From NCBI RefSeq assembly GCF_029946185.1, contig NZ_JAQSEA010000060.1, positions 1-63,587 on the forward strand: a stretch of 63,587 bases of DNA, given 5' to 3'. The notes below the pieces were generated by a model. That model was given only the letters and a program-made list of their open reading frames with translations, searched no databases and was not told where the DNA came from. The DNA comes from Prosthecobacter sp. GTDB lineage: Bacteria; Verrucomicrobiota; Verrucomicrobiia; Verrucomicrobiales; Verrucomicrobiaceae. The stretch's first letter is position 1. Each line of letters begins with the position of its first letter. A program made the translations under genes and the position numbers. Shown piece after piece: positions 1 through 63,587 of the stretch.

Positions 1-126
1 CTCCGCCTGCCCGCCTCTATCTTCGTCACGATCAATGACGCGTTGCAGCTGCTCCATAAGTAACATAAGGTGAAACTCCCAGACTTCTAAACCCAAAGCC
101 TTAGCGAGGGTATTTTCGATGTTCAT
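1..126 (-). CDS. Partial ORF of unknown function, start-coupled to the integrase
   Basis: An open frame starts at an ATG whose last bases overlap the integrase stop codon (ATGA overlap at 123-126) and runs out of the window uninterrupted for 42 codons, beginning MNIENTLAKALGLEVWEF. The 4-bp overlap is the usual sign of translational coupling, so it probably belongs to the same mobile element as the integrase. The visible part is rich in Leu, Glu and Arg and looks helical (LMLLMEQLQRVIDRDED). No family is recognised. Its 3' end lies outside the window, so length and function are unknown. The coupling and clean frame are seen; that it is a real gene is inference. Confidence 0.5.
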   Translation of the reverse strand, partial: MNIENTLAKALGLEVWEFHLMLLMEQLQRVIDRDEDRGGQAE

Positions 127-1256
127 GGCGCGGGAAGTTTGGCGACTGCATCACGCAGTGAAGCAGCGGCGGCGTGTGAGTATTTGCGGTTCACTTGAGC
201 GCTGGTGTGAGCGGATAGAGCCATGCGCAATTTTTCATCAACACCAGCGGAGAGCAGCGCGGTGTTGAAGTAGTGGCGGAGACTGTGGAAGCTCTTGGCG
301 CTCTGTGTGCGGCCTGCTCCGCGTGCCGTAGCGCGTGGCAGGTTATCCACGCCCGCCTGTGCCATGAGTGCAATGAACTGGCGGGAGATACCCGTCTTGC
401 CTCCGGTGCTGCGGCCTGCGAGTGATGGACAAAGAAAGCCGTGCGCATCGTCGCCAGCGATGTTCATCAAGTGCTCCATCAGGGATGGATGCAACGGCAG
501 CTTGAGCGTGCGCCCCATGCGTGAGGTCTTTTGCGGCGTGAATGTGATGGTGCCCTCTGCAAGGTCGATGGCATCCCAGCGGAGCGCCGTCACGTCTCCA
601 ATGCGCACGCCAGCGAATGCGCCTAGCAGGATGGCAGTTTTCCAATCGCCCTTGGCTTCATGGAGCAGGGCGGCGAGTTCTTTTTGCTCAAAGGGTTCGC
701 GTGTCTCCTGCTTCACATCGTCAACCTCCACGGATTTAACCGGGTTCGTCTGAATCATTCCCTGCCTTTGTGCGCCAGCGAACATCGCGCCGATAACCTT
801 CAAATGCTGCCGAATGGTGGAAGGCTTGCGCCCTGCCTTTGTGAGCGCGTCGCGGTGCTTTTCCACGTCTGCCGGTGTGATGGCGGAGAGCGGCACATCT
901 GCCTTTTTGCCGAGTGCGGTTAAAAAGCCCTGAATCATGGGGCCGTAGGTCTTGGATGTGCCTTTGGCCCGTGTGCTCAGTTTCGTGGCAAGCCAGCGCT
1001 TCCCAAAGGCTCCCACGCTCTCCTTGTCGATGCCCTGCCCTGTGACGCCTAGAATCTCATTCAGGACGCGCCTCGCACGATCTATGGTGAAAGTCCCGGC
1101 CCTGCCCTCGCGTGCTGCCTGCTCCCATTCCAATGCTATTCGCATGGCCTCCGCTCGTTTGGTGGTGGCAGTACTGCGTTGCGTGCGCTGGCCGTTGGCA
1201 TCATAATAGCAGGCCACGTAAAAAGGACTTTTCGAACGCTTGCGGAGGGATGCCAT
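123..1256 (-). CDS. Tyrosine recombinase / phage-type integrase
   Basis: A 377-residue site-specific recombinase. An N-terminal Arg/Lys-rich arm-type segment (about 1-60) is followed by a SAM-like core-binding domain (about 80-170) and a catalytic domain from about 185 onward. The active-site set is complete: R218 (GVRIGDVTALRW), H324-x-x-R327 (HSLRH), H350 and the nucleophile Y359 (NRKYSH). It should cut and rejoin DNA at attachment sites to insert or excise a genomic element. It reads away from a 3' tRNA fragment about 110 bp upstream of its start, the normal arrangement for an integrase beside its att site, so the element it mobilises probably extends leftward beyond the window. The start ATG is the first in the frame and gives a family-typical length. 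Confidence 0.93.
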   Translation of the reverse strand: MASLRKRSKSPFYVACYYDANGQRTQRSTATTKRAEAMRIALEWEQAAREGRAGTFTIDRARRVLNEILGVTGQGIDKESVGAFGKRWLATKLSTRAKGTSKTYGPMIQGFLTALGKKADVPLSAITPADVEKHRDALTKAGRKPSTIRQHLKVIGAMFAGAQRQGMIQTNPVKSVEVDDVKQETREPFEQKELAALLHEAKGDWKTAILLGAFAGVRIGDVTALRWDAIDLAEGTITFTPQKTSRMGRTLKLPLHPSLMEHLMNIAGDDAHGFLCPSLAGRSTGGKTGISRQFIALMAQAGVDNLPRATARGAGRTQSAKSFHSLRHYFNTALLSAGVDEKLRMALSAHTSAQVNRKYSHAAAASLRDAVAKLPAP

Positions 1257-1344
1257 GGAGAACTGATTTTGGTAACAACGAGAGTAACAACGTGCCCCCC
1301 TGTGTCAAGGTGTGTCAATCCCTGTAAAATCAACGGTTGCAGCC

Positions 1345-1396
1345 TCGCAAAGATGGGTGAACCTATGCGCGGGTTCAATTCCCGCCCTCGCCTCCA
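1345..1396 (+). other. 3' tRNA fragment, probable integrase attachment site
   Basis: Bases 1369-1385 form a T-arm (GCGGG, loop TTCAATT, CCCGC). They are followed by a 3' acceptor strand CCTCGCC (1386-1392), a discriminator base and CCA (1394-1396). Upstream, ATGGGTGAACCTAT resembles the long variable arm of a class II tRNA, most like tRNA-Ser. No matching 5' acceptor (GGCGAGG), D-arm or anticodon arm precedes it, so this is only the 3' part. Such fragments arise when an element integrates into a tRNA 3' end; the intact tRNA should lie left of the window. Confidence 0.7.
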
Positions 1397-1427
1397 CAAG
1401 CCTTTTAAAGTTAGGCTAAAATCAGCC

Positions 1428-1871
1428 ATGGTTTCTGCGCTGCCCATCACTGACCATCCCAGCTCGGCTCCTGCCTTCGCAGAAAGCCCCGCCAGCGACA
1501 ACAGCCTCCAGCAGCGTCGGGCTCGATACGAGGCCCAAGTCCAGTCGCTCCGCCTTCAGGAATCAGCCACCGCCACAGCAATCGCCGCCGATCTGCAAAA
1601 ACACCCCGGCTACTATTCTGCCGCCGTAGCCCGAAACAAAGAGCTGCTCGTCAGGCACGCAGAGCGCCCCGACCTCCGCTGGGCGATGGTTCAATGGGCC
1701 GAAATTTTCGACACCGGCGGCCTGCCACTCGTTTTGCAGATGCTGGCCCAACCAGCGGAACACCAGGAGCTGCTCTCGTCCTCCCCCTTCTATCTCATGC
1801 GCCCCCCTCTGCCGGAAAACCAGTTCTATCAAGCCCATGTCCCAGTCTCATCGTCAGCTCGGCATCGCTGA
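1428..1871 (+). CDS. Uncharacterised small protein, partner of the nucleotidyltransferase-fold gene
   Basis: A 147-residue protein of no recognised family. The N-terminal 30 residues are low-complexity, followed by a helical, Gln/Arg/Ala-rich segment (about 25-75) and a conserved-looking block AEIFDTGGLPLVLQML near residues 88-103. The ATG at 1428 was chosen because the longer frame upstream runs through the tRNA fragment and cannot be genuine coding sequence. It overlaps the next gene by 35 bp, so the pair is probably translationally coupled. The same AEIFDT block recurs in a decayed copy near 3120-3255, which argues that this is a real, duplicated gene. An antitoxin-like role beside an AbiEii/MNT-type NTase is possible but is inference only. 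Confidence 0.62.
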   Translation: MVSALPITDHPSSAPAFAESPASDNSLQQRRARYEAQVQSLRLQESATATAIAADLQKHPGYYSAAVARNKELLVRHAERPDLRWAMVQWAEIFDTGGLPLVLQMLAQPAEHQELLSSSPFYLMRPPLPENQFYQAHVPVSSSARHR

Positions 1872-2385
1872 TCTGACCGTCGCTGTTCGCGAGGTCCGTC
1901 GTGTGACGGGATGCCTCGAGCTCGTCGTAGGCGGCTCCGGTGCCTTGGTAGCCCTTGGAACCCGCGCCGGTGATTTGCTGCGGACCGTGGACTTCGACAT
2001 CGGCATCACCCAGGAAGGCACCCTCCAGGGCGTCAAAGACTTTGACTCAAAGCTCGGCAAACAATCCGAATTCGTAGAATCTCACGGCTTCTACGTCGAG
2101 CATGTCGGCGAATCCCTGCTCACCGATCTCCTCCCCGTCGGCTGGCGCGAGCGGGCTGCACGCTTCACCATCGAGGAAGTATCCGTGCTCTGCCTCGCCC
2201 CTGTCGATATCGCCATCAACAAGCTCGATGCTGCGCGTCCCAAAGATTTCCAGCATCTCTCCAGGATGCTCCACGCAGGACTGGTCACATACGACGAGAT
2301 CGAAGACGCTATCTCCCATGTGCCATTCTCCTTCCTCATGCCGAAGTATCGCGAAGCTCTGGCAAAAGTGCGAACCATGATCTAA
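1837..2385 (+). CDS. Nucleotidyltransferase-fold protein (AbiEii/DUF6036-like)
   Basis: A 182-residue protein with the minimal nucleotidyltransferase signature: GGS at 32-34 in VVGGSGALVALG, then the metal-binding pair D52/D54 in TVDFDIG. The C-terminal half has the helical 'INKLDAARPKDFQHLSRMLHAGLV' type segment (about 125-150) seen in nucleotidyltransferase-like AbiEii/DUF6036 proteins, where the Lys-Asp pair contributes to the active site. Members of this superfamily transfer NMP to tRNA or protein and often act as toxins in toxin-antitoxin or abortive-infection loci. Here it overlaps a small upstream gene and lies next to an integrase, consistent with an accessory defence or stabilisation module. 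The fold is well supported; the toxin role is inferred. Confidence 0.72.
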   Translation: MSQSHRQLGIADLTVAVREVRRVTGCLELVVGGSGALVALGTRAGDLLRTVDFDIGITQEGTLQGVKDFDSKLGKQSEFVESHGFYVEHVGESLLTDLLPVGWRERAARFTIEEVSVLCLAPVDIAINKLDAARPKDFQHLSRMLHAGLVTYDEIEDAISHVPFSFLMPKYREALAKVRTMI

Positions 2386-2407
2386 AGATGCCGCTTGGCT
2401 TGATGTT

Positions 2408-2977
2408 ATGAGCAATGCCTACACAGTGCTTTGGAACAGTGACCGGGTCCGGATCGCCAAAAAGCACGGCCTCATCGGCAGGAGCATTGACTTTCTCTTT
2501 GGCGGCCCTCACACCACGCAGCCAAGTTTCATCAAAGCTGGCGTGAAGGCGGGAGAGATCGTATATCCGGTTTCGGTTCGAGACGGTGCAGTTCACATTC
2601 TCTCGCAGATACGCGTGAGGGCGATCCTGACGGTGGACGACTTCATCGCGGCTCATCCCGATCTCTATCCCCCCGAGAGTCATGGGCCACGCGCTTTCGA
2701 GACGCTCGACAAGGGGGTCGAATTACACCCATGGCTGCGCGCCTTAAACTGGACCGGGTCAGATCATGTCCTGCTGGCAGAGAGATCCACTCCGTTCAGC
2801 CTCGATACCGTCCTTCCACCCGAGATGCTGACGCGGCTGACCTTCCGTTTCAACAAGGCCGACTGGCCCGTCAGTGGCGTGGCTGAAGGCCGCCTCACCA
2901 CCACCGTCGGCCTTCAGGGCATCTATCGCTTATCATTGTCTTCAGCATCGGACTTCGCCAGTCTCTTCCCGGCATGA
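2408..2977 (+). CDS. Uncharacterised protein, 189 residues
   Basis: A complete frame starting 22 bp after the nucleotidyltransferase gene on the same strand, so probably co-transcribed. It has no signal peptide and no membrane segment. The first half contains an alternation of short strands (KAGEIVYPVSVRDGAVHILS) that recalls a PUA/ASCH-like beta-barrel, and the second half a HVLLAERSTPFSLDTVLPP block, but no family can be named with confidence. Codon use looks like that of its neighbours. It could be a third member of the accessory module with the NTase pair, or a stand-alone RNA-binding-type protein; neither is shown by the sequence. Confidence 0.6.
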   Translation: MSNAYTVLWNSDRVRIAKKHGLIGRSIDFLFGGPHTTQPSFIKAGVKAGEIVYPVSVRDGAVHILSQIRVRAILTVDDFIAAHPDLYPPESHGPRAFETLDKGVELHPWLRALNWTGSDHVLLAERSTPFSLDTVLPPEMLTRLTFRFNKADWPVSGVAEGRLTTTVGLQGIYRLSLSSASDFASLFPA

Positions 2978-3117
2978 TTTCAGACACAGCTCAGCCCTAT
3001 GGGCTTGGTTTGAGTCCCACTCACCGTGCTGCGGCCAGAATCATCTGGAACATTCTCCAGCTCGGGTGACGCTCTAATCAGCACCCGGTCTCCGCGCGGC
3101 CCATCAATGGGCCACGG

Positions 3118-3399
3118 TGCGCAGGGCTGAAATTTTCGATACTGCCGGCATGCCTTTGGTTTGCACATGCCGCGCCATCCAGAGACACATCAGGAGCTGC
3201 TCTCCTCCTCGCTCTTCTACCTCATGCGCCCGCCGTTGCCGGAAAACGACTTTTAGAAGGCACCGAGCAGGTGCTTCCCTTCGGCCATCGCGAAGGCTTC
3301 GGCATTTACCTCCACGGCGTCAATCTACCCGCTGAGGTCTATCAGACCCGCGGCGTCAATTTCGTGTCTGACGAGATTGACCACCTGCTCAGCAGTTAA
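3118..3399 (+). pseudogene. Decayed copy of the NTase partner gene, with a foreign C-terminal remnant
   Basis: From about 3124 the DNA encodes AEIFDTAGMPLV, then after a frameshift HQELLSSSLFYLMRPPLPEN. This parallels the C-terminal part of the protein at 1428-1871 (AEIFDTGGLPLV...HQELLSSSPFYLMRPPLPEN). A stop (TAG) follows, and one frame over a clean open segment continues to the TAA at 3397-3399 (EGTEQVLPFGHREGFGIYLH... ending IDHLLSS). At least two frame changes are needed, so it is a pseudogene. The extra tail may show what the original C-terminus of the family looks like. Confidence 0.66.
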
Positions 3400-3489
3400 G
3401 GCAGCTTCTCGCCTATTTCATGGTGCCAGAAACCCCGCGTGTTTTTGCCGGAATGCCGCTCACTTATATCACTTCACTCCGCCACACAT

Positions 3490-3552
3490 CAGCCCTGAAG
3501 GGGCTGCGGAGTAGAGCCCCGGGTTGCCGAGCCTCGGCGAGGCTACCCGGGG
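3490..3552. repeat. Composite palindromic repeat (REP-like)
   Basis: Two adjacent hairpins. The first is CAGCCC-TGAAG-GGGCTG (3490-3506). The second is a nested palindrome from 3517 to 3552, with outer arms CCCCGGGT/ACCCGGGG and an inner AGCCTCG-G-CGAGGCT. It lies in the roughly 440-bp gap between the pseudogene and the DUF1549 gene, in which I see no coding sequence. The structure is that of an extragenic REP sequence, but it does not match the repeats near 19.6-20.3 kb. Confidence 0.6.
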
Positions 3553-3775
3553 TTTTGCAGGCAATTCCGGGGAAGCAAACCCATCGCTTCGCTGATGTCT
3601 GCCGGGTGCCAGCAGCGTCTGCAAAAAGCCCCGCCGAACGCCTGCGCCCAGCACCACCGAAATCCACGATAACACTCCTTAACCGAGTACCATTCCTGCC
3701 AAGCATTCAGTACCCTCGTGTGATGATGGATCGAACGCCTCATCGACCCACCAACACACACCGAAAAGATGCCAC

Positions 3776-3797
3776 AGAAAAGATGCCGGGCATCTTT
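3776..3797. repeat. Palindrome AAAGATGCC-G-GGCATCTTT, upstream copy
   Basis: Bases 3779-3797 are a perfect 9-bp inverted repeat around one base, preceded by a further direct copy of GAAAAGATGCC about 14 bp earlier. It ends 43 bp before the DUF1549/DUF1553 start. A near-identical palindrome follows the same gene at 6258-6275. It could be a terminator-like hairpin or a small mobile palindrome. Confidence 0.62.
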
Positions 3798-3840
3798 GTC
3801 CGTCTGCAACAGCAGGGCTTGATCCCGCGTTTCACCTCGC

Positions 3841-6222
3841 ATGAAAAGCCTCCTGGCATGTTCAATGATCTTCACGTTTTGGCTGGGGTCGCTCGCCCGG
3901 GCCGACACCGAAGTTTCCGCCGCCGCCGCCGCTGAAATTGACGCGCTTCTGGCAAAGGACTGGGCGGCTAACAACTTGACGCCCAACGCCCCGGCGGATG
4001 ACAGCGTTTTCGTGCGCCGCATCTATCTGGATGTGGTGGGCCGCATTCCCACCACGCGTGAGGCTGAGGAGTTTCTGGCCTCCAGAGAAGAGGGATGGCG
4101 GGCGGCACTCATCGACAAGCTCCTCGATTCCGAGGGCTATGTTCAGAACTACTTCCATTACTGGGCCGATGTGCTGCGCGTGCAATCCAAGGGCCAGCGA
4201 ACAGGCCCCGCGTATGTTCATTTCGTCAAGGATGCGCTGCGCAGCAACAAGCCGTACGACATGTTCGTGCGGGAGATGGTCGCCGGAGAGGGCAGGGCCT
4301 GGTCCGATGGTGCGATCGGCTACTACACACGTGATCGTGGCATGCCCTTGGACAACATGGCCAGCACGGTGCGCGTCTTCCTGGGCACCCGCATCGAATG
4401 CGCCCAGTGCCACAATCACCCCTTTGACAAGTGGACACAGAAGCAGTTCTACGGGATGGCGGCCTTCACCTTTGGCGTGCAAATCAGAGACTTCGGCGGC
4501 GGTATCGTCGGCGGCATCAGCGACCTTGTGCGTGATCAAGACATGGCCATTCGCACCACGTTCAAACAGCCTGCATGGCCCAAAAACCCGGCCACTGAGG
4601 CCGACCGCCTCGCGTACTGGACGGAGATGGAGAAAGTAGGGCGGGCACGCCGGGAGGCTGAGGAGGCCTTGCACCAGGCTGAGCGTCTCTACAATCAGGC
4701 CCTGCCTCGTGGCAACCCTCACTATCCCAAGGTGACCTTTGACGAGAAGCGCAAGATCACTCTGCCACCGAATTACCAGTATGACGATGCGAAGCCCAGA
4801 TCCGTCGTGGAAGCGGCTTTCATGACGGGCCATGCATGTACACCTCTGCCAGGTGAAACACGGGTCCAGGCTTACGCACGCTGGCTGGCGAATCCAGACA
4901 ACGACCGCTTCAACAGGGTCGTGGTCAATCGCCTGTGGAAAAAGGCCTTCGGCCTCGCCCTGATCGAGCCGCTAGACGATCTCACGGACAATACCGTGGC
5001 GGTGAATCCCGAATTGTTGAGCCATCTTGAAAAGCTGATGGTGAGCCTGAATTACGACATGAAGGCGTATCTGCGCATCCTTTTCAACACGAGCACCTAC
5101 CAGCGTCAGGCCTCCCACGAGGAGGTGGCGCCCGGGACTGCCTGCCACTTCACCGGCCCGCTGCTGCGCCGCATGACCGCCGAGCAGTTGTGGGACAGCT
5201 TTGTGACACTCATCAACCCGGATCCCGACATGCTAAACATGACCGCCCTCGAGTACTTGGATCAGCGTCGGCTGGCTGTGGAAAAGGTCGCCGGTCCGGC
5301 TGAGACGCTCAAGAGCATGCAAGCGGCCGCCAAGAAGTATCAGGAGCAGCCGGAAGGTCTGGAGGCCATGCAGAAGCTGATGGCGGAGGCCCGCGATGAG
5401 GCCAAAAAATACCAATCCATCGCCGCCAAAGTCACGGGCCCTGAAAAAAAGGCTGCCCTCACCCGCGCTGCTGAGTGCAATGCGAAAATTAAATCTATCA
5501 GCCGTGAGATCACCGCCCTCTATAACAATGCCCGCCACAACGTCATGACGGAAGTGATCATTCCCGGCCAAAAAAAGCTGTTCGAGAAGGTCACCGGCAA
5601 ACCCTTCGAGACCATCGCTTATGAACCCAGTCGGGAGGTTCCGGTTGAAGCCGCCCCCAGTGCCGGCATGCAGACGGCCGGCGCAGCCAACGTCGGGCGC
5701 GCGATGGCCGCTGCCGGGGATGGCAAGATCAAGATGACCAAGGCGGAAGTCGCCGAAGCTGAGACAAGGGCTTGGAGCGAAGAGGCCACGTACTATGCCA
5801 TCCCCCGGACGCAGTGGCGGGACTACTTCCGTTCTCGGTCCAGGCAGTCCAAGCAATGGCTGCGCGCAGCGGAAATCGAAAGCCCCGCCCCGCGCGGTCA
5901 TTTCCTGCGCGAATTTGGCCAGAGCGACCGGGAATTCATTGAGAACAGCAACAGTGAAGCCTCGGTTCCCCAGGCTCTGGCATTGATGAATAGTGAGCTC
6001 CTCCCGCAAATCGTTGACCGCTACAGCCAGCTCATGCTTACCGTGGGCAGGGCCCGGTTTTCCGACGAAAAAATTGACGCCGTTTATATGGCCGTGCTTT
6101 CCCGCAAGCCCACCGCCAGGGAAAAAGACCTTTGCCTTCAGGCCCAGGACAATGGCCTCAGCACCGTGGAGGACCTGATCTACGCACTGGTCAATACCCG
6201 GCAGTTCATCTTCAACCAGTAA
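3841..6222 (+). CDS. DUF1549/DUF1553 domain secreted protein
   Basis: A 793-residue exported protein of the paired DUF1549 (about 25-230) and DUF1553 (about 320-780) architecture that is expanded in Planctomycetes and Verrucomicrobia. A signal peptide ends near residue 21 (GSLARA). The DUF1549 part has the usual RRIYLDVVGRIPT block and a haem-like or zinc-like CAQCHNHPFD motif near residues 183-192. The middle (about 470-570) is Lys/Glu/Ala-rich and probably coiled coil. Family members are usually followed by a DUF1501 gene and are thought to act on extracellular polymers, but no biochemical role is established. Here the DUF1501 partner is absent, and the gene sits alone between palindromic repeats. 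Confidence 0.85.
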   Translation: MKSLLACSMIFTFWLGSLARADTEVSAAAAAEIDALLAKDWAANNLTPNAPADDSVFVRRIYLDVVGRIPTTREAEEFLASREEGWRAALIDKLLDSEGYVQNYFHYWADVLRVQSKGQRTGPAYVHFVKDALRSNKPYDMFVREMVAGEGRAWSDGAIGYYTRDRGMPLDNMASTVRVFLGTRIECAQCHNHPFDKWTQKQFYGMAAFTFGVQIRDFGGGIVGGISDLVRDQDMAIRTTFKQPAWPKNPATEADRLAYWTEMEKVGRARREAEEALHQAERLYNQALPRGNPHYPKVTFDEKRKITLPPNYQYDDAKPRSVVEAAFMTGHACTPLPGETRVQAYARWLANPDNDRFNRVVVNRLWKKAFGLALIEPLDDLTDNTVAVNPELLSHLEKLMVSLNYDMKAYLRILFNTSTYQRQASHEEVAPGTACHFTGPLLRRMTAEQLWDSFVTLINPDPDMLNMTALEYLDQRRLAVEKVAGPAETLKSMQAAAKKYQEQPEGLEAMQKLMAEARDEAKKYQSIAAKVTGPEKKAALTRAAECNAKIKSISREITALYNNARHNVMTEVIIPGQKKLFEKVTGKPFETIAYEPSREVPVEAAPSAGMQTAGAANVGRAMAAAGDGKIKMTKAEVAEAETRAWSEEATYYAIPRTQWRDYFRSRSRQSKQWLRAAEIESPAPRGHFLREFGQSDREFIENSNSEASVPQALALMNSELLPQIVDRYSQLMLTVGRARFSDEKIDAVYMAVLSRKPTAREKDLCLQAQDNGLSTVEDLIYALVNTRQFIFNQ

Positions 6223-6982
6223 GGAACTGCCATGGCGATCTTATTTGAAAGAAAAGAAAAGATGCCAGGCATTTTGTGAGCATCACCTTCACAAACTACT
6301 GATCCATAATGGGTGGTGTGAGATTGAAAAACAGCTCTTGGGCGCGTGTTCAGGCGTTACAGCCCACCACCGCGCACTCGCTACCTCCGAGCCCGATCTA
6401 ATCACGCATCGCTCAGCACCCCACATCTCGACCGATTCACAAAACTCATTACCGCTAAAGCGGATGTGAGGAAGTCAGCCTGACCGAAGAGGCCGATGAA
6501 GCAGACCCATCATCAACAAGCTCAATTTCTCCGCTCCCTCCGCCCCTCCCGAATAACTAAATCGCAGATTGGCTCTGAACCGATTCTAGAAAATCTCTGC
6601 GGAGTTCCAGCCTCTGCGGTGCAAATTCATTGCATCAACACCGTTTCCCGAAACCCATTAGTGGAAAAGCGAAAAAGCACGCTCAACAACCCCAAACTCC
6701 CCTGAATCCCGCAACCCCTTCCGCTGCACCCACCCTGCTCGCAGGAAAGTTGGTCTTTCCACCAAGTCCCTACCCGATGGGATCGCCCATTCATCGCCGG
6801 CCAGCCAAAGCACGACCTCTCAAAACGCAAACAACGTGCAGAATTGCCGAATCCGACACACCAAAGCCCCCTTCTGTCGCAAAAATGGCCATGCCAATTC
6901 TTGACCCCGCCACCCATTCCCCGAACCGCCACAAGCCCAACGAAAACGTTTCCACCTGAACCCATCGCATGGGTCCATGCGA
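6223..6982. other. Non-coding region of about 760 bp
   Basis: No convincing gene is visible between the DUF1549/DUF1553 gene and the uspA-type gene. The only structured element seen is the palindrome at 6258-6275. Short open frames here (for example 6245-6469) have no recognisable protein features. By eye the stretch is less GC-rich than the surroundings, and no known structural RNA could be recognised. Confidence 0.6.
6256..6275. repeat. Palindrome AAAGATGCC-A-GGCATTTT, downstream copy
   Basis: This near-perfect inverted repeat begins about 35 bp after the DUF1549/DUF1553 stop codon and repeats the motif found 43 bp before that gene. The stem has one G-T wobble. It is compatible with a transcription terminator, but the matched upstream copy is unexplained by that function alone. 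Confidence 0.6.
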
Positions 6983-7837
6983 TCAGCGGAACATCAACAG
7001 CGGCACCAAGCAGGTGCGGGCCATGGTGGTCGTGGTGCTGCCAAGGATGAGATGGCGGACCGGGCTGTGCCCGTAGGCACCCATGACGAGGAGATCCACC
7101 CCGCCGGAATTCACCACGCTGGCGATCACTTCCTCCGGCACTCCCGGCTGCACCGAAGACGTCACCGTGTACCCGCTGGCGCGCAGTTTGGCGGCGGCTT
7201 CGTCCATCACCGCCATCGCTTGATCGTCCGGATGCCCCACTCGCAGGAGGTGGCATTCCAGCCCCTGCAACAAGGGATGGGTCAGAGCAAACTCCACGGC
7301 CTTCATCACACTCGGCCCACCGTCAAACGCCACGAGGAAACGCTGAATGGGCTTGAACGCACGCGCGGCCACCAGCACGGGGCGTACGCTGGTGCGGATC
7401 ACCCGCTGCAACTGCCCGCCGAGGTGCCCTTTGGCGAAGTCGGCGTGCTCTCCGCGCTTGCCGATGACGACAAGACTCGCAGTGGGTTCCAGCTCCTCAA
7501 GCGTGTCTGCCAGGGAGCCATGCCGCTGCAGGGTTCCCACCTGCGCTACGCCTGCGGCGCGGAGCTGCTTTTCAGCATCTTCGAGAATGGCCTTGCCTTT
7601 GATGCGGGCCACACGGCCCTGCGTTTCTTCAAGCCGGGCGAGTTCTTCCGTCAGTTCAGTACTGGCGTCGAACCCGATGGCCCCGGTGAGGTCGCCGCCC
7701 TGGGCGCGCTCGCGGTGGGCGTCTAAAACATGCAGGACCTGGATGCCTGCGCCCATGCGGCCGGCGGCCCAGGCGCTGTGGGCATAGACGCTGGGTGCGT
7801 AGAGAGAGCCGTCGGTACAAGTGAGAATGGGTGACAT
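6983..7837 (-). CDS. Universal stress protein, tandem UspA domains
   Basis: A 284-residue protein made of two UspA domains (about 1-155 and 160-284). Each carries a version of the ATP-binding G-2x-G-9x-G motif: GKRGEHADFAKGHLGG in the first and MGAYGHSPVRHLILGS in the second. The second is the better match. UspA proteins bind ATP and help cells survive starvation or stress; no enzymatic activity is assured. It lies 15 bp downstream of the SulP permease on the same strand, and UspA proteins are often linked to anion transporters, so it may be co-expressed with and modulate that transporter. The ATG start gives the expected N-terminal strand ILTCTDGS. Confidence 0.9.
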   Translation of the reverse strand: MSPILTCTDGSLYAPSVYAHSAWAAGRMGAGIQVLHVLDAHRERAQGGDLTGAIGFDASTELTEELARLEETQGRVARIKGKAILEDAEKQLRAAGVAQVGTLQRHGSLADTLEELEPTASLVVIGKRGEHADFAKGHLGGQLQRVIRTSVRPVLVAARAFKPIQRFLVAFDGGPSVMKAVEFALTHPLLQGLECHLLRVGHPDDQAMAVMDEAAAKLRASGYTVTSSVQPGVPEEVIASVVNSGGVDLLVMGAYGHSPVRHLILGSTTTTMARTCLVPLLMFR

Positions 7838-7852
7838 GGTGGCGGGTGGTTT

Positions 7853-9394
7853 TTAATGGGCGAGCAGGCGCTCCAGAGCGTTTGGTTTGTCGTGAATGCC
7901 AAGGCGGTCCACCAGCGTGGCGCTGGCTTCATTGAGGCCGGTGATCTCCACCTCCGTGCCTTCGCGGCGGAACTTCAGCACCACCTTGTCCAGCGCGCCC
8001 ACGGCGGTCAGATCCCAGAAATGCGCATGGGTCACATCGATGCGAACCTTTGGCAGCACCTCCTTAAAATCATACTGCTTCACAAAGGCATCCGCAGAAG
8101 CAAAGAAGAGCTGCCCGGTGACAGTGTAGCTGCGGCACTCGCCCTCCAGCACACTCTGCACGCGCAGCACCTGCGAGACCTTCCGCGCAAAGAAGATGCC
8201 GCTAAGCAGCACACCGACACCGACGCCGATGGCGAGGTTGTGCGTGAAGACGACGACGAGCACCGTGGAAACCATCACGATGCTGGAGCTCTTCGGGTGC
8301 AGATGCAGGTTCTTGAAGGATGCCCAGGAGAAGGTGCCGATGGAAACCATGACCATCACGGCCACCAGCGCCGGCATGGGGATCTGCTTCACCCAAGGGC
8401 CAAGCACGACGAGCAAGATGAGCAGAAAGATCCCCGCCAGCAGGGTGGAAAGCCGCCCACGCCCGCCGGATTTCACATTGATAACCGACTGGCCGATCAT
8501 GGCGCAGCCAGCCATGCCACCGAAAAGCCCCGCCACGATATTGGCCACTCCCTGGCCTTTGGACTCGCGGTTTTTGTCGCTGGTGGTGTCCGTCATTTCA
8601 TCCACGATCTGCGCCGTCATCCACGACTCCAAAAGGCCCACCGCAGCCAGACCCACGGAGTAGGGCAGCACGATCAGCAAGGTGTCCAAAGTCAGCGGCA
8701 CCTGCGGCCAGAGGAAGATGGGCAGCGCATCCGGCAGCGCGCCGAGATCCCCAACACGCCGCACGTCCAGCTTGAACACGATGGCGAGCACCGTCATGAC
8801 GATGATGGCCACCAGGGGGGAGGGCACGGCCTTGGTGATGCGCGGAAACAGATAAATGATGAACAGCGCCCCTGCCACCATCGCATACATGGTCAGACCC
8901 GCCCCTTTGAACTCCGGCAGCTGCGCCATAAAGATGAGAATGGCGAGGGCGTTCACAAAGCCGGTCATCACCGACTTGGAAACAAACCGCATGACGTCGC
9001 CGATGCGGGCAAATCCGGCGATGATCTGTATGACTCCGGTGAGCAGCGTGGCGACCAGCAAGTACTGCAGGCCATGCTCCTTCACCAGCGTCACCATCAG
9101 CAGGGCCATGGCGCCGGTGGCCGCAGAGATCATGCCGGGCCTGCCGCCAAAGAACGCGGTGACGACGGCGATGCAGAAGGAGGCGTAAAGGCCGACCTTG
9201 GGGTCAACACCCGCGATGATGGAGAAGGCAATCGCTTCGGGTATGAGGGCGAGAGCGACGACCATTCCGGCGAGCAGATCGCCACGGACATTGGAGAACC
9301 ATTCTTGAGAGAGATTTTTGGAAAACACTGTTTTTAAAGGGGGGACGGGAAAGGATAACAGCCGTGGAATCTGCCCGTGTACAGAACCACTCAT
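7853..9394 (-). CDS. SulP-family anion permease with STAS domain
   Basis: A 513-residue inner-membrane transporter. The membrane part (about 45-395) contains the SulP entry motif around residues 40-80 ([20 protein letters not shown]) and the [20 protein letters not shown] block that belongs to the substrate site. The C-terminal STAS domain occupies about 410-510, with its switch segment [14 protein letters not shown]. SulP proteins move sulfate, bicarbonate or dicarboxylates in symport with Na+ or H+; the substrate cannot be told from sequence. No sulfate-assimilation genes are nearby, and pairing with UspA is more often seen for bicarbonate-type members. It begins a two-gene unit with the UspA gene downstream. 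Confidence 0.92.
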
Positions 9395-9761
9395 GGAGAG
9401 GTGCCGGATGTGATCCGGCGGAAGACTTCGCCTCGTTCGCGACGAGTTGCATCAACAACGCTCCTTGGCGGCTACGGGGGACTGTGCCGCGGGGCTGCCG
9501 GGGCGAAGGTGTGAGGCGCTGTGAAGTCTTTGGACAAGACTGTATGTGAAACACGATGCGAACCCGTGCAAGCCTGAACGCAGGCGGCAGCGTGCCACCC
9601 TGCCTCGCGCCGCAGGTGCGAACATCCTCACGGGGCGGACTTCCTTCCAATAAACAAAAACAGCCGGAGACACGAACTGCTGGCGTGGTTTCTGCGAGGA
9701 GGTATCATATTATCTTGCCAAATTCGGCAGGACTTTTTTTACCCCCCTTTTTTATCTTCTC
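9395..9761. other. Divergent intergenic region between sulP and glmS
   Basis: This 367-bp region must hold the promoters of the minus-strand SulP unit and of plus-strand glmS. Apart from the hairpin at 9403-9419 and pyrimidine/T-rich DNA just before glmS (9728-9760), nothing distinctive is seen. No glmS ribozyme core and no open frame with protein-like composition is recognisable. Confidence 0.5.
9403..9419 (-). promoter_or_regulatory. Leader hairpin directly upstream of the SulP gene
   Basis: GCCGGAT-GTG-ATCCGGC is a perfect 7-bp stem with a 3-nt loop, ending 8 bp before the SulP start codon on the transcribed strand. That position overlaps where a ribosome-binding site would be, and no good AGGAGG-like sequence is present. 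It may influence translation; this is inference. Confidence 0.4.
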
Positions 9762-11615
9762 ATGTGCGGAATCGTTGGATACATCGGCAATCGTCAGGCC
9801 AGTTCAATCCTTTTGGACGGGCTGCGTCGTCTGGAATATCGCGGCTATGACTCGGCTGGCATGGCCCTGAACGGCGGTGGCGAAGAACTCCGGATCGTGA
9901 AACGCGCCGGTCGCATCGACAACCTGCGCGTGGCCGTCACCGAGGCGAATCCGCTCGGCACCATGGGCATTTCCCACACCCGCTGGGCCACCCACGGCCC
10001 AGCCACGGACGAGAATGCGCACCCACACCCGGATCAGTCCGGCAAGCTGGTGCTCGTCCACAATGGGGTGATCGAAAACTACCAGACGCTGCGGGATCAA
10101 TTGATCGCCAAAGGGCACACCTTTCATTCGCAAACGGACACTGAGGTGCTGTCGCACTTGGTCGGCACCTACTTTGACGCTTCCGTGGAGAAAGACGGCA
10201 CGCTGCGGCTGGTGAATGCGGTCAAAGCCGCGCTGGCCCGCGTGAAGGGTACCTACGGCATCGCCGTCATGCATGGGGATCTCCCGGGCGTCATCGTCGG
10301 CGCGCGTCTGGGCAGCCCCTTGATCATCGGTCTCGGAGACCACGAGCATTTCCTGGCCAGCGACGTGTCAGCCGTCGTGGCCCACACCCGGGACGTCGTT
10401 TACCTGAACGACTACGACATCGTCACCATCACCAAAGACCGCTACGACGTGCAGTCCCACCAAGGTGTGCCCGCCGAGGTGAAGGTCAGCCGCGTGGAAT
10501 TCAGCGCAGATGACGCCGAGAAGGGCGAGTTCCCGCACTTCATGCTCAAGGAAATCTACGAGCAGCCCAATTCCATGCGCAATGCCATGCGCGGCCGCCT
10601 TTCGCGCGATGAATGCACTGCCATCATGGGCGGGCTAAACATGAGCCCGAAGGAACTGGTGCAGATTGACCGCATCATCCTCGCCGGCTGCGGCACGGCC
10701 TACCACGCCGCCATGGTGGGCGAGTACTTGATTGAATCCCTCGCCCGCGTGCCGACGGAAGTGGAGATCGCCAGCGAGTTCCGCTACCGCAACGTACCCA
10801 CGAACAAGAATACGCTGCAGTTCGTCATGAGCCAGAGCGGCGAGACCATCGACACCCTCGCGGCCATGCGTGAAGGCCAGCGCAAAGGCCTCCACTGCCT
10901 CGGCATCGTCAACACCGTGGGCAGCACCATCGCCCGCGAGAGCGACGGCGGCGTTTACATCCATGCCGGGCCAGAAATTGGCGTGGCCGCCACCAAGACC
11001 TTCACCTCCCAGGTCACCATCCTTACCCTGCTGAGCATGCTGCTCGGCCGCATCCACCATCTTTCCAGCGTCGATGGCTTGGAAATGATCGACCAGCTCG
11101 AAGCCATGCCGGACAAGATCTCGCAGATCCTCAAGCAGGCGGACAAGATCAAAGCCATCGCCGAAAAGCACTGCAATGCCGAGGGCATGCTCTTCATGGG
11201 CCGCCAGATGAACTACCCGGTGGCGCTGGAGGGCGCGCTGAAGATGAAGGAAATCAGCTATATCTACGCCAGCGGCCACCCCAGCGCGGAACTAAAGCAC
11301 GGCGTCATCGCCCTAGTGAAGCCGGACATGCCCTCCGTCTTCATCGCCCCTGGGGATGCCGTTTTCGACAAAAACGTCAGCAACATCGAAGAAGTGCGTG
11401 CCCGCAAAGGCCCCGTGATCGCCGTGACCACCGAAGGCCGCACCGAGCTGGAGCGCATCACCGATGACGTCATCTACGTGCCGGACTGTCCGTCCTACCT
11501 GACGCCCATTTTGAACGTCATCCCGCTACAGCTCCTGTCCTACTACACCGCCGTGGCGCGGGGGTGCGATGTCGATAAACCAAGAAATCTCGCCAAAAGT
11601 GTTACAGTGGAGTAA
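9762..11615 (+). CDS. glmS: Glutamine-fructose-6-phosphate aminotransferase (isomerizing)
   Basis: A 617-residue cytoplasmic enzyme that makes glucosamine-6-phosphate from fructose-6-phosphate and glutamine, the first step toward UDP-GlcNAc for peptidoglycan and LPS. The N-terminal glutaminase starts with the nucleophile Cys2 (MCGIVGYIG) and carries the RLEYRGYDSAG and HTRWATHG motifs. Two SIS sugar-isomerase domains follow (about 290-430 and 460-600), with GCGTAYHA, SQSGETIDTLAA and the C-terminal DKPRNLAKSVTVE tail. Length and all motifs are standard. The start is fixed by the need for Cys at position 2. The next gene follows after 23 bp. Confidence 0.98.
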   Translation: MCGIVGYIGNRQASSILLDGLRRLEYRGYDSAGMALNGGGEELRIVKRAGRIDNLRVAVTEANPLGTMGISHTRWATHGPATDENAHPHPDQSGKLVLVHNGVIENYQTLRDQLIAKGHTFHSQTDTEVLSHLVGTYFDASVEKDGTLRLVNAVKAALARVKGTYGIAVMHGDLPGVIVGARLGSPLIIGLGDHEHFLASDVSAVVAHTRDVVYLNDYDIVTITKDRYDVQSHQGVPAEVKVSRVEFSADDAEKGEFPHFMLKEIYEQPNSMRNAMRGRLSRDECTAIMGGLNMSPKELVQIDRIILAGCGTAYHAAMVGEYLIESLARVPTEVEIASEFRYRNVPTNKNTLQFVMSQSGETIDTLAAMREGQRKGLHCLGIVNTVGSTIARESDGGVYIHAGPEIGVAATKTFTSQVTILTLLSMLLGRIHHLSSVDGLEMIDQLEAMPDKISQILKQADKIKAIAEKHCNAEGMLFMGRQMNYPVALEGALKMKEISYIYASGHPSAELKHGVIALVKPDMPSVFIAPGDAVFDKNVSNIEEVRARKGPVIAVTTEGRTELERITDDVIYVPDCPSYLTPILNVIPLQLLSYYTAVARGCDVDKPRNLAKSVTVE

Positions 11616-11638
11616 AGTAATGTCGTTCGCTCCCCACC

Positions 11639-12445
11639 ATGTCCGATTCCCCGTCACGCAACCGCCGTACGATTTGCCTCGTAGCGCTGGGGTTGTGCCT
11701 GGGTGGGATGACGGCCGGGGCAGATGAACAAGCTCTGGGCGACGTCACGCCATCCCTCATCCGGGGCGACCAGACACCGGCGGATTTTCTCGACATCATC
11801 GGCCAGCGCACCAAGGCACGCTGGCGTCTGCTGTTCCGCGGGCCGCCACCCACGCCGCCAACGGATCGCGGCCGTGCCGCTCTGATTCTCGGCAGTCTGA
11901 TGGCAGACAGCTTCCTCATCTGGCAGGCGGGGGACTCCCAGCAGTTCCGCAACAACAACCAGGAAGTGCTCAGCTACTGCCGCACGCTGGGTCTGGGTGA
12001 GAAACTCCTGCCCCGCCTCATGGCGCAGGGAAAAATGGCCGAAAGCAACGAGTGGAAGGAGCTGCGCCACGAGATCGTGGACAGCCACCAGGTGCTGATC
12101 CGCATGCTGCGGGAGCAGAAGGACGACGACCTCGCGGTCTTGATCGATCTGGGCCTCTGGCTCCGGCTGCTGGAGATCGTCTCCACCGTGGTCGTGGAAA
12201 ATGCCACCGTCGATGTGCGCCCGCTGTGCATCGGCTCCCCCGTGATCCTCCAGGAGATCCGCGATGACTTCAACCGCCTCAGCCTCCCGAAAAAGGACGA
12301 GCCCCTGATCAAGCACATCGGCACCGCCATCGAAGAAATCAGCGTCCTCTGGAGAGGCCCCAATCAAATCATTCCCTCCGCAGAGCAGGTCACCAAGACC
12401 CACGACAAGCTGCAGGAAATTTTGCAGGCGCTGGAGGAGAAGTAG
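11639..12445 (+). CDS. Secreted protein of unknown function
   Basis: A 268-residue protein with a probable signal peptide: basic MSDSPSRNRR, then a hydrophobic core ICLVALGLCLGGM, with cleavage likely after TAGA near residue 28. The mature part is mostly helical, without cysteine pairs, membrane segments or known motifs; a Pro-rich patch (FRGPPPTPPTDRG) lies near residue 70. It sits 23 bp after glmS and 7 bp before the FAD oxidoreductase, so the three may be one transcript. The size and lack of catalytic motifs suggest a periplasmic structural or accessory protein. No family is recognised. Confidence 0.7.
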   Translation: MSDSPSRNRRTICLVALGLCLGGMTAGADEQALGDVTPSLIRGDQTPADFLDIIGQRTKARWRLLFRGPPPTPPTDRGRAALILGSLMADSFLIWQAGDSQQFRNNNQEVLSYCRTLGLGEKLLPRLMAQGKMAESNEWKELRHEIVDSHQVLIRMLREQKDDDLAVLIDLGLWLRLLEIVSTVVVENATVDVRPLCIGSPVILQEIRDDFNRLSLPKKDEPLIKHIGTAIEEISVLWRGPNQIIPSAEQVTKTHDKLQEILQALEEK

Positions 12446-12452
12446 CCCTGAG

Positions 12453-13529
12453 ATGGCAACTGCCACCCTCCGCGCCATGCCCGCCACACCCATTCTCATC
12501 ATCGGCCAAGGACTCGCCGGCACGGCGCTGGCCTGGCGCTTGTGGGAGCGCGGGGTGCCCTTTGTCATCGTAGACCGCGACGAAGCCGTCACCTGCTCCA
12601 AGGTAGCGGCAGGTTTGATCACTCCAATCACCGGGATGCGGCTTACAGTGAGCTGGCGTTATGCAATGTTTTACCGCGAGGCCCTGCGCTTCTACCGCCG
12701 CTGCGGCCAGCGCCTAGGGCAGCGCTGCTTCTTCCCGCGCGGCTACGTGCGCCTGCTCAAAAACGAGGCGGAAATCGCCAAATGGCACAAACGCCGCCGC
12801 GACCCCGACATGCAGCCCTTCCTGCACCCGCAGCCGCCGGAGCTGGATGCGGAGGTCATTCACGAACCCGCCAACGGCTTCCAGCAACGCCACGCCGCCT
12901 GGCTGGACACCCCCACCTACCTGCAGACCAGCCGTGACTTCTTCGCCACGCTCGGCACATGGACCCAGGCCGATGTACAACCCGCTGACGTGCGGGACGA
13001 TGCCGCAGGCGTCGAGTGGAACGGCCAGCGCTTCTCCCACGTCATCTGGGCGCAGGGGTGGAGTGCAGAAAAACACCCGCTACTGCACTGGGTCCCCTTT
13101 CAGTCCGCACGCGGCACCGTCCTCACCGTAGAAGCCGACATGCGGGGCGAGCAGCGCGTCCTCAACCGGGGCTGCTGGCTCCTCCCCCACCCCGATGGCA
13201 CCCTGCGCGCAGGCTCCACCTACGAGTGGAAGTTTGACGGACCCCACACACCCGCCGCCGATCAGGTGGCGCAGCTTGAGGCGAATCTGCGCAGCCTGCT
13301 CAAAGTGCCCGCCACCGTCACCGGCATGCAGACCGCCGTGCGGCCCATCATCAAGAACCAGCAGGCCCTCATGGGCACGCACCCCGCGCACCCCCGCGTC
13401 GCCTTCCTCAACGGCCTCGGCTCCAAAGGCTCCCTTCGCAGCCCTTGGCTCGCAAAGCACCTCATCGAGCATTTGCTCGATGGTACCGCGCTGGACCCGG
13501 AGCTCGATCTGCAGCGGAACGGCATATGA
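12453..13529 (+). CDS. FAD-dependent oxidoreductase, DAO family
   Basis: A 358-residue flavoprotein of the D-amino-acid oxidase/glycine oxidase type. A Rossmann FAD-binding motif (ILIIGQGLAGTALAWRL, GxGxxG) lies near residues 13-30, followed by the acidic strand end VIVDRD. A C-terminal FAD-contacting segment (FLNGLGSKGSLRSPWLAKHL) is present near 320-340. Family members oxidise amines or amino acids; the substrate is not evident. The chosen ATG is 8 bp after the previous stop, and an internal ATG at 12477 (MPATPILIIG) would also give a complete FAD domain. It ends convergently with the SelO gene. Confidence 0.85.
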   Translation: MATATLRAMPATPILIIGQGLAGTALAWRLWERGVPFVIVDRDEAVTCSKVAAGLITPITGMRLTVSWRYAMFYREALRFYRRCGQRLGQRCFFPRGYVRLLKNEAEIAKWHKRRRDPDMQPFLHPQPPELDAEVIHEPANGFQQRHAAWLDTPTYLQTSRDFFATLGTWTQADVQPADVRDDAAGVEWNGQRFSHVIWAQGWSAEKHPLLHWVPFQSARGTVLTVEADMRGEQRVLNRGCWLLPHPDGTLRAGSTYEWKFDGPHTPAADQVAQLEANLRSLLKVPATVTGMQTAVRPIIKNQQALMGTHPAHPRVAFLNGLGSKGSLRSPWLAKHLIEHLLDGTALDPELDLQRNGI

Positions 13530-13599
13530 AGTAGCCCAGCGCATGAACGAAGCCTACAGCCACCGTTCAACGAGAATCATGGATGTCGCGAGAGCCCTC

Positions 13600-13620
13600 C
13601 CTTGTTGCACAGCAACAAGG
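13600..13620. terminator. Hairpin between convergent genes
   Basis: CCTTGTTGC-ACA-GCAACAAGG is a perfect 9-bp stem with a 3-nt loop in the short gap between the convergent oxidoreductase and SelO genes. Its position fits a bidirectional terminator, although a clear T-run is lacking. Confidence 0.55.
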
Positions 13621-13625
13621 CTACA

Positions 13626-15110
13626 TTACGTCCCGCAAAACGTCTGGTAGGCACCCGGTGCCAGACCCGAGGGCGCACGGTACGCAGCCTGTGCTTCGCG
13701 ATCCTTATACGGCTGCGCCAGCGCTTCCAGCAGGCGCTGCATCACGCTCAAATCTCCGCGCTCCGACGCTGCCGCCAGTGCCTCCTCCACCTTGTGATTG
13801 CGCGGAATCACCGCCGGATTGTGCGCACGCATGTGCTCCTGCACCTCGTCCGCCGATTGATGCTGCAGCTTCAACCGTGCCTGCCACTGGGCCTGCCAGA
13901 CAGCGAAAGCGGGATCGTCGTTAAACATTGTATTACCAGCCTCACTCAGACTGCGGAAGGTGTTGGTGAAATCAGCCTTTTGTTCGCGCATCCACACCAG
14001 CAGACTTTCAATCAGCGCACGGTCCTCTGCCTCCTCCGTGAACAATCCCAGCTTCGCCCGCATGCCGGCGAGCCAGTGCTTCTCAAACGTCACCTTAAAA
14101 CCCTCAATCGCCGCATTCGCGATTTCCACGGCCTGCTTTTCATCGGCGTGAAGCAGCGGCAGCAGGGCCTCCGCCAGACGGGCGAGATTCCACTGCGCAA
14201 TCTGCGGCTGGTTGCCATAGGCGTAGCGGCCATTGCGATCAATGGAGCTAAACACGGTGGCCGGGTCAAAGGCATCCATGAACGCGCAGGGGCCATAGTC
14301 GATGGTCTCACCGCTGAGCGCCACGTTGTCCGTGTTCATGACGCCGTGGATAAAGCCGACGCACTGCCATTGGGCGATGAGCCGTGCCTGCCGCTCCATC
14401 ACGCCTTCGAGCAGCGCCAGATACGGTGCCTCTGCGGTGGCGCGCTCGGGATAATGTCTCTTCAGCGTGTAGTCCGCCAGCGCCCGCAGCGCCTCCTTAT
14501 CCCCATGCGCAGTCGCCCACTCAAACGTGCCCACGCGGATGTGGCTGGCGGCGATGCGGGTGAGCACGGCTCCCGGCAGCGACTCCTGGCGGAAGACTTT
14601 CTCCCCCGTCGTCACCACCGCGAGACTGCGTGTGGTGGGAATGCCGAGCGCGTGCATGGCCTCGCTGATGATGTATTCGCGCAGCATTGGTCCCAGTGCC
14701 GCACGGCCGTCTCCGCGACGTGAATAGGGCGTGGGGCCCGAGCCTTTGAGCTGCACGTCAAAGCGCTCACCTGTGGGCGTGATTTGTTCCCCCAGCAGGA
14801 TCGCCCGACCATCGCCCAGGCCGGTGAAATTTCCGTACTGATGCCCTGCATAGGCCTGGGCCAGGGGCTCGGCACCGTCCGGCAGTTCATTGCCGGCAAA
14901 GATCGCTGCCTGATCCGCCAATGAGGCACCGTTCAATCCCAGCGTCTGCGCCAGCGCGTGATTAAACACCACCATGCGCGGCTCTTTTACCGGCGTAGGG
15001 TCCAGGTGCTCATGGAGCATCGCGGGCAGGTGCGCATAGGAGTTTTCCAAATTCCAGCCGGAGGGGCCGGATGTGGTGGGAGCAGAGGATGAAATCACAG
15101 ATTCAGACAT
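13626..15110 (-). CDS. selO: Protein adenylyltransferase SelO (YdiU/UPF0061 family)
   Basis: A 494-residue pseudokinase-fold enzyme that transfers AMP from ATP to Ser/Thr/Tyr side chains of proteins, known from E. coli SelO to act in redox stress. Motifs seen include [16 protein letters not shown], the Lys-containing [17 protein letters not shown], the catalytic segment HGVMNTDN, and DYGPCAFMD in place of DFG. The C-terminus ends TFCGT, with Cys where selenoprotein homologues have Sec. The start was set at the ATG of MSESVISSS because the longer frame upstream overlaps the divergent methyltransferase gene. Length agrees with the E. coli protein (about 480). It is transcribed away from the methyltransferase gene. 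Confidence 0.94.
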
Positions 15111-15228
15111 GCAGGGAATACGACCCTCATCCGCCATCCGGAGCGGCAAGTCCAGCAGCCACGTCTGCCGCCGCCAACACACCAGATGCAAACCCCGGAT
15201 TTCTCCGCAAGGATGCCCCCCTTCACCC

Positions 15229-15834
15229 ATGACGACTCCCCCACCCCAACCCCACCTCGCCAGCCCCAATGGCGGCCTGCCCTCCTCCGTGCTGTGGGCG
15301 CAGCTCATGCTGAAGGACCGCCTGCGGCCCGGCGACATCGCGGTGGATGCGACGATGGGGAACGGCCATGACACCCTCTTCCTGACCCAGTGCGTGAGCC
15401 CCGGCGGTCATGTGTTTGCCTTCGATGTCCAGGCCACTGCCTTGGTGGAAACGGCGAAGCGAGTGCCGGCGGAGATGACGACCTTGATCCATTCCGGGCA
15501 CGAAACCATGCGCGAGCAGGTGCCGGCGGAGCAACACGGGAAGATCAGCGCGATCATGTTCAATCTCGGCTACCTGCCGGGCACGGACAAAACGCTCATC
15601 ACCCATACGGAAACGACGATGGTCGCCGTGCAGGCGGCGCTGGAGCTGCTGAGGCCGGGGGGACTCCTCACCATCGCGGTGTATCCCGGCCACGAAGGCG
15701 GGGCCGAAGAGGGTCGCAGCATCGCGGTCTGGGCAGCAGCGTTGGAGTCGCGGCGCTACGAAGTGCAGCACCTGCGCCCGATCAATCGCGCGGCGTCTCC
15801 GCCCGAGCTCTGGGTGGTGTGGAAGCGCGGCTGA
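15229..15834 (+). CDS. Class I SAM-dependent methyltransferase, MnmM/YtqB family
   Basis: A 201-residue methyltransferase of the 'putative rRNA methylase' family (PF06962). SAM-binding motif I is [16 protein letters not shown] (38-53), followed by the acidic FAFDVQA strand, the [13 protein letters not shown] segment characteristic of this family, and [10 protein letters not shown]. The Bacillus member YtqB/MnmM methylates nm5s2U at the wobble position of tRNA, so a tRNA wobble-modification role is likely but not proven here. The ATG at 15229 was chosen because it precedes the conserved start of the domain and leaves a 118-bp divergent gap from selO, presumably holding both promoters. Confidence 0.85.
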
Positions 15835-15836
15835 AG

Positions 15837-16014
15837 GAAGTACGATGGGCACTCTTGCCCGTCGATCAGCGTCACCGCAACCGCCCTGGCGCACACCCAA
15901 TTCCACACTGACCGACAAAAACGTCCACCTGCTGGGGCGACAGCGAAAACTGACGCGCACGCCATAGGTATTGGCGGCGCGCTGATCGACAGGCAGGAGT
16001 GCCAGTCGTACTTC
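15837..16014. repeat. Pair of inverted REP-like palindromes (BIME-like unit)
   Basis: The left arm (15837-15871) and right arm (15980-16014) are about 35 bp each and are near-identical when one is reverse-complemented (core GTACGATGGGCACTCTTGCC versus GTACGACTGGCACTCCTGCC). Each arm is itself a hairpin of the form GRCARGCA...TGCCYGTC. About 108 bp of non-repeated DNA lie between them. A third relative is found at 58578-58610. This is the structure of a bacterial interspersed REP pair or a short MITE. Confidence 0.68.
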
Positions 16015-16201
16015 TGAACTGCGGCATTGCCGCCGGAGATTCAATCTCTGCCAATCTTCCTTACTCCACCTCCCCGCTCCGGAATTCCGGGAGGAAGAGC
16101 AAGACGCAGAAAAGTACAGATACGATTGTGTGCCTCAGGCGATCCCCTGCCCCGTCGTACTTGCGAAGCCCCCCATCTCCGCCTAGCTGGGAGCCCCGCG
16201 C

Positions 16202-17149
16202 ATGGCCAACCTCGACTATCTCAGCATCCTCTCCGTAGCCGTGCCGGTCTATCTCACGATGGGTGCCGGGGCGCTGGCGCGGAAGACGGGACTGCTGAAA
16301 GCCGAGGCGGACGTCAGCCTGATGAAGCTTTCCGTGATGATGCTCACGCCCGCGCTGATCATCGAGCGTGTGGTGGGAAATCCCGCCGTGATGAGCCTGC
16401 CGCCGGTGCTGGTTGCCGCCGGGCTGGGCTATGGACTCGTCGCACTCGGCATCGCGCTCACATATCTTGTGGCACCGCTGGTCGGCCTGAAGCGAGGCGA
16501 GGGCCGCCGCACCTTCAGTGTGGCCTGCGGCCTGCAAAATTATGGCTTTGTGGCCATCCCCATCGTCACCGCGCTGTTTCCAGACCAAGGCACGCTGGGG
16601 GTGCTCTTCACCTTCACCCTCGGCGTGGAGCTGGCCTGCTGGACCGTTGGTGTGGGACTGCTGACAGGTCTGGACAAAGCCCCATGGCGGCTCGCGCTGA
16701 ATGCGCCGGTGATCACCATTTTGATCTCGCTGCTGCTGAATTTCACCGGTCTGCATGCCCATGTGCCGCTGCTCGCGCACAACACCTTTGCCATGCTCGG
16801 TGCCTGCGCGGTGCCGCTGGCCGTGCTGCTCATCGGTGCCTCCATTGCGGATCTGTGGGGGCAGGGAGCCATGCAGTGGAAGGTCGCCATCGTCAGTCCC
16901 ATTTTACGCCTGGGCATCATCCCCATTGCCTTTCTGCTGGTGGCCTACCATCTGCCGATCAGCTTGGAATTGAAGCGCGTGATCGTCGTTCAGGCGGCCA
17001 TGCCTTCCGCCGTGTTTAACATCATGATCGCACGTCTCTACGGCGGTCATGCCACCACTGCCGTGCAGGTCGTGATCGCCACCACCGTGGTGAGTTGCAT
17101 CACCACGCCGCTTGTTATCGCCTGGGGGTTAAAACTGGTCGGCGTATGA
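16202..17149 (+). CDS. AEC-family (auxin efflux carrier-like) transporter
   Basis: A 315-residue integral membrane protein with about ten transmembrane helices in two inverted halves, typical of the AEC/bile-acid-symporter fold. Characteristic pieces are LTPALIIERVV early on, the ACGLQNYGFVAIPI crossover motif near residue 105-118, and VVQAAMPSAVFNIMIARLYG near 263-282. Bacterial AEC proteins export or import small organic anions such as malate; the substrate is not identifiable. The last bases overlap the start of the next transporter gene (ATGA at 17146-17149), implying co-translation. Confidence 0.87.
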   Translation: MANLDYLSILSVAVPVYLTMGAGALARKTGLLKAEADVSLMKLSVMMLTPALIIERVVGNPAVMSLPPVLVAAGLGYGLVALGIALTYLVAPLVGLKRGEGRRTFSVACGLQNYGFVAIPIVTALFPDQGTLGVLFTFTLGVELACWTVGVGLLTGLDKAPWRLALNAPVITILISLLLNFTGLHAHVPLLAHNTFAMLGACAVPLAVLLIGASIADLWGQGAMQWKVAIVSPILRLGIIPIAFLLVAYHLPISLELKRVIVVQAAMPSAVFNIMIARLYGGHATTAVQVVIATTVVSCITTPLVIAWGLKLVGV

Positions 17150-18048
17150 ATCTGCCCTGGTACCTGCTCTTCCCGCTCGTCGCCGCCATCGGCTACGCCA
17201 TCGCGTCCTTGCTGCTGAAAAAAGCGCTCACGGAAGGAGCGCGGCCGATGGCCTGCTTTCACATCAACAACTGGACCAGCACGCTCGCGTTTCTCCCGCT
17301 CGCTTTCTTTGAGACCCAGCCCGTCAACTGGCAGCAATGGTACCTGCCAGTCGGACTCGGCGTGCTGTTTTTCATCGGGGGCTGGTTCACCTTCATCGCC
17401 ATGCAGCGCGGGGATGTCTCGCTCGTCACTCCGGTGCTCGGGTCCAAGGTCGTCTTCGTCGCTCTGGGGGCCAGTTTGTTCATCACGGACAGCATGAAGC
17501 CGCTGATGTGGCTCGCCGCCATCATCACCACGGGCGGCATCTTCCTCATGAGCGTCACCGATTTCAAAACCCCGAAGGGCGCACGGCTCGCGGGCCCGGT
17601 GGTCATGGCGCTCATCAGCGCGGCGCTGTACGCGTTTGCGGATGTGTTTCTGCAAAAGTGGGCGCCCTCATTTGGCCCGAAGACCTTCCTCGCCATCCTA
17701 GCCGGGACCACCGGGGTGCTCTCACTCATCTCCATGACGCTGCTGCCCAACCGCCCGCCGATTCCATGGAACCGCGCCACGCGATGGTCCCTCGGCGGCA
17801 GCACCTTGATTGCCGCGCAGTCGATGACCCTGGGCCTCTCGCTCGCCTACTTCAATGACGCCGTGGGGGTGAACGTCGTCTATGCCACACGCGGCATGTG
17901 GAGCCTCGCCGTCGTCGCGCTGCTCGGGCCGCTGTTGGGAAATCGCGAACGCCACGAATCCGGCAAAGCGTACGGCATCCGCATCCTTGCCGCCATCCTC
18001 CTTATGGCGGGGGTCATCTGCGCGGTGATTTCCCGCATGCAGAAGTGA
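17146..18048 (+). CDS. EamA/DMT-superfamily transporter
   Basis: A 300-residue membrane protein with about ten hydrophobic helices arranged as two EamA repeats. Typical features are the first helix ending in a Lys pair (ASLLLKKAL), the end-of-repeat segment TPVLGSKVVFVALGASLF, and the final VNVVYATRGMWSLAVVALLG followed by a basic C-terminus. Members export metabolites, amino acids or drugs. The start codon was chosen at 17146, where it overlaps the AEC gene stop by four bases; the longer frame would run into that gene. A 14-bp palindrome follows the stop. Confidence 0.85.
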   Translation: MNLPWYLLFPLVAAIGYAIASLLLKKALTEGARPMACFHINNWTSTLAFLPLAFFETQPVNWQQWYLPVGLGVLFFIGGWFTFIAMQRGDVSLVTPVLGSKVVFVALGASLFITDSMKPLMWLAAIITTGGIFLMSVTDFKTPKGARLAGPVVMALISAALYAFADVFLQKWAPSFGPKTFLAILAGTTGVLSLISMTLLPNRPPIPWNRATRWSLGGSTLIAAQSMTLGLSLAYFNDAVGVNVVYATRGMWSLAVVALLGPLLGNRERHESGKAYGIRILAAILLMAGVICAVISRMQK

Positions 18049-18050
18049 CA

Positions 18051-18064
18051 AAATAGCGCTATTT
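18051..18064. terminator. Palindrome after the EamA gene
   Basis: AAATAGC-GCTATTT is a perfect 14-bp palindrome two bases after the stop codon and is followed by CTTT. It is a weak candidate terminator hairpin, because without a loop it would open by two base pairs. Confidence 0.35.
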
Positions 18065-18214
18065 CTTTGGATCAGGAGTGTATATTGCAGTGCAACAAGG
18101 CTGATTTTCAAGCCCAGCCGTATTCTCCATACACAGGAGTGCCCGAATTGATTTGATCAGTTTAGGCCTCTAGGGCGTCTAACAAGCGTCATCAACTCTC
18201 AGACCCCGAAATTC

Positions 18215-19516
18215 ATGCACACTTCACTGCGACTCCTGCTGGCCATCCTTATGGCAGCAGGCACCGGCCCTCCGCTGCTTGCAGCCACGACTTCGACCAA
18301 GGGGAAAAAGTCCTCCAAATCGGAAACATCCGCGAAAAAGACCGCCCCTGCCAGCACTGAAACCACGGCCAAAAAGACAGCGCCTGCCGAGCCCGTGGAC
18401 GAACATCCAACCACCCCCGTGATGACTCCGGCGGCTGTCTCCACGATCAGCGTCGAGGACATCCGTGACTTCGACAAGTACCCGAAGCAGATCCAAAGCC
18501 TGGTGCAGAGTTCCATGGCGCTCACGCGATTGGATCTCGGCTACCTCTACGGCTCCCATGAACCCAGCAAGGGCGGTATGGACTGCTCCGGCACCATTTA
18601 CCACGTGCTGCACTTTCAGGGTCTGAAAGGCGTGCCGCGTCAGTCCGACGAGATGTGCAACTGGGTGGACAAAAAAAGCCAGCTCTATCTCACCCCCACC
18701 GCCACCAGCTTCGACAGCGAGGAATTCGCCGCCCTCAAACCCGGCGACCTGCTCTTCTGGACCAACAGCCTCGAGACCACCCGCAAGCTGCCCGTGACCC
18801 ACGTCATGATCTACCTGGGCAAACTCAAAAAGAGCGGCAAACACGTCGTCTTCGGCTCCAGCGACGGCCGCAGTTTCAATGGCGAACGCCGCAGCGGCGT
18901 CAGCGTCTTCGACTTCAGCCTGCCCAAGCCCGACAGCACCAAGCACTTCTACGGCTACGGCCCGACTCCGGGTCTGATGCCTGTGGAACCCGAGCGCCCC
19001 GCAATCGCCGCCGTGACACCGCCGCCTGCGCCGAAAGAATCCGCAGTTTCCAAAGAAACTCCCGCGTCGAAGGAAACGACGATGGTGAAGGAAGTGGTGG
19101 CAGCCAAGAAATCGCCCACCCCCAAGCCGGTAGCATCCGTGACCAAAGAAACCCCTGCGCCCGAGAATTCCCGCCCCCCCAAAGAATCATCCGCACCCAA
19201 GGAAGAAGTGCGCAAAGCCGTGGGCGCTGAGACCGTGGCTCCTTCGGAGCCTGTGAGCACCAAAGCCGACATCGCAGAAGCCAAGACCAGCGCATCCGAC
19301 GACGATGCAAAACCTGCAGTGAAGAAGACCGTCGTGGCTGACGCCCCCTCCAAATCCACCACCTCCTCCAAACCCAAAACAACGGCGACCAAGAAACGCA
19401 CTGCCACCGTCGCAAGCATGCCCAAACGCCGCACGCCTCCAGCTCCACAGAAAAGCGCCTTCCAGCAAAGAGTCGATCGAACCGTCAGTTCAGTGCAGCG
19501 TTTTTTTCAGCGGTGA
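18215..19516 (+). CDS. Secreted NlpC/P60-type peptidoglycan hydrolase with low-complexity tail
   Basis: A 433-residue exported protein. The signal peptide ends near residue 24 (LLAATT), followed by a Lys/Ser/Thr/Ala-rich linker (25-75). The NlpC/P60 domain (about 90-255) carries the catalytic Cys124 in GGMDCSGT and His196 in VTHVMIYLG, with PGDLLFW in the expected position. Such enzymes cut D-Glu-mDAP type bonds in cell-wall peptides. The C-terminal 175 residues are Lys/Pro/Ala/Thr-rich with repeats of the form KETPA/KESSA, ending in a basic patch; this may bind anionic wall or membrane polymers. The gene stands alone, preceded by a 166-bp gap in which its promoter must lie. Confidence 0.86.
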   Translation: MHTSLRLLLAILMAAGTGPPLLAATTSTKGKKSSKSETSAKKTAPASTETTAKKTAPAEPVDEHPTTPVMTPAAVSTISVEDIRDFDKYPKQIQSLVQSSMALTRLDLGYLYGSHEPSKGGMDCSGTIYHVLHFQGLKGVPRQSDEMCNWVDKKSQLYLTPTATSFDSEEFAALKPGDLLFWTNSLETTRKLPVTHVMIYLGKLKKSGKHVVFGSSDGRSFNGERRSGVSVFDFSLPKPDSTKHFYGYGPTPGLMPVEPERPAIAAVTPPPAPKESAVSKETPASKETTMVKEVVAAKKSPTPKPVASVTKETPAPENSRPPKESSAPKEEVRKAVGAETVAPSEPVSTKADIAEAKTSASDDDAKPAVKKTVVADAPSKSTTSSKPKTTATKKRTATVASMPKRRTPPAPQKSAFQQRVDRTVSSVQRFFQR

Positions 19517-19570
19517 TGGGACGGGCGGTTTTATTCCGCCGTAGCGCGTGGTTAAACGTCACGCTTGTTA

Positions 19571-19700
19571 TGCCTGCTCCGCGAGCCGGAGGCTCGCAAG
19601 AAATTAGCCGGTGATGAAGGGAGCGTAACGACCGGGAATCACCGGATCTGTATGAATACCCTTCGTGGTCATTCGTTGCGCCCTGGAAGGGCGCGAGAAG
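19571..19700 (+). repeat. Left REP array flanking the RAYT pseudogene
   Basis: The repeat contains hairpin GCGAGCC-GGA-GGCTCGC, then AGAAATTAGCCGGTGAT, a variable insert, AATCACCGG closing a long-range stem, and a last hairpin GCGCCCT-GGA-AGGGCGC followed by GAGAAG. The same order of elements occurs in inverted orientation at 20179-20305. The hairpin arms differ in sequence between the copies but keep pairing. Confidence 0.75.
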
Positions 19701-19725
19701 TACCCGCACCCCATTGCGCTCCCAT

Positions 19726-20171
19726 TCACCACAGAAACCGTTCGTCATGCTCCACCATGCCGCGCTTCAGCATTCCCAGGTATTACTCCTGAAATGTCTT
19801 CACGCGATGGTGTTCCTCCTGGTTCAGTACATACGTGCGCACCGCCTCCAGGTCTGGGGCTGCAAAGGTGAACGCGCCGTAGCCTTCCTGCCACGTGAAC
19901 CGGCCAGGCGAAGCTCTTCGTGAATCCAGCCGGATGATTCGCTTTTGATCTCGCGCATCACATCCGCCAGGCAATGGGTTGCGCGCAAAATCGCTGCAAT
20001 GTGGATGTGATCTCCCGTGCCACCCACGGCATGCGCGACGCCGTTCATGTTGCGCAGGATGCCGCCGATGTATTTATGCACGCGCTTTCGTGCGGTAGGA
20101 GCCAGCCAAGGCTCGCGGTTCTTGGTGCTGAACACCAAATGATAATGCAGCGAGAGATGCGTAGAGGGCAT
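19726..20171 (-). pseudogene. REP-associated tyrosine transposase (RAYT, IS200-like), inactivated
   Basis: The frame opens at 20171 (MPSTHLSLHYHLVFSTKNRE) and shows the HUH pair in GGTGDHIHIAAI. A frameshift follows WIHEELRLAG, after which the second frame continues FTWQEGYGAFTF, containing the catalytic Tyr, then EEHHRVKTFQE. An in-frame TAA interrupts it before the normal tail YLGMLKRGMVEHDERFLW. Two lesions in about 148 codons make an active transposase unlikely. RAYTs process single-stranded REP hairpins; here both flanks carry inverted REP arrays, the classic source locus arrangement. Confidence 0.85.
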
Positions 20172-20178
20172 GCGGCAG

Positions 20179-20305
20179 CTTCTCGTGCCCCTACCGGGGC
20201 GCAACCTTCTGTTGTGGGGGGGGTGGGCCATCGATCCGGTGATTCTCGCTGCACCGCTCCGCGGTTTCGCTTCATCACCGGCTAATTTCTCTGGTCCCTC
20301 CGGGA
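20179..20305 (-). repeat. Right REP array flanking the RAYT pseudogene (inverted copy)
   Basis: Read on the minus strand, this has the same order as the left array: hairpin GGTCCC-GGA-GGGACC, AGAAATTAGCCGGTGATGAAG, an inner hairpin ACCGC-GGA-GCGGT, AATCACCGGATC, and hairpin GCGCCCC-GGTA-GGGGCAC followed by GAGAAG. The GGA loop and joining sequences are conserved while stems covary. Confidence 0.75.
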
Positions 20306-20342
20306 CCCCGGCCGGGGAGACGCTTGCTCATGAACCTCTGCC

Positions 20343-21362
20343 TCACCTCAACCACTCATCCCGATGCGTCTCCACAAACGCATCATCGTTCAAGTGCGGG
20401 TAAGCGGCATATACGCGGTCGATTTCTTCAAGCTGGCCGGGGCTGAGTGATTCGTTTTCGTCGAGGCACCAGAGACCTTCGAGGAGGCCCTGGCGGCGGA
20501 GGACTTCGTGGAGGCCGGCGATGCAGCCGTGGAAGGCGTTGGCGGCGTCGAAGAAGGCGGCGTTGCTGTCGGTGACTTCGATGCCGAGGCGCAGCAACTC
20601 GGAGGTGGCTTCGGCGTTGCGGCATTGTTCCAGAAGCTGCACGGCGCGCTGGGTCCAGACGGACCAGTGGCCGAGGAGGCCGCCGATGATGCGGCGTTCT
20701 TTTCCTGCGAAGCGGAAGGGCGTGAGGAAGTCGGTCACGATGCTGTCGTCGTTGCCGGTGTAGAGGGTGATGTCGTCGCGTCCGGCTTCGATGACGGCGC
20801 GCACGACATCTATCGTTTGATAGCGGTTGAACGGGGCCATCTTGATGGCAACCACGTTTTCGATTTCGGCAAAGCGACGCCAGAATGAGTAGGGCAGCAC
20901 GCGGCCACCGACGCTGGGTTGGAGATAAAAACCGACGATGGGCAGGACATCCGCCACGGCGCGACAGTGCGCGATGAGTTCATCTTCGGTAGCGGTGCGC
21001 AGCGCGCCTAGGCTGAGGAGGCCGGCGTGGTAGCCGAGGTCGTGCAGCATCTCCGCTTCAGCGGTGGCCTGCGCTGTGACTCCGCAAATGCCGCCGATGC
21101 GGACGAGGGGTTTGGCCGCGCGGTCCATTTCCTCCTTCGCGAGTTCCAGCACGGGCTTGAACAAACCGACTTGAGGATCGCGAATAGCAAACTGCGTGGT
21201 ATGCACTCCGACGGCGAGCCCGCCGACACCTGCGGCGATGTAGTAGCGTGCCAAGGCGCGTTGCCGGCGTTCGTCGAGCTTGCGCTGCGCGGTGAGTGCG
21301 AGCGGATGCGCGGGGATGGCCAGGCCGTGTTGAAGCGAGGAGCGAAAGTCGAAGTTGTTCAT
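20343..21362 (-). CDS. Dihydrodipicolinate synthase (DapA/NanA)-family aldolase
   Basis: A 339-residue TIM-barrel lyase of the class I aldolase DHDPS family. The Schiff-base lysine is in NVVAIKMAPFNRY, and the partner tyrosine in PIVGFYLQPSVGG. Family members condense or cleave pyruvate-type substrates (dihydrodipicolinate, sialic acid, 2-keto-3-deoxy sugar acids). The protein is longer than true DapA (about 290) and the usual GTTGE-type loop is replaced (GVHTTQFA), so a sugar-acid or other catabolic aldolase is more likely than lysine biosynthesis. The start MNNFDFRSS was chosen because the longer frame overlaps the divergent SGNH gene. The 48-bp divergent gap suggests shared regulation. Confidence 0.82.
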   Translation of the reverse strand: MNNFDFRSSLQHGLAIPAHPLALTAQRKLDERRQRALARYYIAAGVGGLAVGVHTTQFAIRDPQVGLFKPVLELAKEEMDRAAKPLVRIGGICGVTAQATAEAEMLHDLGYHAGLLSLGALRTATEDELIAHCRAVADVLPIVGFYLQPSVGGRVLPYSFWRRFAEIENVVAIKMAPFNRYQTIDVVRAVIEAGRDDITLYTGNDDSIVTDFLTPFRFAGKERRIIGGLLGHWSVWTQRAVQLLEQCRNAEATSELLRLGIEVTDSNAAFFDAANAFHGCIAGLHEVLRRQGLLEGLWCLDENESLSPGQLEEIDRVYAAYPHLNDDAFVETHRDEWLR

Positions 21363-21410
21363 GAAAATTTGCTTCGCATGCTGACGGCTCAACCTTTCAA
21401 CCGAGTCCTT

Positions 21411-22691
21411 ATGCTGCGCCACTGCCTCTTTCTGCTTTTTGCCACCGCCACTTTTGCTGCGGATGAATTCCCGCTCGTGCCCGCGCAGGAGTGCCACCCA
21501 CGCAAGGGGCTGCCGAACTTCTTTGCCAAGGCCAACACGCCGGGTGCCGAGATCAAGATTGGCTACCTCGGCGGCTCCATCACGGCGCAGACTGGGTGGC
21601 GGCCAAAGACGCTGGCGTATTTCCAGCAGACTTATCCGAAGGCGAAGTTCAGCGAGATCAATGCAGCCATCGGTGGCACGGGCTCAGACCTTGGGGTGTT
21701 TCGGGTGAAGCAGGATGTGCTGGATCACAAGCCGGACCTGATGTTCGTGGAGTTTGCGGTGAATGATGGAGGGGCATCGCCGGAGCAAATCTTCCGCTGC
21801 ATGGAAGGCATCGTGCGCCAGACCTGGAAAGCGCTGCCGGAGTGCGACATCTGCTTTGTATACACGGTGACCGAAGCGCTCGTGCCCGCGATGCTCGAAG
21901 GGAAGTTCCAGCGCTCTGCAAGCGCGATGGAAAAGATCGCCGATCACTATGGCATCCCGACGATTCACATGGGCATGGAAGTGGCGAAGCTGGCGAAGGA
22001 AGGCAAGCTGGTGTGGAAGGCGAAACTGCCGAAGACGGACGAGGAGAAAAAGGCGCTGGAAGGGAAATTCGTCTTCGCGCCTGACAGCGTGCATCCGCAT
22101 GTGGAAACCGGCCATGAGTTGTACCTGGCAGCCATTGTGCGCTCGCAGGAGCCGATCAAGGCTGCTTCCAAAACTCCCGGCCCGCATGTACTGGGCGCAC
22201 CTTTCATCGCCACGAATTACGAGCAGGCCAAGCTGCTGCCCATCTCCGCCGCTACACTCTCAAAAGGCTTCACGCTGCTTGATCCAAAGTCGGATGACTT
22301 CGGCAAACGCTGGGCCAACCGCATGACCACGCTGCACAAAGGTTCGCAGGCGGGTGACACGATCACGTTTAACTTCAAAGGCACGCGCTGCTCCATCTAT
22401 GACATCATCGGCCCAGACTGCGGGCAGGTCATTGTCACGCTGGATGATCAACCGGCGAAGATCGTTCCGCGTTTTGATGCGCACTGCACCTACCACCGCC
22501 TCAGCGCATTGGTTATTGGCAGTGATCTTGAAGACAAGGTGCACAGCGTAATGATCGAGATCGATGCCAAGCAACCCGACAAGGCGGTCATTCTGGCGAA
22601 GAACAGCAACAAGATCGACAAGCCGGAACGCTTCGATGGTACGGCCTTCTACCCGGGTGCTATTTTACTAGTAGGCGAGCTGGTGCCGTGA
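21411..22691 (+). CDS. Secreted SGNH/GDSL hydrolase (esterase-like)
   Basis: A 426-residue protein with a signal peptide (MLRHCLFLLFATATFAADE, cleavage near residue 17). The SGNH blocks are present: nucleophile Ser56 in GYLGGSITA, Gly89 in GGTGSDLG, Asn118 in EFAVND, and the Asp225/His228 pair in APDSVHP. The C-terminal part (about 250-426) is a second domain, probably a beta-sandwich. Such proteins deacetylate polysaccharides or cleave esters outside the cytoplasm. It is transcribed divergently from the DHDPS-family gene, and the two may serve breakdown of the same glycan; that link is inference. A second possible start lies 33 bp upstream but gives a worse signal peptide. Confidence 0.85.
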   Translation: MLRHCLFLLFATATFAADEFPLVPAQECHPRKGLPNFFAKANTPGAEIKIGYLGGSITAQTGWRPKTLAYFQQTYPKAKFSEINAAIGGTGSDLGVFRVKQDVLDHKPDLMFVEFAVNDGGASPEQIFRCMEGIVRQTWKALPECDICFVYTVTEALVPAMLEGKFQRSASAMEKIADHYGIPTIHMGMEVAKLAKEGKLVWKAKLPKTDEEKKALEGKFVFAPDSVHPHVETGHELYLAAIVRSQEPIKAASKTPGPHVLGAPFIATNYEQAKLLPISAATLSKGFTLLDPKSDDFGKRWANRMTTLHKGSQAGDTITFNFKGTRCSIYDIIGPDCGQVIVTLDDQPAKIVPRFDAHCTYHRLSALVIGSDLEDKVHSVMIEIDAKQPDKAVILAKNSNKIDKPERFDGTAFYPGAILLVGELVP

Positions 22692-22749
22692 ACCGGTGTT
22701 AAGGAGCGATTGAAGCCTGATTCATTACCACAGAACAGGAGGAGGATTA

Positions 22750-22769
22750 CTATTATGGAAATAATAGTA
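22750..22769 (+). terminator. Hairpin after the SGNH hydrolase gene
   Basis: ACTATTAT-GGAA-ATAATAGT is a perfect 8-bp stem with a GNRA-like loop, followed by ATGTCCTTTTTCCT. It lies 58 bp after the hydrolase stop and 13 bp before the kinase-like start, so it could be a terminator or a leader hairpin controlling that gene. Confidence 0.5.
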
Positions 22770-22782
22770 TGTCCTTTTTCCT

Positions 22783-25700
22783 ATGAGTCGAGACCCTGCC
22801 CGCGTCGAGCAGCTCTTCGCTGAAGCGCTCGAACGTGCAAATCACATTGAGCGCCATGTCTTTCTCACATCTGCCTGTGGGAAGGATAAGGTGCTGTGGA
22901 ATGAGGTCTGGGAGCGGCTGCGTAATCACCCCGGCGAAGAAGGACGGACACGGGGGATCCGCGTGTCGAAATCCCCAGTGCATGGCACGTTGGAAGAGCA
23001 GCCGGGAGACACGATCGGCCCGTACCGGCTGTTGCAAATGATTGACGACAGTTCGAGCAGCATCTTGTGGATGGCCGAGCGAAACCCGCGAGTGGCAGAG
23101 TTCGTGGCAATCAGGATCGTGGCGGCAGCCGCCAACGACTTTTTGTTCCGCTATGAAGCGCAAAAGCATGCGCTGGCGCTGCTGGACCACCCCGATATTG
23201 CCAGGCCGCACGCCTCTGGCATGACCACGGGGGGCAAGCCCTATCTCGTCACCGAGTTGCTGCACGGGACACCCATGACCCAGTTTTGTGAGGAGCAGAA
23301 AGTGTCGCTGCTGCTACGCGTCCGGTTGTTCATCCAAGCCTGCAGTGCCATCCATCATGCGCACCAGAAAGGCGTGGTGCATGGTGATCTCAAACCTTCG
23401 AACCTGCTCGTCAAATGGGGTGATCAAGGGCTGCCGACGCTGAAGGTAACGGACTTTGGCATCGCTGCGGCGATGAACCACTCCCTCGTCGCATCCACGG
23501 GACAGTTGCGTGCACCTGCCGCCTACCTGTCTCCAGAGCATGTGGCCGAGAAGGGGATCGATGCACGTAGCGATATTTACGCGCTGGGCATGCTGCTCTA
23601 TGAGCTGATCACCGGGCAACTACCGATTCCCACCCCCAAGAACGCGGCGGGACATCTGGATGAGGTGAAGAGGGTCGTGTGCGACACACTCGTGGAGAAG
23701 CCCTCCGCCCTGCTTCGCACGCTGCCCAGGACACAACTCACCGGACTGGCTGTGAACCGCAAGCTGGAGGCTGCCACCTACGTCGAACTCATGGAGGAGC
23801 ATTTCGACTGGGTCGTGATGCGTGCTCTGGAAAAGAGGCCTGAGAGCCGGTACCCGACGGTAGATGTGCTGGTGAACGATTTCCTACGCTACCTCACCGA
23901 AGCAGCAGCCACGGAAAAAATGCCGATGCTCCATGGTTCGACGCTGGGCGGATTCATCAGCGAGCACCGGGGAATGTTCTCTCTCGCAGCAGCGCTTGTG
24001 CTGCTGCTGGCAGGGGGCATGACGACCATGGGCTGGCTGTTCTTGAAGGATAAGCGCGAAGAGGCCCGCGTTTCAGCCAGACAGAGGTCGGAGTCCTATT
24101 CCATGAGCGCCCGGTTTCTAGAGGACATGTTTGCCACGCTGACGCCGGATTCAGTGAAGGGAAAGGATGCCGCACTGTTGCAGCACATGCTAGCGGTGGG
24201 CATCGAAAATTTGGACACTCTGGCTGAGAACCCTGAGGCCGGGGCGCGGATGCAGGAGACGATCGGCCTGACCTATCTGGCGCTGTCGCAGCCGGTGGAT
24301 GCGCAGAAGCAGCTGCAGGGCTCCCTGCAGAAGCGCAAGCTGGTGCTTGGGAGAGGGCACCGGGATACCCTGCGCTCCATGCGGCTGCTGGCGACCGCCA
24401 TGCAGGCTGAAGGCCGGCTGGTGGATGCAGAGACACTGCTCCACCGGACCCTGAGCGCCCAGCAAAAGTCTCTGGGTCCAGACCACCCGGACACCTTTGT
24501 GACGATCTCAGTTCTGGCGGCCGTTTGTGCCGCGCAGTCGAAGCACCAGGAGGCGGAGACCTTGTTTCTCAATCTTTGGTACGTGCAGAAACGCGTGCTG
24601 GGGCCGGACCACCTCGACACGCTAGAGACCCTCGGGCATCTGGCGCATTCAGACACCGTGCAGGGCAGACATGCCGACGCCCTGAAACGACGTGGCGAAC
24701 AGTTGGAAGGACTGCGCCGCGTGCTGGGTGCCAATGATCCACGCACGCTCATCACGATGAACATCGCCGCCCAAGCCTCCGAAAAGGCTGGCATGTCTGC
24801 GGACGCGGAGAAATTGTATTTCGGCGCGCTGGAAATTTTGAGAAAATCGCGCGGCGCGGAACACCCCGACACGCTGAAGCAGGCGGACCGCGTGGCTCTG
24901 ATGCTGGGGCGGAGGGGCAGGCATGATGAAGCTCTGAAGCTGCACCATCAAAGTCTGGACGCCAAACAACGCGTGCTCGGCCCCAGAGACCCGCAGACCC
25001 TGCTTTCGCTGAAAAATCTGGCGAACGAGTATGAGGCGCAGGGCAGGCGCACCGACGCCGAGGCTGCGCAGATGCAAGTGCTAGAAACCTTGAAGGTGGC
25101 CTTACCCCCGGAGCATCCTGAAATCCTGGCGCAGATGGACACCGTCGCCCAGATGTATGACGACCACGGTTGCTACTCGAAAGCCACGAAGCTGCGAAAG
25201 GAATCGCTGGTGGTACGGCAGCGGGTGCTGGGTGCCAGTCATGCCCAAACTCTGCGCTCGATGCAGCAACTGGCCGCCTCGCTGGATGCAGCGGGCCAGC
25301 ATGTGCAGGCCACCACGCTGCAGCTCCAAACCATCGAATCTATGACGATGGCCTACGGCCCGGGAGACCCTGACGTGCTCGCGCAGATGCTTGCGATGGC
25401 GGCCATGCATGACCGCCATGGGGACCATGCACGGGCTGAAAAAATGTACCTCAATCTGCTGCAAATTCAGCAGCGCGTCCTCGGTGCCGAGCATGCCGAG
25501 ACCCTGGCAACTCTGACCGGACTGGCCGAGACCCACTGGCATGCCGGCAAGGTCGAAGAAGCGGAAGCGATCTACCAGCAGGTGCTGGATGTGCGACGCG
25601 AGCACACGCCTGCAGACACGGCAGCGGTTGCCGCCGCGGCCGCTGACCTAGGCGGCTTGTTGCTGCAAACTGGACAATGGACCAAGGCCGAGCCGCTGCT

Positions 25701-26034
25701 CCGTGATTGTCTGGCACAGAGCATACAACAGCAGCCTGAACACTGGCAGCGCTTCAATGCCGAGAGCCTGCTGGGAGGAGTTCTGCTGAATCAGAAAAGA
25801 TACACTGAGTCAGGAGCCCTGCTGCAATCCGGCTACGAGGGACTCAACGCGCGCGCCGCCTTGCTTGCGCAGCAGGACCGCTTTCGGCTTCGCGACGCCA
25901 TCAAGCGCCTGGCTCAGTTCAACGTTGCCACAGGCAATACCGGCCAAGCGGCCCATTGGCGTCAGAAGCTCACCGAGTTTGATGAGCCGCGCGTTGTCGC
26001 AGAAGCTCCGACACTCAGCATGAGCACGCAGTAG
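22783..26034 (+). CDS. Serine/threonine kinase-like protein with TPR repeats, membrane-anchored
   Basis: A 1083-residue protein. An N-terminal segment (1-50, RVEQLFAEALERA...) is typical of TPR kinases in Acidobacteria and the PVC group. The kinase-like domain covers about 78-365: HGDLKPSN (200-207) and DFG (224-226) are kept, with the APE-like SPEHVAEKG and DIYALGMLLYEL. However, the Gly-rich loop is replaced by IDDSSSSILW and the VAIK lysine is Arg111 (VAIRIV). A transmembrane helix lies near 393-415, and about eleven kinesin-light-chain-type TPR units (LGPDHPDT, LGAEHAET and similar) follow. It probably senses or scaffolds protein partners; true kinase activity is doubtful. It is convergent with ctaA. 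Confidence 0.88.
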   Translation: MSRDPARVEQLFAEALERANHIERHVFLTSACGKDKVLWNEVWERLRNHPGEEGRTRGIRVSKSPVHGTLEEQPGDTIGPYRLLQMIDDSSSSILWMAERNPRVAEFVAIRIVAAAANDFLFRYEAQKHALALLDHPDIARPHASGMTTGGKPYLVTELLHGTPMTQFCEEQKVSLLLRVRLFIQACSAIHHAHQKGVVHGDLKPSNLLVKWGDQGLPTLKVTDFGIAAAMNHSLVASTGQLRAPAAYLSPEHVAEKGIDARSDIYALGMLLYELITGQLPIPTPKNAAGHLDEVKRVVCDTLVEKPSALLRTLPRTQLTGLAVNRKLEAATYVELMEEHFDWVVMRALEKRPESRYPTVDVLVNDFLRYLTEAAATEKMPMLHGSTLGGFISEHRGMFSLAAALVLLLAGGMTTMGWLFLKDKREEARVSARQRSESYSMSARFLEDMFATLTPDSVKGKDAALLQHMLAVGIENLDTLAENPEAGARMQETIGLTYLALSQPVDAQKQLQGSLQKRKLVLGRGHRDTLRSMRLLATAMQAEGRLVDAETLLHRTLSAQQKSLGPDHPDTFVTISVLAAVCAAQSKHQEAETLFLNLWYVQKRVLGPDHLDTLETLGHLAHSDTVQGRHADALKRRGEQLEGLRRVLGANDPRTLITMNIAAQASEKAGMSADAEKLYFGALEILRKSRGAEHPDTLKQADRVALMLGRRGRHDEALKLHHQSLDAKQRVLGPRDPQTLLSLKNLANEYEAQGRRTDAEAAQMQVLETLKVALPPEHPEILAQMDTVAQMYDDHGCYSKATKLRKESLVVRQRVLGASHAQTLRSMQQLAASLDAAGQHVQATTLQLQTIESMTMAYGPGDPDVLAQMLAMAAMHDRHGDHARAEKMYLNLLQIQQRVLGAEHAETLATLTGLAETHWHAGKVEEAEAIYQQVLDVRREHTPADTAAVAAAAADLGGLLLQTGQWTKAEPLLRDCLAQSIQQQPEHWQRFNAESLLGGVLLNQKRYTESGALLQSGYEGLNARAALLAQQDRFRLRDAIKRLAQFNVATGNTGQAAHWRQKLTEFDEPRVVAEAPTLSMSTQ

Positions 26035-26035
26035 A

Positions 26036-26160
26036 GGAAGTTGACGATGGTTGATGGTTGTGGGCATCAGGGCGGCAGCCCAAGGGTCTTCGAGTCGTAC
26101 GAGCAGGGACTGAAGGCCAATGGCCTTCCAAGGGCGACCCGCAAACAGCGGTCAACTTCC
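26036..26160. repeat. Inverted repeat with central hairpin between convergent genes
   Basis: GGAAGTTGAC (26036-26045) and GTCAACTTCC (26151-26160) are perfect 10-bp inverted repeats that enclose the whole gap between the kinase-like gene and ctaA. Inside lies a strong hairpin GAAGGCCA-A-TGGCCTTC (26112-26128). A bidirectional terminator is the simplest reading; a small inserted palindromic element is the alternative. Confidence 0.5.
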
Positions 26161-26161
26161 C

Positions 26162-27232
26162 TCACTCCTCAGTCACTTCCCGACGGCACAGCCTGTCTCC
26201 CCAGAAGGTGGCGACGAGCAGGCTGCTGAGCGCGAGAAGTCCCAGTCCGTTGAGCACGTGGAAGTTGGTGACCCAGAAGCTTTTGCCGGTCAGGATCACG
26301 AAGATGCCCAGCGCCACCTGCACGGTGGGCATGAACAGCAGCAGCGTAGCAACAGGGCGCATCCGCGGCAGCGTGATGAGCCAGCGCCGCGCACGAACAG
26401 CAACAAAAATGATCAGCAATGCGACGGTGAAGCCCCAGTATTTGTGCGCGAAGAGCAGAAACACATCCGGCGGGTGCACCGGCGGCAACCACTGGCCTTT
26501 GGTGGTGAGGATGTCACTGGCGGCGAGATAGGTGCGCTGTGTGTGGCGCAGGCTGGCCCCCAGAATGAGCTGGCCGAAGATGCATAGAAACAACGCCAGC
26601 GACCAAAAGCGTGCGCGAGCGGCTTGTTTAAGGTTGAGCACAAGACGGCCTTCCGTCCAAGTGCGGGAGGAGGCGAAAGCGATGAAGACCAGCAGGCAGT
26701 AGAACAACTGACCGAGCGTCCCATGCGTGATGCCCAGCGGGTCAGACATTTTCAAGACCCGCAAACCACCGAGGGAGGCCTGCACCACGACCAACATCAA
26801 AGCGAGCGTGGTCAGGCCGCGCAGCAAGGGCCAGCGCTGACTGTACCATTTCAAGACCAGCCAGCATAAACCGAGAATCCCGATAAATGCAGCGGTGCCC
26901 ACTGCCCCCATGAAGATCAGCACCAGAAAGCCGAAGGAACAGAGAATGATACCGACACCCTCCATGGAGCCGGGTTTAAACTTGGCAAACTGCCAGAAGT
27001 ACATGCCCAGCACCAGAAAACCAATGGTGGTGGCGATCCAGCGGTGCCCGTGCTCAAGCAGCAGCGCAGGCACCTTGTACCAGCCCTCGGGGTTGAGCTT
27101 GCCGTAACACAGCGGCCAGTCGGGCACGGAGAGGCCGACGTCTTCCGTGGTCACCGCTGCGCCCCACCAGATTAGCACTACGCCAACGGCGAGCGTGAAC
27201 AGGGCATAGCGATGAAAGGCGCGGGAGTGCAT
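26162..27232 (-). CDS. ctaA: Haem A synthase
   Basis: A 356-residue membrane protein of the COX15/CtaA family, which oxidises the C8 methyl of haem O to give haem A for aa3 oxidases. It has about eight transmembrane helices in two halves. The haem-ligand motifs are visible: LLEHGHRWIA near residue 60, GITHGTLGQLFY near 170, FAHKYWGF near 263 and NFHVLNG near 325. The start was set at MHSRAFHRYALF; an upstream ATG adds 14 residues and is less likely. It follows the coxB gene on the same strand after a strong hairpin, so it serves the neighbouring oxidase but may be separately or attenuated expressed. Confidence 0.93.
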   Translation of the reverse strand: MHSRAFHRYALFTLAVGVVLIWWGAAVTTEDVGLSVPDWPLCYGKLNPEGWYKVPALLLEHGHRWIATTIGFLVLGMYFWQFAKFKPGSMEGVGIILCSFGFLVLIFMGAVGTAAFIGILGLCWLVLKWYSQRWPLLRGLTTLALMLVVVQASLGGLRVLKMSDPLGITHGTLGQLFYCLLVFIAFASSRTWTEGRLVLNLKQAARARFWSLALFLCIFGQLILGASLRHTQRTYLAASDILTTKGQWLPPVHPPDVFLLFAHKYWGFTVALLIIFVAVRARRWLITLPRMRPVATLLLFMPTVQVALGIFVILTGKSFWVTNFHVLNGLGLLALSSLLVATFWGDRLCRREVTEE

Positions 27233-27265
27233 TATGTCACAGATCAGGAACGTATGGTAAAAGCA

Positions 27266-27301
27266 GAAGGGCAAAATAATGAGGTCATTATTTTGCCCTT
27301 C
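27266..27301 (-). terminator. Perfect 17-bp hairpin between coxB and ctaA
   Basis: GAAGGGCAAAATAATGA (27266-27282), a GG spacer, then its exact reverse complement (27285-27301), followed on the transcribed strand by TGCTTTTACC. It lies 26 bp after the coxB stop and 34 bp before the ctaA start. A second small hairpin, CCATCC-GAGA-GGATGG (27309-27324), precedes it. This should terminate or strongly attenuate the respiratory operon before ctaA. Confidence 0.75.
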
Positions 27302-27327
27302 GGTTCTGCCATCCGAGAGGATGGAAA

Positions 27328-28143
27328 TTAGTGAGCAGCAACAGGCTTCGGCGCGGCGGCTTCGGCGGCCTCGATCTTCTTTTTCGCGGCGTCGGACTGC
27401 TCCTTGGCCCAGGCGTCATATTCGGCGGCGGGCACCACTTCGAGAATGGCTTTCATCTGGGCGTGGCCCGGGCCGCAAAGCTGACCGCAGATGATGTCCC
27501 AACTGCCTTCCTTGATCGGCTTGAACCACATGTGGCTCTTCACACCAGGGGTGGCATCCTGAGCAGCACGCATCGGCACGAGCGCGAGATTGTGAATCAC
27601 GTCCTTGCTGGCGACGTCAACGATGACTGGACGGCCCACAGGGAGTTTCATGGTGCCGGGATTGACGAAGTCGTCCTTGCCGTTCGGGTCGTGCAGGTCT
27701 TTACCCATGGTGTTGGTGGCGCCATCAACATTGCGCAGGTCCCACGTGCTGAGCATCATGTCGGTCCCGGGATATTGGAAGTTCCAGAGGAACTTCTCGC
27801 CCAAGGCGCGCATGCGAATGGTGTCGGGGGAGGTGGGGTAGTCATCCGCCTGGCGGGACCAGAGCGGGAAGGCGAAGCCGAGAAGGAGAATGGCTTCCAC
27901 GATGACCACGCCGATTTCGATGTGGGTGGTCGCATGGCCACGGAAGCCATAGTAGTCGGCCCGGGCGGTCTTCTTCTGACGGAAACGATAGAAGGCGATG
28001 GCCAGATAAATGGACCAGCCCGCGCCCAGCACGACCATGAACCAGTGGACAAAGCCCAGCATGTGGTCAACAAGGGCACCGTGTTCAGAGGCGTTTACGG
28101 TCTGGCCCATCCAGACATTGATAGAATCGAGTTTAAGGGTCAT
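27328..28143 (-). CDS. coxB: Cytochrome c oxidase subunit II
   Basis: A 271-residue aa3-oxidase subunit that accepts electrons from a periplasmic donor through the dinuclear CuA centre. Two transmembrane helices (about 28-52 and 72-95) precede a cupredoxin domain. The CuA ligands are present: H184, C219, C223, H227 and M230 (CGQLCGPGHAQM), with Gln221 where many homologues have Glu. There is no C-terminal haem c motif, so this is not a caa3-type fusion; the donor must be a separate protein. The Lys/Ala-rich C-terminus is low complexity. It is the last gene of the 17-gene operon, unlike most cox clusters, where coxB precedes coxA. Confidence 0.95.
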   Translation of the reverse strand: MTLKLDSINVWMGQTVNASEHGALVDHMLGFVHWFMVVLGAGWSIYLAIAFYRFRQKKTARADYYGFRGHATTHIEIGVVIVEAILLLGFAFPLWSRQADDYPTSPDTIRMRALGEKFLWNFQYPGTDMMLSTWDLRNVDGATNTMGKDLHDPNGKDDFVNPGTMKLPVGRPVIVDVASKDVIHNLALVPMRAAQDATPGVKSHMWFKPIKEGSWDIICGQLCGPGHAQMKAILEVVPAAEYDAWAKEQSDAAKKKIEAAEAAAPKPVAAH

Positions 28144-28160
28144 ATGCTAGAAAAGAGAGG

Positions 28161-28364
28161 TCAAGCTGAGACGGTGGTGAGGTCTTGATGCGCACGCTGA
28201 CGACGCACAAAAGAATAAACGAAGCCGGCGGCGCAGAGGAACATGAAGGCAAGCATGCCCAGCATGAATAGAATGGCGAATCCTTGGGCCTGTCCGACAA
28301 GGCTGCCTTTGTCGGCCATGCAGGTGGCGCAGGCGAGAACGGAAGATGGAAGTGCAGGAATCAT
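28161..28364 (-). CDS. Small membrane protein with CxxC motif
   Basis: A 67-residue protein: a short N-terminal hydrophobic segment ending ACATCMADKG (C-A-T-C), then one transmembrane helix (about 28-52) and a basic tail SFVRRQRAHQD. The start at 28364 follows the upstream small gene by 4 bp; a longer frame would overlap that gene. The CxxC pair at what looks like the mature N-terminus, next to coxB, would suit metal (copper) handling or a structural oxidase subunit. No family is firmly recognised; function is inferred from position only. Confidence 0.66.
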   Translation of the reverse strand: MIPALPSSVLACATCMADKGSLVGQAQGFAILFMLGMLAFMFLCAAGFVYSFVRRQRAHQDLTTVSA

Positions 28365-28368
28365 GAAC

Positions 28369-28572
28369 TCAGATGATGGTGCGCATTTTTTTGCCGATGT
28401 ACCACACGGCATAGACCAAGAGGGTAAGACAGAGCAGCCCAGCGTAGTTTTTGAGGGGCGCGGCTCCCGCCTTGGCGGCTTCCTCAGGCATGAAATGCAT
28501 CCACAGCCAGAACCCGGCGTCGCACAAGATGGCGAAGACGAGAAAGACAAGGTGGAAGTGCTTGAGAGACAT
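28369..28572 (-). CDS. Small two-helix membrane protein in the oxidase operon
   Basis: A 67-residue protein beginning MSLKHFHLVFLVF, with two predicted transmembrane helices (about 5-28 and 41-60) and a basic C-terminus (GKKMRTII). It lies 17 bp after coxD and 4 bp before the CxxC protein in the same direction. The tight spacing supports a genuine gene. It is probably an accessory subunit or assembly factor of the oxidase; no known family is recognised. Confidence 0.68.
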   Translation of the reverse strand: MSLKHFHLVFLVFAILCDAGFWLWMHFMPEEAAKAGAAPLKNYAGLLCLTLLVYAVWYIGKKMRTII

Positions 28573-28589
28573 AAGGGAAGTAAGGAGGA

Positions 28590-28922
28590 CTACTGCTGTT
28601 CGACAGGGGCGTAGAAGCCGGGGAAAACGAGCGGGTCTTCGTGGGCCAGGATGAAAAGTGTGAAGAGAACAATCGCAAAGACCACGGTGAAGGCGAGGAT
28701 CTTGTAAATCAGACTGCTCTCATGGTTAAGATGCATGAAGATCAGAGCCACCATCGAGGCTTTGATCGTCGCCAGAATCATGCCGACGAGGATGTTCAGG
28801 CTGTGGGTGGGAAGCTCTACATAGGAAAGTCCCACGGTGGCACCGCTCAGAATCATCAGGGCACCCCCGATGATGAAGTACCACTTGATCGATTTTTGGA
28901 TTGCTTCGACGTTGTCAGCCAT
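28590..28922 (-). CDS. Cytochrome c oxidase subunit IV (prokaryotic type)
   Basis: A 110-residue protein with three transmembrane helices (about 15-35, 42-64 and 73-95), matching the bacterial COX4/CyoD-like family: the middle helix contains ILVGMILATIKASMVALIFMHL, ending in the family's conserved FMHL. It stabilises the catalytic core rather than carrying cofactors. Position between coxC and the two small proteins is as expected. Start and length are typical. Confidence 0.88.
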   Translation of the reverse strand: MADNVEAIQKSIKWYFIIGGALMILSGATVGLSYVELPTHSLNILVGMILATIKASMVALIFMHLNHESSLIYKILAFTVVFAIVLFTLFILAHEDPLVFPGFYAPVEQQ

Positions 28923-28943
28923 GACGGTTAAAGGATTGCGGGA

Positions 28944-30293
28944 TTAGAGGAGGTAAAGGAGAGGGAAGAGGAAGATCCAGACGAGATCGACGAAGTGCCA
29001 GAACAGGCCGCCGACTTCGACGCGATTGGCGAGATGCTCAGGGTCCTGACGCAGGCGCTTGCCGTCAAACACCAAGAAGTAGAGCAGCACCCCGGCACCG
29101 GCGACCACATGCAAACCGTGAAGACCGGTGAGTGTGAAGTAGATGGCGTAGTAGGTGTTCAGCTTTGGCGTGAAGTTGGAGAAGAAAGTGAAATCCTTCT
29201 TTTCCAGCACCACGGTGGGGTGATGGGCGTGTCCTTCGCCATGACCTGCGGCCGGGGCGTGAGCTTCAGCACCATGAGCATCGCCATGGGCGGCACCTTC
29301 AGCAGGAGGCTCGGCGGAGTTCAGTTTAAAGTAGAGCGCGTCTTTCTGCAGCGTGGCAGAGCGGGACTTATCACGGGTCGGGTAATCCTTTTCAAACTCA
29401 CTGATGTGATGATCACGATTCTCGACGAAGGCCTTCTGCCAGGCGTCGCCAAGGTAGCGGTGATCAAAGGCGAGGGACTTTTCCGACTGCGCCACGCCAC
29501 GTGCATCGACGCCATCGACTTCGAGGGTCATTTTGTCATCGGTCAGCTTGCCGGTGGCGGTGGTGCCGTCACGGAAGGTGATGGTCGTTTCGGTGTAGCC
29601 AAAAATCTCGGAAGGCTTGGCTGCAAGTTTAATCGGTGCGGTGGCAACGAGCTTGATGGAAGCGGTGCCCTTGTTTTCTGCTTTGGCCTTTTTAAGCGCC
29701 TCTGCGATGAGGGCCTCAATTGATGCCTCGTCCAAGGTGATTTCCTGGCCGCTTTCGGTTTTGAACTTAGGAGCGGTGCCTTCGATGAACGGCAGAACGT
29801 AACCGACGGGATCCGCGGTCACAGCAGTGTGTTTGACAGGAACCGAAAGCGCGAGCTCGGTGACACCGTCGAACTTCACTTGGTAGCCATGGGGAAGATG
29901 GCCGGTGAGCAGGGTGCCGTCTGTAAGCTTCACGGCGTAGTGGGCGAACTTGGCCTTGTACTCGAGCGTCTTGTTGAACATGAAGACACCGGCGCAAAGC
30001 ACGGTGAGGGCCATGTTGATGCGATACCAGCCGAACTTGCGCAGCTTGAGCATGGCCAGGGCCATGAGCACGGTCACCGAGGAGGCAATGAGGACGACGG
30101 TGTTGATGAAGCCGAGCCTCACATCCAGATCATGCACCGGCCACGGATAGTCGGCGCCGACGCGAAGGAAGATGTAGGCAGAAAACAAGCCGCCGAAGAG
30201 CATGACTTCCGAGGCGAGGAAGAGCCAGATGCCGATCTTCGCATTGTAAAGACCGGTGTCTGGACGGGCGTGAACTGTGTAGGGGATGTCCAT
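28944..30293 (-). CDS. coxC: Cytochrome c oxidase subunit III with a large internal insertion
   Basis: A 449-residue protein, more than twice the usual length for this compact subunit III type. Residues 1-115 hold the first three helices (KIGIWLFLASEVMLFGGLFSAY, then two more and NKTLEYKAKF). The last 90 residues resume with YYAIYFTLTGLHGLHVVAG and end in HFVDLVWIFLFPLLYLL. Between them, about residues 118-350, is a soluble insertion containing two similar segments (KLTDGTLLTGHL, TFRDGTTATGKL), a Lys/Ala-rich helix and a His-rich loop (HGDAHGAEAHAPAAGHGEGHAHH). The frame is continuous and codon use is uniform, so it is not a fusion by sequencing error. The insertion's role is unknown. Confidence 0.93.
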   Translation of the reverse strand: MDIPYTVHARPDTGLYNAKIGIWLFLASEVMLFGGLFSAYIFLRVGADYPWPVHDLDVRLGFINTVVLIASSVTVLMALAMLKLRKFGWYRINMALTVLCAGVFMFNKTLEYKAKFAHYAVKLTDGTLLTGHLPHGYQVKFDGVTELALSVPVKHTAVTADPVGYVLPFIEGTAPKFKTESGQEITLDEASIEALIAEALKKAKAENKGTASIKLVATAPIKLAAKPSEIFGYTETTITFRDGTTATGKLTDDKMTLEVDGVDARGVAQSEKSLAFDHRYLGDAWQKAFVENRDHHISEFEKDYPTRDKSRSATLQKDALYFKLNSAEPPAEGAAHGDAHGAEAHAPAAGHGEGHAHHPTVVLEKKDFTFFSNFTPKLNTYYAIYFTLTGLHGLHVVAGAGVLLYFLVFDGKRLRQDPEHLANRVEVGGLFWHFVDLVWIFLFPLLYLL

Positions 30294-30329
30294 TGAAGTA
30301 GTCGCGGTGCGCGGTTCGAAGTTCGCGGA

Positions 30330-32291
30330 TTAGTGATGCGCCTGCGCTTTTTCTGCGAGGGCTTTGAGGTCGGGTTTGCCGGGTTCGGACTCCCACTGCG
30401 GATAGAAGTCAGTATTGTGGCCGGGAAGGCTGTACTCGTAGGGGCCACGATGGGCGACCGGGTCAAACAGGAAATTGCCATGCGGCGGCGGGGTAGGCGT
30501 GGCCCAGTCCAGCGTGGTGGCGTCCCAAGGATTGTCGTTGGTGACTTTTTTGCCGCCTTTAATGCTGAACCAGAAATTGATGATGAAGGGGACCTGGCCG
30601 AGCGCGAGGATGAAGGCACCGACAGACATGACGATGTTGAGGGACAGCATGTTGTCTGGGATGTTCAAGCCGAAGAAGGCACCGATTTTATGGGTCAGCG
30701 TCGTGGTCCAATGGGACATGCTGCTGGTGTTTTCGAAGTACTTGCCGCCGTCATACCAGCGGCGGTGGAAGCCGGCCATGCCCTGGATCAACATGGGACC
30801 AAAAACGAGGTTCATGCCGATGAGCGAAGGCCAGAAGTGCAGCTTGCCGAGCTTGTCGTTCATGAAACGACCCGTGATTTTCGGGAACCAGTGATAGATG
30901 CCGGCGAAGAGCGCAAAGATCGTTCCGGGAGCGACGACGTAGTGGAAATGGCCGATCACGTAATACGTGTCGTGCATGGCAAGATCGATGAACGAGAACG
31001 CCAGCGGCAGACCGGTGAGACCCCCGATGCCGAACATGGGCAGGAAAGCTGAAGCGAAGAGCATCTGCGTATTGAAGCGGATGGAACCACCCCAGAGCGA
31101 CACCATCAAGCAGGTCAGCAGCACCACCGATGGCACCGAAATGAGTACCGTGGTGATCTGGAAGTAGGTGGACATCATAGTGCCCATGCCGGTCAGGTAC
31201 ATGTGATGCGCCCAGACGAGGAAGCTCAGGAAGCCGAGTGTGAGCACGGAATACACCATCGACTTGTAGCCCCACAGCGGACGGCGGGCATTGCAGGGAA
31301 TGACTTCGGTGAGAATGGCAAACGCTGGCAGGATGAGCACGTACACCTCAGGATGGGCGAGGAACCAGAACAGATGCTGATAGAGCAGGGGGCTGCCACC
31401 ACCGGAGATGTCGAGGTGCTTGCCGCCTTCCATCAGGCCCGTGGGCAGGTAGAACGAGGAACCGAACAAGCGGTCTGAGAGCTGCAGGATGGAGGCCACT
31501 TCGAGCGGCGGGAAGGCCAGCAGAAGCAGGAAGCCGATGACGAACATCGCCCAGCAGAAGAAGGGCATCTTCATCCAGGACATGCCTTTGGTGCGGAGGT
31601 TGATGAGAGTGGCGATGAAGTTGACGGAACCGAGGAGGGAAGCGGAGATGTTGAACACCATCGCCGAGAGCCACCAAGTGTGGCCGTGGCCCCAGACGCT
31701 CGTCACACCCATGTTCGCAGTGGAGGCAAGCGGCGAGTACATCGTCCAGCCGGTCTGCACCGGACCGGTGCCGACGAAGAAGCTGGTCATCATCAGAATG
31801 CAGCTGATGAAGAAGAGCCAGTAGCTCGCCATGTTCAGGCGGGGGAAGGCCATGTCGATGGTGCCAATCTGCAGCGGCATGACGAAGTTGCCGAAGGCGG
31901 CGAAACCGAGCGGCACAATGCCGAAGAACACCATGATCGTACCGTGCATGGCACCGAGCATGTTGTACAGTTCGCCGTTCAGCGAGCCGTCAGCGTTCAA
32001 CCAGCGGCCAAACATGCTGTCAAAAAGACCGTTGATAACAGGAATCTGACGGATCAGGTCGAGCGCGGGCACTGGCACCCCCGGATAGGCGATGCTCCAG
32101 CGCATGAGCAGCATGAGGAAGAAACCAAAGAGCAGAAAGAGCAAGCCGGTGATGCCATACTGGATCCCGATGGTTTTGTGATCACTGGAGAAGAAGTACT
32201 TCCAGATGAAGCTCTGTTCATGATGCCCGTGTGCATGATCGTCATGCGAATGATCGTGGGCGTGATCGTGAGTGGTGGCGGCGGCGCTCAT
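30330..32291 (-). CDS. coxA: Cytochrome c oxidase subunit I (A-type haem-copper oxidase)
   Basis: A 653-residue catalytic subunit that reduces oxygen to water and pumps protons. All ligands are present: H116 for low-spin haem a (AMHGTIM), CuB ligands H313, H362 and H363, Tyr317 for the His-Tyr cross-link and Glu315 of the D-channel (HPEVY), H448 for haem a3 and H450 for haem a (GHFHYV). This marks an A-family (A1) enzyme. An N-terminal His/Asp-rich extension (DHAHDHSHDDHAHGHH, 9-24) could bind metal. The C-terminus extends beyond the core by about 70 residues. It lies 21 bp after the cupredoxin-like gene. Confidence 0.97.
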   Translation of the reverse strand: MSAAATTHDHAHDHSHDDHAHGHHEQSFIWKYFFSSDHKTIGIQYGITGLLFLLFGFFLMLLMRWSIAYPGVPVPALDLIRQIPVINGLFDSMFGRWLNADGSLNGELYNMLGAMHGTIMVFFGIVPLGFAAFGNFVMPLQIGTIDMAFPRLNMASYWLFFISCILMMTSFFVGTGPVQTGWTMYSPLASTANMGVTSVWGHGHTWWLSAMVFNISASLLGSVNFIATLINLRTKGMSWMKMPFFCWAMFVIGFLLLLAFPPLEVASILQLSDRLFGSSFYLPTGLMEGGKHLDISGGGSPLLYQHLFWFLAHPEVYVLILPAFAILTEVIPCNARRPLWGYKSMVYSVLTLGFLSFLVWAHHMYLTGMGTMMSTYFQITTVLISVPSVVLLTCLMVSLWGGSIRFNTQMLFASAFLPMFGIGGLTGLPLAFSFIDLAMHDTYYVIGHFHYVVAPGTIFALFAGIYHWFPKITGRFMNDKLGKLHFWPSLIGMNLVFGPMLIQGMAGFHRRWYDGGKYFENTSSMSHWTTTLTHKIGAFFGLNIPDNMLSLNIVMSVGAFILALGQVPFIINFWFSIKGGKKVTNDNPWDATTLDWATPTPPPHGNFLFDPVAHRGPYEYSLPGHNTDFYPQWESEPGKPDLKALAEKAQAHH

Positions 32292-32312
32292 AGGCTAGGG
32301 GTCAAAAAAGGG

Positions 32313-33116
32313 TCAGAGGGGGTGGGCGTTCGCGAAGTCGAACTCGAAATCAGCGGTGGCCTTGCCATCACGTACTGTGACGGTGTGGGTGATGCTTTGC
32401 GAAAATTGCGGATGCCAGGCTTCGACGACGTAGTCGCCGTCAGCCAGCGCACGGGAGATGGAGAAACGGCCATCGGAGGTGGAAACTGCGGCGTGGGCAC
32501 CTTCATGCACCACCACCCATGCGTTCATCCAACGATGTACGTCGCATTCAAGACGATAGATGCCTGGTGTGTTGAAGGTCTTCAGGTTTTCGTCGCCTCG
32601 GGAGGGCTGGCCGAAGTTGTCAATGTTGGTGCTTTTGCCCTGAGCTTCGTAACGCGAGACGCGGATGTTGTGGAAGGTCAGGTCGCTGTTGTGAAAGCGG
32701 ATATTCTGCCCGGCTTGGATCGCCACGGTGTGCGGGACGAATTCGCAGTTTGTCTGATCCACCAAAGGCGCACTGGAGAGATTGCTGGCGCGCTGGCTGC
32801 CACGCACGGTGATCACGGCGTCAGCAAGGGAGCCGTCAGCAGCCACTTTCCAAGTGGAGTCAATGATGTCGCCATGACCGGTGCAAAATGGATTGCCTCC
32901 GACATTGACGACTTTGCGCAGTGCGGTGGCATCGGCACCTTTGAGCGTCACTTTGCCAGTGATGCTGGGAGTTTCAGCGATCTCCACAGCGGGCGGGAGT
33001 TTCACTTCGGCGACGGCTTCAGGCAACTTGCCGCAGCTTACGTTCGCGATCAGCATGACGACTCCGAAGGCAGCCCAAGGTGCCTGGCGGGAGACGGTTT
33101 GCTTCACACGGGTCAT
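32313..33116 (-). CDS. Cupredoxin-like exported protein
   Basis: A 267-residue exported protein with a hydrophobic N-terminal segment ending in a Cys (VMLIANVSC, residue 28), possibly a lipoprotein although the lipobox is weak. A cupredoxin-type domain (about 120-205) shows a type 1 copper ligand set: H149 (LTFHNIRV), then C191, H194 and M197 in LECDVHRWMNAW. A C-terminal carboxypeptidase-regulatory-like beta domain follows (about 207-260). It sits between a cytochrome c gene and coxA, so a blue-copper electron carrier to CuA is plausible; a copper-delivery role is the alternative. Ligands are seen, function is inferred. Confidence 0.78.
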   Translation of the reverse strand: MTRVKQTVSRQAPWAAFGVVMLIANVSCGKLPEAVAEVKLPPAVEIAETPSITGKVTLKGADATALRKVVNVGGNPFCTGHGDIIDSTWKVAADGSLADAVITVRGSQRASNLSSAPLVDQTNCEFVPHTVAIQAGQNIRFHNSDLTFHNIRVSRYEAQGKSTNIDNFGQPSRGDENLKTFNTPGIYRLECDVHRWMNAWVVVHEGAHAAVSTSDGRFSISRALADGDYVVEAWHPQFSQSITHTVTVRDGKATADFEFDFANAHPL

Positions 33117-33127
33117 TGCAGTTAAGA

Positions 33128-33853
33128 TTACTTGGCGGCAGGTGCGGGTGCAGCGGCAGCGGTAGCGCCGGGACCAGCGGGGATGTCGCCGGGAACATTC
33201 TTGTCAGCAAAAGGCTCCAGTTCGGAGATGGTCCACTGGGAGGTGCGTTTCTCTTCATCGCGCACCTTCTGCACCATGTCTTTGGTGATCATGGTGGCCT
33301 CGTTGCCCCAGGAATTGCGGATGAAGGTCAGCACGTTGGCAAGGTCTTGGGAGGACATCGTGCCACCAAAGGGCTGCATGCCGCCGGGGGTGTTGAAGCC
33401 CTGGCCATTGACAGTGACAGGTCCGATAAGGCCGTGCTGAACGATGCGGATCAGACGCTCGGTGCCACCCACAACATATTCAGACTTAGCAAGAGGGGGG
33501 AACTGGCCGGGAAGGCCGCCACCGTTGCCCTGATGGCAACCACCGCAAACGGCATAGCCGCTGGAGCCTTTTTTCATGGCAAGCGCAAAGGGATCCAGCG
33601 CATCTCCTACTCCGGCTCCGCCTGGACGTGGATCACCACCACCCGCGGTGGCGAAGGGATTGCTGACATTGAAGCTCCAGCCGCCGGTCATGGGGCCAAG
33701 CTGGCCGCCGGCGATGATGGCGACGATCATGAGCAAAAACATGGCCCAGAGGGGCGCAGGCTGGCTTTCGGGAGCGAGATCTACTTTCTCGCGCTTCACA
33801 GCATTGTGAAGGCGGTCGAGATCGGTGCTGTCTGGATGGGCGGGGGCGCTCAT
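33128..33853 (-). CDS. Membrane-anchored monohaem cytochrome c
   Basis: A 241-residue protein with a cytoplasmic N-terminus, one transmembrane anchor (about 36-55), a Gly/Pro-rich linker (57-90) and a class I cytochrome c domain. The haem-binding motif is CGGCH at 103-107; a distal Met is available in GGMQPFGGTM. The Pro/Ala-rich C-terminus is low complexity. Placed between the CcoO-like gene and the cupredoxin-like gene, it probably carries electrons from Alternative Complex III to the oxidase. Confidence 0.88.
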   Translation of the reverse strand: MSAPAHPDSTDLDRLHNAVKREKVDLAPESQPAPLWAMFLLMIVAIIAGGQLGPMTGGWSFNVSNPFATAGGGDPRPGGAGVGDALDPFALAMKKGSSGYAVCGGCHQGNGGGLPGQFPPLAKSEYVVGGTERLIRIVQHGLIGPVTVNGQGFNTPGGMQPFGGTMSSQDLANVLTFIRNSWGNEATMITKDMVQKVRDEEKRTSQWTISELEPFADKNVPGDIPAGPGATAAAAPAPAAK

Positions 33854-33879
33854 GGGGGCGTGCGGGTCGCGAGAGGGGG

Positions 33880-34560
33880 CTACTTTTTGGCGGGAGCGGC
33901 AGCAACGGCTGCAGCCTGTCCGGGAACGGGATAATCCTTTTTCAGGGAGAGAAGGTATTCGACGAGTTGCTTGGCTTCTTGAGTCGGAACGACTTCATAA
34001 CCGGCAGGTGCCGCGAATTTTCTTGGCAGCTTCACGGCACCCTCGGAGATGGGTCCCTGGATTTTCTGCAGCTTAAAGAGGCCGGTGTAGGCGGGCATCG
34101 TGCTCCAGTCATGGACGGAACGCGGTGAGTAGAGGTGCTGGTAGAGAGCGGCCTTGGAAGGAGCACGCCAGCCGAAATTGGCGAGGTCTGGGCCGACACG
34201 CTGAATGCCGAGCAGGGCGTATTTCTCGCCGAGGTAGTCACCCAGAACGTTGGGACGCGCCGGAGTGGTGGGGCGGGCTTCCTGATCCTGGCCCCAGCCT
34301 TTGTACCAGCCGTCGAGGCCGAGCTGAACCGGACGAATCATCTGTGTGTGGCACTGATTGCAGCCTTCACGGATGTAAACGAGCTGGCCCTGGCCATTGA
34401 CGGGAGCAGGCGGGAAGAATCCTTCGACGCCGTCCTTGTCCTTGTCATAAGCGACAGGGGTGAGCTGCTCGTACTGCATCGCCGGGAGAACGATGAGACA
34501 CAGCCAAGGCAACCCGAAGGAGGCGGCGAGACCGAGAATGAATGTGCGGAAGTTCGTCAT
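33880..34560 (-). CDS. CcoO/FixO-like membrane cytochrome c
   Basis: A 226-residue protein of the cbb3 oxidase subunit II family. It has an N-terminal anchor (about 8-28) and a monohaem domain with CNQCH at 67-71 followed by the family motif TQMIRP, and distal Met155 in the WSTMPAY segment. The family's RVGPDLANFG block is intact, so haem c binding is expected. Its ATG overlaps the stop of the CcoN-like gene by four bases, so the two are made together. Because that CcoN-like partner lacks an oxygen-reduction site, this protein probably serves as an electron-transfer subunit rather than as part of a cbb3 oxidase. Confidence 0.9.
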   Translation of the reverse strand: MTNFRTFILGLAASFGLPWLCLIVLPAMQYEQLTPVAYDKDKDGVEGFFPPAPVNGQGQLVYIREGCNQCHTQMIRPVQLGLDGWYKGWGQDQEARPTTPARPNVLGDYLGEKYALLGIQRVGPDLANFGWRAPSKAALYQHLYSPRSVHDWSTMPAYTGLFKLQKIQGPISEGAVKLPRKFAAPAGYEVVPTQEAKQLVEYLLSLKKDYPVPGQAAAVAAAPAKK

Positions 34561-36044
34561 GCGTGGGCTTCGTGGGGAAGAGCGTGATCGTCGTGGTCGT
34601 GTTCAAGCAAGGTGGGTGCCGAACTGCGGCGACCCAGACCTGCGACCATGAGCAGAAGGTGAAGAAGGAACATGAGGTTGGAGAAACTGATGAGCGCCCA
34701 GGCCACCGCACGAGAGACCACGTAGGGGCGGGAATTGATGACGTGATTCATGAAGGTCTGGTCCCAATGGTCGGGATCGTTCAGATCCACACCCTGCTGC
34801 CAGCCGGCCACAAGACTCATGATGACAATGGTGCCGATGCCATAGACCGAGAACCAGAAGTGGTTGCGGATCAGGCGGACGCTGAGCCATTCACAGCCGG
34901 AGAGACGGGGGACAATGTAGTAGATGGCACCAAAGATGCACATGCTGAAGAAGCCGTACACGCTGACTGTCTGGAAAGCGTACCAGGACTGGGTGAACTG
35001 CAGATTGGCACCAGTCCAGAACGCGGAATTCAGGGCGAGAACCAAGCCCGACACGGGGTAGAAGAGTGCTCCGAAGAAGATGAAGCGAAGGGTGGGGCTG
35101 GCGGCCACAGCACTGTGCTTGCCAAGGGTCGTGAGGTGGTGATTGAGGCCGACAAGACACACTGGAATCAGCAGCAGCACACCGGCGCATGCGCCTACCG
35201 AGGACATCCACGCTGGTAGCGGGCCACCCATGTATTTCTGCATACCCGTCCAACCGCCAAGGATGGCGAGGCTCCAGAAACCGGCGGATGCAAGCTGTGC
35301 CGAAGCAATGGGCTGGCCGGTGATCTTTGGAATGAAGTAATAAGCGGAGCCGACACCGACGGGGACGAAGAACAGAAGGATCACTCCGTGGATGTACCAA
35401 GCGTCAATACCGGCACCAATGGCACCCAGGCCCGGCAGGCAATGCAGAGCGACGTTGGCGGTGATGAAGATCCAAGGGAACCAGAAGCAGGCACCAAGGA
35501 TGTACCAGGTGCTGACCATGAAGCCCTCAGGACGGAAAGCACGGCTAAACATGCGGACGATGGGCCAGGCGTAGCAAAGGAAGCAGACCAGCAGCACGGG
35601 CCAGACAAACTTGGGCATCTCCAGCCACTCGATCGAGGTGCTCTTGCCCATGAGAACGGCGATGATACCAAAGGTGATGGTGATGTTCCAAAACACGCCA
35701 GCGGTGATGAGGAGGCTCTTGCCACCCTTCAATTCCTGACCGGAGCGACGTGCCATGATCCACAGCATGACGCCCAGAGCGGCCTGAACTCCCCAGCCAT
35801 AAACGAGGGCATTGATGTGCGCAGGCTGCAGTCTGCCATAGGTGAGATACTGGCAGTCTCCAAGAAACTCAGGTTCCACCAGCTTGATCGCGGCGAGGAC
35901 GCCGAGCAGGGTGGAAAGCATGAGCCAGAAGGCTCCGTTGGTGAAGAGAAAGAGCACAGGGCCTTTCACCGACTTGTCGATCGCCGCGCGGCGAAGATTG
36001 TCGGCCTGAAGCTCTGTGTCAGGAATAGCGGGAGTGGTCTGCAT
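34557..36044 (-). CDS. CcoN-like haem-copper oxidase homologue lacking active-site ligands
   Basis: A 495-residue protein with about twelve helices, aligning throughout with cbb3 oxidase subunit I. H76 (LQPAHINALVYGWG, low-spin haem) and H219 (WYIHGVILLFF, first CuB ligand) are kept. The helix carrying the cross-linked Tyr and the CuB His pair (LYIWAGPHH in cbb3) reads LGGWTGMQK, so Tyr becomes Gly263 and His-His becomes Gln269-Lys270. The haem b3/b ligand motif HVH aligns with FQT (357-359) in WYAFQTVSVYGF. No CuB or b3 centre can form as in known oxidases. It is probably a structural or quinone/proton-related subunit; automated tools would call it an oxidase. Confidence 0.85.
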   Translation of the reverse strand: MQTTPAIPDTELQADNLRRAAIDKSVKGPVLFLFTNGAFWLMLSTLLGVLAAIKLVEPEFLGDCQYLTYGRLQPAHINALVYGWGVQAALGVMLWIMARRSGQELKGGKSLLITAGVFWNITITFGIIAVLMGKSTSIEWLEMPKFVWPVLLVCFLCYAWPIVRMFSRAFRPEGFMVSTWYILGACFWFPWIFITANVALHCLPGLGAIGAGIDAWYIHGVILLFFVPVGVGSAYYFIPKITGQPIASAQLASAGFWSLAILGGWTGMQKYMGGPLPAWMSSVGACAGVLLLIPVCLVGLNHHLTTLGKHSAVAASPTLRFIFFGALFYPVSGLVLALNSAFWTGANLQFTQSWYAFQTVSVYGFFSMCIFGAIYYIVPRLSGCEWLSVRLIRNHFWFSVYGIGTIVIMSLVAGWQQGVDLNDPDHWDQTFMNHVINSRPYVVSRAVAWALISFSNLMFLLHLLLMVAGLGRRSSAPTLLEHDHDDHALPHEAHA

Positions 36045-36047
36045 GGC

Positions 36048-36623
36048 TTACTGGGGCGAAGCGGGTGCGGCAGGGGCTGGGGCTGGAACTGCAGGAATCG
36101 GAGGAGCCGGCGTTGCGGGAGTAGTCGGGACAAACGTGGTAGGAATCGGCGGAGCTGGCGTTCCAGAAATAGAAGGAGGAGGAGCCATCGGAGCTGCCGG
36201 GGCAGCAGGTGCGGGGGTCGCTGGGGCCTGAGTAGCAGGCACCGCCGGGGCAGCAGGCGCTGCTGGTGCAGGAGCGGTAGGGGCAGGGGCAGTAGCTGCA
36301 GCGGCCTGTTTGAGCTGGGTAGGTGATCCGGGGACAACCTGAGTGCTCAGACCGGCTTTTTTTGCACCGAGTTCGGCGATCGTCTTTTCAAAGACCGCTT
36401 TCTTCTTGGCGTCGTCGTTCAGACCGAGCTTGGCGATGTTTTCATTCTGCGCCTTCAGGATCTCAGCGGTGTTGTCACTACGCTCTTGCGCACGTGGGTC
36501 AAAACCTTCTTTCGAGTCATTGAGGGCTTGGATGAGGACGAAGAGCACGGCGAAGCCAGCGAAGGCTCCGAGCACCCACACAAAGGTGGCACCGGCTTTT
36601 TTAGATGGATCAGGCTGCGACAT
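36048..36623 (-). CDS. Membrane-anchored Pro/Ala-rich protein of the act operon
   Basis: A 191-residue protein with a single transmembrane helix (about 14-32, VWVLGAFAGFAVLFVLIQAL), a charged helical segment (about 38-88, rich in Lys/Asp/Glu) and a tail of about 90 residues made almost entirely of Pro, Ala and Thr. The tail resembles the flexible linkers that hold periplasmic domains at a distance from a membrane complex. It lies 14 bp after actF and 3 bp before the CcoN-like gene. No cofactor motif is present. A tether or assembly subunit is the likeliest role; no family is recognised. Confidence 0.68.
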   Translation of the reverse strand: MSQPDPSKKAGATFVWVLGAFAGFAVLFVLIQALNDSKEGFDPRAQERSDNTAEILKAQNENIAKLGLNDDAKKKAVFEKTIAELGAKKAGLSTQVVPGSPTQLKQAAAATAPAPTAPAPAAPAAPAVPATQAPATPAPAAPAAPMAPPPSISGTPAPPIPTTFVPTTPATPAPPIPAVPAPAPAAPASPQ

Positions 36624-36637
36624 GGAAAAACGGGGAA

Positions 36638-37966
36638 TCAGTTGATGACGTTCACGGACTCAATGAGGCGCGGGTCACGCCATGGATACAGACTGTATTT
36701 GGCCAGACCACGAAGGTAGAGGAAGCCCATAGTGCCAAAAACAGCGCACAGAGCGGCAATGTCCTGCACCCATGCGTAGGGAACCAAGACGCCCTGGCCC
36801 AGGGAGGGACCGCGCTCAGGAATGACATTCCAGTACATGTCCACCAGGTGCATGAACAGAATCCAGAGGCAGCCGATGCTGATGTAGGTGGTGTTCTTCT
36901 TTTTCTGTTGCGAGAGCAGGAAGAGGAAGGGAACGACGAAATGTCCGATGAGGATGAAGATGGACACATCGCGCCAGCCTTCCGTGTTACGGGTGAGGTA
37001 GAAGCGGGTTTCTTCCGTGATGTTGGCATACCAGATCAGGAAATACTGGCTGAAGGAGATGTAAGCCCAGAACACCGTGAAGGCGAAGAGCAGCTTACCC
37101 ATGAGATGGTAGTGCTCGTCCGTGACAACCTTCTGCAGGTAGCCCAGACTGCGCAGCCAGATGACGATCAGAATTGACGCCGCCATGGAGGACCAGGCGC
37201 AGCCTGCGAAGATGTAAACTCCCCACATGGTGGAGAACCAGGTGTAGTCGAGACCCACAAGCCAGTCATAGGCAGCGAAGGTGACGGTCAGGGCGTAGAA
37301 GAGCAGCACAATGCAGGAGAACTGCCGCGCTTTGATCGTGTGCTTGATGTCGCCATCCTGATCCTGCTTGACGGACTTGCCGCGCAGGGTGCGGGCGATG
37401 AACCAGAGGATGAGGAAGTAAAGCCCGAAGCGGATGTACCAGCCGTTCACGTTCATGTAGCCAAACTTGGCGACCAGCACGTGCAGGTGTGGGTTGGCTG
37501 CCAGGTGCTGATCAGGATCTCCTTCAACCACGAGATGGTGAAGCGCTGCCTTGACCGAAGTGTGATGATGCTCCGCCAAAGTCTTCGCGTGGTCGTGGTG
37601 CTGCATCCACTCATAAAGAGGCCGGTTCACGGCTGGCAGCAGCAACGGGGAGGCAAGGATGGCCAAGGGGATAACCATGTTGGCCATGTTTTCCCAGATA
37701 CGACGCACGGCGACACCCCAGCTCGAATTGGAGGCGCTGTGGAGCAGGATCCAGAAGCAGCCGCCGGCCACGAAGGTAAAGCTGAAGAAGACCGCAAACA
37801 GCCAGGAGTAGGCGAAAGTGTCCGTGTTCTTGAAGAAGAAGAAGGCTGAAGCTGCGAGGCCGATCAGGCCGAAAAGCCCGAATGTGCCGATGAGCTTGCC
37901 GCCCTTGGCCGGTTCGAATTTTTCTCCGCCCTGGGGCAGATCTTTGAAGGTGACGTGGTGACTCAT
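36638..37966 (-). CDS. actF: Alternative Complex III subunit ActF
   Basis: A 442-residue polytopic membrane protein with about ten helices, of the NrfD-related but cofactor-free ActF family. In ACIII, ActC and ActF are the two homologous membrane subunits; quinol is oxidised at ActC, and ActF has been discussed for proton conduction. Typical segments include FYALTVTFAAYDWLVGLDYTW near 225-245 and FSQYFLIWYANITEET near 305-320. A His-rich loop (HHDHAKTLAEHHH) lies near 122-135. The gene follows actE by 24 bp. Confidence 0.92.
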   Translation of the reverse strand: MSHHVTFKDLPQGGEKFEPAKGGKLIGTFGLFGLIGLAASAFFFFKNTDTFAYSWLFAVFFSFTFVAGGCFWILLHSASNSSWGVAVRRIWENMANMVIPLAILASPLLLPAVNRPLYEWMQHHDHAKTLAEHHHTSVKAALHHLVVEGDPDQHLAANPHLHVLVAKFGYMNVNGWYIRFGLYFLILWFIARTLRGKSVKQDQDGDIKHTIKARQFSCIVLLFYALTVTFAAYDWLVGLDYTWFSTMWGVYIFAGCAWSSMAASILIVIWLRSLGYLQKVVTDEHYHLMGKLLFAFTVFWAYISFSQYFLIWYANITEETRFYLTRNTEGWRDVSIFILIGHFVVPFLFLLSQQKKKNTTYISIGCLWILFMHLVDMYWNVIPERGPSLGQGVLVPYAWVQDIAALCAVFGTMGFLYLRGLAKYSLYPWRDPRLIESVNVIN

Positions 37967-37990
37967 GCCGGGATTCGCGTGATCGTGCCG

Positions 37991-38680
37991 TTACTGGAGG
38001 GGAAGGGTGGCGCCAGACTCTTTAGCGGCGATTTGCAGGGAGCGGATGTAGGCCACAATAGCCCAGCGGTCGCGCAAAGTGATGTTGCCGCCGTAGCCGC
38101 CCATCAGGCCTTTGCCGTGAGTGATGACATCAAAGATGGCACCATCCGCGCGGTAGGCTGCGGCATTGGCAGGGTCCAAATTGCCAGCCTGCTGAAAGTT
38201 GAAGGAGGTGAGGATGCCGTATTTGGAGGTCACACCTTTGCCGTTGCCGGAGGTGCCGTGGCAGATGGCGCAGTTGATGTTATAACGCTGCTCGCCGCGC
38301 TTGATGAATTCAGCGTTGAAGACGGTCTTGTCGTTGGTGATTTCGACTGGCAGACCGTCGCCGTAGAAGTCGCCGACTTTACCGGTGTCATAGTAACCCA
38401 GACCGCTGGTGAAAGCGATACGGGCAGGCTTGGCAATCTCCGTCGCCGACGCTGGTTGCGCGGGGACTTCAAAACCCATGGGCAGGGTGCCTTTGACCGG
38501 CAGGCGAGCGCCGCGGCCGTCCGCAAAGAATTCGCTGCTGGCCTGGTATTTCACCTTGGCCTGTTGATCCATGTCAGGAATGATTTCGAGCGGCGGCAAT
38601 TCAGATTTGCTGCCACGGAAACCAAACGCGCTCACGACGATCGCGATAACAAAGAGATAGCTGAGAAAGAAGTACTTCAT
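37991..38680 (-). CDS. actE: Alternative Complex III monohaem cytochrome ActE
   Basis: A 229-residue protein with an N-terminal hydrophobic signal/anchor (about 4-20) and one c-type haem motif, CAICH at 137-141 (YNINCAICHGTSGNGKG). The likely distal Met is in KGLMGGYGGN. Subunit ActE takes electrons from the pentahaem ActA and passes them to the soluble or membrane cytochrome that feeds the oxidase. Order and spacing (18 bp after actD) match ACIII clusters. Confidence 0.93.
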   Translation of the reverse strand: MKYFFLSYLFVIAIVVSAFGFRGSKSELPPLEIIPDMDQQAKVKYQASSEFFADGRGARLPVKGTLPMGFEVPAQPASATEIAKPARIAFTSGLGYYDTGKVGDFYGDGLPVEITNDKTVFNAEFIKRGEQRYNINCAICHGTSGNGKGVTSKYGILTSFNFQQAGNLDPANAAAYRADGAIFDVITHGKGLMGGYGGNITLRDRWAIVAYIRSLQIAAKESGATLPLQ

Positions 38681-38698
38681 GGTGCGGGTAAGCGAGGC

Positions 38699-39298
38699 TT
38701 AGATTTCGTCCTCCACGAGTTCGATGTTCTTGCCGCCGGCTTTTTCGAGAAGGCTCTTGGTGCCTTCCTGGGAGAATTTGGGGTCACGGGCTTCGATGCA
38801 GACGAAGAAACCGTCGTCAGAGAATTTGCCGAAGTTCTTGGAAACAAACAGCGGGTGATTCCAACGGGGCAGGCCGATGAGCGCCAGCAGGCCGAACAGC
38901 GTGGTGAAGGCGCTGAAGAGAATCGTCAGCTCAAACATCACCGGGAAGAATGCTGGCAGAGTCCAGATGTCGGTAGGCTTGCCCTGCACGACGGTCGGGT
39001 AAGTTTCGACGATCTTTTGCAGGAAGCCGAGGCCGATGCTGCTCCAGAAGTTGGTCTGCGTGATCGTTTCCAAGGTGAAAGCGACCATGGTGCCGGTGAT
39101 GCCACCGCAGAAGACGAGGATGGGGAGTTTCGAGCGTGGATTGCCCATCGCGTCATCCATCCCGTGAATCGGGAAGGGCGAATGGACGTCCCAGCGCTGG
39201 TAGCCGGCATCGCGCACATGCTCGGCGGCATGGTAGAGATCCTTCACGCTGTCAAATTCAGCGAGGTAGCCGTGGACTCGTTTGAGGGTGGTGCTCAC
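38699..39298 (-). CDS. actD: Alternative Complex III subunit ActD (DUF3341)
   Basis: A 199-residue membrane protein of the DUF3341 family: an N-terminal soluble segment with the characteristic YHAAEHVRDAGYQRWDVHSPFP-type start (residues 21-43), two transmembrane helices (about 60-82 and 112-142), and a C-terminal acidic tail ending ELVEDEI. ActD has no cofactor and anchors the complex. The conserved SPFPIHGMDDAMG block is clear. It is preceded by actC at 21 bp. Confidence 0.94.
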   Translation of the reverse strand: MSTTLKRVHGYLAEFDSVKDLYHAAEHVRDAGYQRWDVHSPFPIHGMDDAMGNPRSKLPILVFCGGITGTMVAFTLETITQTNFWSSIGLGFLQKIVETYPTVVQGKPTDIWTLPAFFPVMFELTILFSAFTTLFGLLALIGLPRWNHPLFVSKNFGKFSDDGFFVCIEARDPKFSQEGTKSLLEKAGGKNIELVEDEI

Positions 39299-39319
39299 AG
39301 TCGGGGTGCAGTTAAAATG

Positions 39320-40783
39320 TTAGGCGACAACGGGTTTGGCGACATGACGGTCGGCGTAGTCCATGAGGTCTTCCTCCTGGATGCCCTTCTCAGCATGGTC
39401 GTCCTGGTGCGGGTTCGACTGGGCGCAGACTCCTTTGACTTCACCAATGGCGATGACAGGCAGGAAACGCAGGAAGAGCAGGAAGAGCATCATGAAGAAG
39501 CCGAAGGTGCCGAGGAAGGTGTACTTATCGACCCAGGTGGCCTGATAGACGCCCCAAGAGCCCGGTGTCATGTGGCGCTCCAAGGTGGTGGCGATGATGA
39601 CGTAGCGCTCAAACCACATGCCGGCGTTCACGAACATGCAGACGATCATGACGACCCAGATATTGTGGCGGCACCAGCGGCTCCAGAAGAGCTGCGGGGC
39701 AAACACGTTGCAGCTGAACATCCAGTAGTAGGCCCAGGTGGAAGGACCGGTGAGACCACGCAGCGTGAAGGCAGCGGCTTCATACGGATTGGCGCTGTAG
39801 TAGGCCACGAAGAGCTCCATGCAGTAGGCGTAACCAACGATCGTGCCCGTGAGCAGGATGATCTTGGCCATGTTGTCGATGTGCTTCGCTGTGATGAGGT
39901 CATCCAAGCCGTAGATGCGGCGCACGGGAAGCATGAGGGTCAGCACCATCGCGAAACCACCGAAGATGGCACCTGCGACGAAGTAGGGCGGGAAGATCGT
40001 GGTGTGCCAGCCGGGAACGACGGAAGTGGCGAAGTCGAAGGACACGACGGAGTGCACGGAGAGCACCAGTGGCGTCGAGAGAGCGGCCAGCAGCAGGTAG
40101 GCAGTCTCATAGTGGCTCCAGTGGCGGTTGCCACCGCGCCAGCCGAGTGCAAACAGGCCGTAGAGGAACTTCTTCAGGCCCGGACGGCAGCGGTCACGCA
40201 GGGTGGCAAGGTCGGGCACGAGACCCAGGAACCAGAACACAAGGGAGACGGAGAAGTAGGTCGAAACAGCGAACACGTCCCAGAGGAGGGGAGACTTGAA
40301 GTTCTGCCAGATGGCGTTGGCGTTCGGGATCGGAGCGAGGAACCACACCATCCAAACACGACCGACGTGGAAGGCCGGGAACAAACCGGCGCACATCACG
40401 GCGAAGATCGTCATGGCTTCCGCAGCACGGTTCACCGAGGTACGCCACCGCTGGCGCGTGAGGAACAAGATGGCGGAAATGAGCGTGCCCGCGTGACCGA
40501 TACCAATCCAGAACACGAAGTTCGTGATATCCCAAGCCCAGGCGACCGGCTGCTTCTGGCCCCAGACTCCGACGCCGGTGGAGATGAGGTAGGTAAAGCA
40601 GAACACCATCAGTCCCGTCAGCAAGACGGAAGGGACGAACAGGACCCACCAGAGGGCGGGCTGCTTATTTTCAACGATGCCGCAAATGCGGTTCGTGATC
40701 CACGAATAGGAGCGGTTGTTCAACACCAACGGCTCGCGTTCGAGGATGCGCGGTGTGTTATTTGCTGTAGCGGAGGCGTCCAT
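39320..40783 (-). CDS. actC: Alternative Complex III quinol-binding subunit ActC (NrfD-like)
   Basis: A 487-residue NrfD/PsrC-type membrane protein with about ten helices. The conserved [19 protein letters not shown] segment (about 97-115) and the [11 protein letters not shown] block (about 138-148) near the quinol site are present, as is [24 protein letters not shown] (about 246-269) with its acidic residue. ActC oxidises menaquinol or ubiquinol at the periplasmic face and hands electrons to the Fe-S clusters of ActB. The gene lies 9 bp after actB and has standard length. Confidence 0.95.
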
Positions 40784-40792
40784 GTGTCCGGT

Positions 40793-43700
40793 TTAGAATT
40801 GGTTGTTGCTCCACACGGCGATGTTTTCTGCGCCGGGCATGTCCTTGTTCGGATTGCGCAGGCGGGCGAGGTAACTCGTGCGCGGGCGGGTACCGATGTA
40901 TTTGAGCACCTGATAATCGCGAGGTGATGCCTTCGATTTGGTGACGGCGGAATTCGGATCGGCCAAATCACCGAAGATGATGGCGTCGGCCGAGCAGGAC
41001 TGCTGGCAGGCGGTTTTCACAGTGTCGGTCGGCACGCGGAAGTCCTTGGAGTCGCGCTGCACCTGCTTCTGCAGGATTTTGGCGGATTCGAGGCGCTGCA
41101 CGCAGTAGGTGCACTTCTCGATGACACCACGCATACGAACGGTGACGTTCGGGTTGCGCTGGAGGCGGAGGCTTTCGTCCTCGCGCTTCTCGCCCAGAGG
41201 GCCGGCGTAGAGGTTGCCGACTTTCAGGCCGAGCACGGAAGTTTCGATGAGCGGATTGCGCTTGTTGTAATCGAAAAAGTTGAAGCGGCGGGCGGTGTAA
41301 GGGCAGTTGTTCGCGCAGTAGCGCGTGCCGATGCAGCGATTGTAGGCCATCGCGTTGAGACCATCGGGGGTGTGAACGGTAGCGTTCACAGGGCAGACGG
41401 TTTCGCACGGGGCGGATTCACACTGCTGGCAGGCCACAGGCTGCTGCACCATTTCGGCGTTCTCAAGCTGCTCCGGCGTGGCGTTGTCTTCAGCGAAGGT
41501 ACTTTCCTGATCCACACCCACGGAGCCGTCTTCATTCTTGTGCGTGCCCCATTTGGACACGGCGAAGTAGCGGTCCATGCGGATCCAATGCATCACACGG
41601 CCTTTGCGCACCTGATCTTTACCGACAACTGGAATGTTGTTTTCGCTCTGGCAGGCGATGATGCAAGCCGTGCAACCAAGGCACTTGCTGAGATCGATCG
41701 TCATGCCCCACTGGTGCTGCTTCTCGTAGTCGAAGCCGTCTGGATTCGTCTCGGATTTGACACCGACCTGCCCTTTGTAGAGGGAAATATTTTCCGGGAT
41801 ATGGCCGTCCATGCCGGTCTTCTGGGCAAAGGCGACATCCTTGTTGAAGGTGTCGAGCGTACCTTCACGGTACACAGCGCGGCCTTCCATCGTGTTCTGC
41901 GACTGCGTGATGGCGAGTTCAGCGACGGTGGAGAGGACTTCGATCTTGGCACCGCTCAGGACGAACGTGCCGGGCTGCTTGCGCAGGGCATAGGCGTTCA
42001 CACCGCGGTCGCCACTGACCATGCCAACGCCAATCTGACCGTAGCCGAGAGGCAGGGTGATGGAATTGGAGACATGCCCGGGAGCTTCGATGGCGGGGAT
42101 TTCAATTTCGGCGCCGCCGACGGTGATTTTGACGTGCTGGCCTTCTTTGAGACCCAGACGACGGAAGGTGAAGGAGCCAATCCAAGCCGCATTTTCCCAG
42201 GTGAGTTTCGTCACTGGATCGGGCGCTTCTTGAAGCCAGGCGTTGTTGACGTAGCGGCCATCATAGACGCTGGAGTCAGGCACGAGGACGACTTCGAGAG
42301 CATCGTCCGTCGGAGCGACGACTGGCGTGGCTTTCGCGACGAAGTCAGCGACTGCGGCGACATTCGGGGCTCCGGCGGCCTTGGCGTAGGCGGAACCTTT
42401 GAGGAAACCGTCACGCAGGGTGAAATTCCATTTCGTTTCGTCGAGGCTGCCAGCCACGGTGGCGAAAGTGTCGCGCACAGCGGTGTAAGCGGCGTCTTCG
42501 GCCGGGGCAGCAGGAGCGGCGGCGGCACCAGCGGCGGCAGGCGCAGCTGCTTCGACCGGGCCGAGCTTTTTGCGGTCGAGGAGAGCCAGCAGGATTTCCA
42601 CACGGCTGGCACCGTCAAACAACGGTGCGATCATCGGCTGGACGATCGAGTATGTACCATCAGCGGCACGCACGTCTCCCCAGACTTCAAGATAATGAGC
42701 GGCTGGAATATGCAGCGCAGCCTGACGTGACGTGACGTTTGCCTGAGTGCCGAAGTGAATGAGCTTCACGCCTTTGTCTGCCACAAGCTTGGCCAGTGCC
42801 GCAGCATCCGGTGCATCATAGTAGAGGCTGGCAGGAGTCAGCGAAATGAGTGTTTTCACCTGACCACCACCGATTGCAGTCTGCAAATCGGCGAAGGTGC
42901 CGAGCTCAGGAGCCGCAGGTGCTTGAAGGAGGTCGATGGTTGAACCGTAAGCGCCCAAGGCGTTGTTGATCGAAGCGACCAGTGCATGCACTTCCGCGCC
43001 ATAGCGGGTACCAGCGAGCACGACGGCCTTGCCTTTGTTGTCGATCAAATCACGCACCGCAGGAGCGATCCAGTCTTTGAGGCTTGCGGGTGCCGTATCA
43101 GCCAATGCCTTGGCGGAGGCGTCTCCAAGCTGAGCAGCGATCAAGGCTGCGGCCACAGGGATGAGACTTGCCGCGAGCGGCTTGCGATGATCGGCCATGC
43201 CACCGGTCAGCGTGTAACGATTTTCCAAGACGTAGAGACGGTTCATGTCCGCCGTCGCCTTGTCCTTAGCACGATGCTTGGTGAAGGCAGAGATGGGCTC
43301 GCCTGCCACAGGGTCCACCCCGAGGAAATCGCAGTCCAGTGAGAGAATGCGCATCGCGGAGCCGAGCTTCACGAAGGACTTCACATCAGCGCCCAGCACT
43401 TGCTTGCTCGCTGCGGACTGGCCTTCGCCACCCACTGCTTCGTATTGGAACAGTTTAATCTGGGGAAAAGCAGCCTTCACCTCGCCCAGCAGACGCTGGT
43501 AGGTCGGAGAAGTGGAGCCGCCCATCACGATGCCAAGGCTGGCACCTGAGGACTTTTTCGCTTCAGCAATGGCTGCAGAGAGCAGTTCGTTCGCCTTGGC
43601 CCAGGAGAGTTCCTTGCCAGCGCCCATCGGCTTCTGGGAGCGCTCAGGATCGTAAAGATCCAGCACGGAAGCCTGTGCAAAACTGCTAAGACCGCCACCC

Positions 43701-44089
43701 AGCGGGTGCAGCGGATTCGGGGAAAGATGAGTCGGACGACCTTCGTGGGTAGTGACCACCAGGGGCACAGCACCGCCGTTTTGCGGCATGGATGTGGCGT
43801 ACATCAGCGACTTGCCCGGCACCATCCATTCGACGTGCTGGGTGTAAGGCAGGATGTTGATGAGCGGACGGCGGCAGCTGGCCAGACCCATCATGCCCAC
43901 GCTGGCACCCATGATCTTCAAAAACTCGCGGCGGCTGTTCTCACGCTCTTCCTCGTTCAGGGTGTCCCCCTCAGGGAATTCACGGCCCAGATTCTTCAAG
44001 AAATCTTCACGACGGTCCAGTTCGGCGACACTGCGCCAGTAACGCTTAGCGTTCTGCGGCTCCTCAGGATGCTTCCAAATTTTTTTCAT
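40793..44089 (-). CDS. actB: Alternative Complex III iron-sulfur/molybdopterin-like subunit ActB
   Basis: A 1098-residue fusion of a molybdopterin-oxidoreductase-like domain (about 90-720) and a ferredoxin-like domain (about 770-1060). An internal Tat motif, SRREFLKIMGAS, lies near residues 52-63, so it is exported folded. The first domain lacks cofactor-binding cysteine motifs, as usual for ActB. The second has four Fe-S ligand sets: CLGCTACIIAC, CQQCESAPCETVCP, CIGTRYCANNCP and CTYCVQRLES/CQQSC, giving three 4Fe-4S and one 3Fe-4S cluster by family precedent. A low-complexity Ala/Pro stretch (about 517-530) is inserted in the first domain. It relays electrons from ActC to the ActA haems. Confidence 0.96.
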   Translation of the reverse strand: MKKIWKHPEEPQNAKRYWRSVAELDRREDFLKNLGREFPEGDTLNEEERENSRREFLKIMGASVGMMGLASCRRPLINILPYTQHVEWMVPGKSLMYATSMPQNGGAVPLVVTTHEGRPTHLSPNPLHPLGGGLSSFAQASVLDLYDPERSQKPMGAGKELSWAKANELLSAAIAEAKKSSGASLGIVMGGSTSPTYQRLLGEVKAAFPQIKLFQYEAVGGEGQSAASKQVLGADVKSFVKLGSAMRILSLDCDFLGVDPVAGEPISAFTKHRAKDKATADMNRLYVLENRYTLTGGMADHRKPLAASLIPVAAALIAAQLGDASAKALADTAPASLKDWIAPAVRDLIDNKGKAVVLAGTRYGAEVHALVASINNALGAYGSTIDLLQAPAAPELGTFADLQTAIGGGQVKTLISLTPASLYYDAPDAAALAKLVADKGVKLIHFGTQANVTSRQAALHIPAAHYLEVWGDVRAADGTYSIVQPMIAPLFDGASRVEILLALLDRKKLGPVEAAAPAAAGAAAAPAAPAEDAAYTAVRDTFATVAGSLDETKWNFTLRDGFLKGSAYAKAAGAPNVAAVADFVAKATPVVAPTDDALEVVLVPDSSVYDGRYVNNAWLQEAPDPVTKLTWENAAWIGSFTFRRLGLKEGQHVKITVGGAEIEIPAIEAPGHVSNSITLPLGYGQIGVGMVSGDRGVNAYALRKQPGTFVLSGAKIEVLSTVAELAITQSQNTMEGRAVYREGTLDTFNKDVAFAQKTGMDGHIPENISLYKGQVGVKSETNPDGFDYEKQHQWGMTIDLSKCLGCTACIIACQSENNIPVVGKDQVRKGRVMHWIRMDRYFAVSKWGTHKNEDGSVGVDQESTFAEDNATPEQLENAEMVQQPVACQQCESAPCETVCPVNATVHTPDGLNAMAYNRCIGTRYCANNCPYTARRFNFFDYNKRNPLIETSVLGLKVGNLYAGPLGEKREDESLRLQRNPNVTVRMRGVIEKCTYCVQRLESAKILQKQVQRDSKDFRVPTDTVKTACQQSCSADAIIFGDLADPNSAVTKSKASPRDYQVLKYIGTRPRTSYLARLRNPNKDMPGAENIAVWSNNQF

Positions 44090-44112
44090 GTGTCAGAAAA
44101 AGGGGCGGCGGG

Positions 44113-44919
44113 TTAGCGATGGCAGGTGGTGCAGGATTCCGGCGGCTGAATCTGCCAGTGCTTCTTAATCTGGGTGCCCACTTCAGTCTGGGTCACTTTT
44201 TTGCCGTAAGTTTTCTCCGCGAGAGCGACGATCTGTTCAAGGCTGTCAGCCTTGGCGCCTTCACCGCCGATCGTAGTGGCGATCTCGCCTGCCGGAACCT
44301 TCTTGTCGAGGAGAGTCTTATAAAACTCGTCACGCTTCAAATCATCAGGCTTGTAGTCCAACTTGGTGACGAACTCGAGAGGGCGCAGGCTCTTCTCGGG
44401 ATTGCGGTGGCAGTCAAGGCACCAGCCCATGGACTGGGGCTGATCGTGGCGGACGACTTCCATCTCGTTGATCTTGCCGTGGCAGTTCACGCAGGAGATG
44501 CCGCGGTTGAGATGGGCGCTGTGATTGAAATAGACGTAGTCAGGCGCCTTGTGGACTTTGACCCAAGGGATCGAGCTGCCGGTTTCGTTGGCTTTGATCA
44601 CCATCTCCAGCTTGGGAGAGTTGCTGCGGATATTGCCTTTGCCCGGGCCATGGCAGTTGAAGCAGGTCTGATTCGTCGGCACATTCGAGTGGCTGGAGGA
44701 CTCAACGAAGCTGTGGCAGTACCGGCAGTCGAGCGCGAGCTGTCCCGCATGGATCTTGTGCGAAAAGGGCACAGGCTGCGTCGGTTCATAACCTACGCGA
44801 GTGTATTTTGGTGTGAAGTAGTAGGCAATGCCGACACTCACGCCGAAGGCAATGAACACGACGGCAATGGCGAGCTTGAGCGGCAGCCAGTTGCTCCAAC
44901 GCGGAAAAAAGTTAGCCAT
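44113..44919 (-). CDS. actA: Alternative Complex III pentahaem cytochrome ActA
   Basis: A 268-residue membrane-anchored multihaem cytochrome c. One N-terminal helix (about 12-34) is followed by five CXXCH motifs: CRYCH (65-69), CFNCH (86-90), CVNCH (143-147), CLDCH (167-171) and CTTCH (263-267). This matches the pentahaem ActA of ACIII. The start at MANFFPRW was chosen because the longer frame runs through the CRP-like palindrome and the promoter-like region, and adds residues without similarity to the family. It is the first gene of the 17-gene operon. Confidence 0.95.
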   Translation of the reverse strand: MANFFPRWSNWLPLKLAIAVVFIAFGVSVGIAYYFTPKYTRVGYEPTQPVPFSHKIHAGQLALDCRYCHSFVESSSHSNVPTNQTCFNCHGPGKGNIRSNSPKLEMVIKANETGSSIPWVKVHKAPDYVYFNHSAHLNRGISCVNCHGKINEMEVVRHDQPQSMGWCLDCHRNPEKSLRPLEFVTKLDYKPDDLKRDEFYKTLLDKKVPAGEIATTIGGEGAKADSLEQIVALAEKTYGKKVTQTEVGTQIKKHWQIQPPESCTTCHR

Positions 44920-44940
44920 AGAAAGTGTCGGAAAGATGAG

Positions 44941-44960
44941 CTTGTGAAAAATTTCACAAG
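44941..44960. promoter_or_regulatory. CRP/FNR-type operator upstream of actA
   Basis: CTTGTGAAAAATTTCACAAG is a perfect 20-bp dyad containing TGTGA-N6-TCACA, the half-site arrangement of CRP. It ends 21 bp before the actA start codon. With the promoter suggested at 44968-44996 it would fall at about +1 to +20, a position that favours repression or roadblocking; activation would need a different start site. Confidence 0.65.
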
Positions 44961-44967
44961 GGATTTT

Positions 44968-44996
44968 AGAATAGGGAGACGAGAGCAGGTTTGCAA
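44968..44996 (-). promoter_or_regulatory. Candidate promoter of the act-cox operon
   Basis: On the minus strand TTGCAA (44991-44996) and TATTCT (44968-44973) are separated by 17 bp, matching sigma-70-type elements at four of six bases each. The predicted start site is at about 44961, directly next to the CRP-like palindrome. The gap of 158 bp to the upstream gene is the only sizeable one before the operon. Confidence 0.45.
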
Positions 44997-45077
44997 CCGT
45001 CATCTTGATTTTTTTGAACTTTTATGCGCAATGCTTGTCTATTGCGATTCTGTCTCAAAAAAATACTGAGGAGTGCT

Positions 45078-46124
45078 TCAACCCCATTCGACCCAGAGCA
45101 CATTGTGCTCGAAATCCAAGGTCACTCGATAGTCCTCAAGCAGGTAAGTGCCAAGACGTGACGGACCAGGCATCACATCCACCTGCGCGAAGGGGTAATA
45201 AGACCCAAACAGGCCGAGGGACCTGAACTCCAGGACCCGCACATTGGCCTCCTTAGGAGTCTGCGCACCGCCGACACCCGTGATCAGGTAGTTTCCGCCC
45301 ACATCCCAACCGCCATTTTTATAGCCAAGTACTTCAGCGACACGGCGGTCCAGCTGCACACCGAAAACAGAACCGGAATCGACCACACCCTCCCAGGAAA
45401 GCCCGCGGCATTTGAGCAGCGTCGTCGGCACCCCGTGCTTCATGCTCAGGCTGGCCTTGTGCATGTGCTTGCGAACAGGACCGGGAAAACTGCGGGTCAG
45501 GCCAAACTCAAACTCCTCCTCTAAAAAATCGAGCGTCGCGTACTTGCAGTTTTTGGCCAGCATGTTCACGCCCAGCAAGGAGATCCCCAAGTGCTCCTTC
45601 AGCATGCCGCTGCCTATGGCCGTGCGCTGCATGCGGATGATGCAGGGGAGGTTCTCCAGCCGCCACGTGCCGATCTGCAGGGTAGGAATGATCGCCGCCA
45701 TGCCCGGTTCTTTTCCCAACACGCCCACCATGGTGGGACGTATCTGCGGCACGGTGCGCAGGCCGTATTCCACCGCCTGTTCCGCATCGAAAACACTGCT
45801 GGCCGCCCCGGTGTCGAGCATGAACTTTTTTGGTTTGTGGCCGTTGAGACTGACTTTGAGGTACGGAACGCCATTCTCATAATTCATGGGCACCTTGAGC
45901 ACACCCTCCGGCGGCGGCACGCTGTGCGTTCGGATGTTCATGCCGCCCTTTTCTGTCAACTTGACCTCAGATGCCGAAATCGCCTGGGCCTGCAACTGTT
46001 TCTGCATCTCATCTGGCAGCGCCTCATTTTTCACCGCAAACGAGTCGGCGCATCCCGTGAGACTTATCAAGGCGTTGAGCACCAGAGCCATTCTTAAGAC
46101 GATGGTGAAGTGCGTACGATTCAT
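45078..46124 (-). CDS. Two-domain aspartyl-protease lipoprotein
   Basis: A 348-residue lipoprotein: signal peptide ending LISLTGC, lipidated Cys25. It contains two retropepsin-like halves. The first has FMLDTGAASS (Asp104) and the second GVVDSGSVFG (Asp249), so the protein carries both catalytic aspartates within one chain, as in pepsin, each in a D-[TS]-G motif. Each half also has a following GxxLLGxNML/ITGVGG-type hydrophobic-Gly element. The substrate is unknown. The start MNRTHFTIVL was chosen because it begins the signal peptide; upstream ATGs add an unlikely extension. The gene follows its paralogue at 46188-47081 in the same direction. Confidence 0.8.
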   Translation of the reverse strand: MNRTHFTIVLRMALVLNALISLTGCADSFAVKNEALPDEMQKQLQAQAISASEVKLTEKGGMNIRTHSVPPPEGVLKVPMNYENGVPYLKVSLNGHKPKKFMLDTGAASSVFDAEQAVEYGLRTVPQIRPTMVGVLGKEPGMAAIIPTLQIGTWRLENLPCIIRMQRTAIGSGMLKEHLGISLLGVNMLAKNCKYATLDFLEEEFEFGLTRSFPGPVRKHMHKASLSMKHGVPTTLLKCRGLSWEGVVDSGSVFGVQLDRRVAEVLGYKNGGWDVGGNYLITGVGGAQTPKEANVRVLEFRSLGLFGSYYPFAQVDVMPGPSRLGTYLLEDYRVTLDFEHNVLWVEWG

Positions 46125-46187
46125 GATGCGCAAGTCATCCATGGAAGGGTTGCCACTGTCAACCGGCGCTGCGCACAAGAGTTGCGG

Positions 46188-47081
46188 TCAACGCTCCAGC
46201 CAGAGCGCATTGCCACGAAAATCCACGGTCAGACGTGTACCCTGCCAAAAGCGTGACCCGATGCGCATGGGCCCCGGCATGACGTACAAAGTTGCCCTTG
46301 GGTGAGTCTCCCCGCACAGCGTGGCCGCAGGCACTTGAATCGTGCGCGCACCCACCTGATCCGCCTGCACACTGCCACCCACACCACTCAGGATCAGACC
46401 TCGGCCCATGCCCACGCCGTCGTGGGCATGTCCCAGCCGTGCGGCGGTGCTTTGATTGATCACGATGCCCCAAGTTGAACCCGAATCCACCACCGCGTCC
46501 CAGGAGATGCCGCCGGAGCTGACACGAATGACGGGCATGCCCATCGACCAGCGCAGCGGCGTGCGCGTCACCCTGCTGCGCGTGGGTTGAAACGTGCGTG
46601 AAAAACCCAGCTCAACCGTGTTGCGCTGGTAATCAAGAGTCATGAAGCTGCAATGCCGGCGCAAATGATCCATGCCAAGGATGGCGCTGCCAAGCCCGTC
46701 GGGTCGAAAGTTGGAAATGCCGCGCACCAGGCACCGCACATTGGTGGTGTGCCATTGGCCGAGGTCCAGCGTGCTCATCACCGCCTGGCTGGCATCCGCT
46801 GTCCCATGAACGCCGCGAATCTGCAGTCTGCGCCCACCGGAGGGGAGAAGACCGCAGGCGGTCGCCACGTCAGGCTCGAACACGCTCAGAGTAGCGCCGG
46901 TGTCCAACAGCAGCAGGATGGCGCGCTGGCCGTTGATGCTGGCCATGACATGCGGCGTCCCCGCACGGAGCTGCATGGGCACCGCCACATCCGCCATAGG
47001 ATTCTGCGGTGCCACCGCCAAAAACGGCACCCCACAAGATGACATCAGACATACGATCAGAACTGCGAAGGGTGTTTTCAT
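46188..47081 (-). CDS. Two-domain aspartyl-protease lipoprotein, paralogue
   Basis: A 297-residue lipoprotein with lipobox CLMSSC (Cys16). Two retropepsin-like halves carry LLLDTGATLS (Asp60) and AVVDSGSTWG (Asp199). The order of motifs, the ILGMDHLRRHCSFMTLDY segment and the C-terminal LYVMPGPMRIG/LTVDFRGNALWLER ending correspond block by block to the next gene downstream (GVNMLAKNCKYATLDF, VDVMPGPSRLG, VTLDFEHNVLWVEWG), so the two are tandem duplicates. It is divergent from the peptide transporter operon, with 146 bp between starts. A role in periplasmic peptide or protein turnover, possibly feeding that transporter, is inference. Confidence 0.8.
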   Translation of the reverse strand: MKTPFAVLIVCLMSSCGVPFLAVAPQNPMADVAVPMQLRAGTPHVMASINGQRAILLLLDTGATLSVFEPDVATACGLLPSGGRRLQIRGVHGTADASQAVMSTLDLGQWHTTNVRCLVRGISNFRPDGLGSAILGMDHLRRHCSFMTLDYQRNTVELGFSRTFQPTRSRVTRTPLRWSMGMPVIRVSSGGISWDAVVDSGSTWGIVINQSTAARLGHAHDGVGMGRGLILSGVGGSVQADQVGARTIQVPAATLCGETHPRATLYVMPGPMRIGSRFWQGTRLTVDFRGNALWLER

Positions 47082-47227
47082 GCGACTGAAGCATGACTAC
47101 CTCCATTCCACGCAGACGCATCCGGTGGTTTTGCGAAGTGAGATGACGATTCCTTCAAATCACACACAAAACCTTGTGCGCAGCGGCGTATTGTCGGAGA
47201 CTTCTTTTTCTTTCTGCCAAACGCCTC

Positions 47228-48481
47228 ATGCGCGACTACTTCATCCGCCGCTTCTTGCTCATCATTCCGACATTGATCGGGGCGACGCTGGTGGTGTTCG
47301 GAATCACACGGGTAACCCCGGGTGGTCCGATGGAGCGGACGATGCAGATGGCGATGATGAATGAGAAGGGCGGGGGCAAAAACGCAGGTGCCTCGCTTTC
47401 CGAAGAGCAGCTTGCCGATCTGGCCTCCTACTATGGCTTCGACAAATCCTTCCTGTACGCTTACGGCATGTGGCTGGGCGTCCTGCCGCGTGAGAACACA
47501 CCGCAGTTTGTAAAGTTTGAAAAGGACGTGAAGGAAATGCCGGTCAGCCTGAAGGTGCTGCTGCCCCGGGAGCAGTGGACTGCCACCAATGCTTACAAGG
47601 TCACCCCGGCCACGCTTTCCCGCGATGGGAACCTCACTGCGTCAGACCCCACGACATTAGAGGGCTGGAAGACAAGGGTGGAACCAGAGAAACAGCATGT
47701 GGTGGTTTACCGGCCGGTATTCAAGGGAATGTTCCATGGCTACTTCCACCTCTCCACCAGCTACAACCAGCCAGTGCTGGAGATGATGCTGTCCAAGATG
47801 CCGGTTTCCATCTTTTACGGCCTGACCAGTTTCATCCTGAGCTATCTGGTTTGCATTCCTCTGGGCGTGCTGAAGGCCATCAAGCATCGCACGATGATCG
47901 ACAACGTCACCTCGATGCTGATTTTTATCGGCTACTCCATTCCGGGCTTCTTGCTGGGCAGTCTGCTGGTGGTGTACCTTGCCGCACGTCATGGCTGGTT
48001 TCCCACGGAAGGCTTTACGGGTGAAAACTTCGCCTCTCTGGGTTTTTTCGGAAAGGTGTGGGACGTCATCCATCACGCGATTTTACCGCTCATTTGCTAC
48101 ATGATCGGGAGCTTTGCCTTCATGACCATGCTCATGAAGAACAACCTCATGGACAATCTGGCGGCGGATTATGTGCGCACGGCCATTGCGAAGGGTGCCA
48201 GCTTCCGCCGGGCAGTGATTGGCCACGCGCTGCGGAACTCGCTCATCCCCATTGTCACCACGTTGGGGAGCATCACGACTATTTTTGTGGCGGGCTCCAT
48301 GCTGATCGAGAAAATCTTCCAGATCGACGGCTTTGGCCTGCTGATGGTGCAGAGCATCTCCGACCGCGACTACCCGCTGGTGATGGGGATTCTCACCGTC
48401 GACGTTGTGCTGATCATGCTGGGCAACATCCTGTCTGACTACCTGGTGGCGCTCACTGATCCACGCGTCCGTTTTGAATGA
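47228..48481 (+). CDS. Peptide ABC transporter permease (YejB/OppB type)
   Basis: A 417-residue inner-membrane permease. The first helix (MRDYFIRRFLLIIPTLIGATLVVFGITRV) and the downstream helices with the EAA-type loop GASFRRAVIGHALRNSLIPIV are typical of oligopeptide/YejB permeases. Between helix 1 and helix 2 is a periplasmic segment of about 140 residues (50-190), longer than in OppB or DppB. It begins a five-gene unit (permease, permease, binding protein, ATPase, ATPase) ordered with overlapping genes. The start MRDYF follows a longer frame with no sense upstream. The substrate is likely peptides or a small peptide-like compound. Confidence 0.9.
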   Translation: MRDYFIRRFLLIIPTLIGATLVVFGITRVTPGGPMERTMQMAMMNEKGGGKNAGASLSEEQLADLASYYGFDKSFLYAYGMWLGVLPRENTPQFVKFEKDVKEMPVSLKVLLPREQWTATNAYKVTPATLSRDGNLTASDPTTLEGWKTRVEPEKQHVVVYRPVFKGMFHGYFHLSTSYNQPVLEMMLSKMPVSIFYGLTSFILSYLVCIPLGVLKAIKHRTMIDNVTSMLIFIGYSIPGFLLGSLLVVYLAARHGWFPTEGFTGENFASLGFFGKVWDVIHHAILPLICYMIGSFAFMTMLMKNNLMDNLAADYVRTAIAKGASFRRAVIGHALRNSLIPIVTTLGSITTIFVAGSMLIEKIFQIDGFGLLMVQSISDRDYPLVMGILTVDVVLIMLGNILSDYLVALTDPRVRFE

Positions 48482-48494
48482 ACCCACACGCCGC

Positions 48495-50009
48495 ATGACC
48501 CCACGCACCACCGGCATCTGTCTTCTTGTGTTCGCGGTTTTATCCGCAGTCTTCCGGCTGTTGCGTGTGCTGGTGCCGGTGTTCAAAGCGCCGTTTTTAG
48601 GAGGAGACGTACTGGGCTTTATCCTGCTGGCAGTGGTGGGGGCCTTTGGCCTTCGCTTGATATTGCGCGCTCGGAACGAGTGGCAGTTCAGCCCGCTGAC
48701 CTTGAAGCAGCTGCGGCGTTTCCGCTCGCTGCGGCGGGGTTACGTGTCTTTCGTGTTGCTGTTGGTGCTCTCAGGGCTGGCCTCGTTGGACAATCTGATC
48801 GTGGGCAAACGCGCGCTCGTGGTGAAGCACGCAGGTCATTATTATTTTCCCTTCCTCCGCAGCGACTTCCTCCAGGGCAAAACCTTCGGCTTCGCCTCCT
48901 CCGCCGAGGTGGACTACCGCGAGCTCCAGGAACTCTGCCGGTTGGAAAAAAAGGGCAACTGGGTGCTGATGCCACTGGTTCCTTACTCGCCCAAGCTCGA
49001 CTCGCCTCCAACCATCGAAATATTGGACCTGCGCGGAGAAGTGCTGTACCTGCCAGGCTCCTCCCGTCCGTTGGACGGCACAGCCTACACGGTGTTCGCC
49101 AGCAACATGGAGCAGAAGCGCCGGGAGTTCCAATTCCGCAAGGGGGTGAAGCATGGCGACTTCCGCGGCTGGAACGAGGCGGGCGAGCAGGTCGAGAAAG
49201 GCCGCTATGAAAATGGCAAACGTGTGGCTTACACCGACTTCAGCGAGGGCAAGGCGGCAGCCCTGGAGCCGATGGCTCATGCGGAGTGGAAGAGGCTGGT
49301 CTATCCCCCCTCAGAGCCGTCCGCCATTCACAAGCACTACCTGGGCACCAACGGCACCGGGCAGGACGTGCTGGCCATGCTTTATGGCGGCTGGCAGCAA
49401 GTGCTGGTGGCGTCCGTGCTGTTTGTGACGCTTGTTTTCGGTGTGGGCATCATCGTGGGCGGGGCGCTGGGCTATTTTGGCGGTGTGGTGGACATTGTTG
49501 GCCAGCGGCTGATTGAGGTGTGGTCGGTTCTGCCGTTCCTTTTTTTGGTGTCCATTGTCAGCGCCTTGGTCAGTCCCAGTCTGACGGTGCTGGTGATGTT
49601 GATCGCCGCGTTTGGCTGGATGAGCACCACGAGCTACCTGCGCACAGCGGTCTATAAAGAGAAGACGCGTGACTATGTGGCTGCCGCGCGCCTGCTGGGT
49701 GCCAGTACGCCGCGCATTATCTTCCGCCAGGTGCTGCCAAACGTCATCGCCATCCTCGTCACGCTGGCACCCTTCGAGGTGTCCGGGGTCATCACTTCAT
49801 TGGCCGCACTGGACTTCTTGGGCTTCGGCCTGCCGCCAGACGAGCCGAGCTGGGGCCGCCTGCTTCACGAAGGCGTGGATAATTTCTCCTATCCCTGGAT
49901 CGTGAGCAGCGCCTTCGCCGCCATGGCCTCCGTGCTGGTCCTGATCACCTTTGTCGGTGAGGCCGTGCGTGAGGCGTTCGATCCGAAGAAGTTCACCATC
50001 TACGAATGA
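48495..50009 (+). CDS. Peptide ABC transporter permease (YejE/OppC type) with extended periplasmic domain
   Basis: A 504-residue permease. The C-terminal 210 residues are a classic binding-protein-dependent permease domain with the EAA loop DYVAAARLLGASTPRIIFRQVLPN. Preceding it, HYLGTNGTGQDVLAML is the signature of the YejE/DppC group. The first 300 residues hold three helices and a large soluble domain, which includes a MORN-variant (YwqK-like) stretch: FQFRKGVKHGDFRGWNEAG, then QVEKGRYENGKRVAY (about 214-245). The ATG at 48495 was chosen; a TTG at 48474 would overlap the upstream gene by 8 bp and is also possible. The gene's stop overlaps the next start. Confidence 0.88.
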   Translation: MTPRTTGICLLVFAVLSAVFRLLRVLVPVFKAPFLGGDVLGFILLAVVGAFGLRLILRARNEWQFSPLTLKQLRRFRSLRRGYVSFVLLLVLSGLASLDNLIVGKRALVVKHAGHYYFPFLRSDFLQGKTFGFASSAEVDYRELQELCRLEKKGNWVLMPLVPYSPKLDSPPTIEILDLRGEVLYLPGSSRPLDGTAYTVFASNMEQKRREFQFRKGVKHGDFRGWNEAGEQVEKGRYENGKRVAYTDFSEGKAAALEPMAHAEWKRLVYPPSEPSAIHKHYLGTNGTGQDVLAMLYGGWQQVLVASVLFVTLVFGVGIIVGGALGYFGGVVDIVGQRLIEVWSVLPFLFLVSIVSALVSPSLTVLVMLIAAFGWMSTTSYLRTAVYKEKTRDYVAAARLLGASTPRIIFRQVLPNVIAILVTLAPFEVSGVITSLAALDFLGFGLPPDEPSWGRLLHEGVDNFSYPWIVSSAFAAMASVLVLITFVGEAVREAFDPKKFTIYE

Positions 50010-51985
50010 AGCAAGAGATCACAGTGGAAGGAACAGCAGGTTCCAGCATTCGTCGCACGGCGACCTTCATGCTGATTGCCACGGCGGCATGTGTCGTGCT
50101 GTCCGCCTGCAAGCGCAGCGAAGACGTCCGTTTCCCACCCTATGACAACACCGTAGAGGTGGAGGCGGACTGGAAGTCGAAGCCGAATTTTTACCAATTC
50201 AAGACGCTTGCCGACGTGCCGGCGAACCTGAAGTGGGAGAATGGCATGGACCTGCCGGAGATCGGTGACCCGGCGGCAAAGAAGGGCGGCACCTTCAACT
50301 ACGACATGCCGAATTTCCCGCCTACGCTGCGTTTCATCGGACCGGAGGGCGGCAACACCTTCCGCGGCCAGCATTACGACAACATCGAAATGAACCACGT
50401 GGTGCGGCACCCCAACGTGGACAAGTGGATGCCGTGCCTGGCCAAGGAGTGGGCCATCAGCGAGGATCGCAAGACGGTGTTCTTCCGGCTCGACCCGGAC
50501 GCCACCTATTCCGACGGCGTGAAGGTGACGGTGGAGGATTATTTCATGTTCTTCTATGTCTCGATGTCAAAGTACGCGAAGGATCCGTACAAGGCGGACT
50601 ACTTCCCGCGTGAGTTTGCTGCGGTCACGAAATACGACGAGCACACGATGTCCATCACGCTGACCAAGGTGAACCCCGACCCGGTGCTGATCGCGACGCT
50701 CATGCCTCTGCCGCGCCACTTCTTTCGTGAGTTTGCCGAGGACTTCCCAGCCCGCTACCAGTGGCGCAAGATGCCGACCACAGGTGCCTACGACATCCTC
50801 CCCGAGGATGTGAAATTCGGCCGCAGCATCACCCTCCACCGGGTGGAAAACTGGTGGGCCAAAGACAAGAAGTACTACAAGCACCGCTTCAACGCCGACC
50901 GCCTTGTGTACCGGATGGTCAGCACGATTGACAAGAGCTTCGAACTGCTGCGGCAGGGAAAGCTGGACCTGTTTTCAAGCAGCGCCCAAATGCTGCCGCC
51001 GACTTTCTGGTATGATCGTGGCGATGTCCCCGAGCTGCTAAACGGCTACCTCGAACGCTACACTTTCTACAACCAATATCCTCGCAACCCACGCTGCATT
51101 TACATCAACACGGGCAAGCCGTTGCTGGACAATCTGGACGTACGCGTAGGCGTGCATCACGCCTTTGACATGGAGAAGGTCATCGCCGTCGTGCTGCGTG
51201 ATGACGCCTTGCGCATGCAAAGTGCCTTTGCAGGTTTTGGCCGTTTCACCAGCCCCAATCTGCACGCACGCACGTATGACCCGGCCAAGGCGCGGGAGGC
51301 GTTTGCCAAGGCGGGCTTTACCAAGTCGGGGCGCGACGGCGTGCTGATGAACGCAGAGGGCAAGCGTCTCTCCTTTGTGCTCTCGCTTGGTGCCATGCCG
51401 CTCTACACCCAGGCGGGGCTGATCTGGAAAGAAGGCGCGCTGAAAGCCGGGCTGGATCTACAGATCGAGTCGCTGGACTTCACGCAGCTTTTCAAGAAAG
51501 GCGGCGAGAAAAAGCACGACCTGATCCTCGCGGGTTTCGGGGCCGGGCCGCCGTATCCTGAGTTTTGGCAGTTCTATCACAGTGACAACGCTTATGAGAT
51601 CCTGCCAGACGGCACGCGCAAGCCGAAGACGGACACCAACAACTTCACCCAGACCGCCGACCCTGAGCTGGACAAGCTCATCATCCAGTGCCGTGAAGCG
51701 CCCAATGAGGACGAGGTGCAGCGGCTGAGCTGGATCATTGAGGAGGAGGCGCAACGGCGCGCCACTGAGATCCCCACCTGGGAGGTGCCTCTCTATCGCT
51801 ACTTCCACACCCGATGGTTGCGCTGGCCCGCCGACGGCAACTGCAAATACAGCCGCGAGGGACAGGATAGCTTCGTGTGGTGGATCGACGAGGACATCAA
51901 GAAGGAAACCCTTGAGGCCATGCGCGTAGGACGCAGCTTCGGCGAGACGAGTCGTGTCTTCGACCAGTATCAGGACAAGCCATGA
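50006..51985 (+). CDS. Extracellular solute-binding lipoprotein, family 5 (peptide type)
   Basis: A 659-residue substrate-binding protein. The signal peptide ends VVLSAC with lipidated Cys35. The SBP_bac_5 fold is recognised from KKGGTFNYDMPNFPPTL near 96, WAISEDRKTVFFRLDPDATYSDG near 148-170, INTGKPLLDNLDVRVGVHHAFD near 370-392 and the C-terminal YRYFHTRWLRW. Length and the YejA-like opening agree with a Yej-type system, in which YejA binds peptides. The start codon overlaps the permease stop and its stop overlaps the ATPase start. Anchored at the outer face of the inner membrane, it delivers substrate to the two permeases. Confidence 0.92.
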   Translation: MKQEITVEGTAGSSIRRTATFMLIATAACVVLSACKRSEDVRFPPYDNTVEVEADWKSKPNFYQFKTLADVPANLKWENGMDLPEIGDPAAKKGGTFNYDMPNFPPTLRFIGPEGGNTFRGQHYDNIEMNHVVRHPNVDKWMPCLAKEWAISEDRKTVFFRLDPDATYSDGVKVTVEDYFMFFYVSMSKYAKDPYKADYFPREFAAVTKYDEHTMSITLTKVNPDPVLIATLMPLPRHFFREFAEDFPARYQWRKMPTTGAYDILPEDVKFGRSITLHRVENWWAKDKKYYKHRFNADRLVYRMVSTIDKSFELLRQGKLDLFSSSAQMLPPTFWYDRGDVPELLNGYLERYTFYNQYPRNPRCIYINTGKPLLDNLDVRVGVHHAFDMEKVIAVVLRDDALRMQSAFAGFGRFTSPNLHARTYDPAKAREAFAKAGFTKSGRDGVLMNAEGKRLSFVLSLGAMPLYTQAGLIWKEGALKAGLDLQIESLDFTQLFKKGGEKKHDLILAGFGAGPPYPEFWQFYHSDNAYEILPDGTRKPKTDTNNFTQTADPELDKLIIQCREAPNEDEVQRLSWIIEEEAQRRATEIPTWEVPLYRYFHTRWLRWPADGNCKYSREGQDSFVWWIDEDIKKETLEAMRVGRSFGETSRVFDQYQDKP

Positions 51986-52968
51986 GCAACACCGCCCCCA
52001 TCCTCGAAGTCAGAGACCTCGTCACCGCGTTTGACACCGACGCGGGCCGCATGACGGCGGTCGATGGCATTCGCTTTGATGTGCCGCGTGGCAAGACCTT
52101 CGGCATCGTCGGTGAATCAGGCTGCGGCAAAAGCGTCACTGCTTTTTCCATCACCCGCCTGCTGCCACAGCCGCACGGCAAGATTCTCGGTGGCAGCATC
52201 CACTTTGAAGGCCGTGATCTGGCGTCTCTGCCCATCGAGGAAATGCAGCGGGTACGCGGCAACGACATCAGCATGATCTTTCAGGAGCCCATGACGGCAT
52301 TGAATCCTGTGCAGACTGTGGGCCGTCAGCTTGCTGAGGCCATTTTGCTGCACACGGAATGCAGCACAGCCGATGTGCTGGCCCGCAGCATCGACATGAT
52401 GCAGAAGGTGCGCATCCCGGCACCAGTTCAGCGCCTGAATGAATACCCCCATCAGCTCAGCGGCGGCATGCGCCAGCGGGTGATGATCGCCATGGCGCTG
52501 ATCAACAAGCCGAAGCTCCTCATTGCCGACGAGCCGACCACGGCGCTGGATGTCACCGTGCAGGCGCAGATTCTCGAACTCATCGCTGATTTACAGCAAG
52601 AGATGGGCATGAGCGTCATCCTCATCACCCATGATCTCGGCGTCATCGCCCAGGTGTGTGATGAAGTGGCGGTGATGTATGCAGGACGCATCATTGAGCG
52701 TGCCGGAGTATTTGAACTCTTCGCACAGCCGCGCCACGCCTACACCCAGGGCCTGCTGGAAAGCATCCCACGCATCGACAGCATGCCGAAGACCCAATTG
52801 AAGGCCATTCCGGGCAACGTACCCGGCATCGCCGACTTCAAACCCGGCTGCCGTTTTGGCGAGCGCTCAGGTCGTGCGCACAGCGCCGAGCACCTGAACA
52901 CACGCCCGCCTTTTGTCGAAATTTCCGCCAACCACTGGGTGGAGAACTGCCCCATCTGCGTCGCATGA
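51982..52968 (+). CDS. Peptide ABC transporter ATPase (OppD/DppD type)
   Basis: A 328-residue ABC ATPase. Walker A GESGCGKS lies near 46-53, the ABC signature LSGGMRQR near 156-163 and Walker [12 protein letters not shown] near 174-184, with the H-loop THDLGV after it. The C-terminal oligopeptide-transporter extension is present, with CRFGER and a Cys in NCPICVA, which in this family helps bind a 4Fe-4S cluster or zinc. It hydrolyses ATP to drive the permeases. Coupled to both neighbours by ATGA overlaps. Confidence 0.95.
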
Positions 52969-53933
52969 GCCTCCTCACCGTCCAAAACCTCCAGCAGCAT
53001 TTCCCCGTACGCGGCGGTCTGCTGCGGCGTTCCGTGGCCTCCTGCAAAGCTGTGGACGGCGTGAGTTTTTCCCTCGGTGAAGGCGAGACGCTCGGCCTCG
53101 TCGGTGAATCCGGCTGCGGCAAGACCACGCTCGGCAAAGCCATCGTGCGTCTGCTCAATCCAACCGCTGGCAGCATTCATTTTGAAGGCCAGGACATCAC
53201 GCATGCCAGCATGCGAACTCTGCGGCCTATGCGGCGGCATATTCAGATGATCTTCCAAGATCCGGCCGAGTCGCTCAATCCACGCCACACCGTGCGCGAT
53301 ATTTTGGAGGAGCCCTTCATCGTGCAGAAGATCGGCACGCCGCCCGAACGCAAAAAGTGGGTGGCCGAGCTGCTCGACAAAGTCGGTCTCAGCGCGGCTT
53401 CTTCCGATCGTTTCCCCTTCGAATTCAGCGGCGGTCAGCGCCAGCGCATCGGCATTGCACGCGCCATCGCGTTGAAGCCCAAACTCATCATCTGCGACGA
53501 ACCCGTCTCCGCGCTCGATGTCTCGGTGCAGAGCCAGGTGCTCAATCTGCTGCTCGATCTGCAGCGCGACATGGGCCTCAGCTACCTCTTCATCGCCCAC
53601 GGCCTCAACGTCGTAAAACACATGAGTGACCGCGTGGCAGTGATGTATCTCGGCAAGATCGTCGAACTCGCGCCTGCCACAGAGCTCTATCAAAACCCGC
53701 GCCATGCGTACACGAAAGCCTTGCTCGATGCGATCCCCATCGCTGATCCGACGCAGCGCCGTGAACGTCAGCTTCTGCGTGGCGACGTGCCTTCGCCGAT
53801 CAACCCGCCCCCCGGCTGCGCCTTCGGCCACCGCATGAAGCATCCGAAGTGGGAGCAAAGTGTGGGCATGGATCTGACGCTGAAGGAAATCGCGCCGGGA
53901 CATTTCGTGCAGCCCTGTCCGTGCTGCACGTAA
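52965..53933 (+). CDS. Peptide ABC transporter ATPase (OppF/DppF type)
   Basis: A 322-residue ABC ATPase paired with the preceding one. Walker A is GESGCGKT near 48-55, the signature FSGGQRQR near 158-165 and Walker [14 protein letters not shown] near 176-188. The OppF/DppF family C-terminal motif [15 protein letters not shown] is present near 275-289, and the protein ends PCPCCT. It forms a heterodimer with the upstream ATPase. It closes the operon; a HicA relic follows on the same strand after 43 bp. Confidence 0.95.
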
Positions 53934-53976
53934 AAAACTCGATGTCGAACGGGACATCCTGTGAAATGATCTTCAC

Positions 53977-54084
53977 ATGAGCGGACGAACGGTTTCTGTC
54001 CCCAACCATCGCGAGACTGCGGTGGGCACATTGAAATCGATCATCACGCAAAGCGAATTGCAAGCGGACCTCTTCCGCAAGTAA
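53977..54084 (+). pseudogene. HicA toxin relic
   Basis: A 35-codon open stretch beginning MSGRTVSVPNHRETAVGTLK and ending QADLFRK resembles the C-terminal half of HicA mRNA interferases (the xRTVxVPxH and xGTLxSIIxQS elements). The N-terminal half with the catalytic His is missing, and a stop lies a few codons upstream. No HicB antitoxin gene is present. It ends 3 bp before the convergent actP stop. Confidence 0.5.
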
Positions 54085-54087
54085 GCA

Positions 54088-55659
54088 TCAATGCGAAGTC
54101 GCCTTCTCCGCACCTAGGCCGGTGTGGGCGCGGACTTTGAGCTCGGCAAATTTGGCTTCGCCTTCAGAATCACGGGCGCTGAAGATCGTGCCCAGCCAGG
54201 CGGCAAGGAAACCGATGGGAATGCTGACGATGCCAGGATTGCTCAACGGGAAAGGAGCGCCTTCCTTGCCGTAGATGCCGCTGGGGCTGAGCAGAATGAG
54301 AACGATGGAAGCCACCAGACCGACCGCCAGACCGGCGACGGCTCCGGTGGTGTTGAAGCGTTTCCAAAACACACTCATCACGATGACGGGCAGATTGGCC
54401 GATGCGGCGACGGAGAACGCGAGACCGACGAGGAAGGCGACGTTCACGTCTTGCAGTTTGATCGCGAGAAAGATCGACACTGCGCCGACGACGAAGGCGG
54501 TGATGCGGGCGACGCGGATTTCCTTGCCGGGGCGGTTCTCTTTGCCGTGATGAATGACGTTGGAATAGAAGTCATGCGCAAACGACGCACTGGCGCTCAT
54601 GGTGAGACCGGCGACGACGGCGAGGATGGTGGCGAAGGCCACCGCGCTGATGAAGGCGAAGAAGAACTCGCCGCCAAGCACCTGGGCCAGGACCGGGGCG
54701 ACCAAGTTGGCATCCATTTTGCCGTCGCTGGTGAGCAGGGCTTTTTTGATGATGGTCGCGGCACCGAATCCAAAGAGGGTCGTCATGATGTAGAAGGCAC
54801 CGATGATGGCCATGGCCCAGACCACGCTGGAGCGTGCGGTTTTCGCGTCAGGAACAGTGTAAAAGCGCACGAGGATGTGCGGCAGACCGGCGGTGCCGAG
54901 CACGAGGCCGAGGCATAGCGATATGAGATCGATTGGCCCCCATGGCCCCGCCACAGCGACACCGAATTTGAGACCCGGCTCCATGAGGTTTTTCGGCGTC
55001 TCAGTGCCGCCGTAGTCGGCATGAGCGACGGAGTTGAAGAATTCAGTGAAGCTGAAATGGTGAAACTTTAGGACAAGGTAGCTGAGCATCACCGCGCCGA
55101 CCATGAGCAGGAGCGCCTTGACGATCTGCACCCAGGTGGTGGCCAGCATGCCGCCGAAGACGACATACACGAGCATGAGCACGCCTACGCCAACCACTGC
55201 CGGTTCGAAGCTGACTCCGATCAACTGCTTGATGATGGCACCTGCACCGACCATCTGCGCGATCATGTAAAAGGTGGAGACCACCAGCGTGCTGAGCGAG
55301 GCGAGGGCACGCACCGGGCGCGGCTTGAGGCGGTAGGCCAGCAAATCGGCCATGGTGTACTTACCCGCGTTGCGCAGCGGTTCGGCGACGATGAGCAGGA
55401 CTGTGATGTAGGCGACCAGAAAGCCCACGGAGTACATGAAGCCGTCATAACCTGCGACATAGATCATGCCGGAAATACCGAGGAAGGACGCGGCGCTCAT
55501 GTAGTCACCAGCTACGGCGAGGCCGTTCTGCCAGCCGGTGATGCTGCGGCCAGCAGCGAAGTAGGCGCTGGCTCCGGTGTTCTTCTTGGCCGCCCAGAAG
55601 GTGATGAGGAGCGTGAGGCCGACGAAGGCCAGGAACATGATCAAAGGTACATTGTTCAT
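54088..55659 (-). CDS. actP: Cation/acetate symporter (sodium:solute symporter family)
   Basis: A 523-residue inner-membrane protein with about thirteen helices. The SSS-family blocks are seen: ASAYFAAGRSITGWQNGLAVAGDYMSAASFLGISG near 30-64, GYDGFMYSVGF, the YTMADLLAYRL segment near 100, and VRFYTVPDAKTARSSVVWAM near 268. ActP members take up acetate and other short carboxylates with Na+ or H+. The downstream location of its DUF485 partner upstream in transcription order is typical of actP loci. No acetyl-CoA synthetase gene is adjacent. Note that the symbol actP is unrelated to the actABCDEF genes of ACIII. Confidence 0.92.
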   Translation of the reverse strand: MNNVPLIMFLAFVGLTLLITFWAAKKNTGASAYFAAGRSITGWQNGLAVAGDYMSAASFLGISGMIYVAGYDGFMYSVGFLVAYITVLLIVAEPLRNAGKYTMADLLAYRLKPRPVRALASLSTLVVSTFYMIAQMVGAGAIIKQLIGVSFEPAVVGVGVLMLVYVVFGGMLATTWVQIVKALLLMVGAVMLSYLVLKFHHFSFTEFFNSVAHADYGGTETPKNLMEPGLKFGVAVAGPWGPIDLISLCLGLVLGTAGLPHILVRFYTVPDAKTARSSVVWAMAIIGAFYIMTTLFGFGAATIIKKALLTSDGKMDANLVAPVLAQVLGGEFFFAFISAVAFATILAVVAGLTMSASASFAHDFYSNVIHHGKENRPGKEIRVARITAFVVGAVSIFLAIKLQDVNVAFLVGLAFSVAASANLPVIVMSVFWKRFNTTGAVAGLAVGLVASIVLILLSPSGIYGKEGAPFPLSNPGIVSIPIGFLAAWLGTIFSARDSEGEAKFAELKVRAHTGLGAEKATSH

Positions 55660-55710
55660 CGAAAAGGAAAGGGAGTCGAATTTAAGACGGGAGGTGCAAC
55701 TGCAGGGGGC

Positions 55711-56019
55711 TTATTCCAGACCGTGGATCACTGAGGCGGCAGCTTTGTCCCACTTAGCGGCGACACGTACATAGAGAAAGGCCAGGACCCAGGCCATGAT
55801 GAACTGCGACAGGGCGAACACGTAGGCCACATTGACCTCTCCCCAGACCTTCGTTTTCATCATCTCAGGGTAGTAACCCACCAGCACCGGCAGCGCGAGG
55901 TAGTAGAGCATGCAGAAGATAAAAGCCGGAATGATGAAGGCTTTTTTTTGCGCCAGCAGTGCACGGAATTCGGGTTTCGCCTCGAGGGCTTCCCAGTTCA
56001 CAGGTGATTTTTCGCTCAT
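55711..56019 (-). CDS. DUF485 (YjcH-like) membrane protein
   Basis: A 102-residue protein with two transmembrane helices (about 28-50 and 63-85), starting MSEKSPVNWEALEAKPEF and containing the family's RALLAQKKAFIIPAFIF segment and ending near AAKWDKAA. DUF485 genes are almost always partnered with actP-type symporters, and this one precedes actP by 51 bp in the same direction. It is thought to support the symporter. The start at 56019 was chosen because the longer frame upstream runs into the divergent gene. Confidence 0.9.
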   Translation of the reverse strand: MSEKSPVNWEALEAKPEFRALLAQKKAFIIPAFIFCMLYYLALPVLVGYYPEMMKTKVWGEVNVAYVFALSQFIMAWVLAFLYVRVAAKWDKAAASVIHGLE

Positions 56020-56154
56020 AGTGGGCGCGAGAGTATGGAGACAGAGGCTGGATGGCAAGGGTGGAAAGCAGCGGAGACGAAAATGCCGCCTGTTTTCCAT
56101 TCCCCATGACAGAGCGTTGCTTGACTCTTTATCCAATACCTCGAAAAAGGGCTC

Positions 56155-56715
56155 ATGAATCCACGACAAAAGTGTTCCCACTGCGGGAAACTCGTGGATT
56201 TTCACGATGACTTCTGCACCGCCTGCTGGAGCCACCGCACCAAGGGAAAGGTGCTGACCGACGAGCAGATCGCCACGTGCGAGAAGCAGCTCGCCGCTGT
56301 GAATGACAAGAAACGCTGGCAGACTGAACTGGGTGTGTGGCAAACCCGGCTGCTCATTCCAGCCATACTGATGACGCTCTGGTGCCTTTTCGGGGTTTCC
56401 TTGCTGCTGCCCAACTTTCTAAAATACGGTTCAGGCCAGCTCGAATTCACCGTCTCGGCGCTCTGCGCGGCGGCTTTTGCGGGCGGTGGCTATCTGGTCG
56501 GCGGAGCCAGGGCGCTCCACATCGCCTGCCCCTTGCTGATCCTCGCCAGCCTTGCAGCCACTTACCACATCGGCGGTTTTCTGCTCGATGTGCTGCATGG
56601 CGATGCGGCATTCAGCAAAGGCTTTGTCTTCAGCGCCATTCGCCTGGTGTTCTGCGGCACGATTTTGGTCTCGTCCGTCATGATCCTGCGCCTCAAACGC
56701 CCTGCCGCCTCATAG
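56155..56715 (+). CDS. Zinc-ribbon membrane protein of unknown function
   Basis: A 186-residue protein with an N-terminal zinc ribbon (CSHCGKLVDFHDDFCTACW, four Cys at 7, 10, 21 and 24), a short amphipathic linker, and four predicted transmembrane helices (about 63-85, 95-117, 124-145 and 158-178). No catalytic motif is present. It is divergent from the DUF485/actP unit, with 135 bp between starts. The next gene (transporter) starts 97 bp downstream on the same strand. Function unknown. Confidence 0.72.
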   Translation: MNPRQKCSHCGKLVDFHDDFCTACWSHRTKGKVLTDEQIATCEKQLAAVNDKKRWQTELGVWQTRLLIPAILMTLWCLFGVSLLLPNFLKYGSGQLEFTVSALCAAAFAGGGYLVGGARALHIACPLLILASLAATYHIGGFLLDVLHGDAAFSKGFVFSAIRLVFCGTILVSSVMILRLKRPAAS

Positions 56716-56811
56716 GATCAGGTGCTGCTTCCACAAAAGCGGCAGGCAGGCATGGTTTGCGCGGCTTGTTCCTTGAGCAGTGTAAGTCCCTGCGCCACTG
56801 GTGCGGCGAAA

Positions 56812-58575
56812 ATGGATGCTTGGATCGTTATCGGACTGCTCATCGTAGCCGTCATCGCTTTTGCCACGGAGAAAATCTCCGTGGATCTCGTCACATTGTC
56901 ATTGCTCTGTGTGCTGGTGATGTGCGGCATTCTGAATGCGGAGCAGGCCTTTGGCAGATTTGGCGACCGTGTGATCATCCTGCTGGCGGCGATTTTTGTC
57001 ATCGGTGCTGCTTTGCGTGAGACCGGCGTGCTGGACACGATGGGCGGTTTCCTAGCGCAGACCTTCGGCACGCATCCAAAGCGGCTCATGGGCTTCATGA
57101 TGGCCGTCGTGGGCGGTATATCCGCCTTCATGAACAACACCACGGTCACGGCGGTGTTTGTCGGCCCGGTAATGGGCCTTTCGCGCAAGCTTCGCATCCC
57201 ACCCTCACGCCTGCTGATGCCGCTGGCTTTTGCCTCGCTGATGGGCGGCACCTGCACGCTGATCGGCACCTCCACCAACGTGGCCGTGAGCGGTGCCATC
57301 ACCAAACTGGGGCTGGAGCCGCTGGGCATGTTTGAGCTGACCTCGATCGGTCTCGTGCTCATGCTGGCCGGCATCCTCTACATGGTCTTCATTGGCACCC
57401 ACCTGGTTCCGGAGCGTGACCGCGCTTCCGCCATCGCCGGGGACGCCATGCGTGACTACTTTGCCGAAGTGATGGTGCTGCCCGATTCGCCGCTCATCGG
57501 CCAGGCCGCCTTCGATTCGGACTTTTCCGCGATGGAATTTCAAGTGATGAAGATCCGCCGGGGTGACCAGACGCTCGATGCCTCACCCAAGCTCCGCTTT
57601 CAGGAGCGCGATGTCGTGCTGGTGGCAGGCAAGGTGGAAAAGCTGATCCGGGTGAAGAAGATTGAGGGCATCGACATTCTCGAAGACGTCACTCTCCGCA
57701 GTTCCGGCGTGGACATCAGCGATGCCCAAGTCGCCGAAGTTGTCCTCACGCCGCGTTCCGGCTTTGTGGGCCGGTCCTTGCGCGAAAACAACTTCCGCCA
57801 GCGCACCGGTCTCTCGGTACTCGCCCTCATGCGTGGAGATCGTTCGCTGATGCATCACATGGCCAACGAAAAACTGCGGCCGGGCGATGTGCTGCTCCTG
57901 CAGGGGCCGAGCGACCGCTTCCGCGTCTTTGAGGAAGGCAATGACCTGATTGTCATCACCCAGTACCAGTTCAGTTCGCAAATCCGCAGGCGTGGCTTCA
58001 TGCTGCTGGGTAGCTTTGTTCTCGCCGTGATCGCCAGCAGCCTCGGCTGGGTGCCCGACACCGTCGCCTTTGTGATGGTCGCCATGCTGGCGGTCATCAC
58101 GCGCTGCATCAAACTGGAGAACGCCTACGCCAACATCGACTGGCGGCTGCTCATCCTGATCGGAGGCATGATGGCCTTTGGCGAAGCGATGCAGGTTTCT
58201 GGCGCATCGACCATGGTCGCCAATTTCATCACCGGCTTGCTGCAACCCATGGGCGTCTTTGCGGTCTTCGCTGGCTTCTGCCTGCTGACAATGCTGCTCA
58301 CCCAGCCGATGTCGAACGCCGCCGCTGCGCTGGTGGTGCTGCCCGTAGCTCTGCAGGCCGCTACGTTGATGGGTGCCAATCAGCGCACCTTTGCCATCGG
58401 TGTCATGCTCAGCGCCTCTGCGTCCATGCTCACGCCGTTTGAGCCGAGCTGCATCCTCGTCTATGGCCCCGGCAAATACCGCTTTGCGGACTTTATCAAA
58501 GTCGGCGGTGGCCTGACCCTGGTGATGCTCATTGTCATATTAACCATGGTGCCGAGGTTCTGGCCGCTGATGTAG
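56812..58575 (+). CDS. SLC13/DASS-type anion transporter with two RCK_C (TrkA-C) domains
   Basis: A 587-residue membrane protein. Helices fill about 1-185 and 400-587; the repeated SNT-like motifs of the family are FMNNTTVTAVFVGPVM near 107-122 and LTQPMSNAAAALVVLP near 500-515. The soluble middle contains two RCK_C domains (about 205-290 and 295-385; for example LPDSPLIGQAAFDSDF and LTPRSGFVGRSLRENNF), which bind nucleotides or metabolites and gate transport. Members take up sulfate or dicarboxylates. The start MDAWIVIGLL was chosen over an upstream GTG since it begins the first helix. It is convergent with the aldehyde dehydrogenase gene. Confidence 0.9.
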   Translation: MDAWIVIGLLIVAVIAFATEKISVDLVTLSLLCVLVMCGILNAEQAFGRFGDRVIILLAAIFVIGAALRETGVLDTMGGFLAQTFGTHPKRLMGFMMAVVGGISAFMNNTTVTAVFVGPVMGLSRKLRIPPSRLLMPLAFASLMGGTCTLIGTSTNVAVSGAITKLGLEPLGMFELTSIGLVLMLAGILYMVFIGTHLVPERDRASAIAGDAMRDYFAEVMVLPDSPLIGQAAFDSDFSAMEFQVMKIRRGDQTLDASPKLRFQERDVVLVAGKVEKLIRVKKIEGIDILEDVTLRSSGVDISDAQVAEVVLTPRSGFVGRSLRENNFRQRTGLSVLALMRGDRSLMHHMANEKLRPGDVLLLQGPSDRFRVFEEGNDLIVITQYQFSSQIRRRGFMLLGSFVLAVIASSLGWVPDTVAFVMVAMLAVITRCIKLENAYANIDWRLLILIGGMMAFGEAMQVSGASTMVANFITGLLQPMGVFAVFAGFCLLTMLLTQPMSNAAAALVVLPVALQAATLMGANQRTFAIGVMLSASASMLTPFEPSCILVYGPGKYRFADFIKVGGGLTLVMLIVILTMVPRFWPLM

Positions 58576-58577
58576 TC

Positions 58578-58610
58578 CGCGTATCGACAGACACGGGTGC
58601 CTGTCGTACT
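58578..58610. repeat. Single REP-like palindrome
   Basis: Read on the minus strand, GTACGACAGGCACCCGTGTC then TGTCGATACGCG matches the two arms at 15837-15871 and 15980-16014 at about 24 of 32 positions. The core forms a hairpin with one A-C mismatch. It lies 3 bp after the SLC13-type gene, in the convergent gap before the aldehyde dehydrogenase stop, where it could also act as a terminator. Confidence 0.62.
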
Positions 58611-58612
58611 AC

Positions 58613-60043
58613 TCAATCAGGCCCGAGTCCCGTCTTCTGCTTCAGCACGATTTTTTCAATGGCCTTCATCTTCGAGTAAGGCGGATGTGGCAAAGGCACC
58701 AAGGACGCTATGAAGCCACCCTGATGCACCACGCCGCGTTCATGCGAGAACGTGAGGAAGCTGTGATGCCCGTGATAGCTGCCCTGACCGCTCTGGCCTG
58801 TGCCACCGAAGGGTAGATGCGGGTTCACAACATGCAGCAAGGTGTTGTTGATGACGCTGCCGCCGGCGCTGGTTTCACGCAGCATGCGTTGGATGAAAGT
58901 CTCATCATGACCAAAGGCATACAGAGCGAGCGGTTTGCCACCAGACTGGATGAAAGCGAGCACTTCATCCAGCGAATCATAAACGAGCACCGGCAGCAGC
59001 GGGCCAAAGATCTCCTCCTGCATGATGAGCATGTCTGTGGTGACACCGCTCAGCACCGTGGGCGATACATAGCGCGTGGCCTCCTCTGTTTCACCGCCAA
59101 TGACGGCCTGCGCGCCTGCGGTGATGGAACTGTCCAGCAAATGCTTCATGCGCTGCCAACCACGCGCATCCACCAAGCGGGCAAAATCGGGTGAGGCACG
59201 GCGCTGCTCCGATGTGTCGCCATAAAACTCACGAATCATCCTGCTGATGGCCGACAGAAATTCGACGCACAAAGCGCGTGGCACCCAGACATGATCAGGA
59301 GAGATGCAGGTCTGGCCGGCATTGAGGAATTTGCCAATGGCAATGGCGAGAGCTGCTTTGGGAATGTCGCAACTCGCATCCAGTACCGCAGGTGATTTGC
59401 CACCGAGTTCCAGTGTGACACTGGCCAGATGCTGCGCTGCTTTGGCCATGATCTTTTTGCCAATCACAGGACTGCCGGTGAAGAATACATGATCGAAGGG
59501 ACATTCCATCAGCGCTTCTGCGGCAGGCACACCGCCTCTGAAGGCAGCGACTTCGTTCGAAGGAAAAGTTTCATTGATGAGCTGTGTCAGCAGCTCTTCC
59601 GTGTGGGGAGTGCGATCTGACGCAGACATCATCACCACATTGCCCGCAGCGATGGCACCCACCAGCGGGAGCAGGAATAGATTCACCGGATAATTCCACG
59701 GCGCGAGGATGAGCACCTGGCCTTTCGGCTCATAGCGTACCTCGCTGCGTGACCCCAGCGTGAAGAGATGACCGCCCACACGCCGTGGCCTCATCCAGCG
59801 CTTCAAATTCCCACAGACAAACGCGATTTCATCTGTGACCGGCGCGATTTCGGAGATGGCTACTTCCGCCTGGCACTTGCCGAAATCTTTCTTCATCGCT
59901 GCCACAATCTCATGCCTCCGTGCAAGCAAGCCGGCCTTGAGCAGCTTCAGCCTGGCAATGCGCTGTTCCGCCGTGGTCTGTGCGATGTTCCAGCGATTTT
60001 TACGCTGCGCCTCAAAAACTTCCTTGATGTGTGAAGGGTCCAT
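58613..60043 (-). CDS. Aldehyde dehydrogenase (class 3-like)
   Basis: A 476-residue NAD(P)-dependent dehydrogenase. Conserved residues are Asn117 in APWNYPVNL, Glu212 in LELGGKSP and catalytic Cys246 in NAGQTCISPD; EEIFGPLLPVL is also present. The short length, the missing N-terminal extension and the C-terminal hydrophobic/basic tail place it in the ALDH3-type group that oxidises fatty or aromatic aldehydes to acids. The tail (PPYSKMKAIEKIVLKQKTG) may associate with membrane. It is monocistronic by position, with 216 bp to the rnc stop upstream in which no gene is seen. Confidence 0.94.
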   Translation of the reverse strand: MDPSHIKEVFEAQRKNRWNIAQTTAEQRIARLKLLKAGLLARRHEIVAAMKKDFGKCQAEVAISEIAPVTDEIAFVCGNLKRWMRPRRVGGHLFTLGSRSEVRYEPKGQVLILAPWNYPVNLFLLPLVGAIAAGNVVMMSASDRTPHTEELLTQLINETFPSNEVAAFRGGVPAAEALMECPFDHVFFTGSPVIGKKIMAKAAQHLASVTLELGGKSPAVLDASCDIPKAALAIAIGKFLNAGQTCISPDHVWVPRALCVEFLSAISRMIREFYGDTSEQRRASPDFARLVDARGWQRMKHLLDSSITAGAQAVIGGETEEATRYVSPTVLSGVTTDMLIMQEEIFGPLLPVLVYDSLDEVLAFIQSGGKPLALYAFGHDETFIQRMLRETSAGGSVINNTLLHVVNPHLPFGGTGQSGQGSYHGHHSFLTFSHERGVVHQGGFIASLVPLPHPPYSKMKAIEKIVLKQKTGLGPD

Positions 60044-60259
60044 TGGGTTCGATTCCGCTTCAAAAACTGACTTGTTCCCAGCTCTTATGATTGGGGTTAG
60101 CTAGTTTGTTAAATTACTCATATCCGTAAGTACTGCGAACAAGCGCAACAAGTGGGTTCCCCTTTGGAAACACAAGGGTTCCACGGGCAGACGGGCTGTG
60201 AACGGATCCGGCAGGAATTGTGAGCGAGCTCGAACAACCCGGACTGTTCGCCCTTGCTC

Positions 60260-60991
60260 TCATACCTTGCGGTTTTGTTGGTCCAGTTGTGCACGAGTTG
60301 TTCGCAGCAATTCTCGGAGCGCTGGGTTGTCGAGCGCGGCTTGGGCAGCCACGACTTCGGCGTCTTTTTTGCTGCGGCCGGTGCCGCGGCCAAGCTGCGT
60401 GCCCCGCCAGGAGACGGTGGCGATGAAGTTTTTTGCGTGATCAGGCCCCTCAGCACCGACGATCTCATATAGAGGGGGTTCCACGCCCACCGCCTGAATG
60501 AGTTCCTGGAGCTGTCCTTTGGGATTAGCGTCCAATGGGCCGCGACTCAACGCTTCGAGATCTTCGGCAAAGAGCCGTGCGGCAAATTGATGGGCGGCGT
60601 CGGTGCCTGAATCGAGATGAATGGCCCCTGCGACGGCTTCGAGGGCATCGGCGAGGGTGGATTCACGATCCCGGCCGCCGTTGACCTCTTCACCACGCCC
60701 GATGTGCAGGTAGGCACCGAGTCCAATGCGGCGGGCGATGCGGGCGAGGGCCTTGGTGGAGACGAGCTGGGCGCGTGCCTGGGTCAAAACGCCTTCGTCT
60801 GCCTGGGGGAGGCGCTGAAAGAGCAGATGGGAAAGCGCGAGCTGCAGTACAGCGTCGCCGAGGAATTCCAGGCGCTGATTATCGGAATGAGCGCGCTGGT
60901 TTTCGTAGCCAACGCTGCCGTGCGTGAGCGCGAGCTGAAGCAACGCGGGGTCGCGAAAGGTGTGGTCGATGACTTGTTCCAGCGGTTGCAT
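60260..60991 (-). CDS. rnc: Ribonuclease III
   Basis: A 243-residue double-stranded RNA endonuclease that processes rRNA and regulatory RNAs. The signature NQRLEFLGDAVLQL (38-51) holds Glu42 and Asp46. The second active-site pair is Asp115/Glu118 in LADALEAVAGAI. Position 39 is Gln where E. coli has Glu38, a residue reported as dispensable. The C-terminal dsRNA-binding domain (about 155-230) contains the GTGRSKKDAEVVAAQAAL motif. tRNA-His lies 46 bp upstream on the same strand. The start MQPLEQV is the first in frame and gives the family's length. Confidence 0.96.
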   Translation of the reverse strand: MQPLEQVIDHTFRDPALLQLALTHGSVGYENQRAHSDNQRLEFLGDAVLQLALSHLLFQRLPQADEGVLTQARAQLVSTKALARIARRIGLGAYLHIGRGEEVNGGRDRESTLADALEAVAGAIHLDSGTDAAHQFAARLFAEDLEALSRGPLDANPKGQLQELIQAVGVEPPLYEIVGAEGPDHAKNFIATVSWRGTQLGRGTGRSKKDAEVVAAQAALDNPALRELLRTTRAQLDQQNRKV

Positions 60992-61037
60992 GAGTGCCTG
61001 TTAGTAGCCGGAAGTCCGGCAGCACTCCATGAAAAAG

Positions 61038-61113
61038 TGGGGTGACCGACGGGACTCGAACCCGCAACAACCAGAATCACAATCTGGGGCTCTACCGTTG
61101 AACTACGGCCACC
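61038..61113 (-). tRNA. tRNA-His (anticodon GTG)
   Basis: On the minus strand a complete cloverleaf of 76 nt including CCA. The acceptor stem GGTGGCCG pairs with CGGTCACC, including the extra G(-1) opposite C73 that is diagnostic of tRNA-His. The anticodon arm is CCAGA-TTGTGAT-TCTGG with anticodon GTG, the T-arm GCGGG-TTCGAGT-CCCGT (one G-T pair), and CCA (61038-61040) is encoded. Confidence 0.97.
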
Positions 61114-61203
61114 ATCTCTACCGAGAGTCAAGCATAGTACGCAGGAGGAACGTTTGCGCCAGCGAAAAAACAGGGGGGCTCAAAGTGCCGGTAGCGGCTG
61201 AGT

Positions 61204-63585
61204 TCAGCCCTTCCGCCGGAACCAGACCCATGGCAGGGCAAAGGCGGCGGTGATAAGCACGGTGAGCACGCCGATCATGGCTGTCATGCCGAGGGTGATG
61301 AGGCCACGATTGCTGCCGGCGGCAAGAGCCCCAAAGCCCAGGCCGGTGCTGAGTCCGCAGTAGGCAAGCGAACGGCCCAGTGACGCGATACGTTCGCGGG
61401 TCATTCCGGGCTCACGCAGGGAGTGCATGACATGGATGGTGAAATCGAGACCCAAGCCTAGGCAAAGCGGTATGGCCCCGATGCTCATGAGGTTCCAGGT
61501 CAGACCCCAGGCTGACATGCCGCCAAGGAGAATCCAGCCACTGGAAGCGAGGGTGAAAAAGGCGAACGTGCGCTCCCGCCAGCCGTGAAAGACCAACATA
61601 AACAAGATGCTGGCGATGACTGCGGTGGGCACGACGACGTGCAGGATCTCACGTTTTAGCAGGGGCTCCAGGGAGGTGCGCAGAAAGGCCCAGCCTGCAG
61701 CATGCGCACCTGGAACCTTTTCCAATTCGTGCAGCACGGGCGCGTTGTCCAGGGTGTGCCCTTGGGCGAGGCTCATGGAACCCATGGCCATCACTCCGTG
61801 TTTGTCGTGTTGTGAAACAATGCCGCCGAGATTTTCGAGGACGATGGGCTTGGGCCATAGCGGCAGCGCCGTTTTGGCGGCGGCCCATTCACGCCATTGC
61901 TTGAAGACGTTCTGCGTCAGGGCGTAGGCGACGTCAGTGAATCCGGCGGCATCGACGGCTTGTTTGAAGGCGTCTTCGCGTGCGGTGAGGGATTGCAGAA
62001 CGGCGAGATTCGCCTTTTGCGCGGCGGCATCGGGCACCAACGCGAGGGGCAGCAGTTGCGCTTCGACTTCGTCGCTCTTGAGCACCTTTTGTGCAGCGAG
62101 GATGCTCTGGCGTAAGGCGGTGGCATCCGGGGCCGCAAAGACTAGCGGCACGTTGCGTCCTGGCTCGTTGCTGGTGTTGAGCATGCGTTGCTCGATGTCC
62201 TCCAAGACATCGAAGGCCTCGCTCTTGTCAGGCCGCAGCACTGCCGAACCGAAATCCATCTTCGGCAGGCCCTTCAAGCCCACCACTGCAGTGGCTGCGA
62301 TCAGGGCGGCCAAGACCAGCCACACCATGATGCCCTGCATCCGCATGGCCAGGCGAATGGTGCCATGATGCTCCTCCAGTTTCCCCGTGGTCATGCCCAA
62401 CGGTAGAAACCCGAAGATCATAACCGCTGCGCCGATCAGCACGCCGAGTGCCGACAACACCCCGAGCTGTGCAACGCCGGGAAGCTGGCTGAGGCCCAGC
62501 ATGGCAAAGATGCCGGCGATGCTGACTGCAGACCACGTGACACTGGGCAGCGCACGCCGGCAGATGCTGCCAAATCGTTCACCCGGGTGCTCACGTGCGA
62601 CGTGCAGACCATAGACGCCAAAGTCTTCGATCAAACCCGTCAAGATAGCCGCGAAGCCCATCGACATAACATTGAGCGAGCCATAGATCGCACCCGCTGT
62701 GCCGAGCGTGAGCAGGTTGGCGCACAGAATGGCGAGGAGCAGCCAGAGCAGCGGCTTCACACTGCGGTGCAGCAGCCAAAAGAGGAAGCCGACGATGAAG
62801 GTGACGGCTCCGATGGACTGCCGCATGTCCCCTTCCATGCCAGTCGCGATTTCTGCCTGAAACGCCGGATCTCCCGTGAAGCCGATCTTCACGCCTGTGA
62901 GTTCGCTTTGCTGTGGAAGCCATTCCTCGCGCACCGCTTTTTTGATCTGCGTGAGCCACGCATTGGCCGCGCGATAATCCGCGAGCGCCTGCCCCGGTGG
63001 TGTGATAAACAGCAGACGCAGCGTGCCATCGGCGCTGCTGAATTCATCGCCCATGAGGCTGCTCATGTCGCCACCGCCGCTCATGAGTGACAACGCACCG
63101 CGTGCGAGGCCGAGCGGATCGTAGCCGGTGAGCGTGGCGTTTTGCAGATCCAGCGAAGCACCTGCCGCTGCCTTGGATTGAGCCAGCAGCGCCGAGATCG
63201 ATGCGGGATCAAGCGAGGCGATGAGCTTCGCCACTTCTTGCGGCGGCGCATTGAGCCAGAGATAGGCGACGACTTCGGCGATGATTTCAGGATCAGACTG
63301 CAGAAGAGATTTGCTGCGCACACTCGCGCATAGCTCGGGTTTCGCGGCAAGATGCTCGGCCAGCGCATCCGCCGTGACTTCGACCACCGCCGGATCTTCC
63401 GCCTGCACGGTGATGAGCAGCAGATTGCGCTTCTGCTCGCGCAGTAGGCGTGTGCCTTGCAGCCCCGGCAGCTCCTGCGGCAGCAGGCTCAGTGGATCGA
63501 CATCGAAATCCAGCCGCGAAACACCGAATGTCCCCGCCACGATGACGAGAATGATAAAGAACAGGCGAAGCGAGGCGGGTTTCAT
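61204..63585 (-). CDS. RND/MMPL-superfamily exporter
   Basis: A 793-residue membrane protein with the two-half RND architecture: one N-terminal helix (about 5-22), a periplasmic domain (25-255), six helices (about 258-420), a second periplasmic domain (445-640) and a last helix group (about 650-785). It resembles the MMPL/COG4258 'predicted exporter' and HpnN-type proteins that move lipids, hopanoids or fatty acids; the opening PLSLLPQELP segment is typical. No partner outer-membrane or fusion-protein genes are in view. The frame starts two bases from the window edge with an ATG, and its neighbours upstream cannot be seen, so the start is provisional. Confidence 0.82.
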   Translation of the reverse strand: MKPASLRLFFIILVIVAGTFGVSRLDFDVDPLSLLPQELPGLQGTRLLREQKRNLLLITVQAEDPAVVEVTADALAEHLAAKPELCASVRSKSLLQSDPEIIAEVVAYLWLNAPPQEVAKLIASLDPASISALLAQSKAAAGASLDLQNATLTGYDPLGLARGALSLMSGGGDMSSLMGDEFSSADGTLRLLFITPPGQALADYRAANAWLTQIKKAVREEWLPQQSELTGVKIGFTGDPAFQAEIATGMEGDMRQSIGAVTFIVGFLFWLLHRSVKPLLWLLLAILCANLLTLGTAGAIYGSLNVMSMGFAAILTGLIEDFGVYGLHVAREHPGERFGSICRRALPSVTWSAVSIAGIFAMLGLSQLPGVAQLGVLSALGVLIGAAVMIFGFLPLGMTTGKLEEHHGTIRLAMRMQGIMVWLVLAALIAATAVVGLKGLPKMDFGSAVLRPDKSEAFDVLEDIEQRMLNTSNEPGRNVPLVFAAPDATALRQSILAAQKVLKSDEVEAQLLPLALVPDAAAQKANLAVLQSLTAREDAFKQAVDAAGFTDVAYALTQNVFKQWREWAAAKTALPLWPKPIVLENLGGIVSQHDKHGVMAMGSMSLAQGHTLDNAPVLHELEKVPGAHAAGWAFLRTSLEPLLKREILHVVVPTAVIASILFMLVFHGWRERTFAFFTLASSGWILLGGMSAWGLTWNLMSIGAIPLCLGLGLDFTIHVMHSLREPGMTRERIASLGRSLAYCGLSTGLGFGALAAGSNRGLITLGMTAMIGVLTVLITAAFALPWVWFRRKG

Positions 63586-63587
63586 GT

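Follow-up and report, generated by a model that had tools for sequence, protein, structure and literature searches.

A CcoN-like protein without its catalytic site, retained beside alternative complex III in Verrucomicrobiota, is a candidate scaffold for electron exit

The way in which alternative complex III (ACIII) hands its electrons over differs between the species studied (excerpts of PMC8552683). Oxidase gene clusters often follow act clusters, according to the available sections of PMC5928083, and the bridging of ACIII and oxidase is attributed to a sixth haem on ActA in F. johnsoniae and to an extra haem on oxidase subunit II in R. marinus, where the mono-haem ActE is regarded as the exit subunit (excerpts of PMC8552683 and PMC5928083). 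For C-type oxidases, an excerpt of PMC5492636 mentions the "unknown group" of Muntyan et al. 2015. Among the matches listed and in the open-access literature, we recognised no description of a ligand-poor CcoN beside ACIII, which is the arrangement reported here from a Prosthecobacter sp. contig whose whole analysed stretch of 63,587 nucleotides is called the window below.

All genes of the locus lie on the minus strand. The upstream part comprises actA (44113..45003; five CXXCH motifs), actB (40793..44089; Fe-S domains) and the mono-haem c gene actE (37991..38680), which were assigned from domains and position, together with actC (39320..40783; NrfD), actD (38699..39298; ActD Pfam family) and actF (36638..37966), whose products match chains of solved ACIII structures. 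Between actF and the CcoN-like gene lies a gene for a small protein with a Pro/Ala-rich tail (36048..36623) that matched no Pfam or NCBIfam family. The CcoN-like gene itself (N, protein P0001; 34557..36044) ends in a stop codon that overlaps the ATG (ATGA) of the CcoO homologue (O, P0002; 33880..34560), a mono-haem cytochrome c with the motif CNQCH and the axial ligand Met155. Downstream follow the genes for a second mono-haem cytochrome c (P0003, CGGCH; 33128..33853), which resembles Thermus c552 and the cytochrome c domains that occur in fusion with NirK, and for a cupredoxin-like protein (P0005; 32313..33116), and then the aa3 cluster with coxA (A-type oxidase subunit I, P0006; 30330..32291), coxC (COX3, 449 aa; 28944..30293), coxD (COX4_pro; 28590..28922) and coxB (P0008, with a CuA motif and no haem c motif; 27328..28143), beyond which a CtaA/Cox15 family protein is encoded (26162..27274). 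The cupredoxin-like protein has a C-x2-H-x2-M segment and is present in only part of the family's loci between the cytochrome c gene and coxA; it is a possible further electron carrier. COX3 was matched in two separate stretches of the window's CoxC, which seems to hold a long insertion. An original prediction, made from the DNA letters alone, had described an intact frame, coupled to a haem-c-bearing CcoO homologue and embedded in an ACIII/aa3 operon; the ATGA overlap, the CNQCH motif and the act and aa3 clusters on the two sides confirm this.

Profile searches place P0001 (495 aa) in the COX1 superfamily (Pfam COX1, E 2.5e-44), with CcoN as the nearest family (NCBIfam TIGR00780, E 5.9e-39, with a score below the equivalog threshold). 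It matched only five PDB sequences, each of them labelled as a cytochrome c oxidase or cbb3 oxidase, and the best match to a solved cbb3 covers residues 38-455. In the alignment to P. stutzeri CcoN (3mk7), which is gap-free in the motif regions, H60 and H207 correspond to H76 and H219, Y251 to G263, H257/H258 to Q269/K270, H345 to F357 and H347 to T359. Two of the seven cofactor and active-site positions, or two of the six His, are thus kept, and the replacements read from the letters alone (the Tyr by Gly263, the His-His pair by Gln269-Lys270 and HVH by FQT at 357-359) were borne out in full. From the set of three CuB His, the high-spin haem His and the cross-linked Tyr, H219 alone is left, and the bis-His pair of the low-spin haem b is broken, with H76 present and T359 at the H347 position. 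H302 and H303, named beforehand as ligands that might have relocated, were ruled out after alignment of homologues: all 20 intact homologues, each with its full set of ligands, also carry H303, compared with 20 of the 30 ligand-poor rows, and His is found at 302 too in some of the intact sequences. An AlphaFold2 model of P0001 from 48 family sequences (mean pLDDT 88.9) has the CcoN fold, with Z 46.6 and 2.2 Å over 450 residues at 23% identity to 3mk7_A, tied with other cbb3 chains, and a model of the much diverged ligand-poor N of Methylacidiphilum kamchatkense Kam1 from 20 sequences (pLDDT 83.0) gave Z 47.0 to the CcoN of a bc1-cbb3 supercomplex, the alignments behind both models containing intact homologues that bias them toward this fold. 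Because the residues for CuB and the high-spin haem are gone, P0001 should, by established oxidase chemistry, not reduce O2 and can be called a pseudo-oxidase; that it is not an oxidase is near certain. A canonical fused CcoNO in which the seven residues are all present is also encoded in the window's genome.

The gene was found in 66 of the 68 genomes of the window's family, a count of presence only, with gene order read in the fetched loci, and four of the 66 copies are pieces cut at contig ends. The two genomes without it are G030 (68% complete, with a canonical-type match only) and G050 (91% complete, no match). Inner stops are absent from N in the 66 genomes, and in a ligand table of 136 distinct sequences the site is lost in every full-length member of the family. 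Relative to the window, dN/dS was 0.03 to 0.19 for N, from the 10 of 11 pairs that were usable, and 0.03 to 0.20 for coxA (11 pairs), with dS near saturation for the distant pairs. Among 125 ACIII-linked loci longer than 9 kb, which include several genomes twice via two sources, O comes after N in every case, and a cytochrome c gene comes after O in 122; one locus (L180) is cut at this point, and L114 and L116 showed no such gene there. N is preceded by actF in 121 loci, the other four being cut at a contig end just before N. The linkage to act genes is constant, with one sub-clade of the window's genus (e.g., L052-L056, L198, L199) keeping actE and actF alone before N. In this sub-clade actA-D are absent up to 10 kb upstream of N and, in four of its genomes, from a further 15-17 kb, and a single actC was found elsewhere in the genome in all five searched. 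Since actE, actF, N, O, the cytochrome c gene and the cox genes hold together even where the act cluster has split, N-O remains with the haem-bearing exit side of ACIII. The methanotroph genome G138 has an actC on the strand of N, some 11 kb upstream, and actF is the sole act gene seen within 8 kb of N. Purifying selection and the lasting association with CcoO, ACIII and aa3 genes support the view, already put forward in the original prediction, that N is selected for a function other than that of an oxidase.

The loss of the site extends beyond the window's family. We sampled 288 Verrucomicrobiota genomes of at least 85% completeness and classified one locus per genome in the 76 with a match at E <= 1e-28, a cut that may miss more degenerate or more canonical copies. 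Many of the genomes used in this work are assemblies from metagenomes. N was linked to ACIII in 65 of these genomes, with a complete site in 21 and an incomplete one in 44. The 11 other copies, with no actD, actE or actF in the fetched stretch, had all seven residues without exception; one of them (L155, G243) is a canonical fused CcoNO that stands beside actABC on the opposite strand. None of the 44 ligand-poor N proteins keeps the cross-linked Tyr, and one has H at the haem b3 ligand position. As a control, the canonical CcoNO copies that tblastn recovered from 20 ligand-poor genomes were complete in 20 of 20. In G165 the ACIII-linked N reads QQGRHQQ at the seven positions, and a second, unlinked N is complete. 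Two genomes, G080 and G232 (loci L178 and L180), read HNSQRYH, so that of the seven residues just the two ligands of the low-spin haem b are left; these copies could represent a haem b-only intermediate.

A tree of N (81 rows), in which long branches create a risk of false grouping, has three changes between the intact and the lost state, all forced by well-supported branches. The tree of ActB+ActC+ActF (64 rows), which is independent of N and was built by a quick method with SH-aLRT support only, has eight, seven of them forced by well-supported branches, and a losses-only count after midpoint rooting gives nine. The true number would be lower, down to three, if N had been exchanged between lineages independently of act. 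Judged from these trees, the site appears to have been lost several times while the fold of N was retained together with its haem-c CcoO partner and the mono-haem cytochrome c. This loss is not limited sharply to the ligand columns: 47 of 87 other invariant columns are kept versus 1 of 7 ligand columns (p 0.056) and, in other lineages, 23 of 87 versus 0 of 7 (p 0.19), and the idea that the cofactor ligands alone drift was abandoned as not significant.

A linked aa3 oxidase that replaced the lost site was also considered as the general cause. CoxA was found in all 29 ligand-poor genomes searched (of the 44) versus 17 of the 21 intact ones, a difference (Fisher p 0.026) that ignores kinship, as do all the row-based tests here apart from those on independent pairs. 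Among independent pairs, linked coxA and site loss went in the same direction in 0-1 of 7; a linked coxA is missing from 23 of the 49 ligand-poor rows and present in one intact row, and the explanation thus fails in the independent pairs. Many genomes of the f5 family have lost the site without cox genes adjoining, their CoxA homologues being encoded elsewhere, and in L193 a complete site occurs next to cox genes. The proposal that came with the first reading of the locus, a structural subunit of an ACIII-oxidase supercomplex, is in light of the f5 family and L193 too narrow or at least unproven. Two genomes with an intact ACIII-linked N (G212 and G068) have no CoxA at E 1e-40 and no second CcoN at E 1e-15, and in these the C-type enzyme linked to ACIII may serve as a main oxidase. 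No CoxA match was obtained in G194 and G290 either, but both contain a canonical CcoNO.

The CcoO partner has kept its haem c motif. As in the window, O carries CXXCH in 71 of 71 representatives, 56 of which have a ligand-poor N. The axial Met is present in the alignment in 57 of the 71, and all 14 without it pair with a ligand-poor N. In eight of these the position is Cys, all in a second family of the order. Seven loci of that family (L170-L176) carry one more cytochrome c gene, placed between actF and N; Cys replaces the axial Met in the six of them that were aligned, and L177 and L179 share the Cys and lack the extra gene. The haem motif of O also follows the state of N, with the form CxYCH in all 15 rows with an intact N, in the O of all five proteobacterial stand-alone relatives and in 3 of 49 rows with a ligand-poor N, namely the two HNSQRYH rows and L119. 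Among seven independent pairs it goes with the state of N in 5-6 and against it in none (sign test p 0.03-0.06). Such a pattern would be expected if this Tyr mattered only as long as electrons pass from the haem of O into N.

We propose, with a probability of roughly 0.55, that an ACIII-coupled C-type oxidase was reduced, more than once, to a membrane scaffold poor in cofactors that holds the c-haems carrying electrons out of ACIII. An ancestral working C-type oxidase of the N-O-cytochrome c kind would have come to lie behind ACIII in Verrucomicrobiota, and its N would then have lost the catalytic site several times with the fold and the haem-c partners retained. N would sit in the membrane as a scaffold that attaches CcoO, and also the cytochrome c, to ACIII. 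Electrons would pass from quinol through ActB, the haems of ActA and ActE to the haem c of CcoO or to the cytochrome c, and from there to the CuA of aa3 in the window's family or to another acceptor elsewhere. N-O-c would thus act as an electron-exit adaptor of ACIII. We use this term in preference to a strict ACIII-aa3 joint because many f5 genomes lack adjacent cox genes and linked coxA is not tied to site loss. It is from gene order that we infer N to be part of ACIII, and its role as a scaffold or relay is likewise an inference; a supercomplex of ACIII and oxidase that contains N is plausible from gene order. The missing axial Met of O in 14 of 56 ligand-poor representatives weakens a simple relay reading. 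The broader statement, that within one phylum a haem-copper oxidase core independently lost its catalytic cofactors on several occasions and now serves as a cofactor-poor docking platform wiring ACIII to other acceptors, we put forward tentatively, at slightly less than even odds.

Other roles for N have to be weighed against the adaptor. It could be an assembly or stability factor that inserts CcoO and the cytochrome c and loads them with haem, or that assembles ACIII with the oxidase, and not a stoichiometric subunit. The invariable order of N and O (125 of 125 linked loci) and the retained haem motif of O (71 of 71) agree with such a factor, but N conserves the length and fold of a core subunit, and stand-alone relatives with complete sites share the N-O-c order, so that we regard this as unlikely. 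Binding of one low-spin haem b through H76 and another partner residue, with electrons carried through the membrane, is more doubtful still. H76 is kept in 27 of the 30 ligand-poor rows with linked coxA, and two genomes retain exactly the low-spin pair; however, none of those 30 rows has His at the His347 position (T, V, I, L or M instead), and the H76 position is A or Q in most other ligand-poor rows. We give yet less credence to the handling of quinone or protons, for example via retained K-channel-like polar residues, a function suggested in the original prediction for which no evidence was found. Y235, Y236, K240 and N301, which may belong to such a channel, do not vary across 15 intact and 30 ligand-poor rows, but they may be structural, and the corresponding regions of Kam1 read YDYVEG and IDLLQ.

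That N is a decaying remnant is very improbable. A copy in mere decay beside ligand-bearing homologues had been named in advance as the opposite case, and such homologues do exist in other families and many invariant columns have drifted, but the loss is family-wide, and the intact frame (66 of 68 family genomes have the gene without an inner stop), the conserved gene order and the purifying selection, with dN/dS like that of coxA, largely contradict decay and led us to reject it. Equally hard to credit is an oxidase that still works with different ligands. Some oxygen- and NO-reducing relatives tolerate ligand changes, which is the argument for it; against this, H303 stands beside the real ligands in intact homologues, and the N of Kam1 has six His, none of them in HH or HxH and one at the H258 place.

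The loss of the site bears on how oxidase genes of this phylum have been reported. Excerpts of published work describe ACIII genes co-located with a cbb3 oxidase and related to high oxygen affinity (PMC6688271), cbb3 genes that directly adjoin ACIII genes in verrucomicrobial methanotrophs, with C-type oxidase and ACIII together only in these and in Opitutaceae (PMC8498564), a cbb3-type oxidase listed for Methylacidiphilum (PMC10205796) and cbb3-type genes next to ACIII genes (PMC11102522). From the sequences behind these papers, that of Kam1 (G218) was compared here, via its genome: its ACIII-linked N reads SESSHFV, with the His at 258 alone kept. Genes of the pmoA type are present in Kam1 and in G109, G121, G138 and G326; N reads SESSHFV in three of these four additional genomes and ADAAHQT in G326. 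The ACIII-linked N lacks a complete site in all five methanotroph genomes examined, and canonical CcoNO gave no match in them at E <= 1e-15. As judged from Kam1 and the four other genomes, the "cbb3 oxidase beside ACIII" reported for Methylacidiphilum lacks its catalytic site. Genes for cbb3 oxidases are taken as signs of microaerobic respiration, as an excerpt of PMC8407424 states for high-affinity oxidases, and since 44 of the 65 ACIII-linked copies sampled here are without the site, low-oxygen respiration inferred from ACIII-linked cbb3-like genes in some published genomes is doubtful. The warning that annotation would label N a cbb3 oxidase has come true in print, although the NCBI ccoN model would not call it (134 bits versus a curated cut-off of 583). 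Intact, partly lost and fully lost relatives together offer a natural series on the role of an oxidase scaffold after catalysis goes, and the same series bears on how ACIII hands over electrons.

In comparison with described systems, the window's N and O resemble the cbb3 oxidase of P. stutzeri (3mk7), with which they share the CcoN fold over 450 residues and the CcoO partner, and differ from it in five of seven cofactor and active-site residues and in the third gene, which encodes a mono-haem cytochrome c and not a di-haem CcoP. The nearest relatives found outside Verrucomicrobiota, where the search covered plasmids only, are proteobacterial plasmid clusters (Azoarcus KH32C, Cupriavidus metallidurans, Paraburkholderia, Paracoccus and Indioceanicola). 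They have the same N-O-c order at 33-35% identity but, unlike the window, all seven site residues in five of five, and no act genes were found in their fetched stretches. These stand-alone clusters (L202-L206) combine N, O and a mono-haem cytochrome c, and L202 and L204 are annotated as cbb3, with no CcoQ or CcoP gene listed beside them. With their sites complete, these relatives suggest a working oxidase of the three-gene subtype as the ancestor. The orphan CcoN subunits of P. aeruginosa are likewise extra CcoN homologues beyond the canonical oxidase, but these isoforms are functional oxidases, unlike the window's N (excerpts of PMC5697931). Finally, the ACIII-aa3/caa3 supercomplexes of F. 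johnsoniae and R. marinus resemble the window in combining ACIII with an A-type oxidase; the excerpted descriptions of these supercomplexes name no CcoN- or CcoO-like subunit, in contrast to the genes found here. Since ActA has at most five haem motifs in the loci read (lower counts probably reflect loci cut at an edge) and CoxB none, O and the cytochrome c could supply the extra haem, and CcoO and the mono-haem cytochrome c are, by analogy with these supercomplexes, natural candidates for the ACIII-oxidase bridge, with N as their anchor. If so, respiratory supercomplexes would have been built with a retired oxidase as the joint.
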